The translations under genes and the position numbers were made by a program. 45,948 nt of DNA, from positions 1 to 45,948 of the forward strand of contig DYJU01000007.1 of assembly GCA_020722985.1 (NCBI GenBank), in the 5' to 3' direction. Shown one piece after another: positions 1 through 45,948 of this stretch (the first letter of the stretch is position 1; each line of letters begins with the position of its first letter). A model generated the notes under the pieces. The model ran no database searches, was not told the origin of the DNA, and worked only from the letters and a program-made list of their open reading frames with translations. The DNA is from Candidatus Methylomirabilis sp. GTDB lineage: Bacteria > Oederibacteriota > PGYV01 > DYJU01.

Positions 1-22
1 CCACACCTAACAAAAAAAATCC

Positions 23-51
23 TTGACATTTACTTATTTTTTTTGTAAATT
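23..51 (+). promoter_or_regulatory. Sigma70-type promoter of the ilv-leu operon leader
   Basis: The -35 hexamer TTGACA (23-28) and the -10 hexamer TAAATT (46-51) are separated by 17 bp. The expected start, near 58, lies just upstream of the leader peptide's ribosome binding site (GGAG, 71-74). The same -10 hexamer with 17-bp spacing recurs at 42212-42240, which supports it as a real element in this genome. Confidence 0.7.
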
Positions 52-81
52 TAAACATCTTTTAAAAAAAGGAGATATAAA

Positions 82-192
82 ATGGCGTTAAAAAAAGAAA
101 GTAAAATAAAAAATAACGCTATTATTATATCTTCTTTACTTCCGGTAGTTGTCCTTACACTTACCGGGCTTCTGCTCGTTGTACTTAAATAA
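82..192 (+). CDS. Branched-chain amino acid leader peptide (attenuator peptide), 36 aa
   Basis: A 36-codon ORF starts with ATG 7 nt after GGAG (71-74) and ends at TAA 190-192. After a lysine-rich start it is very rich in the amino acids the downstream operon makes: Ile-Ile-Ile at residues 14-16, Leu-Leu 19-20, Val-Val-Val 22-24, Leu 25 and 27, Leu-Leu-Leu 30-32, Val-Val 33-34, Leu 35. It lies directly upstream of ilvD and inside the hairpin-forming region at 141-247. I infer a leader peptide whose translation rate senses charged tRNA-Ile/Val/Leu, like the ilvL and leuL leaders of enterobacteria. The alternative is a small hydrophobic membrane protein, since residues 14-35 would also make a membrane helix. 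The overlapping competing hairpins favour the leader reading. Confidence 0.75.
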   Translation: MALKKESKIKNNAIIISSLLPVVVLTLTGLLLVVLK

Positions 193-264
193 GTAAACGA
201 CGCAGAAAACCCGGAAAAATCCCTTAAAATCAGGTTTCCTGCGTCGTAACAGATGTCTTTTTTT
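141..264 (+). promoter_or_regulatory. Predicted transcription attenuator (competing hairpins 1:2, 2:3, 3:4)
   Basis: Three overlapping stems can be drawn by hand. Stem 1:2 pairs 141-148 with 161-168 (8 pairs, two of them G-U). Stem 2:3, the antiterminator, pairs 164-180 with 196-214 (about 16 pairs, with one 1x2 internal loop and one bulged C at 201). Stem 3:4, the terminator-like stem, pairs 197-214 with 230-247: nine perfect pairs, a mismatch, five pairs, then a weak end. Seven T follow at 258-264. Stems 2:3 and 3:4 use the same strand and exclude each other. The Val triplet and Leu 19-20 codons cover strand 1, so a ribosome stalled there would free strand 2 and favour 2:3, hence readthrough. 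A weak point is the 10 nt between the stem and the T run. Confidence 0.7.
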
Positions 265-275
265 AAAATTGTAAA

Positions 276-302
276 TTGACAGAGATAAAAAAATATTATA
301 AT
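276..302 (+). promoter_or_regulatory. Possible second promoter downstream of the attenuator
   Basis: Perfect TTGACA (276-281) and perfect TATAAT (297-302) hexamers stand 15 bp apart, shorter than the usual 16-18. If active, this promoter would start transcripts near 309, past the hairpins, and give attenuation-independent basal expression of ilvD and the genes after it. The short spacing makes it uncertain. Confidence 0.35.
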
Positions 303-349
303 ATTAAGCGTTTTTTAAAAATAATTAAAAATAAAAGGAGGTAATGAAA

Positions 350-2014
350 ATGCGTTCAGATAAGATGAAAAAAGGTTTAGAAAGAACACCACACAGATCA
401 CTTTTTAAAGCGATGGGGTATACAGATGAAGAATTAGAAAGACCTATTATAGGAGTTGTAAATTCATATAACGAAGTAATTCCCGGACATATTCATTTAG
501 ATAAAATAACAAAAGCAGCAAAGGAAGGCGTTCGTATGGCAGGCGGCACTCCTATGGAATTTCCAACAATAGGTGTATGTGATGGTATTGCAATGGGACA
601 TGAAGGAATGAAATATTCACTTGTCTCTCGTGAACTTATAGCAGATTCAGTTGAAATAATGGCTAAAGCATATCCTTTTGATGGTTTAGTTTTTATAACT
701 GATTGTGACAAGATAATCCCTGGTATGTTAATGGCTGCTGCGCGCATTAATATTCCTTCCATAGTAATAAGCGGTGGCCCGATGTTGCCAGGATACTACA
801 AAGGGAAAAAATATGATTTGGTATTAGGTGGTTTTGAAGCAGTGGGGCAATATCAGGCAGGCAAAATATCAAAAGAAGAACTTGAAATAATAGAAGAGGT
901 CTCCTGTCCTGGATGTGGTTCATGTGCTGGTATGTTTACAGCAAATACGATGAATTGTATGACAGAAGTTTTAGGAATGGGACTTCCAGGAAATGGCACT
1001 ATTCCTGCTGTTTATGCAGAAAGAATACGTTTAGCAAAAAAAGCTGGAATGAAAATTATGGAACTTATTCAAAAAGATATAAAGCCGCGTGATATATTGA
1101 CAGAAAAAGCATTTGAAAATGCTTTTACAGTAGATATGGCGTTAGGTGGATCTACAAATACCATTTTACATCTGCCTGCTATTGCTTATGAGGCAGGTAT
1201 TGAATTTGATTTAAAAAAGATAAATTCAATATCAGAAATGACACCAAATCTTTGTAAAATATCACCTGCAGGACATCACTACCTTGTTGATGTTTATAAT
1301 GCGGGTGGTGTTCAGGCAGTTATGAAAGAATTGACAAAGAAAAATCTTTTGCATCTTGACCTGATAACTGTAACTGGTAAAAAGGTAAAAGATAATATTG
1401 AAAAAGCAGAGGTTTTAGATTATGAAGTGATAAGACCTATTGATAATCCATATTCTAAAGATGGTGGGCTTACTGTAATTTATGGTAATTTAGCGCCAGA
1501 TGGTGCTGTTGTCAAACAATCAGCAGTTGCACCAGAGATGAAAAAAAGAGAAGGTAAGGCAAGAGTTTTTGATTTAGAAGAAGACGCTCAGAAGGCAATT
1601 TTAGATGGAAAGATAAAACCTGGTGATGTAGTTGTTATTAGATATGAAGGACCAAAAGGCGGCCCTGGTATGAGAGAAATGCTGGCTCCAACATCAGCAA
1701 TTGCAGGCATGGGACTTGATAAAGAAGTTGCTTTAATTACTGATGGAAGATTTTCAGGTGGAACACGAGGTGCTGCTATAGGACATATTTCGCCAGAAGC
1801 AATGGAAGGAGGTCCCATAGCTTTAATAAAAGAAGGAGATATTATTTCAATTGATATACCTGGTAAAAGAATTGATTTAAAAATAAGTGATGAAGAAATG
1901 GAAAAAAGAAAAAAAGAATGGAAAAAACCAGAACCCAAAATAAAGACAGGGGTTTTATACAGATATTCACAGATGGTATCATCAGCAGCCCAAGGTGCTG
2001 TTTTTAAAAAATAA
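350..2014 (+). CDS. ilvD: Dihydroxy-acid dehydratase
   Basis: The enzyme dehydrates 2,3-dihydroxy-isovalerate and 2,3-dihydroxy-3-methylvalerate to the 2-keto acids in Val, Leu and Ile synthesis. It is a cytosolic Fe-S enzyme of the IlvD/Edd family. Visible signatures are Cys119 in the segment [10 protein letters not shown], and Cys186, Cys189 and Cys192 in [18 protein letters not shown], which include the cluster ligands. The length of 554 residues is normal. An ATG at 344 also exists, but AGGAGG ends at 341, only 2 nt away. The ATG at 350 has 8-nt spacing and gives the usual family start MRSD, so I chose it. It is the first structural gene of the operon, 18 nt before ilvB. Confidence 0.96.
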
Positions 2015-2032
2015 AATTTAAGGAGTAATTTT

Positions 2033-3712
2033 ATGAGAGGAGCAAAAATCCTTTTAGAAAGTTTAAAAAAAGAAGGCGTGGATACTATATTTGGCTATCC
2101 TGGAGGAGTTCTTCTGTCATTGTTTGATGAAATATATAATGAAAAGGAGATAAAATTTTATCTTGTCCGTCATGAGCAGGGAGCATCGCATATGGCGGAT
2201 GGTTATGCTCGTTCTACCGGTAAGGTTGGCGTGTGCCTTGCAACATCTGGTCCAGGGGCTACAAATTTAGTAACAGGCATTGCAACAGCATATATGGATT
2301 CTATCCCGATTGTTGCTTTAACAGGGCAGGTAGCAACATCCCATATAGGTAATGATGCTTTTCAGGAAGTAGATATAACAGGCATAACAAGACCTATAGT
2401 TAAACATAATTATTTAGTAAGAAATTCAAAAGATATTCCTCAGATAGTAAAGAATGCGTTTCATATAGCATCAACAGGAAGACCGGGCCCTGTTTTAATT
2501 GATTTGCCAAAAGATATTTTAGCGGGTGAAGTTGAATCTTTTGTTTATCCTGAAACACCAAATTTACTTGGCTATAAACCCAAATATGAACCAAATAAAA
2601 TGCAGATAAAAAAGGCAGTTGAATTAATTGAAAAAGCAAAAAAACCCATAGTTTATATAGGCGGTGGAGTTATTGCATCATCTGCATATGAGGAACTTTT
2701 AAAATTTATTGAAAAAATAGAAGCACCTGTTACAACAACTTTATTAGGGATAGGTGTTGTGCCTTATAATCATCCTTTATACCTTGGTATGCTCGGAATG
2801 CATGGAACAAAATATGCAAATTACGCAATACAGGAATCTGATTTGATAATAGCAATAGGTGCGCGGTTTGATGACAGGGTAACAGGAGATGTAAAAACTT
2901 TTGCTCCTCATGCTGATATTATTCATATTGATATTGATCCTACATCAATAAGTAAAATTATCAGGGTTGATATACCCATAGTAGGTGATGCAAAAAATGT
3001 TTTAAAAGATTTACTCTCTGAAATCAAAGAAAAAAGGCATCCTGAATGGATAGAGAGAATTATGCAGTGGAAAAAACAGCATCCTTTAACTTTTTCCTGT
3101 GCAGGTGAAGGTTTAAAACCACAGATGATTGTTGAAAAAATTTCAGAATTGGCTGGTCCTGATGCAATAATATCAACAGAAGTCGGACAGAATCAGATGT
3201 GGACTGCTCAGTTTTATAAATTTACAAAACCAAGAAAATTTTTATCATCAGGGGGACTTGGCACGATGGGTTATGGATTTCCAGCAGCAATTGGTGCTCA
3301 GGTTGCCAACCCTGATAAATTGGTAATTGATATAGCAGGCGATGGTTCTATACAGATGAATATACAGGAACTTGCAACTGCTGTAAAATATAATTTACCT
3401 GTAAAAGTTGCAATTCTAAATAACGGCTGGCTTGGTATGGTAAGACAGTGGCAGGAATTATTTTTTGGTAAAAGATATTCCTATACTGATATATCAGGCA
3501 GTGTTGATTTTGTAAAAATTGCAGAAGCATATGGTGCTGCAGGATTTAAAGTTGAAAAAGAACAAAATGTGGAAAAAGTTTTGAAAGAAGCCTTTAACAT
3601 AAAAAAACCAGTTTTAATAGATTTTCATATATGTGGCGAAGAAAATGTATGGCCCATGGTGCCGGCTGGTGGTTCTTTGCATAATATGTTAGAAGAAACT
3701 GAACTGGCATAA
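2033..3712 (+). CDS. ilvB: Acetolactate synthase, large (catalytic) subunit
   Basis: A TPP-dependent enzyme that condenses two pyruvates to acetolactate, or pyruvate plus 2-ketobutyrate to acetohydroxybutyrate. It is the first common step for Val/Leu and Ile. The catalytic Glu48 lies in RHEQGA, near residue 48. The TPP motif runs from GDG at 436-438 to Asn463-Asn464, the expected distance. The 559 residues match family length. The start follows AAGGAG at good spacing. The small regulatory subunit gene ilvN follows 25 nt later, so the two should be made in concert. A catabolic acetolactate synthase is unlikely given the ilvN partner and the operon. Confidence 0.96.
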
Positions 3713-3737
3713 AAATTTATAATAAGGAGTTTTATTT

Positions 3738-4232
3738 ATGGAAAAGAAGAAAACAATTTCAGTTATGGTTGAAAATCATCCTGGCGTTCTTGCGAGAATC
3801 GCAGGTCTTTTTTCCAGCAGGAATTTTAACATAGAAAGTTTAGCAGTAGGTGAAACAGAAGATCCGGCAACTTCTCGTATGACTATTGTTGCAACTGGAG
3901 ATGAACTTGTTTTAGAACAAATTATTAAGCAATTAAATAAACTTATTGATACTTTAAAAGTTATTGATATGAGCAAAGAAGATTATGTGGAAAGGGAACT
4001 TGCCCTTATTAAAATAAATACAGAAGACAAAAATTTAACACATTTAATGCATATTATACATATCTTTAAAGGTAAAGTCCTGGATACCGCAACGGATAGT
4101 TTGATTGTAGAAATAACAGGAAATGATGATAGGATAAATTCTTTTACTCAACTTGTTCAGACTTTTGGAATAAAAGAAATGGTAAGGACAGGTATTGTTG
4201 CTCTTACGCGGTCAAAAAAACAAAAAGAATAA
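3738..4232 (+). CDS. ilvN: Acetolactate synthase, small (regulatory) subunit
   Basis: A regulatory subunit that binds valine and tunes the IlvB catalytic subunit. Residues 1-80 form an ACT domain with the classic opening MVENHPGVLARIAGLFS, followed by FNIESLAVGETED. Residues 85-160 match the second, C-terminal ALS small-subunit domain. The length of 164 residues is typical of the one-ACT IlvH/IlvN form. The symbols ilvN and ilvH are both used for this type. It sits between ilvB and ilvC with an AAGGAG site before the ATG. Confidence 0.95.
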   Translation: MEKKKTISVMVENHPGVLARIAGLFSSRNFNIESLAVGETEDPATSRMTIVATGDELVLEQIIKQLNKLIDTLKVIDMSKEDYVERELALIKINTEDKNLTHLMHIIHIFKGKVLDTATDSLIVEITGNDDRINSFTQLVQTFGIKEMVRTGIVALTRSKKQKE

Positions 4233-4247
4233 AATATACTTAATTAA

Positions 4248-5333
<1,086 letters not shown>

Positions 5334-5361
5334 TAAATTTTAAAGAAAGGGATGATAAGAG

Positions 5362-6900
5362 ATGGAAAGAATTTTGATATTTGATACAACTTTAAGAGAT
5401 GGAGAACAGATACCCGGTGCTTCTTTAACCAAAACAGAAAAAATAGAGATTGCAAAACAATTAGAAAAATTGAATGTTGATATAATTGAAGCGGGATTTC
5501 CTATCTCATCGCCTGGTGATATGGAAGCGGTAAAAGAAATAGGAAAAGTTGTTAAAAAACCAGTTATTGCAGGTCTTGCAAGGGCTGTTAAAAAAGATAT
5601 TGATGCCTGCTACGAATCTTTAAAAAATGTAAAAAGACCGAGAATACATACTTTTATTGGAACGTCTGATATACACGTTAAGTATATAACAAATACAACA
5701 AGAGAAGTCGTTTTACAGCGGGCAATAGATGCAGTAAAGTATGCGAGAAATTATTGCGATGATGTTGAATTTTCAGCAATGGATGCTGCAAGGACTGACT
5801 TTGACTATTTATGTAAAATAGTTGAAGAGACAATAAAAGCAGGCGCCACCACAATAAATATTCCTGATTCAGTTGGATACGCAGAACCGTATGAATTCGG
5901 CAATCTTATCAAAAAACTTATGAATACAGTTCCAAATATTAATAAAGCAATAATTGCGGTTCATTGCCATAATGACTTGGGTATGGCAACTGCAAATTCT
6001 ATGGCTGCTGTTTTAAATGGGGCAAGACAGGTTGAATGCACCATAAATGGGTTGGGAGAAAGGGCTGGAAATGCCTCTTTAGAAGAAATAGTTATGATAT
6101 TAAAAGTAAGAAAAGATCTTTTCAAGTTTGATACAAATATCAAAACAGAAGAAATCTATAAGACATCAAAACTTGTATCAAGATTAACAGGTATTACAGT
6201 TCAGCCAAATAAAGCAATAGTTGGCGCAAATGCATTTGCCCATGCATCTGGAATACATCAGGATGCGATTTTAAAAAAAGAATCAACTTTTGGGATAATG
6301 ACACCTGCATCAATAGGTATCCCAGGACATGAACTTGTTTTAACATCGCGTTCAGGCAGGCATGCTTTAAAGCACAGGTTGGAACATTTGGGTTTTAAAA
6401 TTAAAGATAAAGAGATAGATGAAATTTATGTGAAATTTTTAGAAATCGCTGATAAGAAAAAAGAAGTATTTGATGAAGACCTTTTAACGCTTATGTCGGG
6501 TAGGGGAGTTACAGTAAAACCACTTTACCAGTTAGAATATATTTATGTTGCAACAGGAAATAAAATTTTGCCAACAGCAACAGTTGCAATTAAAAAGGGA
6601 GACAAATTATATAAAAGTTCTGCAACAGGAGATGGGCCGGTTGATGCAACATATAAAGCGATAAATGAGATTGTAAAGGAAGAAGTGAAATTGATTGATT
6701 ATCAAATAAAATCAATAACAAAAGGAAAAGAAGCGCAGGGAGAAGTAAGTATAAGAATTAAAAAAGATGCAATAGAAGTAAATGGACGTGGCATTTCAAC
6801 AGACATAATTGAAGCAAGTGCAAAAGCATATTTAGATGCCCTTTCAAAATTAGAAAGAGAAAAACAAGTAAAAATTAAGAAAAAAGGATATAAATTATAA
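5362..6900 (+). CDS. leuA: 2-isopropylmalate synthase
   Basis: Condenses acetyl-CoA with 2-ketoisovalerate, the committed step to leucine. The N-terminal TIM barrel starts with FDTTLRDGEQ (residues 7-16), giving the metal-binding Asp and the catalytic Arg. HCHND at 201-205 supplies the metal-binding histidines, followed by GLGERAGNASLEE. The region from about residue 385 to 505 is the LeuA allosteric (leucine feedback) domain, so the enzyme should be leucine-inhibited. The length of 512 is normal. Ile replaces the usual Ser after DGEQ. Citramalate synthase and homocitrate synthase are related, but the adjacent leuCDB genes support LeuA. Confidence 0.93.
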   Translation: MERILIFDTTLRDGEQIPGASLTKTEKIEIAKQLEKLNVDIIEAGFPISSPGDMEAVKEIGKVVKKPVIAGLARAVKKDIDACYESLKNVKRPRIHTFIGTSDIHVKYITNTTREVVLQRAIDAVKYARNYCDDVEFSAMDAARTDFDYLCKIVEETIKAGATTINIPDSVGYAEPYEFGNLIKKLMNTVPNINKAIIAVHCHNDLGMATANSMAAVLNGARQVECTINGLGERAGNASLEEIVMILKVRKDLFKFDTNIKTEEIYKTSKLVSRLTGITVQPNKAIVGANAFAHASGIHQDAILKKESTFGIMTPASIGIPGHELVLTSRSGRHALKHRLEHLGFKIKDKEIDEIYVKFLEIADKKKEVFDEDLLTLMSGRGVTVKPLYQLEYIYVATGNKILPTATVAIKKGDKLYKSSATGDGPVDATYKAINEIVKEEVKLIDYQIKSITKGKEAQGEVSIRIKKDAIEVNGRGISTDIIEASAKAYLDALSKLEREKQVKIKKKGYKL

Positions 6901-6912
6901 GGAGAAAAGAAG

Positions 6913-8172
6913 ATGGGAATGACAATAGGAGAAAAGATACTTGCAGCAAAAAACAAGAAAAAATATGTGGAACCAGGAGAGTTAATAATTGCAGATGTTG
7001 ATATAGTTTTAGCAAATGATATAACTGCCCCACTTGCTATAAAAGAATTTAAAAATGCAGGTGCGAAAAAGGTGTTTGATAGAAAAAAAATTGTTTTGGT
7101 TCCTGATCATTTTACGCCAAATAAAGATATTAAATCAGCAGAACAGGCAAAAATTTTAAGGGATTTTGCCTATGAACAAAAGTTAACACATTATTTTGAA
7201 CAGGGGCAGGCAGGGATAGAGCATGTTTTACTTCCCGAAAAAGGAATAGTTGTGCCTGGTGATCTGGTTATTGGTGCTGATTCCCATACCTGCACCTATG
7301 GCGCTTTAGGTGCATTTGCAACAGGAGTGGGGTCCACGGATGTTGCTTTTGCGATGATGACAGGGAAAGCATGGTTTAAAGTCCCTTCCACAATAAAATT
7401 TATATATAAAGGTAAATTAAATAAATGGGTTTATTCAAAAGATTTAATTTTATTTACCATAGGTGATATTGGCGTGGATGGTGCTTTATATAAAGTTATG
7501 GAGTTTTCAGGTCCAGTTATAGAAAAATTGTCAATGGATGCAAGGATGACTATTTCCAATATGGCAATAGAAGCAGGTGGAAAAGCAGGTTTGATAGAGG
7601 TAGATGATATTACTTTAAAATATGTAAAGGGAAGAGCAGAAAGGAAATGGAAAATATTTAAAAGTGATAGAGATGCAAAATATGAAAAAATAATAGAATA
7701 TGATTGTGAAAAAATAGAACCGCAGGTTGCCATGCCTCATTTGCCTGAAAACACAAAGCCAGTTTCAAAGTTGGAAAAAGTTTCAATTGACCAATCTGTA
7801 ATTGGCTCCTGCACAAATGGAAGGATAGAAGATTTAAGAATAGCTGCAAAAATATTTAAAGGGAAAAATGTAAATTCACGGGTTCGCTGTATAATTTTAC
7901 CAGGCACACAGAATGTTTATCTGCAGGCATTAAAAGAAGGACTTGTAGAAATATTTATTAAATCAGGATGTGTTATGTCTCCGCCTACCTGTGGTCCGTG
8001 TCTTGGTGGACATATGGGTATACTTGCAAAAGGAGAAGTTGCAATCTCAACAACAAATAGGAATTTTGTTGGCAGGATGGGACATCCTGAGAGTTTTGTT
8101 TATCTTGCATCGCCTGCAGTTGCTGCAGCGTCTGCTGTTGCAGGTAGAATAATAAGTCCTGAGGATCTTTAA
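6913..8172 (+). CDS. leuC: 3-isopropylmalate dehydratase, large subunit
   Basis: Aconitase-family large subunit that isomerises 2- to 3-isopropylmalate together with LeuD. It carries [18 protein letters not shown], and the three 4Fe-4S ligands Cys300 (GSCTNGR), Cys360 and Cys363 ([10 protein letters not shown]). At 419 residues it is the shorter LeuC2/archaeal-type form; the E. coli-type protein is about 465. The start is 8 nt after GGAG (6901-6904). leuD follows after 21 nt, as expected for two subunits of one enzyme. Confidence 0.95.
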
Positions 8173-8193
8173 TTTTTTTTAGGAGGCACTAAA

Positions 8194-8691
8194 ATGCAGA
8201 TACGCGGTAAAGCATGGAAATTCGGAGATGATATAGATACAGATGCAATAATTCCAGCAAGATATTTAAATACATCTGATCCTTTTGAACTTGCAAAGCA
8301 CTGTATGGAAGATGCTGATAAAACTTTTATTCAAAAAGTTAAAAAAGGAGATATCATTGTTGCAGGTAAGAATTTTGGATGTGGAAGTTCCAGAGAACAT
8401 GCTCCTGTGGCAATAAAATATGCAGGGGTTTCCTGTGTCATTGCAAAAGATTTTGCCAGAATTTTTTTCAGAAATGCATTTAATATTGGACTTTTGATTT
8501 TTGAATCAGAAGAAGCATCACAAAAAATAAATGAAGGTGATGAGATTGAAATAGATATAAAAAAAGGCATAATTAAAAATTTAACAAAAAATGAAGAGTA
8601 TAAAGTAAAGCCAATACCGGAATTTATGCAGGAATTGGTTGCCGCAGGTGGTTTGATTAACTATGCAAAACAAAAGTTTAGTATAAAATGA
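8194..8691 (+). CDS. leuD: 3-isopropylmalate dehydratase, small subunit
   Basis: Small swivelling subunit that completes the LeuCD isomerase. It has the [14 protein letters not shown] opening (about residues 11-24) and the [10 protein letters not shown] substrate-binding loop starting near residue 62. The length of 165 residues fits the short LeuD2 family that pairs with the short LeuC seen just upstream. The RBS is AGGAGG, and leuB follows after 15 nt. Confidence 0.95.
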
Positions 8692-8706
8692 AAGGAGAAA
8701 GAAAGT

Positions 8707-9774
8707 ATGGGAAGAACTTATGAAATTGCTTTATTGCCGGGCGATGGAACCGGTCCAGAAGTCATAGGAGAAGGAGTTAAAGTTTTAAAAGTTGCAGCAG
8801 AAAAATACGGATTAAAACTAAATTTTAATCATTATGATTTTGGGGGCGAAAGATATAAAAAAACTGGGGAGACGCTACCTGACTCAGCAATTGAAGAATT
8901 TAAAAAACAGGATGCAATTTATTTAGGTGCCATAGGACATCCGGATGTAAAACCCGGGATTTTAGAACTCGGGATACTTTTAAAATTAAGATTTGCTCTT
9001 GACCAGTATATAAATTTAAGACCTGTAAAATTATACGAGGGTGTTGGCTGCCCCTTAAAAGATAAAGGACCAGAACATATTGATTTTATAGTTGTAAGAG
9101 AAAATACAGGTGGTATTTATACAGGGCAGGGGGGAGTTGCAAAAAAAGGAACACCAAATGAAATAGCAAGTCAGTTAATGGTTTATTCAAGGTTTGAAGT
9201 TGAGCGTTGTGTAAGATATGCGTATCAATTAACAAGAAAAAGAAATAAAAAAAATATGTTAACACTCGTTCATAAAACAAATGTTTTAACAAATTGTGGA
9301 GACTTATGGGTGCGTGTGCATAAAGAGATAGGAGATAAAGAATTTCCTGATATAATGCAGGATTATGCCCATGTTGACGCAACAACAATGTGGTTTATAA
9401 AAAATCCTGAATATTTTGATGTGATAGTTACAGAAAATATGTTTGGCGATATAATAACAGATTTAGGTGCTATGATACAGGGTGGTATGGGGATTGCAGC
9501 AGGTGGGAATATAAATCCAGAAGGCGTTTCAATGTTTGAGCCAATTGGTGGATCTGCACCCAAATATACAGGTAAAAATGTTATAAATCCTTTAGCGGCA
9601 ATCTGTGCAGGCGCTATGATGTTAGAAAACATAGGCGAAGAAAAAGCAGCCCGAGCAGTTGAAAATGCGGTGCAGGATGCTTTAAAATCAGGCAAAATAA
9701 AAAGTTTATCCGCAGGTAAAATGGGTTTAGGAACAAAAGAAGTTGGTGATCTGGTTGCATCACTTGTAAAGTAA
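8707..9774 (+). CDS. leuB: 3-isopropylmalate dehydrogenase
   Basis: NAD-dependent oxidative decarboxylase giving 2-ketoisocaproate for leucine. The beta-decarboxylating dehydrogenase family is shown by LLPGDGTGPEV at the start, the substrate segment LLKLRFALDQYINLRP, VRENTGGIYTG, and the metal-binding aspartates in ENMFGDIITDLGA. GGSAPKYTGKNVINP forms the cofactor region. At 355 residues the length is right. Isocitrate and tartrate dehydrogenases share this fold, but the position after leuACD makes LeuB by far the best call. Confidence 0.92.
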   Translation: MGRTYEIALLPGDGTGPEVIGEGVKVLKVAAEKYGLKLNFNHYDFGGERYKKTGETLPDSAIEEFKKQDAIYLGAIGHPDVKPGILELGILLKLRFALDQYINLRPVKLYEGVGCPLKDKGPEHIDFIVVRENTGGIYTGQGGVAKKGTPNEIASQLMVYSRFEVERCVRYAYQLTRKRNKKNMLTLVHKTNVLTNCGDLWVRVHKEIGDKEFPDIMQDYAHVDATTMWFIKNPEYFDVIVTENMFGDIITDLGAMIQGGMGIAAGGNINPEGVSMFEPIGGSAPKYTGKNVINPLAAICAGAMMLENIGEEKAARAVENAVQDALKSGKIKSLSAGKMGLGTKEVGDLVASLVK

Positions 9775-9804
9775 TATAAATAAAAATTTTTTAAGGAGGA
9801 GAAA

Positions 9805-10818
9805 GTGAAAGAATATAATGTCGCAGTGATGGGGGCAACTGGCGCTGTTGGCGTTGAAATGTTAAAAATTTTAGAGGAAAGAAAATTCCCCGTAAAGAAT
9901 TTAAAACTTCTTGCTTCAGAAAGATCCGTTGGAAAAGAAATGGTTTTTTCGGGCAAAAAAATAAAAGTTGAACTTTTAACCCGGGATTCCTTTAAAGGTG
10001 TTGATATAGTTTTGGCTTCGGCTGGAGCTTCTATTTCAAAACAATTTGTAAATGATATACTTTCTGCAAATGCACTTTTGATTGATAACTCTTCTGCTTT
10101 CAGGATGGAAAAAGATGTCCCGCTTGTTGTTCCTGAGATAAATCCCGAAGATGTAAAATTAAACAAAGGCATAATTGCAAATCCTAATTGCACAACCATA
10201 GTAATGATAGTTCCTTTAAAACCATTGCATGATTATGGAAAAATAAAACGCATAGTTATGTCAAGTTATCAGGCAGCTTCTGGTGCTGGTGCAAAAGCAA
10301 TGGCAGAACTGGAACAGCAGACAAAGGATTGGTCGCAGGGCAAAGAATTAAAGGTTGAAAAATTTCAATATCAATTACTTTTTAATTTAATTCCACATAT
10401 TGATGTTTTTACAGAAAACGGATATACTAAAGAAGAGATGAAAGTTGTGAATGAAACAAGGAAGATAATGCATGCGCCTGATATGCAGATAACCTGCACG
10501 ACTGTGCGCGTTCCTGTTTTAAGGGCACACTCAGAATCAATAAACATAGAAACAGAAAAAAAGATTACTGTAGAAAAAGCAAGGGAACTTTTAAGCAAAG
10601 CACCAGGTGTAAAGTTAGAGGATGATCCGGCTAATAAAAAATATCCAATGCCACTTTTTGCAACAGGAAAAGATGATATTTTTGTAGGAAGAATAAGAGA
10701 AGATTTTTCAAGGAAAAATTGTTTGAATTTATGGGTATCTGGTGACCAGATAAGAAAAGGCGCTGCGTTAAATGCAGTTCAAATAGCAGAAATAATCGTA
10801 AAAGAAGGCTTAAAATAA
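9805..10818 (+). CDS. asd: Aspartate-semialdehyde dehydrogenase
   Basis: Reduces aspartyl phosphate to aspartate semialdehyde, the branch point to Lys/diaminopimelate, Thr, Met and (through Thr) Ile. The NADP motif GATGAVGVEML is at residues 10-20. Catalytic Cys129 lies in NPNCTTI, and the substrate-binding HSE segment (RAHSESI) is present. The start is GTG at 9805 after AAGGAGG; no upstream ATG fits. Its place between leuB and purB ties aspartate-family supply to branched-chain synthesis and to the same leader. Confidence 0.94.
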   Translation: MKEYNVAVMGATGAVGVEMLKILEERKFPVKNLKLLASERSVGKEMVFSGKKIKVELLTRDSFKGVDIVLASAGASISKQFVNDILSANALLIDNSSAFRMEKDVPLVVPEINPEDVKLNKGIIANPNCTTIVMIVPLKPLHDYGKIKRIVMSSYQAASGAGAKAMAELEQQTKDWSQGKELKVEKFQYQLLFNLIPHIDVFTENGYTKEEMKVVNETRKIMHAPDMQITCTTVRVPVLRAHSESINIETEKKITVEKARELLSKAPGVKLEDDPANKKYPMPLFATGKDDIFVGRIREDFSRKNCLNLWVSGDQIRKGAALNAVQIAEIIVKEGLK

Positions 10819-10846
10819 TTTTTATATTTAAGGAAGGATTAAAAAG

Positions 10847-12136
10847 ATGATACAGCGTTATACACTTCCTGAAATGGGGAATTTATGGAGCGATTATGCA
10901 AAATATAAATCATGGTTGGATGTTGAACTTGCTGTTTGTTATGCCTGGATGAAAAAAGGAAAAATACCTTTAAACGATTACAGGATAATAGTTAAAAAAG
11001 CAGATTTTAATATAAAAGAAATTGAAAAAATAGAAGAGAAAGTCAGACATGATGTAATTGCTTTTTTAACTTCAGTTGCAAAAAAAGTAGGTAAATCATC
11101 ACGTTTCATTCATATGGGAATGACATCAAATGATATGCTTGATACTGCAATGTCATTACGTCTATTAAAAGCATGTGATATAGTTGAAAAAGATTTAAAA
11201 AATTTTATAAGGATTTTAAAAAACCTTGCTTTAAAACATAAAAACACAGTAATGATAGGTAGGACTCATAATATCCATGCTGAACCAACAACATTTGGTT
11301 TAAAAGTTTTAATATGGTATTTTGAAATGAAAAGAAATTTAGATCGTTTATTAAAAGCAAAGGAAGAAGTTAAAGTGGGAAAAATTTCAGGTGCTGTTGG
11401 AAATTATGCGAATATATCGCCAGTTATAGAAAAAATTGCCTTAAAAAAATTAGGGCTAAAACCAGCAGATGCTACAAATCAAATAATACAGCGTGATAGG
11501 TATGCTTTTTTAATGTCAGTTTTAGCAATAATAGCAGGTGGCATTGAAAAAATAGCAACAGAAATAAGAAATCTGCAGCATACAGAAATTTTAGAAGTTG
11601 AAGAACCATTTTCAAAAGGACAGAAAGGTTCTTCGGCTATGCCGCATAAAAGAAATCCGGTTGTTTGTGAGCAGTTATCAGGACTTACGCGTCTTGTTAG
11701 AACCAACACACTTGCTGCTTTTGAAAATATTGCTCTCTGGCATGAAAGGGATATTTCTCATTCTTCTGTTGAAAGAGTAATCATCCCTGATAATTTTATT
11801 TTGATTAATTATATGCTTAATAAAATCTCATGGATTATGGAAAATTTAAATGTATATCCTGAAAATATGAAAAAAAATTTAAATCATCTAAAAGGGCTTG
11901 TATTTTCTCAAAGGGTTTTGCTTGCTTTAATAGAAAAAGGTATGACAAGGGAACAGGCATATAAAATAGTTCAGGAAAACGCAATGAAAATCTGGGCAGG
12001 AGAAAAAAAGGATTTAAAGACTTTACTTTTAGAAGATAAAAAAGTAAGAGCAAAATTAAGTGAAAAAGAAATAGAAGATTTATTTGATATAAATTATTAT
12101 TTGAAAAATATTGATGAAATTTATAAGAGGGTTTAA
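10847..12136 (+). CDS. purB: Adenylosuccinate lyase
   Basis: Cleaves SAICAR in IMP synthesis and adenylosuccinate in AMP synthesis, releasing fumarate. It is a fumarase/aspartase superfamily member: MTSNDMLDTA near the start, RTHNIHAEPTTFG, and the superfamily signature SSAMPHKRNP starting at Ser262-Ser263. The 429 residues match the short, B. subtilis-type PurB. It is the last gene of the long operon, 28 nt after asd. A repeat-filled, gene-free stretch follows, and I see only a weak A/T hairpin (12142-12172) as a possible terminator. Confidence 0.95.
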   Translation: MIQRYTLPEMGNLWSDYAKYKSWLDVELAVCYAWMKKGKIPLNDYRIIVKKADFNIKEIEKIEEKVRHDVIAFLTSVAKKVGKSSRFIHMGMTSNDMLDTAMSLRLLKACDIVEKDLKNFIRILKNLALKHKNTVMIGRTHNIHAEPTTFGLKVLIWYFEMKRNLDRLLKAKEEVKVGKISGAVGNYANISPVIEKIALKKLGLKPADATNQIIQRDRYAFLMSVLAIIAGGIEKIATEIRNLQHTEILEVEEPFSKGQKGSSAMPHKRNPVVCEQLSGLTRLVRTNTLAAFENIALWHERDISHSSVERVIIPDNFILINYMLNKISWIMENLNVYPENMKKNLNHLKGLVFSQRVLLALIEKGMTREQAYKIVQENAMKIWAGEKKDLKTLLLEDKKVRAKLSEKEIEDLFDINYYLKNIDEIYKRV

Positions 12137-12283
12137 ATTCAAAAAATTTTTAAGGCTTAACTTAAAAAAATTTAACATTTTCTGTTGTTAATAATAAGAA
12201 TAATGCGGGGTAAACGTCAGGGATAGAAGCAATTTTTATGTTATCCTTTACGACTGATATACGACTGGATTAAATAACATAAG

Positions 12284-12921
12284 AATAGTTCAGCCACCAG
12301 AAGCAAACTTATAGAAGTGGAGATACTGGTAAGGAAACACTTGATGATGTCATTCTTAGGAAGCCGAAAGAAAAGTTAAGAAGGGGTATATGAGGCTGAC
12401 GAAGCAATCTCGCAGTTGAAAGTGGAAGAAAACAAGGCAATCGGTAATACTATTACAAAAAGAAGTTCCTTCTCCCCATAGGGGAGAAGGATAGGATGAG
12501 GGGGTTTTGTTGTTGCGGTTGGTATACAGCAGGAAATAATAAAGAGGGTGTGATGGAAAAGATACTTAACGAATGCAATACCCCCTCACCCTTGCCCTCT
12601 CCCCCAAGTGGAGAGGGAAAAAAAGAAAAATAAAGGGTGAACGATGTTTAACGAAGCAATCTGGCAGTTGAAAACGGAAGAAAACAAGACTAAAAGGCAA
12701 TCGTTGATAAAAGCAAGATTGCTTTGTCCGGCTCATTTAACCGGGGAATAAAAGGCAGGGATTATCATTCGTCTGATATTTAGAAGGTAGAGACGTCCAT
12801 CCCCCGGGCGTCTAAACTCGGGTAATAGAAGATAAAGAGAATCGTTTGCCTGACTTAAATATGTCAAATTAAAAAAATTATATACGAACTAATTTTGTCC
12901 TACCAGTGGCTAAACTGTTAC
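12284..12921 (+). repeat. Composite copy A of the interspersed MITE-like repeat
   Basis: The left end AATAGTTCAGCCACCAG (from 12284) and the right end CAGTGGCTAAACTGTTAC (to 12921) are the imperfect terminal inverted repeats shared by the family. The copy is about 638 bp, against about 317 for an intact one. A segment containing GAAGCAATCT occurs twice (near 12400 and near 12653), flanking a foreign palindromic element. A further small palindrome lies at about 12791-12813 (AGACGTCC/GGGCGTCT). No gene is visible between 12137 and 13059. Confidence 0.75.
12466..12621. repeat. Nested palindromic element inside copy A
   Basis: The left arm (12466-12506, TTCCTTCTCCCC followed by GGGGAGAAGG) reappears as an imperfect inverted copy at 12579-12621 (CCCCCTCACCC then CCCTCTCCCCC). 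The roughly 40-bp arms flank a 70-bp centre without a convincing gene. It is much more G+C rich than its surroundings, which fits an inserted non-coding repeat. Confidence 0.6.
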
Positions 12922-13012
12922 AGTTATATTTATGGTTTTATCATTTTTTGTGAAATTTTTCGTTATAATTTAAAATAAATATAAGATTGGATTAAATATG
13001 TTATTTTAAATT

Positions 13013-13041
13013 TTGACTTTTTGTGTTTTTATAGTTATAAT
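13013..13041 (+). promoter_or_regulatory. Sigma70-type promoter of the 81-aa gene
   Basis: TTGACT (13013-13018) and a perfect TATAAT (13036-13041) stand 17 bp apart. The start would be near 13048, about 12 nt before the ATG at 13060, so the mRNA leader would barely contain the GGAG site (13051-13054). Confidence 0.65.
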
Positions 13042-13059
13042 TATAAAAAAGGAGAAAAA

Positions 13060-13305
13060 ATGGGAAATAAAGTTTTTGGAGAAGAATTTCAGAAATTTGC
13101 AAAAGAGCATAATTTAAGTGAAGAAGAATTATTAAAATATATTTTTGCGTTTTCAGAAAGAAAAAAGGTTGATTGGATAGAAGAAAGAAGAGAAAAAAGA
13201 AGAAAAAGAATAGCGTGCTTAAATAACAGACGCAAAATGCTTCTTTCTGATTTAGATGTTTCAATGATGACTCTGGATCAGATGAAAAAACCAATTAGCA
13301 GATAG
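13060..13305 (+). CDS. Small basic protein of unknown function, 81 aa
   Basis: I do not recognise this protein. It starts at ATG 13060 with GGAG 5 nt upstream; a longer TTG reading from 13021 would overlap the promoter and is rejected. Residues 1-35 look like an amphipathic helical region (KEHNLSEEELLKYIFAF). Residues 36-60 are strongly basic (EERREKRRKR) and could bind nucleic acid. It has its own good promoter but no gene partner, and interspersed repeats lie on both sides. A small DNA- or RNA-binding protein is possible, but that is a guess. Confidence 0.65.
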   Translation: MGNKVFGEEFQKFAKEHNLSEEELLKYIFAFSERKKVDWIEERREKRRKRIACLNNRRKMLLSDLDVSMMTLDQMKKPISR

Positions 13306-13368
13306 TAAAAGAAACATGCAGATTACTTTATTGTTTGAAATATAAAAAACTTACCATCTAAAAATAAT

Positions 13369-13583
13369 AATAGTTCAGCCAACAGAAGTTCACTTGTAAA
13401 AGTGTGGCTACTAGTAAAAAAACAAGGTGAGCAGGCATCCAGGTACAAGATCAAGATTGTTTTGACAGGCGAGAGTTAACCGAGGAATAGAAAATAAAGG
13501 GATTCATTTGCCTGATTTTAATATGTTAAATCAAAAAAAATTAAATATGGACTAATTTCGTTCTACTGGTGGTTAAACTATTA
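13369..13583 (+). repeat. Copy B of the MITE-like repeat (internally deleted)
   Basis: It begins AATAGTTCAGCCAACAG and ends CTACTGGTGGTTAAACTATT, matching both family termini. At about 215 bp it lacks roughly 100 bp of the interior. TAAAAAT occurs at both borders (near 13360 and 13581), a possible remnant of the target duplication. It fills most of the 388-bp gap between 13306 and 13693. Confidence 0.7.
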
Positions 13584-13626
13584 AAAATTAAAGTGAAATC
13601 ATAAATTCCCTTCTACCATTTTTAAT

Positions 13627-13656
13627 TTGACAAATATAAAAAATATAGAATAATAT
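13627..13656 (+). promoter_or_regulatory. Promoter of the thioredoxin-like gene and malQ
   Basis: TTGACA (13627-13632), an 18-bp spacer and TAATAT (13651-13656) precede the ATG at 13694, which has CGGAGGAG as its RBS. Confidence 0.5.
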
Positions 13657-13693
13657 TATTCTGGTCATTTAAAATTATAAAACGGAGGAGCAA

Positions 13694-13960
13694 ATGGGAA
13701 ACCGTATAATATTTTTTTCACTCGCAGGTTGCAGCATGTGTGAGCAGTTCAAACCGGTTTTCGAAAAAGTTGCAAAAGAGCATAATTTAACTTATGAATT
13801 CTATCAATTACCTGATGCGCCGAGAGAAATAAAACTACTTGTTTATAAATATAGCATAGAAAAATTTCCAACAGTATTAATTATGGAAGGTGAAAAAACC
13901 GAAAAGATAGAAGGTTCTGTAACAGAAAGTAAATTGATTGAAAAATTAAGAATAAATTAA
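13694..13960 (+). CDS. Thioredoxin-like fold protein with a CxxC site, 88 aa
   Basis: A short thioredoxin-fold protein. The beta strand IIFFSLAGC leads to CSMC (from residue 13), a redox-active CxxC in the right place for a thioredoxin/glutaredoxin. KFPTVLIM near residue 57 holds the cis-proline. At 88 residues it is nearer to glutaredoxin-sized minimal thioredoxins than to classic TrxA (about 105 residues), and the WCGPC motif is absent. It could reduce disulfides or act as a thiol chaperone; the partner is unknown. Its stop is 2 nt before the malQ start, so the two genes are cotranscribed. Confidence 0.8.
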   Translation: MGNRIIFFSLAGCSMCEQFKPVFEKVAKEHNLTYEFYQLPDAPREIKLLVYKYSIEKFPTVLIMEGEKTEKIEGSVTESKLIEKLRIN

Positions 13961-13962
13961 AA

Positions 13963-15789
13963 ATGTTATATAATAAAAAAATTTATGAAAAATTTTTACA
14001 ACTTGCAGCAAAAGATAAATGGGAAAAGATAGGGATAAAAAGGCGGGCTGGCGTTTTAGCCCCGCTTTTTTCTATTTATTCGGAAAATTCAACTGGAATT
14101 GGAGATATCTACGATATAAAATTATTGGTAGACTGGTGTAAAAAATGCGGACTATCAATTATACAACTTTTACCTTTAAATGATACTGGCTATAAATTTA
14201 CACCTTATGATTGTATTTCAACCTTTGCCCTTGATCCTGTTTATATAAATCTTTATAAATTAAAAATACCAGATATAAATAAATTTATGCCGCAGATAAA
14301 TGCTATAAAAGAAAAATATAAAATTGGGGAAAGAATTAATTATAATATAAAAAGAGAAAAATTGAAAATTTTGTGGGAAATTTTTAAATCACAAAAAGAA
14401 ATAAATGAAGAGTATGAAGATTATGTGGAGGAAAACAATTTATGGTTAGATGATTATGCCATTTTTATGGTTTTAAAAGAGCAGAATGATGAAAAATCAT
14501 GGGAAGAATGGCAGGATATTTATAAGAAAAAAGATGGAGAAAAGATAGAAAGATTTCAGAAAAAAAATTTTGATAGAATAAATTATTTTAGATGGATACA
14601 ATGGCAGATTTTTTTACAGTTTAAAGAAGTTAAAGAATATGCAAATGAAAATGGAATTTTTATTCTGGGAGATTTACCATTTTTAGTGTCCCGTGATTCT
14701 GTTGATGTGTGGGCTAATCAAAAATTTTTTAAGTTAGATTTAGCATCAGGTGCACCACCTGATATGTATTTTGCAAAAGGACAGCGCTGGGGAATGCCAC
14801 CATATAACTGGGAAGAAATTGAAAAGGGAAATTATGTTTACTTAAAAGAAAAAATAAAATATGCTGAAAATTTTTATGATATGTTCAGGATTGATCATTT
14901 TGTTGGTCTTTTCAGAATATGGACGATTAAACTTTCTGAACCTTTAAATACATTTGGATTAAATGGCAAATTTGATCCCGAGGACGAAAAAGAATGGAAG
15001 AAACATGGACATAAAATTTTAAAAGTTATGCTAAATGGCAATATGCTTCCCTGTGCAGAAGATTTAGGAGTTGTGCCGCAAAGTGCATATGAAACGTTAG
15101 ATGAGTTTGGTTTACCCGGAATGGATGTCCAGAGATGGATGCGTAATTGGGGAAAAACTTATGATTTTAAAAGACCTGATGAATACAGGGAAAATTCTAT
15201 TTCAGTAATTTCAAGTCATGATATGACCCCACTTATTACATGGTGGGAAAATGAAGCAGGGACTGTGGACATTAAACTTATAGAAAAGTTGTGCGAAGAA
15301 TATAATTTTGATTTTAATCAGATTATAGATAAACTTTTTGATAAAAAAGGAAAAGAAGAAAAAAGAATAAAGTGGAAAAAAGAAATAGATTCGCCTGAAA
15401 AAGTTCTTGAAATTTTAAATAAAACAAGGGATGAAGTATGGATGTTTTATGATTTGCATAGAGAAACTTTTGATGAAAAAGAAAAATTTTTAAAATATTT
15501 AGAAAATGAAAATTTAGATAGAGAAAAAGCAAGTAAAGAATTTGTAAAAACAGCAATTATTAAATGTATGCAGGCAAAATCAATTTTTTCTATACAGAAT
15601 ATTTTTGATTTTTTATCATTAGGTAACTTTTTTGAAAATATAAACAAATGGGATTTAAGAATTAATACACCGGGGATTATAAGTAATAAAAACTGGAATC
15701 TTACCATTCCTCTAACGCTTGAAGATTTAATGTTATCTGATATAAATCAGGTAATAAAGAAGATACTGGAAATTAGCGAAATATACTGA
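13963..15789 (+). CDS. malQ: 4-alpha-glucanotransferase (amylomaltase), GH77
   Basis: Transfers alpha-1,4-glucan segments between maltodextrins in glycogen/maltodextrin metabolism. The N-terminal RRAGVLAPLFSIYS and STGIGDI segments are typical of GH77. Catalytic residues visible are Asp311 (FRIDHFVG, nucleophile), Glu366 (CAEDLG, acid/base) and Asp420 (SSHDM, transition-state stabiliser). At 608 residues it is about 100 longer than common bacterial MalQ, mainly through charged insertions around residues 100-200 and 440-550. There is no clear Shine-Dalgarno; the start follows the upstream stop by 2 nt, which suggests translational coupling. Confidence 0.9.
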   Translation: MLYNKKIYEKFLQLAAKDKWEKIGIKRRAGVLAPLFSIYSENSTGIGDIYDIKLLVDWCKKCGLSIIQLLPLNDTGYKFTPYDCISTFALDPVYINLYKLKIPDINKFMPQINAIKEKYKIGERINYNIKREKLKILWEIFKSQKEINEEYEDYVEENNLWLDDYAIFMVLKEQNDEKSWEEWQDIYKKKDGEKIERFQKKNFDRINYFRWIQWQIFLQFKEVKEYANENGIFILGDLPFLVSRDSVDVWANQKFFKLDLASGAPPDMYFAKGQRWGMPPYNWEEIEKGNYVYLKEKIKYAENFYDMFRIDHFVGLFRIWTIKLSEPLNTFGLNGKFDPEDEKEWKKHGHKILKVMLNGNMLPCAEDLGVVPQSAYETLDEFGLPGMDVQRWMRNWGKTYDFKRPDEYRENSISVISSHDMTPLITWWENEAGTVDIKLIEKLCEEYNFDFNQIIDKLFDKKGKEEKRIKWKKEIDSPEKVLEILNKTRDEVWMFYDLHRETFDEKEKFLKYLENENLDREKASKEFVKTAIIKCMQAKSIFSIQNIFDFLSLGNFFENINKWDLRINTPGIISNKNWNLTIPLTLEDLMLSDINQVIKKILEISEIY

Positions 15790-15850
15790 AAAATTTATGT
15801 TTATGATTATTGTTCTAAATTAGATAAATATTGTTAACAGGGAGAAAGAT

Positions 15851-16984
15851 ATGAAAAAAATTTTTTTAATAATTTTATCTGTTTTTTTTGCATCAATACT
15901 TTTCTCATCTGATTTTTTATTAAATGATTGTGATTCATTAAAAAGTAATGGAGTTTGGCAGGGACAGGGGGCAGAAAGAAAAATAACCGATGAAGAAAAA
16001 CAATCAATAACGCAGGGGAAAAACGCGTTAAAAATAATCATATCAAATATGGCAATTGTAAAAGATGATATTGCAATACTTTCTGATTTTAAACCTGAAA
16101 ATTTTTCAGGTTATAAAGGTTTATATCTTGATGTGTATATACCCTGCATAGATAAAGAGCAAAATCAATTTTTTGATATGTCTCTGTATGCGGATAGTAT
16201 TTTAAGTAATAAAATCATTCAAAAAATTGCAGATGACGCACTTTTAACATGTGGTAAAAATAAAGTTTATTTTGAATTTAAATTAAAAAATAAAAAACCT
16301 GAAGAAATAAATGAAAAGGATAGTATAGATAGATTAAATTTTGTATTTATAGATAAAAAAGAAAATAATGTAAAAGAAATTTATTTTGATAATATAAAAC
16401 TTATTTCAAAAACTCCAACTGTTACGCCAACCCCAACGGCGATGCCAGATAAAAAAATAGCAGGTAAAAGAATACTTATTTATTATCCATACTGGAATCC
16501 ACAATACAGGTCAAGTAAAATTCCTTTGAAAAAAGTTACTCATATATGCCATGCTTTTATACTTCCGACATCATCAGGTGAAATACAGGCACCGGATGGT
16601 TATCAGGAACCGGAATTAACAGATGATGCCCATAGGGCAGGTGTTAAGGTTTTAGCATCAATAGGTGGCTATAATTTAGAAGCATCAGCATCCTTCAGAC
16701 GTATTGCAGCATCTAATGAATTGAGAAAAACTTTTGCTGATAATTTAGAAAAGTTTTTAAGACAGAACAGATATGATGGTATTGATTTTGACTGGGAATT
16801 TCCAGAAGGATTAAGTGATAAGAAAAATTTTGTTTTGCTTTTAAAGGAAGTAAAAGAAAAATTTAAAAATTCAGCAGGACCTGCGCCTTACTGGCTTATA
16901 ACAATGGCTGTAAATCCAGGTCATTACTATGCACAATGGCTTGATTATGATGCTTTTGCACCTTATGTTGATTTTATAATGTAA
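15851..16984 (+). CDS. GH18 chitinase-like protein, N-terminal part of a frameshifted gene
   Basis: A secreted glycosidase of the GH18 (chitinase) family, broken by a frame change. Residues 1-19 are a signal peptide. Residues 20-187 form a beta-rich module resembling carbohydrate-binding or CIA30-type domains. A short TPTVTPTPT linker follows, and the GH18 barrel starts near 205. The catalytic motif DGIDFDWE (309-316) is complete, with Glu316 as the acid. The frame ends at TAA 16982-16984, right after VDFIM. The next ORF continues with MTYDFHG, the following GH18 strand. Inserting one A in ATAATG (near 16978) would restore FINVMTYDF exactly. Confidence 0.8.
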   Translation: MKKIFLIILSVFFASILFSSDFLLNDCDSLKSNGVWQGQGAERKITDEEKQSITQGKNALKIIISNMAIVKDDIAILSDFKPENFSGYKGLYLDVYIPCIDKEQNQFFDMSLYADSILSNKIIQKIADDALLTCGKNKVYFEFKLKNKKPEEINEKDSIDRLNFVFIDKKENNVKEIYFDNIKLISKTPTVTPTPTAMPDKKIAGKRILIYYPYWNPQYRSSKIPLKKVTHICHAFILPTSSGEIQAPDGYQEPELTDDAHRAGVKVLASIGGYNLEASASFRRIAASNELRKTFADNLEKFLRQNRYDGIDFDWEFPEGLSDKKNFVLLLKEVKEKFKNSAGPAPYWLITMAVNPGHYYAQWLDYDAFAPYVDFIM

Positions 16985-17475
16985 TGACTTATGACTTTCA
17001 TGGTTCATGGTCAGACCACTGTGGACATAACTCTCCCCTTTATACGGGCAATGATACTTTTGATGATGCAAGTTGCGATTCCGCAATTGATTATATAGTG
17101 AATACTCGTGTAGTGAGGTCAGATAAAGTAAATTTAGGAATCGCTTTTTTCGGAAGAAAATTTTTAACATGTGGTGAGATGTATGAGAAATGTGCGGGGA
17201 ATTGTAGTGATGAGTATATGCAGTATTATACAATCCACGGACTTATTGGTTCTGGCTGGCAGGAAAAATGGGACGATGCATCAAAGGTTCCTTATCTTAT
17301 TCAACCAGGAGGAAAAAATATAATAAGTTATGATAATGCCAGATCAATTAAAGAAAAAGTAAAATACTCTATTTCGAAAAATTTAGGTGGAGTTTTTGTA
17401 TGGGATATAACAGGAGATTATGTTAATAATGAAAATATTTTTTTAGATGTGATATATAAAGAAATAAATAAATAA
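16984..17475 (+). CDS. GH18 chitinase-like protein, C-terminal part of a frameshifted gene
   Basis: This segment has no RBS of its own and starts mid-domain with MTYDFHGSW, the conserved GH18 beta-6 strand (substrate-binding Met-Thr-Tyr-Asp). It continues through the rest of the barrel: VNLGIAFFGRKF, then the closing strand GGVFVWDITGDY. The 163 residues complete the domain begun at 15851 in another frame. It is translated only if the break is a sequencing error or the ribosome slips by -1. I infer one original protein of about 541 residues. Confidence 0.75.
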   Translation: MTYDFHGSWSDHCGHNSPLYTGNDTFDDASCDSAIDYIVNTRVVRSDKVNLGIAFFGRKFLTCGEMYEKCAGNCSDEYMQYYTIHGLIGSGWQEKWDDASKVPYLIQPGGKNIISYDNARSIKEKVKYSISKNLGGVFVWDITGDYVNNENIFLDVIYKEINK

Positions 17476-17540
17476 AGATTTGAAGGATACCGATTACTAA
17501 ATGAAAAACAAAAAGACTTTGCTGGATAAACACATTTGGT

Positions 17541-17972
17541 AATAGTTCAGCCACCAGGAGTCAACTTGTAAAAGTTTAGATATTTATAGAAACACTTGAA
17601 AATGCTGTCATTCTTAGGAAGCCGAAAGAGGAATGTAAAATGGAAAATAAGGGCGTATGAGGCTTAAGGAAGCAATCTTGCAGTTGAAAGCGGAAGGCAG
17701 ACAAGACTAAAAGGCATCGGGTGATAAAAGCAAGATTAGTTGTCCCTCCGTGTGTTTCTTAGAAAGACGCTTAGGGATGGGCGTTTCTACCTTGACTTCT
17801 TTAAGTGTCCACCACGTCTATCCTTATTCCCAAACATATTTTTTTAGGACTTGACATCGGGGGGGTATGCTATAATATAGACATAATAGATAGGTATTTA
17901 ACTGATTTGCATTTGTAAAAAATATATAATATATTGGTAGTACAAATTTTACTTATGGTGGCTAAACTATTA
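17541..17972 (+). repeat. Copy C of the MITE-like repeat with inserted promoter-like DNA
   Basis: The left end is AATAGTTCAGCCACCAG and the right end GGTGGCTAAACTATTAC. The left half aligns with other copies (GGAAGCCGAAAG, GAAGCAATCTTGCAG). After about 17745 it diverges into about 180 bp of foreign sequence containing a small palindrome (AAAGACGC/GGCGTTTCT) and two promoter-like elements. It is part of a gene-free stretch, 17476-18503. Confidence 0.65.
17851..17876 (+). promoter_or_regulatory. Promoter-like element with a seven-G spacer
   Basis: TTGACA (17851-17856) and TATAAT (17871-17876) are both perfect but only 14 bp apart, with a run of seven G in the spacer. Such short or G-rich spacers occur in regulator-dependent promoters (for example MerR- or CsoR-type metal control), but no regulator gene or downstream gene is seen here. 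Confidence 0.3.
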
Positions 17973-17985
17973 CATTTATTTTCCC

Positions 17986-18066
17986 GACATAGATGAGGCT
18001 AAAGAAGCAATAGAAAAAGCAGAAAAAGTAAAGGAATTTGTTTTGAAAAAACTTAATATCAGTTGA
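17986..18066 (+). pseudogene. Fragment of a HEPN-domain protein C-terminus
   Basis: An open frame ending at TGA 18064-18066 reads PDIDEAKEAIEKAEKVKEF and then VLKKLNIS. A Y-x-Pro-Asp stretch followed by an Ala/Glu/Lys helix is the usual end of HEPN-domain (MNT/HEPN toxin-like) proteins. There is no start codon, no RBS and no N-terminal part; the upstream bases belong to repeat copy C. I infer a toxin-antitoxin relic cut by repeat insertion. The match is short, so a chance helix is possible. Confidence 0.4.
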
Positions 18067-18106
18067 TATATAAAGAATATTTTATATTAAACTTATAATA
18101 ATCATT

Positions 18107-18424
18107 GTAATAGTTTAGATACAAGAAGTCCGCTTGTAAATGTGTGGCTACTAGTAAGGAACCCTCCAGTGTCGTCATTCTTAGGAAGCCGAAAGATGAG
18201 GGCGGAAGGGAAAACAAGGATATATGAAACTTAAGGAAGCAATCTGGCTGTTTAAAAACGAAAAAAGACAATAAAAAGGCGATTGATGATAAAATCAAGA
18301 TTGCTTTGTCAGGCTCAATGAACGGTAGAATAGAAGATAAAGGGTATCAATCGCCTGACTTTAAAATGACAACAAAAAAAATTATTTATGAGCCAATTTT
18401 ATTCTACCAGTGGCTAAACTGTTA
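18107..18424 (+). mobile_element. Copy D of the MITE-like repeat (near full length)
   Basis: GTAATAGTTTAG at the left and CAGTGGCTAAACTGTTAT at the right form the imperfect terminal inverted repeat. The 318-bp length matches the insertion at 44145-44461. Internal inverted repeats include AGCAATCT/AGATTGCT and GGCGATTGA/TCAATCGCC. No transposase is encoded. A 62-codon ORF inside it is not a gene. It lies 79 bp before the GH8 gene. Confidence 0.7.
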
Positions 18425-18503
18425 TCTTAAATTTACTATCCTAAAACGAAACTTTTACAAAAAATCATTGTCTAAACGTTTAAATAAAATATAGGTATAA
18501 ATA

Positions 18504-21500
18504 ATGCTAAAAAGAATATTGTTAATCAAAACATTTATTATATTATTTTCTTACTTTATCTTTTCTGATACCTGTAATTTCCCATTTCCACAGGCAGTAA
18601 ATTATCCTTATGGTATAAAACCAAATAATTATACTCAGCAAGAAATGAATCAGCATTGTCAGCAATGGTTTGATCAGTGGAAGGCGCATTATATACATGG
18701 TCAAACTCAGGATCCATGGATGGCTTCGGATGAGTACAGAGTTGTCAGGTATGAAACAGGTGATAGTAATACCATGGATACTGTTTCAGAAGGGATTGGC
18801 TATGGAATGATAATTATGGTTTATATGTCATCTTCTACAAATAATACAAAACAGTATTTTGATGGTCTGTGGAAATTTTATAAAAGATATATGAATGGAA
18901 ATGGGTTAATGAACTGGCGTATAAGCAGTAGTGGTGGAGTAATTGGCTCTGGTGCTGCAACAGATGCAGATGAAGATGCAGCATTTGCTCTTATTATGGC
19001 GCATTATCAGTGGGGTTCAGGTGGTGCAATTAATTATCAGCAGGAAGCAATAACTTTAATAAACAATATTTTAAATCATGAGATAACAGCAAATAATGAT
19101 ATAAGACCTGGTGATGGATGGGATTTCGGAAATATAAGTTATTTTGCTCCTGCATATTACAGAATGTTTGGAGATTTTACAGGGGAACAAAGATGGTATT
19201 CAATTGCTCAGAGAACTTATAATACAATAATAAATTATTATAAAAATCATTCTGATACATATAATTCAGCAACAGGGCTTTATACCTGGCTTATGCCAAA
19301 TTGGTGTAATTATGACGGAACAAGAAATGATTCAAATGATTCATGGGCAATGGATTCTTATTCTTACTGGTGGGATGCATGCAGGACACCATGGCGGTTA
19401 ACTTATGATTATATTTTATATGGCACATTAAATCATCAGTATGCTTATGAATGTCCGGCAACGATTACCAATTTTTTTAAAACAAAATATAATGGAATAT
19501 CAACTCAAATAAAATCTCATTATGCTTTAAATGGAGATGAAAAAACATATTGCAGGGGAGATAGAACCCCGGATTTATGTGATGAAGATGTTATGAATCT
19601 ACCGCCTTTACAGGGTGCAGTTGCTGTTGCTGCAATGTCTTTAGGTGATCAGACATGGCTTAATACATGTTATGAAAATTTAATAAGTTTTCCTTTTCCT
19701 ACAGATACAGGCGTTAATTGGGGGACTGATTATTTTTCAGATATTTTAAAAATGCTTTATCTTCTCGTCTTAACCGGTAATATGAAAAATCCGCTGGGTG
19801 ATTATCCTACCCCAACACCTACAAATACATGGAATCCTTTAACACCAACACCAACATTTACTCCTACTCCTTTGCCTGGTATTTTTGATGATTTTGAAAC
19901 AGGTGCTCTTGTAAATTTTGATTTACCTTCAACTCAGTCAGGTTTTACATCTGTTACAAATTCAACTGAAAGACCCAATTCAGGATTGCGTTCAGTAAAA
20001 ATTACATCGCAGGCAAATATGGGATGGGGTGGATTTGGAATTGATTCACCTTATGCTCCACTCGGTTATAAAAATTACACCAATGCAACTTCAATAGAAT
20101 TTGATATATATGCAACATCAGCATTAACATTTTTCATCAAAGTAATAGAACATCCAAGTGCAAATGGTGGCGATGGTGAAGATTGGTCAAATAGAAATAA
20201 TCAGCGCTCTATAACAGCAGGTTCATGGCAGCATATCAGTATTACTTTATCAACGCTTACAAGGGATACGTATTCTCCTACAGGAGATAATATTTTTGAT
20301 TTACAGGCAATTAAAAAATTTTTCTTTCAGTCTGATAATCCGGGAAATAATACAATTTATATAGATAATATAAATTTTGTTGGTAATTTTCCTACAAATA
20401 CACCAACAAGGACATCAACAAATACCTGGACACCTGTTAATACCTGGACACCAACAAATACCAGAACAAATACACAGACACCGACAATGACCCCAACTTT
20501 TACAAAAACAGATACACCAGGTGGACTAACATATACATTTACAAGCACATTCACATATACTCAGACATTCACTTTTACAAATACTTTAACCGTAACTCCA
20601 ACAACTCAGCAGGTGGCTCCTGGAGTTTTTGATGATTTTGAAACCGGAGTATTAAAAGAGCCATACTCAACAGGTGATGGTTGCAATCCATCACTTGAAA
20701 ATTCAACGGATGATAAATATACAGGATTGCGTTCTTTAAAATTGCCATTTTCACCATGTGCACCAGGGGGATGGGGATCTTATATTTCAATAGGTTCGCC
20801 TTATTCTACTGCTCCTTCACCAGAATACTGGCGGGATTTTACAGGTGCTACTTCATTTTCTTTCTGGATAAAAGCTCCAGCAGGGACAGTGTTTTTTATT
20901 AAAGTGGAAGAGTTTGAATCAGGGTTGGGCGGTGCAAATCCAGATGGTGAAGATTGGACAAATAGAAGCACACCTTTCACTAAAACCGGGAATGACTGGG
21001 AACAGTTTATAGTTACACTTTCAACACTCTCAATTGATCCTTATTCAGGAAGACAGGATGGAAATAAAATTACTAATGTTGAAAAAATTGAAAAAATTGG
21101 GTTTCAGTTTAATGGTGGAACAACAGGTCCTGTTTATATTGATGATATAATTTTTGCTGGAATGCCCACGCCTACATCAACAAAAACATTCACACCAACA
21201 AATACTCCAACAGATACACAAACTTTAACAGAAACCGATACACCAACCAGGACATTTACAAAAACAGCAACAAATACACCTACAAGAACAAATACATCAA
21301 CAAATACTCCAGCAGATACACATACCTCAACAGAGACCGACACGCCAACCAGGACATTCACAATAACAGAAACATATACACCAACAGATACATTGACACA
21401 GGTTTTTACAAATACAAGTTCAAGCACGGGCACATCTACCCCGACATATACTTTTACCTACACAGCAACTTTTACATATACAAATTCTTTTACTGCGACA

Positions 21501-22472
21501 TCAATATTTACAAATACTTATACATTTTCAACAACTTCTACAATGACAGCAACTCATACTTGCACTATAACTAATACTGCTACCCAAACCTATACTAAAA
21601 CTGAAACCGTAACAGGAACACAACCACCAGCATGGACAAATACAGATACATTTATAATAACCTGGACATCAACACAAACGCAGACAGAAACTTTTACGGC
21701 TACTTATAGTCCAACTTTTATAAATACAGCAACAGATACGCAAACGCAGAGTCCTACATTTAGCATGACATTTACTTTTACAAATACTCCAACGGAAACA
21801 AGTACTTTTACGCAAACTGTAACAGGAACACAACCACCAACATGGACAAATACAGATACATTTACAATAACCTGGACATCAACACAAACGCAAACAGAAA
21901 CTTTCACGGCTACTTATAGTCCAACTTTTATAAATACAGCAACATATACGCGAACGCAAAGTCCTACATTTAGCATGACATTTACTTTTACAAATACCCC
22001 AGCAGAAACAAATACTTTTACACAAACAGTAACAGGGACGCAGTCACCAACATTGACAGCATCATCAACATCAACACAGACCCCCACAGATACACCAGAA
22101 CAAACAGGAACAGAAAGTTTAACCCCTACCTTTACTATTACGCCTTTAACAGAAATTGAAGAAGAAAAATTACAAATAAAAAATATAAATATTTATCCGA
22201 ATCCATATAATGCAAAGGATTATTTTAATATTAATATAAATTTGACAAAAAAATGCAAAAAAATAAGCATTAAAATTTACACAACATCTTTTAGATTAAT
22301 AATAAAAAAGGTGATAACGGGAAATTTTAACAGCGGGAATATTAATATAAAAATGGAAAGCAGCAGTTTAAATAAATTAGGAAATGGGATATATTATTTA
22401 ACAATAACCTGCACAGATATTCAAGATAGGGAAATAACTTCAAAACCACAGGTTTTATTGATAATAAAATAA
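18504..22472 (+). CDS. Secreted multidomain GH8 endoglucanase-like enzyme, 1322 aa
   Basis: An exported polysaccharide hydrolase. Residues 1-22 are a signal peptide. Residues 25-425 are a glycoside hydrolase family 8 barrel, with the catalytic acid Glu96 (TVSEGIGYGM) and the GH8 signature ATDADEDAAFAL around Asp154/Asp156. GH8 enzymes cut cellulose, xylan, chitosan or lichenin; substrate cannot be told here. Two related beta-sandwich modules, each opening with FDDFETG (458-629 and 706-887), are probably carbohydrate binding. They are joined by Thr/Pro linkers. A Thr-rich region at 888-1216 includes a 70-residue tandem repeat. Residues 1217-1322 start INIYPNPYN and look like a C-terminal sorting/anchoring domain. 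The start has only a weak RBS. Confidence 0.85.
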   Translation: MLKRILLIKTFIILFSYFIFSDTCNFPFPQAVNYPYGIKPNNYTQQEMNQHCQQWFDQWKAHYIHGQTQDPWMASDEYRVVRYETGDSNTMDTVSEGIGYGMIIMVYMSSSTNNTKQYFDGLWKFYKRYMNGNGLMNWRISSSGGVIGSGAATDADEDAAFALIMAHYQWGSGGAINYQQEAITLINNILNHEITANNDIRPGDGWDFGNISYFAPAYYRMFGDFTGEQRWYSIAQRTYNTIINYYKNHSDTYNSATGLYTWLMPNWCNYDGTRNDSNDSWAMDSYSYWWDACRTPWRLTYDYILYGTLNHQYAYECPATITNFFKTKYNGISTQIKSHYALNGDEKTYCRGDRTPDLCDEDVMNLPPLQGAVAVAAMSLGDQTWLNTCYENLISFPFPTDTGVNWGTDYFSDILKMLYLLVLTGNMKNPLGDYPTPTPTNTWNPLTPTPTFTPTPLPGIFDDFETGALVNFDLPSTQSGFTSVTNSTERPNSGLRSVKITSQANMGWGGFGIDSPYAPLGYKNYTNATSIEFDIYATSALTFFIKVIEHPSANGGDGEDWSNRNNQRSITAGSWQHISITLSTLTRDTYSPTGDNIFDLQAIKKFFFQSDNPGNNTIYIDNINFVGNFPTNTPTRTSTNTWTPVNTWTPTNTRTNTQTPTMTPTFTKTDTPGGLTYTFTSTFTYTQTFTFTNTLTVTPTTQQVAPGVFDDFETGVLKEPYSTGDGCNPSLENSTDDKYTGLRSLKLPFSPCAPGGWGSYISIGSPYSTAPSPEYWRDFTGATSFSFWIKAPAGTVFFIKVEEFESGLGGANPDGEDWTNRSTPFTKTGNDWEQFIVTLSTLSIDPYSGRQDGNKITNVEKIEKIGFQFNGGTTGPVYIDDIIFAGMPTPTSTKTFTPTNTPTDTQTLTETDTPTRTFTKTATNTPTRTNTSTNTPADTHTSTETDTPTRTFTITETYTPTDTLTQVFTNTSSSTGTSTPTYTFTYTATFTYTNSFTATSIFTNTYTFSTTSTMTATHTCTITNTATQTYTKTETVTGTQPPAWTNTDTFIITWTSTQTQTETFTATYSPTFINTATDTQTQSPTFSMTFTFTNTPTETSTFTQTVTGTQPPTWTNTDTFTITWTSTQTQTETFTATYSPTFINTATYTRTQSPTFSMTFTFTNTPAETNTFTQTVTGTQSPTLTASSTSTQTPTDTPEQTGTESLTPTFTITPLTEIEEEKLQIKNINIYPNPYNAKDYFNININLTKKCKKISIKIYTTSFRLIIKKVITGNFNSGNINIKMESSSLNKLGNGIYYLTITCTDIQDREITSKPQVLLIIK

Positions 22473-22517
22473 AATTTTTCGTAAAAACTTAAGATTCTAA
22501 TTTTTTTCAAAAATATC

Positions 22518-22546
22518 TTGATTTTAAAAGAAAATTATATTATTAT
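22518..22546 (+). promoter_or_regulatory. Promoter of the Ig-module surface protein operon
   Basis: TTGATT (22518-22523), a 17-bp spacer and TATTAT (22541-22546) lie 38 bp before the ATG at 22584. Confidence 0.5.
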
Positions 22547-22583
22547 TTAACAAATATGTTTAATAGATATTATGGAGGTTTGT

Positions 22584-25500
22584 ATGATAAAAGTAAAGGG
22601 AAGTAATTTTTTTGTAATATTATTTATTTTTTTCCTTACAATAAATTCATTTTCTGCAACTAAATTAGTAATAGTAGCACCAGGACAGCAATTTATTCCT
22701 GGAACAGGACTTTCAGGCACACCAGATTTACAGACAATGGGTGTTCCTTTTTCTGTTACTGTTTATTCTATTGATGATGTATCAAATAATTATGTTAATA
22801 CAAATGCAAGCGTTACAATGTCCGCAAATGATATTGCTTCTTTTAATCCTGTAAGTTTTTCTTTAACCCAATCAGAAGGTGGAACTTCCACCTGTAAAAT
22901 GTACCCTGTTGAAATTACAATAAATATGTCAGGTTCTGGTAATATAACAATAACTGCGACGGAAAATGGTGGTTTGGGATTGGGATTAGGAACTGTTGCA
23001 ATCGGCGCACAAAAAATTAATAATTATGCCTTTAATACAATTTCTACCCAGACAGCAGGACAACCAATACCACTTACTATTGTGGCAATTGATGCATCAA
23101 ATAATACAGTTACAAGTTTTAGCGGCACAGCAGAATTAACTGCCTATTATTCATCCGGTGGTAGTTATAACTTAGGAACGATTCAATTTAATAATGGTAT
23201 ATATTATGGAAACACAACTTTAGCCAGGGCAACAAATATAGGCGAACAGGTTTATATACAATGCAGTTCAACAGTTCCAAATGTAACCAGTAATAGTAAT
23301 AATTTTTCAATAGATCCTGGAACATTAGACAGATTATTGATAATAGGTCCTGGACAGGTTTATGAACCAGGCACATTAACAGGCAATGGTAGGGCAGGGG
23401 GGGTAGAACAAACAACCCAGCAAACCGCAGGAGTTTATTTTTATGTGACTGTTCGTGCCTGTGATGCTTACTGGAATACGAGAACTTCTGAGACATTTCA
23501 GGTTACAATGGCATCATCTGATCCGCAGGTGCAATTTGATAGCTCAACAAAAAATTTAGATTCAGGTCTGGCTATTTTCAGGGTAGAATTAAGAACTGTT
23601 GGAAGTGGATATCAGTATTTAACAGTAACAGCAACCGGTGTAACTTATGACAGTGTAACCGTGCCAGTTACTAGTTCATCCCTTGACCATTTTTTAATTA
23701 CAACTAATATACCAAACCAAACAGCAGGGCAGACGTTCCAGATACAGGCAGTTGCTGTTGATGCTTTTAACAATACTGTAACAACATTTACTCAAACAGG
23801 TGTTACTTTGCAGGCATGGGCAGGGGCAAGTCAAATTGATGCAAATAATTGGAATAAATCGAATATTAATTTTACAAACGGAGTAATGTCAGGGGCAAAT
23901 GGTTATGTTATTATTTATCAGAAAGCATTTAATGTGTTTTTGAGATTGATTTATGGTTCTGCAACTGGAGATAGCAATCAATTTACAGTAAATTCAGGAA
24001 ATTATAGCAGGTTAATATTTATAGCGCCTGGACAACAACCAGATCCCGGGGACATGACAAATCCTGTTCGTGGAGTTTCAGGCACTCCTTTGACAACAAC
24101 AGCAGGTGCAACTTATGGTTCTGTTTCAGTTGTGGCAGTTGATAGTTATGGTAATAAAGTAACTACAATAAATAATATAATAGAAATTACATCAACAGAT
24201 TCTCAGGCGTCAATATTTGGACAAACTTTACCACAGTATGTAACTTTAGTTTCTGGTGATGCAACATTTAATATTTTGTTTAAGACGTCAGGCAATCAGA
24301 CAACAACAGGGCACGATACGCAGCAATCAAGCACAAATGCAACATTTTCAACATATGTTTATGCATCCAACATATCTTATTTTGAAATATCAAATATACC
24401 TTCAACGGTTAATGCCGGGAATGCAGTGACTTCTATAATAAGAGCAAAAGATGAATTTGGTAATACGAAAACTGACTGGACAGGTATTTTATACCTTTCA
24501 TCACCATATACTGATTGGGAATTACCTTATGAAAGCACAATGGCAGTTACTGGTTCCAATACCGGTCAGTTTCAGCATAAATGGGCAGTAACATTTACAG
24601 CAGGAGATTCAGGGCAGAGGAGTTTAACCACATATTTTTATAGGGCAGTTACATGGCAGGCAAAACTTTTTGTTAGCACTAATTTTGATGATACTCCATT
24701 ATCATATTTTGGGCAAATAGGAGAAAGTTCTGGTGTTACAGTTACTGCAAATAACTATTCAAAATTGCAGGTTTTAGCACCAGGAATGGAAGCAAGACCA
24801 GGGACAGCCGATGGTGAAAATAATACTCCATCAGGACAGGCAAAAGGACAGGCATTTACAGTAACCATAAATCTTTGCGATAACTGGTGGAATATAGTAA
24901 ATCAGGTTCATCAGATAAATGTTTCAACAAACGATCCTGTAAATTCAGAAGCAGGAGATCCGCTTTCTTCGTCATTTCCTGTTAGTATCTGGCTTTCAAA
25001 TGGAACAGCGCTCTGTCCTGTAAAATATAATAGTGAAAGTTCAACTTTTTATGTTACAGCAGCGGATGCTTCAGATCCATCAGTCTCGGATGACCAATCA
25101 CCAAATATAAATATATTTGAAATAGCGAGAATTGATATTACAAATTTATCAGGTGGATGGATTTCAGATCAGGTAGCAGGAGTTCCTTTCTGGGTTTCAA
25201 TTACTGCAGTAAAATCTGTTTCACCTTATGAAGTTGCGACAGGTTTTAATGGTGTAATGGAACTTGCTTCAAGTAATAATTATTCAGAATCAGAATATAC
25301 AATAGAACCAACAATATCACCACAATTTGTAAGTGGAAAATGTCAGGTTCAGGTTACAATGTATAGGGCTTCAACAACTGTAGAAGGTGGTCCAGCAGGC
25401 GGTGTGAAAATAAAAGCGAAATTTTCAACAACGAGCGGCATTAATGAAAGCAATACTTTTAACCTCTGGCCTTCAACACCACAGAAAGCACTTGTTCTGG

Positions 25501-27974
25501 CAGAAGGGATGACACATAAACCAGGACTTACGCATGTTGGAATACCTTTTTATCATGGATATTCTGGCTCGCCGAAAATTGTAAAAGCAGGTGAAGGGTT
25601 TGACCTTGATGTTTATATTGTTGACCAGTATTATAATATAGTATACACACTTCCTTCTGTAAATGCTTCATTATCATCAACAGACCCATATCCAGCGTCA
25701 GTTGATGGAATTGATCTTACAACAACTATAAATATAGCAGGTGGGATTTTCTCAACAAATAATATGGTCTTAAAAACAATAGCCCCTGGTTATCAGGTGA
25801 TTACAGCAGCACCTACGGGGTATAGTTCTGATACATCCCCATCTATTTATGTGAGACATGCTGCTTTACATCATTTTGAAGTTATTGCACCATCAGGTCC
25901 AATTTCTGCGGGTAATCAATTTAACATAACAGTTTATGCGAGGGATGTTTATAATAATTTATGTGATGATACAAATGAAACAGTTCCCATACCAGAAGAA
26001 GAGTCTCCTGATATTACATTATCAGAAATTAATCTCGGATATGCAAACACAATTTATCCAAAAAATTATAAATTATCAAATGGTGTTCTGGTTGAGCCAG
26101 TTCAATTGTTTAAAAAGGGTAACAATGAACAGATAATGGTTGCTGATGCAAAAGGAGTAACAGGTATAAGCAATAGCATTCAGATTGACGGAAATGAATT
26201 TAAAAGATTACTTGTTATAACATCCGGGATGACTTCTCTGGGTGGCGTTTATACAGGCAATACGCCTGTTGATTTTACACTCTATACCGGTATGCCTGTT
26301 ACAAGGACTGTAAATGATACAACCCATTCGCCATCAGGATATCAATTCAGGGTTTATTCATGTGACCAATATGGAAATATTACAGCAACCGCAGATGTTC
26401 TGGGTAAAACAGTTACAGTTACAACCAATGACCCTTATGCTGTGCCAGTTACAGAAACTACAATAAATTCATCAACAGGAGAAGCAATTGTAAATGTTAT
26501 TTTCCATACTGCTATGGAAGGAGTTACTGTTGGTGCTCACATTACAGACCAGAGTATTTTAGAATTTGAAACACCCGGATTTAAGACTTTATCCGGAGAT
26601 CCTTATGGATTGCAGTTAGTAGTTCCAGGATTATATATTGAAGGTGGTTCAGGTGGACCAGACCCTGTAACACCAACAATATGGGATAATGGCATACGCG
26701 GAACAGAAAAATCCGAGTTATCAGGAGTATATTTCCCTGTTTCGGTTTATGCCTGTGATTTATTTGGTAACACAGTAAGCGGTGTCAATGATCAGGTTCA
26801 GATAACATCAGGTGATTTGAATCCTTCTGCAGAACCAAATCAGAGTGCCCCGATAGTTACAAATCTTGTTAATGGTTTTACATGGGCTATGGCACGTTTA
26901 ATTAGTCCAGGATATATAAATATGGGAGTTACAGATGTAACAGATGGTTCCAAAAACCATACATGGAAGAAAACACCATATATTTATGTTACTACCAGCG
27001 GGCAATTATTATATAGAATAAAGGTAAATGGCGTTGAAAAGGGAGATGGCACGCCTGAAACAGATGCTATTGTTTATCCTGCACCGTTTAGTGTGACAGT
27101 TGAAGTTATTGATAGTTATTCCGAGGAGCCGGTATTCGGGGTAAACAGGGATTTTACTTTAACGCCTGTTGATGTAAATAATTCAAATATAATTGCAAAT
27201 GGTAATTTAGGAATAACGTCAGGAAGTGTTATAAATGGAATATTTTATACAACAAATCAGACATATACAAGGGCAGAAAGAATAAGAATTAAAGTTTCTG
27301 ACCAGTTAGGAGAGTTAGCAGATGCAACATCCTGTATAATTGATTTTGCGGCGAATTCATTAAATACGACATTTTCTTTAAGAGCAGAACCAGCATATAT
27401 AAAATCAGGCACTGATTCAAGGATAATAGCAAGGGTTCTGGATGTGAACAGTAATCCTGTTTCTGGTGTTACAGTGAATTTTATCATTGAAAGTGGGGCA
27501 GGAACATTAAATGCATCAAGTGCAGTAACAGATAGCAATGGAGAAGCTTATGTTAATTACACAGGTCCCTATATAAATGAAAGGGCTATAATAAGGGCTA
27601 CTTATGGCTCTGATAGTTTAACAACTGCTGTATCTGTTTCACTTGTTGACCCCATTGCAGGAGCAATATCAAATTATCCAAATCCATTCAGAGCAGGTTC
27701 TGAAAATACAAATATATCTTTTTTATTAAATGAACCGGCAGATGTAAAACTAAAAATATATTCTTTATTTGGAGATTTAGTATATAGTAAAAATTATACC
27801 AAACAGGAAATAGAAAGCAGAATGAATGAAACAGGAAGCGTTATTACTATATCCTGGGATGGGAAAAATAATAAAGGCGATATAGTTGGAAATGGTGGTT
27901 ATATATGCATTGTAGAGACAGTCATAGATGGACAGAATAAAAAATTAATGAGAAAAATAGGAGTCAGTAAATAA
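22584..27974 (+). CDS. Very large exported protein of repeated Ig-like modules, 1796 aa
   Basis: A surface or secreted protein without a recognised enzyme domain. The ATG at 22584 follows GGAGG (22574-22578) by 5 nt and starts directly with a signal peptide (KVKGSNFFVILFIFFLTINS); an in-frame ATG at 22572 lies upstream of that RBS. The bulk is about seven units of 130-240 residues. Each opens with a hydrophobic strand plus Pro-Gly (VAPGQ, IGPGQ, IAPGQ, LAPGM and similar, near residues 31, 252, 479, 729, 970, 1210 and 1344), then AG..F.V.V.A.D...N, an invasin/Big-type Ig-like pattern. Residues about 1596-1690 form a Big_1-like domain (PVSGVTVNF). Residues 1693-1796 start SNYPNPFRAG and contain ISWDGKNNKG, a FlgD-like Ig domain used as an anchor or sorting tag. 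A cell-surface adhesin or stalk role is a guess. Confidence 0.8.
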   Translation: MIKVKGSNFFVILFIFFLTINSFSATKLVIVAPGQQFIPGTGLSGTPDLQTMGVPFSVTVYSIDDVSNNYVNTNASVTMSANDIASFNPVSFSLTQSEGGTSTCKMYPVEITINMSGSGNITITATENGGLGLGLGTVAIGAQKINNYAFNTISTQTAGQPIPLTIVAIDASNNTVTSFSGTAELTAYYSSGGSYNLGTIQFNNGIYYGNTTLARATNIGEQVYIQCSSTVPNVTSNSNNFSIDPGTLDRLLIIGPGQVYEPGTLTGNGRAGGVEQTTQQTAGVYFYVTVRACDAYWNTRTSETFQVTMASSDPQVQFDSSTKNLDSGLAIFRVELRTVGSGYQYLTVTATGVTYDSVTVPVTSSSLDHFLITTNIPNQTAGQTFQIQAVAVDAFNNTVTTFTQTGVTLQAWAGASQIDANNWNKSNINFTNGVMSGANGYVIIYQKAFNVFLRLIYGSATGDSNQFTVNSGNYSRLIFIAPGQQPDPGDMTNPVRGVSGTPLTTTAGATYGSVSVVAVDSYGNKVTTINNIIEITSTDSQASIFGQTLPQYVTLVSGDATFNILFKTSGNQTTTGHDTQQSSTNATFSTYVYASNISYFEISNIPSTVNAGNAVTSIIRAKDEFGNTKTDWTGILYLSSPYTDWELPYESTMAVTGSNTGQFQHKWAVTFTAGDSGQRSLTTYFYRAVTWQAKLFVSTNFDDTPLSYFGQIGESSGVTVTANNYSKLQVLAPGMEARPGTADGENNTPSGQAKGQAFTVTINLCDNWWNIVNQVHQINVSTNDPVNSEAGDPLSSSFPVSIWLSNGTALCPVKYNSESSTFYVTAADASDPSVSDDQSPNINIFEIARIDITNLSGGWISDQVAGVPFWVSITAVKSVSPYEVATGFNGVMELASSNNYSESEYTIEPTISPQFVSGKCQVQVTMYRASTTVEGGPAGGVKIKAKFSTTSGINESNTFNLWPSTPQKALVLAEGMTHKPGLTHVGIPFYHGYSGSPKIVKAGEGFDLDVYIVDQYYNIVYTLPSVNASLSSTDPYPASVDGIDLTTTINIAGGIFSTNNMVLKTIAPGYQVITAAPTGYSSDTSPSIYVRHAALHHFEVIAPSGPISAGNQFNITVYARDVYNNLCDDTNETVPIPEEESPDITLSEINLGYANTIYPKNYKLSNGVLVEPVQLFKKGNNEQIMVADAKGVTGISNSIQIDGNEFKRLLVITSGMTSLGGVYTGNTPVDFTLYTGMPVTRTVNDTTHSPSGYQFRVYSCDQYGNITATADVLGKTVTVTTNDPYAVPVTETTINSSTGEAIVNVIFHTAMEGVTVGAHITDQSILEFETPGFKTLSGDPYGLQLVVPGLYIEGGSGGPDPVTPTIWDNGIRGTEKSELSGVYFPVSVYACDLFGNTVSGVNDQVQITSGDLNPSAEPNQSAPIVTNLVNGFTWAMARLISPGYINMGVTDVTDGSKNHTWKKTPYIYVTTSGQLLYRIKVNGVEKGDGTPETDAIVYPAPFSVTVEVIDSYSEEPVFGVNRDFTLTPVDVNNSNIIANGNLGITSGSVINGIFYTTNQTYTRAERIRIKVSDQLGELADATSCIIDFAANSLNTTFSLRAEPAYIKSGTDSRIIARVLDVNSNPVSGVTVNFIIESGAGTLNASSAVTDSNGEAYVNYTGPYINERAIIRATYGSDSLTTAVSVSLVDPIAGAISNYPNPFRAGSENTNISFLLNEPADVKLKIYSLFGDLVYSKNYTKQEIESRMNETGSVITISWDGKNNKGDIVGNGGYICIVETVIDGQNKKLMRKIGVSK

Positions 27975-28032
27975 AATTTTATATGGTAAACAATATATTT
28001 TTTCAGGTAGTCAAAATAAGTGGAGGTTTATG

Positions 28033-29268
28033 ATGAAAAAGACAGGAATTGTTATAATATTTGTTATTTTATTTTTGCCTTTTATTTATGCAAAAGGTGA
28101 TTATGGAACTGCAGGTGAATTTTTAACCTGGGGAGCAGGGGCAAGATCACTGGGTATGGGTAAAGCATTTACCGGCCTTGCTGATGATGCTACTGCAATT
28201 TATTATAATCCTGCAGGTCTTTCTTTTCAAAATCCTTTGCAGATATCTTTAAATCATGTAATGCTTTTTTATGATACTATGTTTGATTTTGTTGCTATAA
28301 CTTATCCGGTTTCTGGTATAGGGACATTTGGTGCCGCTTATACCCAACTTGGTTCTACTGGTTTTGAAGGAAGGGATGAAAAATGGATTGCGCTTGGTAA
28401 TTTTGATATAGTTAATCAGGCAGTTACATTAAGTTATGCAAAAGATTTAACTGCATGGCTTGGAGTAGGTTTAAATATAAAACTTATAAATCAAAATATA
28501 TTTGGAAAAAGCGGGATAGGTTATGGGGCGGATGCTGGGTTAATATGGGTTCCATCAGAATATTTTAGTTTGGGTTTATCAGTAATTAATGCTCTTCCAC
28601 CTTCTATTAAACTTTATGAAACAGCAGAAAGTTTTCCTATTATAATAAAATCAGGATTCGCTTTGAAATTGTTTGGTGAAAGAGCAATACCTGTTGTTGA
28701 CATTGAAAAAGAAATGAGTAAAAAAGATCTAAAATTTAGATTTGGTTTAGAAGCATACCCGTTGCAATCATTAGCATTGAGGATAGGCAAGGATGAATCA
28801 GAGATTACTTTTGGGATAGGTTATACTTTTATGAAATATTATAAAGTTGATTATTCGCTTTCTTCTCAGGAATTAGGAATAACCCATAGGGCATCATTAA
28901 TGTTTGCTTTTGGCGGCTTTGATGTTAATTTATCTGCTGATCCAAAAATTTTCTCGCCAGTTGGAGTTAAAAAAACAGTTGCTATTTCTATATATGCAGT
29001 TACAAAATATCCTATAAAAGAATGGGAGTTAAATATAATAAACGAAGATGGAGATGCAGTGAGAACATATTCAGGAGATGATAAACCACCTGCTTCCTTT
29101 ATTTGGGACGGAAAGGATGATAGGGGGTTGCCCGTGGATGATGGTGAATATAAATGTATAATGAAAGTAATAGATAAAAATGGTAAAGAGATAGTATCAG
29201 GTGCAGAAGTGATTAAAGTATTAAGCAGGATGCCTATGCAGCCAGGAACAATACAGTTAGAAGAATAA
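28033..29268 (+). CDS. PorV/PorQ-family outer-membrane beta-barrel protein with a FlgD-like tail
   Basis: Residues 1-19 are a signal peptide. The mature start GTAGEFLTWGAGARSLGMG plus ADDATAIYYNPAGL is the hallmark of the PorV/PorQ (UPF0164) barrel family, related to FadL-type porins. In type IX secretion PorV shuttles cargo to the attachment complex; in other phyla its role is unclear. Residues from about 315 to 411 form a FlgD-like Ig domain (FIWDGKDDRGLPVDDGEY). Two ATGs overlap in tandem: GGAGG (28022-28026) is 3 nt from the first and 6 nt from the second, so I chose 28033. It follows the large Ig-module gene closely, consistent with a secreted cargo and its outer-membrane partner. Confidence 0.85.
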   Translation: MKKTGIVIIFVILFLPFIYAKGDYGTAGEFLTWGAGARSLGMGKAFTGLADDATAIYYNPAGLSFQNPLQISLNHVMLFYDTMFDFVAITYPVSGIGTFGAAYTQLGSTGFEGRDEKWIALGNFDIVNQAVTLSYAKDLTAWLGVGLNIKLINQNIFGKSGIGYGADAGLIWVPSEYFSLGLSVINALPPSIKLYETAESFPIIIKSGFALKLFGERAIPVVDIEKEMSKKDLKFRFGLEAYPLQSLALRIGKDESEITFGIGYTFMKYYKVDYSLSSQELGITHRASLMFAFGGFDVNLSADPKIFSPVGVKKTVAISIYAVTKYPIKEWELNIINEDGDAVRTYSGDDKPPASFIWDGKDDRGLPVDDGEYKCIMKVIDKNGKEIVSGAEVIKVLSRMPMQPGTIQLEE

Positions 29269-29290
29269 ATTTATTTAATAAGGTGATGAT

Positions 29291-32200
29291 ATGAAAAATA
29301 TAGCAATATTTTTATTGATATTTTTTTTATTAAGTGTAATACCATTGTTTGCTCAGAACCAGGAAAAAGAATTTAAAGAAAATTATGAAATGGTAATTAC
29401 TGCTTATAAAGTTTCTCCAGATGCGAGCGATACAATTGAAAAAATAGATAAATTTATAGAAAGATACAAGGATTCAAATAAAAATGAAGCGGCTGATGCA
29501 TTGTATATGAAAGGAATGATATATTATAAAAATAAAAAATATAATCAGTGTTATGAAGTTTTTAAAAAACTTGTTAACGATTATTCTTCAACTCCCTATG
29601 CTGATGGCGCAATGTATAAAATGGGAGAGTGCCTTTATAATTTAGGAAAACATACAGATGCTATTGAATTATGGAACAGCTTCAGGTTTAAATATTCAAC
29701 AAGTTTATATATAATGGAAGCTGTATATGGGATGGCTCTTTCATATCTGAATTTAAAAGAGTATATGAAAGCAGATAAAGTTTTATCAGAATTTTTATCA
29801 AGGTATAATTATTATGCAAAAGAAGATAAAATAAGAATAGTGGGTGGAATTATAGATTATTATCTGCAGCGATATGAGGATGCAACAGAAAAGTTAAAAA
29901 GATTAAAATATGATGTTGCATATTATTATTTAGGGCACAGTTATGTTAAATTAAATAAATATTTAGAAGGCGCTTCTGCATTTAAAAATATAGTAGAAGA
30001 ATTTAAAAATAGTATTTACTTAGAAAGTGCTATGTATAATAAAGCTGAGGCGTTTTATAAAGGAGAAAATTATCAGGTTGCGGCAAGTGATTATAAAGAA
30101 TTTTTAAGAAAATTTCCTGATAGTAACCTTGCTGGTTACGCTGCTTTTAAATTGGGATCATCATGTTTTATGGATAAGAAATATGATGCTGCTGTTTTAG
30201 CATACAGGGACGTCCTTAATAAAAATACAGATGCAAGAGTAAAAGGATATGCTCAGTATTTAATTGGCGAATGTTATAGAAAACAAAAAGATTTTAATAA
30301 AGCGCTCATTGCTTATGAAAAAGTTTTAGATAATTATAATACAATATATGATGTATATTCATCTGCACTTTTAAAAGTAGGGTGGTGTTATATTGTTCTT
30401 AAAAATTTTAACAAAGCAGAAACTGTTTTAAATGATTTTACGCAAAAATTTATAACTCATGAAAATTTAGCACTCGGTTACTATCTTTTAGGGAATTCTT
30501 ATTATGAAAGAAAACAATATCCGCAGGCAACCCAATCATATCAATTCATACTTAATAAATTCAAATATAGCGACCTGACAGAAGCAGCACTTTTAATGAT
30601 AATGCTTTCATATTACAATCAGGACCAATTAGCGCTTTTAGTAAGTGAAGCCTCCCATATGCTTGAAGTTCTGTCAGGAAAATTTCAGTCGCCTAAAAGT
30701 AAAATAAGGGCAAGAGCATATTATTATTTAGGGCTTGCTTATTATCAAACAGGGATGTTTGGTCCTGCAGCACAGGCGTTTACTGAAATTATAGAAAAAT
30801 ATTATGATTCTGATATAACAAGCGAAGCAAGAGCAAACCTGGCATGGTGTTTCTATGAATTAGAAAATTATAAAGCGGCAAGAACAATGGCGAGGGATGT
30901 TATATCAAGCGGAATAAAAAATGAAGATATAAAACGTGCGTGTGAACTTTTAATCGCACATTCATTTTTTAATGAAAAACAATATGATAAGGCAACAGGA
31001 AGCTATGGAGAATTTGCATATAAATATGCAAAATTAAAAGACACTAAAGATATAGAACTGATAGCTGAGGCACTTTTTCAGCAGGGTAAAACTTATGAAA
31101 TTCAGGAATATTATATGGATGCAGTAAAATCATGGCAGGCACTTGTTGATAATTATCCCAAAGCAAAAAGAGCGCCAGAAGCATTATATAAAATATCAGA
31201 TATTTATTTTAAAGCCCAACAATATGACAAAGCCATATTTGGTTTTCAGAAAATTTTAGAAAAATGGCCTAATTCAGATACAGCAGAAGATGCGATGCTT
31301 GCAATAGCAGAAGTTTTTTATAATTCTGATCAGGAAGCAAAAGCTGTTCAGGCATATAAGGATTTTATTAAAAAATATCCAGACTCAAATAAAGTAAAAA
31401 GCGTAGAAGATGGCATGCAAAGAGCAGAATTTAGAAAAGCAGAAAAAAAAGAAGAACCCGAAATGTTACTGCAATTTTTTGAAAAATATACTCAGAGCAA
31501 CCTTGCTATAGATGCTCTATATAAAGCAGGAGAATTATATTATCAAACAAAAAAATTTGATAAGGCGATAAATGCATTTAATAAACTTATAGAAGAATTT
31601 CCCAATGATACACTTGCTATAAATGCTCATTATTATATTGGTGCCTGTTATGAAGAACTGAAAAAAACCGAAGACGCTATGAGTGCATATAAAGCATTTA
31701 TAAAAAATTATCCAAAACATGATTTAACTTCTGATGTTTATTTCAGGTTAGCAACAGCTGCCTATTTTAATAAAAACTATGCAGATGCAGCATTTTATTA
31801 TGAAAGAATTTTAGAAAAATATCCTGGGACAGAATATGAAAAGAATGCAATGTATAATCTGGCTTTAACTTATATGGATTTAAATAAAATAGATGATGCA
31901 ATAAGGTATTACAGATTATTTGCTCAGAAATTTCCAGATGATGAAAAAAGCAAAAAAGTGATGAGTCAGATAGCAGGCATATATCTTGAACAAAAAAGAT
32001 ATAATGAAGCCATAACAACATATCAGGAAATTATAAATAAAAGTAGCGAAGAAGAAAAATTAGAAGCATATTATAGAATGGGTGATATATATATGAATAT
32101 AGAAAACAATGAAAAAGCAATAGAAGTATTTTCAAATCTTATAAATACAAAAGAAAAGAGTAATGTTTTTAGAGTTACAGGACTTATTAATCTTGCTACT

Positions 32201-32377
32201 ATTTATGAGGAAAAATCCGACTGGAAAAATGCGGTAAAAATTTATCAAGAAATTTCTGTAAGCGGTGGGCAGAAAGAATACGTTGATGGAGCAAAATCAA
32301 GGATAACAGAAATAAAAAATGCTTATCCTGATTTATTTAAAGAAAAAGAAACTGTAAAAACAAAAGAAAAAAAATAA
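29291..32377 (+). CDS. Large periplasmic TPR-repeat protein, 1028 aa
   Basis: After a signal peptide (residues 1-21, ending near LFAQ) almost the whole protein is tandem tetratricopeptide repeats, roughly 25 of them. They follow the pattern A.Y..G..Y...K.Y..A...F..I...YP.S. This is the YbgF/BamD (Tol-Pal YbgF, YfiO) subclass, with the typical FPD or YP(K/N)S turns, such as KKYPDSN and KFPDDEKS. Such proteins act as scaffolds. It lies 22 nt after the PorV-like gene and before exbB, so I infer a structural scaffold for the envelope complex encoded here. No enzymatic domain is seen, and the C-terminus is a lysine-rich tail. Confidence 0.88.
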   Translation: MKNIAIFLLIFFLLSVIPLFAQNQEKEFKENYEMVITAYKVSPDASDTIEKIDKFIERYKDSNKNEAADALYMKGMIYYKNKKYNQCYEVFKKLVNDYSSTPYADGAMYKMGECLYNLGKHTDAIELWNSFRFKYSTSLYIMEAVYGMALSYLNLKEYMKADKVLSEFLSRYNYYAKEDKIRIVGGIIDYYLQRYEDATEKLKRLKYDVAYYYLGHSYVKLNKYLEGASAFKNIVEEFKNSIYLESAMYNKAEAFYKGENYQVAASDYKEFLRKFPDSNLAGYAAFKLGSSCFMDKKYDAAVLAYRDVLNKNTDARVKGYAQYLIGECYRKQKDFNKALIAYEKVLDNYNTIYDVYSSALLKVGWCYIVLKNFNKAETVLNDFTQKFITHENLALGYYLLGNSYYERKQYPQATQSYQFILNKFKYSDLTEAALLMIMLSYYNQDQLALLVSEASHMLEVLSGKFQSPKSKIRARAYYYLGLAYYQTGMFGPAAQAFTEIIEKYYDSDITSEARANLAWCFYELENYKAARTMARDVISSGIKNEDIKRACELLIAHSFFNEKQYDKATGSYGEFAYKYAKLKDTKDIELIAEALFQQGKTYEIQEYYMDAVKSWQALVDNYPKAKRAPEALYKISDIYFKAQQYDKAIFGFQKILEKWPNSDTAEDAMLAIAEVFYNSDQEAKAVQAYKDFIKKYPDSNKVKSVEDGMQRAEFRKAEKKEEPEMLLQFFEKYTQSNLAIDALYKAGELYYQTKKFDKAINAFNKLIEEFPNDTLAINAHYYIGACYEELKKTEDAMSAYKAFIKNYPKHDLTSDVYFRLATAAYFNKNYADAAFYYERILEKYPGTEYEKNAMYNLALTYMDLNKIDDAIRYYRLFAQKFPDDEKSKKVMSQIAGIYLEQKRYNEAITTYQEIINKSSEEEKLEAYYRMGDIYMNIENNEKAIEVFSNLINTKEKSNVFRVTGLINLATIYEEKSDWKNAVKIYQEISVSGGQKEYVDGAKSRITEIKNAYPDLFKEKETVKTKEKK

Positions 32378-32401
32378 AAATTTTATTTGGAGGTGTTCAG
32401 G

Positions 32402-33058
32402 ATGGAACATAGTGGTTATGCAGTAGATTATATGCAGGTTTTAAGAAGCAGCTGGGTTATTGTTCTTATGCTTTTTCTTTCTATTTTAGTTATTGGAGTT
32501 TCTATTGAAAGATGGTTTTATTTTTTAAGAACTAAACTTGATTCTGATATTTTTATAGATAAAATAAAAAATTATATAATTGATGGTAATTATGAAGAAG
32601 CAATAAATTTTTGTAAAAAATCAAAAGGAACTATTCCGATAGTTGTTAGAGCAGGACTTGAAAACAGGCAATTACCCAGAGATGAAATTGATAAAATAAT
32701 GGAGACAGTTAGAATGGAGCAGAGAGTTAATTTAGAAAGATATTTAGGTGTATTGGGAACACTTGGTAATACAGCGCCGTTTATAGGTCTATTGGGAACA
32801 GTTTTAGGAATAATCAAAGCATTCAGGGACCTTGCATCATCGGCAGGTGCAGGTCCAGAAGTTGTTATGGTTGGTATAGCAGAGGCATTAATTGCTACAG
32901 CTTTTGGTTTAAGTGTTGCTATTCCGGCAGTTATTTTATTTAACTATTTTATGAAAAAGGTTAAAAACATATCGGTTGAGATGGATGCAGTTTCAAAAAG
33001 GTTAATAATTTTAATGGCAAATTATGGGGAAGGTGCACATGGCAGGAAACGCGGATGA
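32402..33058 (+). CDS. ExbB/TolQ-family proton-channel protein
   Basis: An inner-membrane stator component that, with ExbD/TolR, uses the proton gradient to energise TonB/TolA-type proteins. Three membrane segments are visible, near residues 17-38 (WVIVLMLFLSILVIGVSI), 118-140 and 155-185. The family motif GVLGTLGNTAPFIGLLGTV and the later Ala/Gly-rich EALIATAFGLSVAIPAV are conserved. The ATG at 32402 is 8 nt after GGAGG (32389-32393), giving 218 residues. A TTG-started longer form would overlap the RBS. exbD overlaps its end by 20 nt. Called exbB because a TonB gene lies in the same cluster; tolQ is the alternative name. Confidence 0.9.
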   Translation: MEHSGYAVDYMQVLRSSWVIVLMLFLSILVIGVSIERWFYFLRTKLDSDIFIDKIKNYIIDGNYEEAINFCKKSKGTIPIVVRAGLENRQLPRDEIDKIMETVRMEQRVNLERYLGVLGTLGNTAPFIGLLGTVLGIIKAFRDLASSAGAGPEVVMVGIAEALIATAFGLSVAIPAVILFNYFMKKVKNISVEMDAVSKRLIILMANYGEGAHGRKRG

Positions 33059-33449
33059 AGATGTAGCAATAACAGATATAAATGTAACGCCACTGGTTGA
33101 TATTTCATTAGTGCTTGTTATTATTTTTATGGTAACAGCGCCGATGGTTATTCAATCAGGCATTGCTGTTTCTTCTTCAAAAGTAACAGCATCTCATGGA
33201 AAAAGTACAAGAAGTGAATCTGTTCAGGTAAGGTTAACAGAAAAATCAATATATATTGATAGTCAAAAAGTAGAAGAAAATAAATTTGAATCTGTTATAA
33301 AAGCCAGATTAGCACAAAATAAAAAGAAATTAGTTATTATTACATCTGATAGAGATGTAAAACATGGTAAACTTGTGTGGATTTTAGATACGTCTAAAAT
33401 GGTAGGTGCTAAGACTATATCACTGATGAAAGAGGAAAAAACTAAATAA
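33039..33449 (+). CDS. ExbD/TolR-family protein, first copy
   Basis: A single-span inner-membrane partner of ExbB. The segment ITDINVTPLVDISLVLVIIF contains the conserved membrane Asp needed for proton coupling. The rest is a periplasmic ExbD domain. I chose ATG 33039, which overlaps the exbB end by 20 nt and has GGGAAGG about 6 nt upstream; an ATG at 33024 lacks this. The length of 136 is normal. After the membrane span it carries an SSSKVTASHGKSTRSE stretch unlike the second copy, so the two are not simple recent duplicates. Confidence 0.9.
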   Translation: MAGNADEDVAITDINVTPLVDISLVLVIIFMVTAPMVIQSGIAVSSSKVTASHGKSTRSESVQVRLTEKSIYIDSQKVEENKFESVIKARLAQNKKKLVIITSDRDVKHGKLVWILDTSKMVGAKTISLMKEEKTK

Positions 33450-33466
33450 TAAAAGGAGTATAGAAT

Positions 33467-33883
33467 ATGGGCATGCATGTCGGTGGCGCAGGAGATGATG
33501 AACCAATAACAGATATAAATGTAACACCACTTGTTGATATTTCTTTAGTTCTGGTTATAATTTTTATGGTAACAACACCATTTATGACACAATCAAAATT
33601 ATCAGTTACTTTACCTAAGGCAGCAACTGATGAAGCAAAAAATGAAGAATATGTAACAATAACAATAGACAAAGAAGAAAATATCAGTGTTAATGAAAAA
33701 AATGTATATACCCCAAAGGAAATGTTAAGTGTTTTAAAACAAAAACTTGCAAAAACAGCGGATAAAGTGGTGATTATAAAAGCAGATGAAGAAACCAAAC
33801 ATGGAATAATAATAGATGCAATGGAAACGGCAAAAGAAGCAAAGCCTAAAAGGATTTATTTTGCAACTCGTCAAAAAAAATAA
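33467..33883 (+). CDS. ExbD/TolR-family protein, second copy
   Basis: A paralogue of the preceding gene with the same ITDINVTPLVDISLVLVIIF membrane segment and its conserved Asp, but a different periplasmic part. It is 138 residues long, and AAGGAG precedes the ATG with 8-nt spacing. Two ExbD-type proteins after one ExbB is a common arrangement in Bacteroidetes, Myxococcota and other phyla, where hetero-oligomeric stators are suspected. tonB follows 16 nt later. Confidence 0.9.
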   Translation: MGMHVGGAGDDEPITDINVTPLVDISLVLVIIFMVTTPFMTQSKLSVTLPKAATDEAKNEEYVTITIDKEENISVNEKNVYTPKEMLSVLKQKLAKTADKVVIIKADEETKHGIIIDAMETAKEAKPKRIYFATRQKK

Positions 33884-33899
33884 GATAAAGGAGTTTTTT

Positions 33900-34865
33900 A
33901 TGTTTGCCAATGATTATAATAAAAAAGGAGTTACGTTATCTTATACGATTTCAATAACTCTTCATATAATTGCATTACTTTTATTTTTAATCATTCAAAA
34001 CAAACAAAGAAAAGCATTACTTGATTATACTTTAACAGAAATTACAATAATAGAAGAGGTTCCTGATGAAAAACCAAAACCTGTGCAGATTGAAAAACCA
34101 AAAAAAATGTTTGATATATTAAAACAGATAATACCTATAAAACAAAAGGCGTCAATTGAGGTTGCAAAACCAAAAACACTTGAAATAGAAAAACCCAAAA
34201 TTGATTTAAAAAAACCACAAGCGTTATCATTAGAAAAAATGGATGATAAATTAAAACCGGCAATGAAAGCAATTGATCTTGACAATGAAGTTGGTCAGAA
34301 AAAAATATCGCCTGCAATGGTAAAACAGCAACTTGCATTACAACAGCAACAGCAGAAATTAGCAGCAGCTCCTTCAAAATTAGATTTGTCGAAAGCAGGA
34401 ACCAAAAAAAGTAGTTTTTTGCCAGTTGAAAGGCCTGCTATAAGTGCAGATGCAGTGCAACGGGGCAGTGCATTAAAAGCATCTTCTTTTAAATTAGGAA
34501 AACCAACACCTGAACCTGAAAAGAAAGTTCAGGAAGAGCAGATTGTTATAAAAAAGGAAAAAGGAGCAGCGCTTTTACTTACGGGACAGATAGAAAACAG
34601 ACAGATTTTAAGAAAATTTGTTCCAGCGTATCCAAGATGGGCGCAGGAACAGGGGATAGAAGCTCGGATTGCAATTAATTTTGTTGTCCGTCCTGATGGA
34701 ACAGTAAAAGATAATGCTTATGTAAGCAGGGGAAGCGGCTATCCTGAACTTGACCAGATAGCCATGGAAGCTATTTTAAGATTCCAGTTTGCACCACTTT
34801 CTTCTTCTGAAAGACAGGAAGATCAGTCAGGAACGGCAATATTTAAATTCCAATTAATAAAATAA
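33900..34865 (+). CDS. TonB-family energy-transducing protein
   Basis: It spans the periplasm and passes the energy from ExbB/ExbD to an outer-membrane partner. There is one N-terminal membrane helix (residues about 14-32, SYTISITLHIIALLLFLII). A long Lys/Pro/Glu and Gln-rich extended region covers residues 35-235, with EKPK and KPKP motifs. The C-terminal TonB domain is at about 237-321 (RPDGTVKDNAYVSRGSGYPELD, then AILRFQFAP). I start at ATG 33900, 6 nt after GGAG; an upstream in-frame ATG at 33816 lies inside the previous gene and would put 28 charged residues before the helix. TolA is the functional alternative. Confidence 0.9.
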   Translation: MFANDYNKKGVTLSYTISITLHIIALLLFLIIQNKQRKALLDYTLTEITIIEEVPDEKPKPVQIEKPKKMFDILKQIIPIKQKASIEVAKPKTLEIEKPKIDLKKPQALSLEKMDDKLKPAMKAIDLDNEVGQKKISPAMVKQQLALQQQQQKLAAAPSKLDLSKAGTKKSSFLPVERPAISADAVQRGSALKASSFKLGKPTPEPEKKVQEEQIVIKKEKGAALLLTGQIENRQILRKFVPAYPRWAQEQGIEARIAINFVVRPDGTVKDNAYVSRGSGYPELDQIAMEAILRFQFAPLSSSERQEDQSGTAIFKFQLIK

Positions 34866-34875
34866 GGAGATTTAA

Positions 34876-35775
34876 ATGATAAAAAAGATTTTTATTTTTT
34901 TTATGGTAACTTTATTTTATAGTTTTTTATTATCAGCAGAAGAGCAAAAACAGGAAGGAGATAGCAGCGAAGTCGTAGTAAAAGGACAATTGAAAATAAA
35001 AGTTGAAACTAAAAAACCTGATATAGAAGTAATAACAGATATAAATGATGTAGCAGACGAAGCTGTAAAAACAGAAGAAATTTATTTAGGATTAGCCCCA
35101 GAGGATATTAAAGACATAAAAGTAAGTATTCCAGGAGTTATAAATGAAAAACGGACAGATTATCATCCCGAACTAAATTTAATTGAAACGCAACCAATAT
35201 TTTCTATAAGTCCAAAATTAAAACAGAAAACAGAGATGGAAAAATGGGAATTTAAAGTTACAGACCCTACTGGTAGATCTGTTTATCGGATTAAAGGTGG
35301 AGGGGATTTGCCTGAAAAAATTGTATGGGATGGTTTTGATAGGGAAGGTAAGATTTTGAAATTAAATGTTCCTTATTTATATATGCTCACATATATTGAT
35401 AAGGCAGGAAATCCAGGTAATATAATGAGAAAAAATCCCAAAATAGTAAATGCAATAAAGTATATTAAAGATGGAAAATTATTTATAGAAATTTCCCATA
35501 AAATATTATTTGATTTAAAAAGAAAAGAAAAACTAACGGATGAAGGAAAAAAATATATAGTGGAAGTAGAGAACTATTTAAAATCCTATAACAAATTTCC
35601 AGTTACAATAAAATTTTATTCAGAAGATAAAGAATTAGCGCAAGATCAGATTATGTCTCTTGAAAAAATATTAACAGAAGATTTAAAATTACCAAAAGAT
35701 TTTTTTAAAATGGAAGATTATAAAGATGATAGTATACCTAAAAATTTAAGGACAGTATTTATAATAGGTGGATAG
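34876..35775 (+). CDS. Periplasmic protein with FlgD-like and degenerate OmpA-like domains
   Basis: Residues 1-20 are a signal peptide. Residues 20-115 are acidic and low-complexity. Residues 120-178 contain VTDPTGRSVYRIKGG and IVWDGFDREGKIL, the FlgD-like Ig pattern also seen in three other proteins of this window. Residues 195-299 resemble an OmpA-C/Pal domain: ISHKILFDLKRKEKLTDEGKK then a repeat-like FPVTIKFYSEDKELA. The peptidoglycan-binding Asp/Arg pair of true OmpA domains is not obvious, so binding may be lost. Its position after tonB resembles Pal in tol-pal operons. This is inferred from patterns, not strong identity. Confidence 0.65.
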   Translation: MIKKIFIFFMVTLFYSFLLSAEEQKQEGDSSEVVVKGQLKIKVETKKPDIEVITDINDVADEAVKTEEIYLGLAPEDIKDIKVSIPGVINEKRTDYHPELNLIETQPIFSISPKLKQKTEMEKWEFKVTDPTGRSVYRIKGGGDLPEKIVWDGFDREGKILKLNVPYLYMLTYIDKAGNPGNIMRKNPKIVNAIKYIKDGKLFIEISHKILFDLKRKEKLTDEGKKYIVEVENYLKSYNKFPVTIKFYSEDKELAQDQIMSLEKILTEDLKLPKDFFKMEDYKDDSIPKNLRTVFIIGG

Positions 35776-35778
35776 ATA

Positions 35779-36354
35779 ATGATTTATCTCAAATACAGTG
35801 GAATTATTAATTCAAAAAATTTACTTGAACAGATGAAAGAAGAATTTTTAGATATATGCGAAATTAGTGGCTGGCAATATGAAATAATTAAAGAAAATTT
35901 TCAAACATTAACTTCTAAAGCAAAAAAAGGAATGTTTGAAAAGGATTATGTTGAAATTGATGATTTTGAAAATGAACAACTTCAGGTAAAAGGAACCGAT
36001 GTCTATTTAGAAGGATTAAGCATAAGTATTAATAAAGGGGTAGAACCATTAAATCTTACTTTTGATAAAAAAGGGCAGCTTGCGGCGATTTCTTTTTATA
36101 CAACTGATACAGTAGGGATTAATAGCAAAATTACAGTAAAAAAATATGAATTTATGTATTATCCATATATAAAAATATATACCGGAAACTATGATACCCA
36201 TAAAAAAATGGTAAAAATTCTTGATTATGTAAAAAAGAAATATATTAAAAATTTAGAAGTAATTGATACATCTTTTTACTGGGATAACAGAGATGAAGAA
36301 AATTTAATTATAAAATTCTGGAAAGAAAGAAAAAATAAACAAATCACAAGATAA
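35779..36354 (+). CDS. Protein of unknown function, 191 aa
   Basis: I do not recognise a family. It has no signal peptide or membrane segment, so it is probably cytosolic. The N-terminal MIYLKYSGIINSKNLLEQM and the alternating beta/charged pattern suggest a compact alpha/beta protein. The C-terminal half ends in a very basic KERKNKQ tail. The start is 3 nt after the preceding stop (overlap-like spacing), so it is translated with the envelope cluster. I see no clear terminator before the next gene, which starts 57 nt later. Confidence 0.75.
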   Translation: MIYLKYSGIINSKNLLEQMKEEFLDICEISGWQYEIIKENFQTLTSKAKKGMFEKDYVEIDDFENEQLQVKGTDVYLEGLSISINKGVEPLNLTFDKKGQLAAISFYTTDTVGINSKITVKKYEFMYYPYIKIYTGNYDTHKKMVKILDYVKKKYIKNLEVIDTSFYWDNRDEENLIIKFWKERKNKQITR

Positions 36355-36411
36355 AAAAGCAAACCTTTATAAATTTAATCTTTATAATAATTTTTTTAAA
36401 GGAGTTTTTAT

Positions 36412-37386
36412 ATGAAAAAAATTGGAGTATTAACAACTGGCGGGGATGCGCCGGGTATGAATGCTGCAATAAGGGCTGTAGTTAGAACAGCAATTTTCTA
36501 TGGATGTAAAATATATGGAATTGAGCATGGGTTTAAAGGACTTATAGAAAACAGGTTTAAAGAAATGAACTTAAGCAGTGTAAGTGGTATAATAAATAAA
36601 GGGGGAACAATATTACAGACATTAAGATGTCCTGAGTTTCATTTAAAAGAAAAAAGAGAAATTGCTTATAGGAATTTAATAAATCAGGGTATTGAAGGGA
36701 TAATAGTCATAGGTGGTGATGGTTCAAGAAAAGGAGCATTTTTAATAACTGAAGAAACAAAAATACCGAGCGTTTTTATCCCCGCTTCTATTGATAATGA
36801 TGTTTATGGAACTGATCTTACTATTGGTTTTGATACTGCTGTAAATACAGGGATTGATGCAATTGATAAAATAAGAGATACAGCATCATCTCATGAGAGG
36901 ATTTTTATTGTAGAAGTGATGGGAAGAGAACATGGATTTTTGGCACTGGAAATAGGACTTACTGGTGGAGCAGAGATTATTTTAATTCCGGAATTTAAAA
37001 AAGATTATAATTTAAATAAAATATGCAGTATACTTCAAAAAGGCATTAAAAGGGGAAAAGATAGTTCAATAATAGTAATGGCAGAAGGATTTGGATTTGT
37101 AAAAGACTGGTCGGAAAAGATTCAAAAATTTACAGGTTTAGAAACGAGATATACGGTTTTAGGTTATATTCAGAGGGGGGGGAAACCAACGGCTTTAAGT
37201 CGTAAATTAGGATTGGTTTTTGGTTATGAAGCATTAGTATCTTTGATAAATTTAAAAAAAGGGCAATCAAAGATGGTAGGAATTGATAACTGGAAAATAA
37301 AAATTATGGATATGAAAAAAGTCATTCATAAAGAAAAAAAGATAGATAAAAAACTTTATGATATAAACAAAATTTTTGCACTTTAA
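36412..37386 (+). CDS. pfkA: ATP-dependent 6-phosphofructokinase
   Basis: Phosphorylates fructose 6-phosphate in glycolysis. GVLTTGGDAPGMNAA (residues 4-18) binds the nucleotide. GGDGS at 101-105 carries Gly104, which marks the ATP rather than the pyrophosphate form. The catalytic Asp128 and Asp130 lie in SIDNDV, and the substrate motif MGREHGFLA follows. The length of 324 equals the short bacterial PfkA. The RBS is AAAGGAG. It is unrelated in function to the upstream envelope genes but close enough to be cotranscribed; the next gene starts 12 nt downstream. Confidence 0.95.
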   Translation: MKKIGVLTTGGDAPGMNAAIRAVVRTAIFYGCKIYGIEHGFKGLIENRFKEMNLSSVSGIINKGGTILQTLRCPEFHLKEKREIAYRNLINQGIEGIIVIGGDGSRKGAFLITEETKIPSVFIPASIDNDVYGTDLTIGFDTAVNTGIDAIDKIRDTASSHERIFIVEVMGREHGFLALEIGLTGGAEIILIPEFKKDYNLNKICSILQKGIKRGKDSSIIVMAEGFGFVKDWSEKIQKFTGLETRYTVLGYIQRGGKPTALSRKLGLVFGYEALVSLINLKKGQSKMVGIDNWKIKIMDMKKVIHKEKKIDKKLYDINKIFAL

Positions 37387-37398
37387 AAAGGAGTTAAT

Positions 37399-38799
37399 TT
37401 GTTAAAAATAAAATTTTTTGGTGCTGCAAGAGAAGTCACAGGCTCCATGCATTTAATTGAAAAAGATGGATTTAAATTATTACTTGATTGTGGAATGCAG
37501 CAGGGCAAAAGAAAAGAAAGTTTTGAAAGAAATAGAAATTTTCCTTTTATTCCTTCTGAAATAAATTCTATTATTTTATCGCATGCGCATATTGACCATT
37601 CGGGCAACATTCCTACTATAATAAGTCAAGGATTTAATAATAAAATTTATACAACATATGTTACACGGGATTTATGCGAACATATGTTGCCTGATAGTGC
37701 ACACGTTCAATTAAAAGATATTGAATATGTTAATAAAAAAAGAGAAAAACAGGGTAAAGTTTTATTTGAACCACTTTATACTGTTGAACAGGCAAAAGAA
37801 AGTATAAAATATTTTATACCCAAAAATTTAGGCGAACACTTTTTATTAAATGAAGATATAGAAGTATTTTTTTTGAATGCAGGACATATTTTAGGGTCGG
37901 CAATTACAGTTATTAAAGTAAAAGAAAATAATAAAAAAATAAAAATAGGCTTTACCGGGGATTTGGGAAGAAGGGATTTGCCAATTTTAAAAGCGCCAGA
38001 TTATTTGATGGAGTTAGATTATTTAGTTATTGAAAGCACCTACGGCGGTAGAAATCATGGCGATATAAATAATGCATTTTTAAAATTAGAAGAAATTATT
38101 AATACGACATATAAAAAAGGCGGAAGGATAATTATACCCGTATTTGCTGTTGAAAGATCGCAGGAGATTCTATATGCATTAAATAAGCTTTATTTAGAAA
38201 AGAAAATACCTAAAATAACTATTTTTCTTGATAGTCCCCTTGCTATAAGTATAACCGATGTTTTTATTAAACACCATGAATGTTTTGATAATGAGACATT
38301 AAAATATATTATAAATCATCATAATCCATTTTATTCAGAACTTGTTAAGGTAACCTCGGATGTGGAGGAGTCTAAAAAGATAAATGACTTTGACGAACCC
38401 TGTATAATACTTTCTGCAACCGGAATGTGTGAAGCAGGAAGGATTCTTCATCATCTAAAAAATAACATAGAAGATTCTAAAAATGTAATATTAATAGTTG
38501 GTTATCAAGCACAAAATACCCTTGGGAGACGATTAGTAGAAGGAGATAAAAAAGTAAAAATTTTTGGTGAACAATATAATGTTAATGCAAGGGTGGAGGT
38601 TATAAATGAATTCAGCGCCCATGCAGGTCAAAATGAACTTATAAATTTTATAAAAAAAGCAAATAGCGAAAAATTAAAAAAAATATTTTTAGTTCATGGC
38701 GAAGTTTTAGAACAGGAAAAATTAATGGAAAAACTGAAAGATGAAGGAATAAAAAACGTTTATAATCCAGAATTGTTTTATGAAGAAATTTTGAGTTAG
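37399..38799 (+). CDS. MBL-fold beta-CASP nuclease-like protein (RNA-processing exonuclease family)
   Basis: A metallo-beta-lactamase-fold enzyme with the zinc motif HAHIDH at residues 62-67 (motif 2). AGHILGSA, FTGDLGRRDLPI, a beta-CASP insert, and the C-terminal FSAHAGQNEL plus FLVHGE (RMMBL region) complete the YSH1/CPSF-like family. Members cut or trim RNA; the exact substrate is unknown. The start is TTG at 37399, 5 nt after GGAG (37390-37393). It gives LLKIKFFGAAREVTGS, the conserved family start; the first ATG is 17 residues in and would remove that strand. The length of 466 is typical. Confidence 0.87.
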   Translation: MLKIKFFGAAREVTGSMHLIEKDGFKLLLDCGMQQGKRKESFERNRNFPFIPSEINSIILSHAHIDHSGNIPTIISQGFNNKIYTTYVTRDLCEHMLPDSAHVQLKDIEYVNKKREKQGKVLFEPLYTVEQAKESIKYFIPKNLGEHFLLNEDIEVFFLNAGHILGSAITVIKVKENNKKIKIGFTGDLGRRDLPILKAPDYLMELDYLVIESTYGGRNHGDINNAFLKLEEIINTTYKKGGRIIIPVFAVERSQEILYALNKLYLEKKIPKITIFLDSPLAISITDVFIKHHECFDNETLKYIINHHNPFYSELVKVTSDVEESKKINDFDEPCIILSATGMCEAGRILHHLKNNIEDSKNVILIVGYQAQNTLGRRLVEGDKKVKIFGEQYNVNARVEVINEFSAHAGQNELINFIKKANSEKLKKIFLVHGEVLEQEKLMEKLKDEGIKNVYNPELFYEEILS

Positions 38800-38819
38800 A
38801 CAGGCAATATATAATAAAT

Positions 38820-38950
38820 CAAGTTTGATTTGATAGGCTTATTTAACAGAAAGAATATAAGATAAAGAATATCGTTTGTCTGACTTTGTAATGACAAAGC
38901 GAAAAATTTATATATGAACTAATTTTGTTCTAACGATGACAAAATTAGTA
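38820..38950 (+). repeat. Copy E: right-hand remnant of the MITE-like repeat
   Basis: From CAAGTTTGATTTGATAGGC to the degenerate end GATGACAAAATTAGTA it aligns with the right half of copy D (CAAGATTGCTTTGTCAGGC to the terminal repeat). The left half is missing. It lies between the beta-CASP gene and the ftsE promoter. Confidence 0.6.
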
Positions 38951-38985
38951 TTGATATATATGTAATGGACTTTCATTTAACTGAT

Positions 38986-39014
38986 TTGCATTTGTAAAAA
39001 TAATTTGCTAATAT
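38986..39014 (+). promoter_or_regulatory. Promoter of ftsE-ftsX, in repeat-associated DNA
   Basis: TTGCAT (38986-38991), a 17-bp spacer and TAATAT (39009-39014) lie 45 bp before ftsE. The 26 bases at 38975-39000, which include the -35 element, are identical to 17896-17921 inside repeat copy C. There the same 17-bp spacing leads to TATATT. The promoter therefore seems to travel with the repeat DNA. Confidence 0.5.
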
Positions 39015-39058
39015 AGTGATTGTGAAAATTTAAAATTATTATTATAGAGAGAAAATAA

Positions 39059-39724
39059 ATGATAAAATTTAATCATGTTTTTAAAATTTATGAAAAGAAT
39101 ATAAAAGCACTTGATGATATAAATTTTTCAGTAAAAAAAGGCGAATTTGTTTTTATAACAGGCCCTTCTGGTGCAGGAAAAACAACGATCTTAAATTTAT
39201 TATACAGAGAAGACATTGCTGATATGGGTTCTATTTTTGTAAATAATGAAGATATAGCACATATAAGCGAGCGAAAATTGCCATTTTACAGGCGAAATAT
39301 AGGTTTTGTTTTTCAGGATTTTAAATTATTATTTGATAGGACAATTTATGACAACATTGCTTTACCACTTGTTATAACAAAAACAGACAAAAAATTTATT
39401 AAAAATAAGGTTGAAGAATATATTGAAAAAACAGGACTCTCAGGTAAGGAAAATTTAACACCCTGGCATTTATCAGGTGGCGAAAAACAAAAGGTTGCGA
39501 TAATAAGAGCGTTTATAATAAATCCTCCATTGATACTTGCAGATGAACCAACAGGAAATTTAGATGATGAAAGTTCGTGGGAAATAATGAAAATGTTTGA
39601 AGAGATAAATAGTAAGGGAACCACCATTTTATTTGCATCGCATAATAAAGAATTAATTCAAAAGATGAAAAAGAGAGTTATAAAATTAGACAAAGGCAGG
39701 ATTATATCAGATGAGAGCGTTTAG
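39059..39724 (+). CDS. ftsE: Cell-division ABC ATPase
   Basis: The cytosolic ATPase half of the FtsEX complex, which triggers peptidoglycan hydrolysis at the septum. Walker A GPSGAGKT is at residues 38-45. Q-loop FVFQDFKLL, signature LSGGEKQK and Walker B ILADEPTGNLD follow in order. The length of 221 residues matches FtsE. The related LolD/MacB-type ATPases are excluded by the overlap (14 nt) with an ftsX gene. The start follows a weak GAGAG site. Confidence 0.94.
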   Translation: MIKFNHVFKIYEKNIKALDDINFSVKKGEFVFITGPSGAGKTTILNLLYREDIADMGSIFVNNEDIAHISERKLPFYRRNIGFVFQDFKLLFDRTIYDNIALPLVITKTDKKFIKNKVEEYIEKTGLSGKENLTPWHLSGGEKQKVAIIRAFIINPPLILADEPTGNLDDESSWEIMKMFEEINSKGTTILFASHNKELIQKMKKRVIKLDKGRIISDESV

Positions 39725-40592
39725 AGAAGTTTTATTAAATTTTAAAAAAAGTGGATTTATGAGTTTAATTTCTATTGGCACAATAGCAATTACAATAATA
39801 ATTTTAGGAAACTATTTCATTGTAAATAAGGGAATTAATTATTTTTTATTAAAAGTAGAAAATAAGATAGAAATAGTTGTTTTTTTAAAGGAAGGTTATG
39901 ATTTTGATAAAATAAAAAATACAATAATAGAATTAGAATCATTAATAGAGGCAGAAAATATAAAATTTATTTCTAAAGACGATGCATATCAGGATTTTAT
40001 TAAGGATAAAGAAATATTAACGATATTACAAAGTTTTGAGAAAAATCCTTTACCAGATTCCATAAAAATAAAATTAAAAAGATATACTCAAAAAAATATT
40101 GAAAAAATTATTAACATTTTAAAGTCAAAAGAAGGTATAGAAGAGATACAGTATGGCGGAAAGGAAATTGAAAATCTGATAAATATACTAAATGTAATAA
40201 AGATAATCACGGCAATTATAGGAATAATTTTTGTTATTTCATCTTTGCTTGTGGTTTCAAATATTATTAAATTGACAATATATGCAAGGCGTCAGGATAT
40301 TTATATTTTTAAGATGGTAGGGGCTACAAATTTTTTTATAAAAATTCCATTTGTGCTGGAAGGTATCGTCCATGGATTTTTTGGGGGGGCAATTGGCTGG
40401 GCAGTTTTGTATGTGATTATAAATATACTTTTAACAGAAATAAAAAAAGAAACAGGACTTGATTTCTCTAAGTTTTACCTTTTTACTCCTGCCTTTTTTT
40501 CAATTAATTTTTTAATTGAATCTTTAACTGCTGGTATTTTACTCGGGTTTTCAGGAAGTATTTTATCCCTAGGCAATATTAAAGAAAAATGA
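39711..40592 (+). CDS. ftsX: Cell-division membrane protein
   Basis: The permease-fold partner of FtsE that carries the signal across the inner membrane. The first membrane helix is at about residues 18-38 (LISIGTIAITIIILGNYF). A periplasmic domain of about 110 residues follows, containing the PLPDSIKI motif common in FtsX. Three more helices lie near 165-190, 222-245 and 264-285. The length of 293 is normal. It overlaps ftsE by 14 nt and the next gene by 4 nt (ATGA), so the three proteins are translationally coupled. Confidence 0.92.
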   Translation: MRAFREVLLNFKKSGFMSLISIGTIAITIIILGNYFIVNKGINYFLLKVENKIEIVVFLKEGYDFDKIKNTIIELESLIEAENIKFISKDDAYQDFIKDKEILTILQSFEKNPLPDSIKIKLKRYTQKNIEKIINILKSKEGIEEIQYGGKEIENLINILNVIKIITAIIGIIFVISSLLVVSNIIKLTIYARRQDIYIFKMVGATNFFIKIPFVLEGIVHGFFGGAIGWAVLYVIINILLTEIKKETGLDFSKFYLFTPAFFSINFLIESLTAGILLGFSGSILSLGNIKEK

Positions 40593-41767
40593 AAAAATTT
40601 TTTTATTTTTTATTTATATTTTTAACTTTATATATATATACCACCGGTATTGTTATAAAAGAAGAAGAAAAAAATTATAAACAATATTTATCTGAAACTA
40701 AAAATCAATTAAATAATATAAGAAAAAAAATAGAAGAAGAAAGAAAAAATATAAATAAAGAAAGAATAAAAGAAAAAACAACAGCGCAATATTTGCGCAG
40801 ATTAGAAAAAGAAATAGATATTACAAAAAAAGAATTAACTGTTTTTGATAATAATATAAAAGTTTTAAATGATATGATTTTAAATATAGAGAAAGACATT
40901 AAGGCAAAAGAAAAATTTATAAAAGAAAAAGAAGTAAATGTGAAAGAAATATTGACAAAATATTATAAAAATAAAAGCAGAGAATATTTTGACCTTTTAT
41001 TTAAATCTAAAAATTTAAATGAGTTTATAGTGCGGTATAAATTTTATAAAATTTTAACTAAAAAAAATATATCAGATATTGAAAGTTATAAAATAATAAT
41101 TGAAAAATTAAAAGAAGAAAGAGATGCGCTGTTTGATTATAAAAAAGAAATTACAGAATTAAAAACATTGAAAAAAAATGAGTTTAAAAAATATAAAAAT
41201 CAAAAATGGGAAAAAATTGTTTTGTTAAAAAGTATAAAAAAAAATATAACTAAAAGTCGGGAAGTTTTAGAAGAATTAAGGAAAAACGAAAAAAAACTAA
41301 ATCAATTTATAAACAAATTGCAAATTTCTGTTGAATTAGAAGATAAAGAAGCAAAAGAAGCATTTGCGGGTTATAAAGGGAGATTCCCATGGCCCGTTGA
41401 TTCACACAAAATACTCGCTGGTTTTGGGTATTATAATCATCCCAAATTTAAAAGTAAAGTTTTGAGCAATGGAATACATATTGCCGAAAGATACGGAGCA
41501 CCAGTTTATTCAGTATTTAAAGGTATAATAAAATATGCAGATTGGTTTGAAGGATATGGCAAAATGATAATAATAGATCATGGCGGTGGCTATTTTTCAA
41601 TATATGCACATCTTTCTGAATTTTGTGTTCAGGAAGGTGATAAAGTGAATATAAAAAGTTTAATAGGAAAAATAGGTGATACGGAATCATTTTGGGGAAA
41701 TGAACTTTATTTTGAGTTAAGAGAAAGAACAAAACCATTAAATCCAATAAAATATTTAAGTAAATAA
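40589..41767 (+). CDS. EnvC-like amidase activator with coiled coil and degenerate LytM domain
   Basis: Residues 1-18 are a signal peptide or anchor. Residues 20-255 form a long Lys/Glu-rich coiled coil, and residues 265-392 a LytM/M23 domain (HGGGYFSIYAHLSEF and LYFELRERTKPLNPIKYL). In active M23 enzymes zinc is held by His in HxGxD and by HxH. Here the first motif reads NGIHIAERYG (Asp and first His gone) and the last is LYFEL, not HxHFEI. Loss of zinc ligands is the hallmark of EnvC, which does not cut but activates amidases when FtsEX signals. The gene order ftsE-ftsX-this fits that role exactly. Confidence 0.85.
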   Translation: MKKFFYFLFIFLTLYIYTTGIVIKEEEKNYKQYLSETKNQLNNIRKKIEEERKNINKERIKEKTTAQYLRRLEKEIDITKKELTVFDNNIKVLNDMILNIEKDIKAKEKFIKEKEVNVKEILTKYYKNKSREYFDLLFKSKNLNEFIVRYKFYKILTKKNISDIESYKIIIEKLKEERDALFDYKKEITELKTLKKNEFKKYKNQKWEKIVLLKSIKKNITKSREVLEELRKNEKKLNQFINKLQISVELEDKEAKEAFAGYKGRFPWPVDSHKILAGFGYYNHPKFKSKVLSNGIHIAERYGAPVYSVFKGIIKYADWFEGYGKMIIIDHGGGYFSIYAHLSEFCVQEGDKVNIKSLIGKIGDTESFWGNELYFELRERTKPLNPIKYLSK

Positions 41768-41992
41768 ATTGCCAGATGGCAAATGCTGGATAAAAAATGT
41801 TTAAAGTTCAAAGTTTAATGTGCAAAAGTAAAAATAAACATTTATAATTATTGGGAAAGCAAATGAACTCACAGTAATTTTAAACCTAAATTGTGCTAAA
41901 TCTGACAAAAGAATTTTAATTTTTAAAACTGTTGCATTCAAACGTTTTTAAAAACAATATTGCTTCGCTAATATATGCTTTTGACAAAATAC

Positions 41993-42100
41993 TGTTGTCA
42001 TTGCAAGTAAGCCAAAAGAGAAGGGTAGAAAGAAAAATAAATAAAGGGCGTATGAGCCAGACGAAGCAATCTGGCAGTTGAAGAAACGAATCTCACCTAC
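41993..42100 (+). repeat. Copy F: left-centre remnant of the MITE-like repeat
   Basis: GTCATTGCAAGTAAGCCAAAAG through GACGAAGCAATCTGGCAGTTGAAG aligns with the left-middle part of copies A and D. Neither terminal repeat is recognisable. The rest of the gene-free stretch 41768-42268 is A/T-rich; apart from the promoter at 42212-42240 I see nothing else in it. Confidence 0.55.
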
Positions 42101-42211
42101 TGGGGTGAATTAAATACTTTAATTATTACTATTATTTATTTTATAAGGAAGACAGCCTTTTTCAATTATTTTTTTCCTTATATTGCGGCTTTAAGGTAAT
42201 TATAAAAATAT

Positions 42212-42240
42212 TTGACTTTTACATAGTTTTATCGTAAATT
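42212..42240 (+). promoter_or_regulatory. Promoter of the small envelope-protein operon
   Basis: TTGACT (42212-42217), a 17-bp spacer and TAAATT (42235-42240) precede the ATG at 42269. The -10 hexamer and spacing equal those of the ilv operon promoter. Confidence 0.6.
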
Positions 42241-42268
42241 TGCTAAAAAAGGATATAAGGAATAAAAA

Positions 42269-42706
42269 ATGGGATTTGAATTTTTTAAAAATTTATTTAT
42301 TATTTTAATATTAATTTTTCTATCCTGCTCTAACGATAAAAAATTAAAACAGGAATTTGAAAATTATTTAATTGGTGAATGGAAAGACGGTGGAGAACAT
42401 ATATACTTTTCTAAAAATTATGTAAAATATGATTTATATAAGAAAAATTTGTGGTCAATAAGTAAATGGCGTATAATTAAAATAGATAAAAAAAGAAGTT
42501 TGATTTATGTTAATTTTTATGATATAAAACTTACTGAGGATGCAATAAATTTAAATAAAAGATATGGGGTACCTGTTGAGAGTATTTTAAAGCCAGTTAA
42601 TTTTATTTATATTTTTAATGAAAAAAAACAGAAAATTAAAGTATATAAAGGTGGAAATACTCCAGAAAATATTTTGAAAAAAATAAGTGAAAAACAAAAA
42701 CCTTAA
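42269..42706 (+). CDS. Putative lipoprotein of unknown function, 145 aa
   Basis: An N-terminal hydrophobic helix ends in the lipobox LIFLSC with Cys near residue 23, so the mature protein should be lipid-anchored. The remainder is small and basic, with WKDGGEHIYFSKNYVKYDL followed by beta-rich segments, the look of a lipocalin-like or DUF-type small lipoprotein. I know no function. An AAGGA site precedes the ATG. The next gene starts 17 nt later, so the three genes 42269-43902 probably form an operon. Confidence 0.7.
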   Translation: MGFEFFKNLFIILILIFLSCSNDKKLKQEFENYLIGEWKDGGEHIYFSKNYVKYDLYKKNLWSISKWRIIKIDKKRSLIYVNFYDIKLTEDAINLNKRYGVPVESILKPVNFIYIFNEKKQKIKVYKGGNTPENILKKISEKQKP

Positions 42707-42723
42707 AAAAAGGAGGTATCAAA

Positions 42724-43140
42724 ATGAATGATTTTGGTATGGCATTAGCAATTTCATGGAAAATTATAGAATCCTTACTTTTAGCGCTCATAGTCGCAGG
42801 TAGTATTTATTTATGTATTATTTATTTTTTTGAAAAAAAACAAGAAGAAGGAAGAAAAAATGAAAAAGAAATACTGGAATTTGAAAGAAAAGCAGCCAAT
42901 TTTACAAAAAATTTAATCTGGATATTTGCAATTTTGATTTTTATCGGGTTGTTTGGAAAAACGCCTATAATAGGTAAAATTATGCTAATATTAACAGCAG
43001 GGTCAATTGTGGCTTCAAACCTTGCTGTTTTACTTAAAAAGGTATTTGGTTTAGAAAAAGAGGGCGGAAATTTCTGGGTGTTATTTGTAATTTTTTACTG
43101 TATTATAATGTATGTACTTATTGACGAAATAATAAAATAA
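42724..43140 (+). CDS. Small membrane protein of unknown function, 138 aa
   Basis: Four hydrophobic segments are visible: about residues 8-34 (ISWKIIESLLLALIVAGSIY, then the next helix turn), 62-78, 83-103 and 117-136. Between the first and second lies a charged cytosolic loop (KKQEEGRKNEKEILEFERK). There is no signal peptide and I recognise no family. AAAGGAGGT gives a strong RBS. It is flanked by two lipoprotein genes, so it may serve the same envelope function. Confidence 0.7.
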   Translation: MNDFGMALAISWKIIESLLLALIVAGSIYLCIIYFFEKKQEEGRKNEKEILEFERKAANFTKNLIWIFAILIFIGLFGKTPIIGKIMLILTAGSIVASNLAVLLKKVFGLEKEGGNFWVLFVIFYCIIMYVLIDEIIK

Positions 43141-43155
43141 ATTTAGGATTTTTTA

Positions 43156-43902
43156 ATGCTAAAAAAAATTATTATTGTAAATTCGTTTTTTTTATTTTTT
43201 TCTTGCACAACAGTTATTGTTCAAAGGGATATAAATGAAGATTATTATTATGCTGAAACAGGTCCTGTAAAAAACGTAATAATCTTAAAAGTTGTAAATA
43301 ATAATTATTATTTTTATAAAGAAAGTAAAGAAATCGCAGTTTGGGTTTTTACTGATGATGCTAAAATAATTAAAAAAGGAGAAATAATTAATGGTGTAGT
43401 TGTCAGATATTTTGATAATGGTAAAATTATGTGGAAAATAAACTATAAAAATAATTTCAGGCATGGTCTTTTTATATCTTATTATGAAACAGGTGAAATT
43501 CAGGAAGAAATAAATTATGAAAAAGATAAAAAACAGGGTTTTTACAAAAAATATGACATTAAAGGAAATGTTGTTGAAAGAGGTAATTATAAAGATAATC
43601 AAAAAGAAGTTTTATATATTAAGCAGAAAGAAGATAAAGATAAGAATTTGAAAGAAAAGGAAAAAAAAGAAACGAAAAAGGAAATTAAAGTACAGGTAGA
43701 GGAGAAAAAAGAAAATATTATGGATAAAGCAGTTATAAAAAAGGAAAATGAAATAAAAAAAGAAGATAAAACGTATGAAGAAATAGAAAAAAATTTGCAG
43801 AATAAAGAAGAAAAAAAGTCGGAAAATAATAAAGATATAAAACAAGAAAAAAGTGTTGAAAAAAATGAAATAAAAAATGAGGAAAAAAGGAAAATAAAAT
43901 AG
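43156..43902 (+). CDS. Lipoprotein with MORN/YwqK-like repeats and a charged tail, 248 aa
   Basis: Lipobox LFFSC with Cys at about residue 17. Residues 70-160 hold repeats of the form YFDNGKIMWKINYKNN..HG, YYETGEIQEEINYEKDKKQG and YDIKGNVVERGNYKDN, the MORN_2 (YwqK antitoxin-like) pattern. Residues 165-248 are almost pure Lys/Glu/Asn/Ile and would form a long charged coil. The stop TAG 43900-43902 is followed in frame by 12 more codons of the same composition before another TAG at 43939-43941, so the tail may once have been longer. The function is unknown; the cell-surface location is inferred. Confidence 0.7.
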   Translation: MLKKIIIVNSFFLFFSCTTVIVQRDINEDYYYAETGPVKNVIILKVVNNNYYFYKESKEIAVWVFTDDAKIIKKGEIINGVVVRYFDNGKIMWKINYKNNFRHGLFISYYETGEIQEEINYEKDKKQGFYKKYDIKGNVVERGNYKDNQKEVLYIKQKEDKDKNLKEKEKKETKKEIKVQVEEKKENIMDKAVIKKENEIKKEDKTYEEIEKNLQNKEEKKSENNKDIKQEKSVEKNEIKNEEKRKIK

Positions 43903-44002
43903 AAAAATAAGAAAGATACTGAAAAAGCAATAAAAAATTAGATGGGGATAAAAGGGATAAAATAAAAATTCAACTATCAGGAGAAATTTGTAAAAGTTTA
44001 GC

Positions 44003-44537
44003 GTAATAGTTCTGCCCCCGTAATCTTTAAGTCCGACTACAAAAACTCAGCTATTTATAAAAAATTTTTGAAGGTGTTTTTGCAAGAAGGAAGCCGAAAG
44101 AAAAGTTGAGAATGGGAAATAAATTTAACAGGAGGATAAAAATTGTAATAGTTTAGCCATTGGTAGAACAAATTAATCATTAAATTTTTTATTTGTCATT
44201 GCGAAGTCAGGCGAACGAGTCCCTTTATCTTCTATTACACCGTTATTTGAGCCTGACAAAGCAATCTTGCTTTTGTTACCAATACTTTTTTCTCTTGTCT
44301 TCTTTTGTTTTTCAACTGCGAGATTGCTTCGTCTGCCTCATACACCCTTATTTTTCTTTCTACAATTTTTTTTCGGCTTCCTCGCAATGACAGCGTTTTT
44401 CAAGTGTTTTCTATAAATATCTAAACTTTTACAAGAGAACTCCTTGTGGCTGAACTATTACTAAAAATTATCATTCGTTTGATTTTAAAATGACCAAGCG
44501 AAAAATTTATATCTGGACAAATTTTGTAAACTATTAC
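44003..44537 (+). repeat. Copy G of the MITE-like repeat, split by copy H
   Basis: The left part (44003-44144, starting GTAATAGTTCTGCCCCC and containing AGGAAGCCGAAAG) and the right part (44462-44537, ending GTAAACTATTAC) belong to one + strand element. A second element in the opposite orientation is inserted between them. Removing that insertion leaves about 210 bp, so copy G was already internally deleted. Confidence 0.65.
44145..44461 (-). mobile_element. Copy H: intact MITE-like element, 317 bp, with 8-bp target duplication
   Basis: The ends GTAATAGTTTAGCCA (44145 onward) and the reverse complement GTAATAGTTCAGCCA (ending 44461) form a 15-bp terminal inverted repeat with one mismatch. 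TAAAAATT stands directly outside both ends (44137-44144 and 44462-44469), a perfect 8-bp target site duplication. There is no transposase, so the element must have been moved in trans. An internal imperfect inverted repeat of 19 positions (AGGCAGACGAAGCAATCT against AGATTGCTTTGTCAGGCTC) could form a large hairpin. A 65-codon ORF across it is not a gene. Confidence 0.85.
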
Positions 44538-44553
44538 ACAAATTTTATAAAAT

Positions 44554-44588
44554 AAAAAAGGCAACCAGAAAATTCAGTTGCCTTTTTT
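44554..44588. terminator. Bidirectional intrinsic terminator after the tRNA genes
   Basis: GGCAAC (44560-44565) pairs with GTTGCC (44577-44582) around an 11-nt loop. An A run lies before and a T run after, so it works as a terminator on both strands. On the minus strand it ends the tRNA-Leu/tRNA-fMet transcript. Confidence 0.8.
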
Positions 44589-44591
44589 ATA

Positions 44592-44666
44592 TGGTTGCGG
44601 GGGTTGGATTTGAACCAACGACCTCTGGGTTATGAGCCCAACGAGCTACCACTGCTCCACCCCGCG
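44592..44666 (-). tRNA. Initiator tRNA-fMet (CAT)
   Basis: A 75-nt cloverleaf including an encoded CCA. The anticodon CAT is at 44632-44634 on the complementary strand. Initiator marks are the unpaired C1-A72 at the top of the acceptor stem (CGCGGGG against CCCCGCA) and three G-C pairs in the anticodon stem (GGGCTCATAACCC). It lies 22 nt downstream of tRNA-Leu. Confidence 0.95.
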
Positions 44667-44688
44667 TCTGTATCTTTAATTATACCTT

Positions 44689-44777
44689 TGGTGCCGGGAG
44701 CCGGAGTTGAACCGGCATGGAGGGTAAGCTCCCGTGGATTTTAAGTCCACTACGTCTACCAATTTCGTCATCCCGGC
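44689..44777 (-). tRNA. tRNA-Leu (TAA)
   Basis: An 89-nt class II tRNA with acceptor stem GCCGGGA/TCCCGGC and encoded CCA. The anticodon stem is GTGGA/TCCAC around CTTAAAA (anticodon TAA, complement at 44741-44743). A long variable arm (GGGAGCTTACCCTCC) is typical of leucine tRNAs. It precedes tRNA-fMet in one transcript. Confidence 0.95.
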
Positions 44778-44791
44778 TAAATTCGGTAAAA

Positions 44792-44819
44792 ATTATAACA
44801 GATAATTTTTTAGTGTCAA
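44792..44819 (-). promoter_or_regulatory. Promoter of the tRNA-Leu/tRNA-fMet operon
   Basis: Read on the minus strand: TTGACA (44814-44819), a 16-bp spacer and TATAAT (44792-44797). Both hexamers are perfect, as is common for stable-RNA genes. Confidence 0.8.
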
Positions 44820-44901
44820 GAATTTAATAAAAATTTATAATTTACTTTTTAAAATAAATCTTAATAATTTCTATTTATTATATATTATATACGCTTAAAT
44901 G

Positions 44902-44993
44902 AAATCATTGTAAAAGGCAATATCGTTTCGTCAAAATCAGTAATTTTAGCTTTATTATTTTATATTAATTTTTTTTCTTCCTTACAATGATTT
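44902..44993. repeat. Inverted repeat of unknown role between tRNA-Leu and the YjbQ gene
   Basis: AAATCATTGTAA (44902-44913) recurs as its exact reverse complement at 44982-44993, 68 nt apart. The span is A/T-rich with no ORF. Apart from this and the tRNA promoter I see nothing in the gene-free stretch 44778-45125. Confidence 0.4.
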
Positions 44994-45125
44994 TATTTTT
45001 AGACATTGAGCATTGAACATTATTTTAACCAATAAACAGCCATAAATCGCATAAATTATTTCTATATTGCAACGATATATTTTTTATGAGAATATATTTA
45101 AAAAATTAATTTAAGGAGTAAAATT

Positions 45126-45551
45126 ATGGTAAAAACAGAAACACTAACATTTAATACTTCGGGAAATACTGATATTATAGATATAACTGATAAAATTGAT
45201 AAAATTATTAAAGAATCAGATATAAAAAGTGGCATTGTTACTGTTTTTGTTCCTGGTTCAACAGGCGGTCTTACAACAGTAGAATATGAGCCGGGATTGA
45301 TAAAAGATTTAAAAGATGTTTTTGAAGAATTATTTCCGTACAGGGCAAATTGGGCACATAATGCAACCTGGGGAGATGGGAATGGGGCATCACATGTAAG
45401 GGCATCTATTTTAGGACCTTCTATTACCATTCCTTTTGTTGATGGTGAGATGACACTTGGAACCTGGCAACAAATTATTTTTATTGATTTTGATATAAGA
45501 CCGAGGACAAGAAAATTGATACTCCAGATTGTCGGCGAAAAGGAAAAGTAA
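45126..45551 (+). CDS. YjbQ / UPF0047 family protein (secondary thiamine-phosphate synthase-like)
   Basis: The whole 141-residue length matches the YjbQ/UPF0047 family: VTVFVPGSTGGLTTVEYEPG, then NATWGDGNGASHVRASILGPS, and the closing TWQQIIFIDFDIRPRTRKL. The conserved His and Glu/Asp residues near the GNGASH segment form its presumed active site. Some family members show weak thiamine-phosphate synthase activity, but the physiological role is unsettled. AAGGAG precedes the ATG with suitable spacing. No thiamine gene lies near; the gene stands alone between tRNA genes and repeats. Confidence 0.9.
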   Translation: MVKTETLTFNTSGNTDIIDITDKIDKIIKESDIKSGIVTVFVPGSTGGLTTVEYEPGLIKDLKDVFEELFPYRANWAHNATWGDGNGASHVRASILGPSITIPFVDGEMTLGTWQQIIFIDFDIRPRTRKLILQIVGEKEK

Positions 45552-45594
45552 GTTATTTTTGTTATTGATTTACCTCTTTATATTTAGTAAGACG

Positions 45595-45830
45595 AATAGT
45601 TCAGTCATCAGAAGTAATTTTTAAAATTTAGATATTTATAGAAAACTATTGAAAACTTATTCTTAGGAAGCCGAAAGATGAGTTCGGAAGGGGAATTAAG
45701 GAAACATAGGATGACGAAGCAATATGGTAGTTAACAACGGTAAAAGAAAAGAAAGCATCAGATAATAAAAGCAAGATTACTTTGTCAGACGAAATTTAAG
45801 ATGTAATAGAAGGTAAAATGATAAGGCGTA
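45595..45830 (+). repeat. Copy I of the MITE-like repeat (right end lost)
   Basis: AATAGTTCAGTCATCAG, then AGGAAGCCGAAAG, GACGAAGCAATATGG and AAGCAAGATTACTTTGTCAG follow the family order. The sequence then decays with no right terminal repeat in this orientation. The right boundary is approximate. Confidence 0.6.
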
Positions 45831-45896
45831 ATGATGAAAACGATAAAAAAAAATTTAGAAAAATTCAACATAGACGTTTTGAAAAATTTATAGAAG

Positions 45897-45948
45897 GTAA
45901 CAGTTTAGCCACTGGTAGAATAAAATTAGTCTATAAATAAATTTTTGT
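45897..45948 (-). repeat. Copy J of the MITE-like repeat, inverted, cut by the window end
   Basis: GTAACAGTTTAGCCACTGG at 45897 is the reverse complement of the family's right terminal repeat. This copy therefore lies on the minus strand and continues beyond the window. Confidence 0.6.

Follow-up and report, generated by a model that had tools for sequence, protein, structure and literature searches.

A probable ribosome-mediated attenuator with a mixed Ile/Val/Leu leader peptide ahead of the ilv-leu-asd-purB operon in an uncultured bacterial phylum

The leader region and the operon

The window, by which we mean the whole stretch of 45,948 nucleotides that was analysed, is contig 94 of a 2.13-Mb genome assembly that is 84% complete, and belongs to Candidatus Goldbacteria. 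Among the named genomes of the collection, the nearest relative is a Candidatus Goldbacteria MAG (G037, same genus), whose ilvD is 92% identical. Pfam confirmed the enzyme families of the ten-gene operon beginning with ilvD (Table 1), and the distance of ~5 kb from ilvD to leuA is kept in the relatives.

Ahead of this operon we found the 36-codon Ile/Val/Leu leader that an earlier note on this DNA had claimed, preceded by a predicted promoter, P1, and by a Shine-Dalgarno (SD)-like GGAG. Ile, Leu and Val make up 18 of its 36 codons, as compared with 24.5% in the operon (binomial p = 8e-4). Other short ORFs rich in these residues were also listed in the window (27, three of them with an SD-like sequence); among these, the leader ORF alone both has an SD sequence and stands directly ahead of an operon start. 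A short ORF with end-product codons between a promoter and the first gene is the arrangement of an attenuator.

Folding recovered the three stems of the earlier note at matching coordinates. The leader RNA was much more stable than its dinucleotide shuffles (z = -8.0 for the whole leader), and the 3:4 hairpin alone gave -20.6 kcal/mol (z = -3.9 vs shuffles). The apical loop of the 2:3 hairpin extends into the stop codon of the leader (190-192). As strand 3 is common to 2:3 and 3:4, these two hairpins are mutually exclusive, as claimed earlier and as is usual for an attenuator. The 10-nt gap between the stem and the T run, which had been flagged as a weak point, is real.

Table 1. Positions of the leader features and of the downstream operon in the window
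Feature	Positions	Strand	Sequence or parts	Basis or remark
Promoter P1 of the leader transcript	23..51	+	TTGACA, 17 nt, TAAATT	Consensus scan, 10/12; predicted
SD-like sequence ahead of the leader ORF	71..74	+	GGAG	Read directly
Leader peptide ORF	82..192	+	MALKKESKIKNNAIIISSLLPVVVLTLTGLLLVVLK, then stop; 36 codons	Kept in 10 genomes
Candidate control codons	121..156	+	Ile14-16, Leu19-20, Val22-24, Leu25	5' of strand 2; putative role
1:2 hairpin	142..167	+	CCGGTAG...CTTACCGG; 142-148/161-167 and a short inner helix	Folding
2:3 antiterminator hairpin	164..214	+	164-168/210-214, 170-180/196-207, apical helix 182-186/191-195	Folding
3:4 hairpin, candidate terminator	197..247	+	197-205/239-247 and 207-211/233-237	Folding
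Spacer, 3:4 stem to T run	248..257	+	AACAGATGTC; relatives AAxAGGTCT	Alignment
Run of seven T	258..264	+		Read directly
Second promoter-like site P2	276..304	+	TTGACA, 17 nt, TAATAT	Between attenuator and ilvD; predicted
Operon	344..12136	+	ilvD, ilvB, ilvN, ilvC, leuA, leuC, leuD, leuB, asd, purB	Pfam

Conservation of the leader upstream of ilvD

We found ilvD in 40 of the 45 genomes of the phylum; within the order, 10 of 14 genomes have a homologous leader upstream of it (G000, which is the window's own genome, G037 of the same genus, and G034, G038, G039, G040, G041, G042, G043 and G044). Among the order genomes without the leader, G033 and G036 gave no ilvD match, the contig of G035 stops within ilvD, and G032 had no leader within 1.5 kb upstream of ilvD although the upstream region is present. 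A covariance model built on the segment from strand 2 to the T run was searched against the 45 phylum genomes; it returned exactly one copy in each of the ten leader genomes, always upstream of ilvD, and just two marginal matches in the other 35 (E 0.01-0.03).

At the place of P1, TTGAC and a -10-like hexamer were present in 10/10 aligned homologues, and the alignment placed an SD-like sequence before the other leaders too, so that all 10 leaders carry both elements. The peptides differ in sequence and share a plan of the type A-I-x-x-S-x-x-L-L-P-V-V-V-L-L-L-T-G-L-L-x-V-V-L. All of them keep Ile, Val and Leu, and codons for these residues stand at the candidate control position in every homologue. 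G038, G039 and G040 share one and the same peptide, and their leader ORFs differ by silent changes alone. The SD-like sequence, the conservation and the silent changes together suggest that the leader ORF is translated.

A conserved peptide with a hydrophobic C-terminal half might also be expected if the ORF were a small membrane protein gene with a terminator of its own, unrelated to attenuation. We regard this as highly improbable: the homologous peptides vary much (29-78% identical to that of the window), the hydrophobic stretch is interrupted by Arg or Pro, and selection on the pairing of the coding end with the downstream strand goes further than the peptide requires, as described below.

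Selection on the hairpins beyond the peptide

We compared each leader with 1000 synonymous recodings, in which the downstream sequence was held constant. In the window, G037 and G034, hardly any recoding gave a 2:3 hairpin as strong as the natural one (p = 0.001 each); for most other leaders p was 0.01-0.1. Fisher combination over seven non-redundant leaders gave p ~5e-9, a figure that, like those of the arm-swap test below, is not an exact probability, as species relatedness contributes to both tests. The 1:2 stem, the candidate protector hairpin over the control codons, was no stronger than its synonymous recodings (p = 0.24); it folds in the window and several relatives, is absent as such in G038-G040 and G042, and has no independent support beyond coding.

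In the arm-swap test, the ORF end of one species was joined to the downstream strand of another, for seven leaders and 5040 assignments. For 2:3, the matched arms ranked best of all 5040 assignments, and for 3:4, 8/5040 were as good as the matched arms. The apical helix of 2:3, which has the stop codon in its loop, is wholly altered in sequence from leader to leader and is paired in 7/7 of them (TACTT/AAGTA, TTCTT/AAGAA, CTCGC/GCGAG, CTCGCC/GGCGGG, CTCGCC/GGCGAG, GTCC/GGAC and GTCCT/AGGGC). RNAalifold favoured 3:4 and gave both-sided changes in 7/17 pairs. Column-wise counting for 2:3 on the MAFFT alignment was unsuitable, as the strand lengths differ, and the arm-swap test took its place.

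The covariation check proposed for 2:3 and 3:4 was thus positive, the arms of both co-varying in the relatives. Alignment of the region upstream of ilvD likewise returned the peptide, its Ile/Val/Leu codons and the competing stems as conserved. Neither outcome that the earlier note had named against itself, relatives without the peptide or the stems, or a peptide kept with the hairpins lost, occurred.

Proposed mode of attenuation

The leader quite probably acts as a ribosome-mediated transcription attenuator, through which the supply of charged Ile, Val and Leu tRNAs is sensed. RNA polymerase would start at P1, and a ribosome would follow on the leader ORF. When a branched-chain aminoacyl-tRNA is scarce, the ribosome would stall at Ile14-16, Leu19-20 or Val22-24/Leu25. 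As these codons lie upstream of strand 2, the stalled ribosome would leave 2:3 free, strand 2 (164-186) would pair with strand 3 (191-214), and transcription would go on. When all three are plentiful, the ribosome would reach the stop codon in the apical loop and break 2:3; strand 3 would then pair with strand 4, and transcription would end at or near the T run. Such switching by stalling and by the stop codon is the classical logic of the E. coli leaders. We infer the stalling, the termination and the read-through into ilvD, and control of the ilv genes via read-through is likely. Conservation and covariation lend good support to the earlier proposal of ribosome-mediated attenuation by a mixed Ile/Val/Leu leader; what had to be corrected concerns the second promoter, the gene order and the novelty, which are taken up below.

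The termination step

Across the leaders, the gap between the hairpin and the T run measures 8-12 nt, with the consensus AAxAGGTCT. This spacer is conserved both in sequence and in length, and the T run less so: seven T follow the spacer in the window and in G037, and the run is weak or absent in G041 and G042. An intrinsic terminator normally has no gap between its hairpin and its T run. Judged by sequence, 3:4, with its gap and with T runs that are poor in some relatives, departs from the canonical form of an intrinsic terminator. Sequences of the classical type, a hairpin plus a T run, are present in these genomes as well, where the canonical termination signal seems to be in use. The AAxAGGTCT motif was not above chance at other sites in the same genomes. 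The AGGTCT spacer as a general terminator element was rejected, as its four outside matches equalled the count of a reversed-pattern control and had no such leader or hairpin nearby.

Ten of the 14 order genomes encode Rho, among them a member of the window's own genus. Its RNA-binding domain was not found in the incomplete assembly of G000, and this absence is probably due to incompleteness. The argument that a genome having no Rho proves intrinsic termination was dropped in view of the 10 genomes that encode it.

With the same leader, 3:4 might act together with another factor (Rho, Nus factors) at AAxAGGTCT, or on RNA stability. This reading, possible but doubtful to our mind, overlaps the explanation preferred here and differs in the last step alone. 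The constancy of the spacer beside a variable T run and the distribution of Rho fit it; the seven T in the window and G037, the classical signals present in these genomes and the chance-level occurrence of the motif elsewhere speak against it. We consider it unlikely that the strong 3:4 hairpin, AAxAGGTCT and the poor T run form a non-canonical signal by which this lineage terminates or pauses transcription; if true, a classical leader-peptide sensor would drive a different kind of termination step. The locus is a test case for the spacing of hairpin and T run, and the principle of attenuation is unchanged.

A second promoter-like site and an intervening methyltransferase gene

A TTGA...TATAAT-like site comparable to P2 was present upstream of ilvD in 11/11 order genomes in which that region was inspected; the automatic promoter scan missed some of these sites, which lie further upstream. 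Promoter-like matches are commonplace in AT-rich DNA (3 found in the region vs 2.2 expected), and therefore the weight of P2 rests on its repeated position. P2 probably provides a basal, non-attenuated supply of the operon. The leader does stand ahead of a ten-gene ilv-leu-asd-purB operon, as the earlier note described, but because of P2 and its counterparts the attenuator is probably not the sole control of it.

Between the leader and ilvD, a class I methyltransferase gene is intact in G039, G041 and G043 (L088, L090, L091), truncated in G044 and seemingly decayed in G042 (remnants L092, L089); the remaining five leader genomes gave no orthologue. The protein matches Pfam Methyltransf_11, and its best NCBIfam match, trans-aconitate methyltransferase, scores far short of the curated cut-off; one may only guess at a link to isopropylmalate methylation. 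The ancestral arrangement appears to have had the methyltransferase gene between the leader and ilvD. Terminator-like hairpins precede P2 in G038, G039, G040, G043 and G044. Where the gene or these hairpins intervene, read-through from the leader into ilvD would be limited.

These features would suit a different history, in which the methyltransferase gene was the original target, or the leader transcript is a trans-acting short RNA, and P2 drives ilvD independently: the gene lies directly 3' of the leader in three genomes, and hairpins and P2 separate it from ilvD. We find this rather improbable, however, as the gene is lost or decayed in 7/10 genomes in which the leader structure is kept, no further terminator-like hairpin was seen in the window between 265 and ilvD, and the leader was never found away from ilvD. 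Since the leader was retained after the loss or decay of the methyltransferase gene, ilvD is the more likely lasting target of the attenuator.

Other leaders and regulators in the phylum

No T-box (RF00230) was found upstream of the operon, in the window's own genome or in the 14 order genomes, and no amino-acid leader family of Rfam matched the window, which gave chance matches only. In the same genomes, there was no Trp- or His-rich leader within 600 bases of trpE or hisG. We therefore rejected attenuation as a general feature of the lineage; of the operons checked, this one alone has such a leader.

Two further designs of Ile/Val/Leu-rich leader stand ahead of ilvD in other families of the phylum and support the attenuator reading. 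The first, in six genomes from families f8 and f9, has a hairpin over the stop codon; the peptide ends take forms such as SVISFLVVVVVG, SVISLLVVVLVVG or LAVISVVVTVVG. These leaders (L093, L097, L098, L100, L104, L105) lie within ~420 bases upstream of ilvD. A distance of 5-9 nt separates a -10 hexamer (TTGACA, ~18 nt) from the start of their ORFs, which have no SD sequence, and so the mRNA is probably leaderless. The hairpin over the stop codon is of the GTGGGC-TAA-CGCCCAC type, and no clear terminator was seen after it. One Corynebacterium ilvB leader is likewise reported to be devoid of a ribosome binding site, according to the title of a reference in PMC10272879. In G022 (family f14, L106), a GTG-started ORF, VNISASAKSILTVVLLTLEVHPL, located 268-382 bases upstream of ilvD, overlaps an antiterminator (GCACCC/GGGTGC); downstream of these stands a canonical terminator, in which the T run follows the hairpin directly, ending in TTTTTTCTTTTT.

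Relation to known leader-peptide systems

The ilvL (ilvGMEDA) and leuL leaders of E. coli have branched-chain control codons, strands 1-4, mutually exclusive 2:3 and 3:4 hairpins, and a stop codon near strand 2. The leader of the window follows the same strand plan, but its T run lies 10 nt from the terminator hairpin, with a P2-like site downstream, whereas in E. coli the T run follows directly. The novelty of one leader combining Ile, Val and Leu had been overstated, as E. coli ilvL and Corynebacterium ilvB leaders are already such. A comparative study by Vitreschak et al. in 2004 reportedly listed Thermotogales and Bacteroidetes/Chlorobi as well among the groups having leader-peptide systems. 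According to a 2010 survey, such systems were known from Proteobacteria and Actinobacteria, to which it added Firmicutes (PMC2965389).

The ilvD leader of S. aureus likewise stands ahead of ilvD, the first gene of an ilv-leu operon, in a low-GC genome (PMC5794164). It has three Ile and then two Leu codons and a terminator hairpin 3' of them, as described from prediction plus mutants (PMC5794164). Its antiterminator was reported to pair with the poly-U of the terminator, whereas in the window 2:3 shares strand 3 with 3:4; its codons are Ile/Leu as against Ile/Val/Leu here, and the likeness meant is one of design (PMC5794164). The earlier statement that Firmicutes mostly use T-boxes has to be qualified in view of this leader, which makes them not users of T-boxes alone.

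The ilvB-II, ilvB-OMG and Leptospira ilvB motifs of several phyla have upstream ORFs rich in branched-chain (and Thr) codons; attenuation has been proposed for these as well, upstream of ilvB rather than of ilvD (PMC10272879). Actinobacterial ilvB leaders show runs of Ile/Val/Leu codons overlapping hairpins, as in the window, and in Streptomyces changes of the ilvB leader codons were reported to be without effect, other parts of the attenuator being missing (PMC1262725).

In the part of the small literature on Goldbacteria that we saw, no earlier report of attenuation was found. The device looks like a new member of a classical, known kind, here in an uncultured phylum. Unusual are the spacer that precedes the T run, the P2-like site, and the changing leader design upstream of one gene within the phylum; such leaders would seem to arise or be replaced with ease.

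Elsewhere in the window, the segment 18504-27974 encodes a glycoside hydrolase family 8 protein of 1322 aa and, next to it, a protein of 1800 aa that has a bacterial Ig-like domain. In the segment 29291-34865, the gene for a TPR protein of 1028 aa comes first, and after it come those for two ExbD-like proteins and one TonB C-terminal protein.
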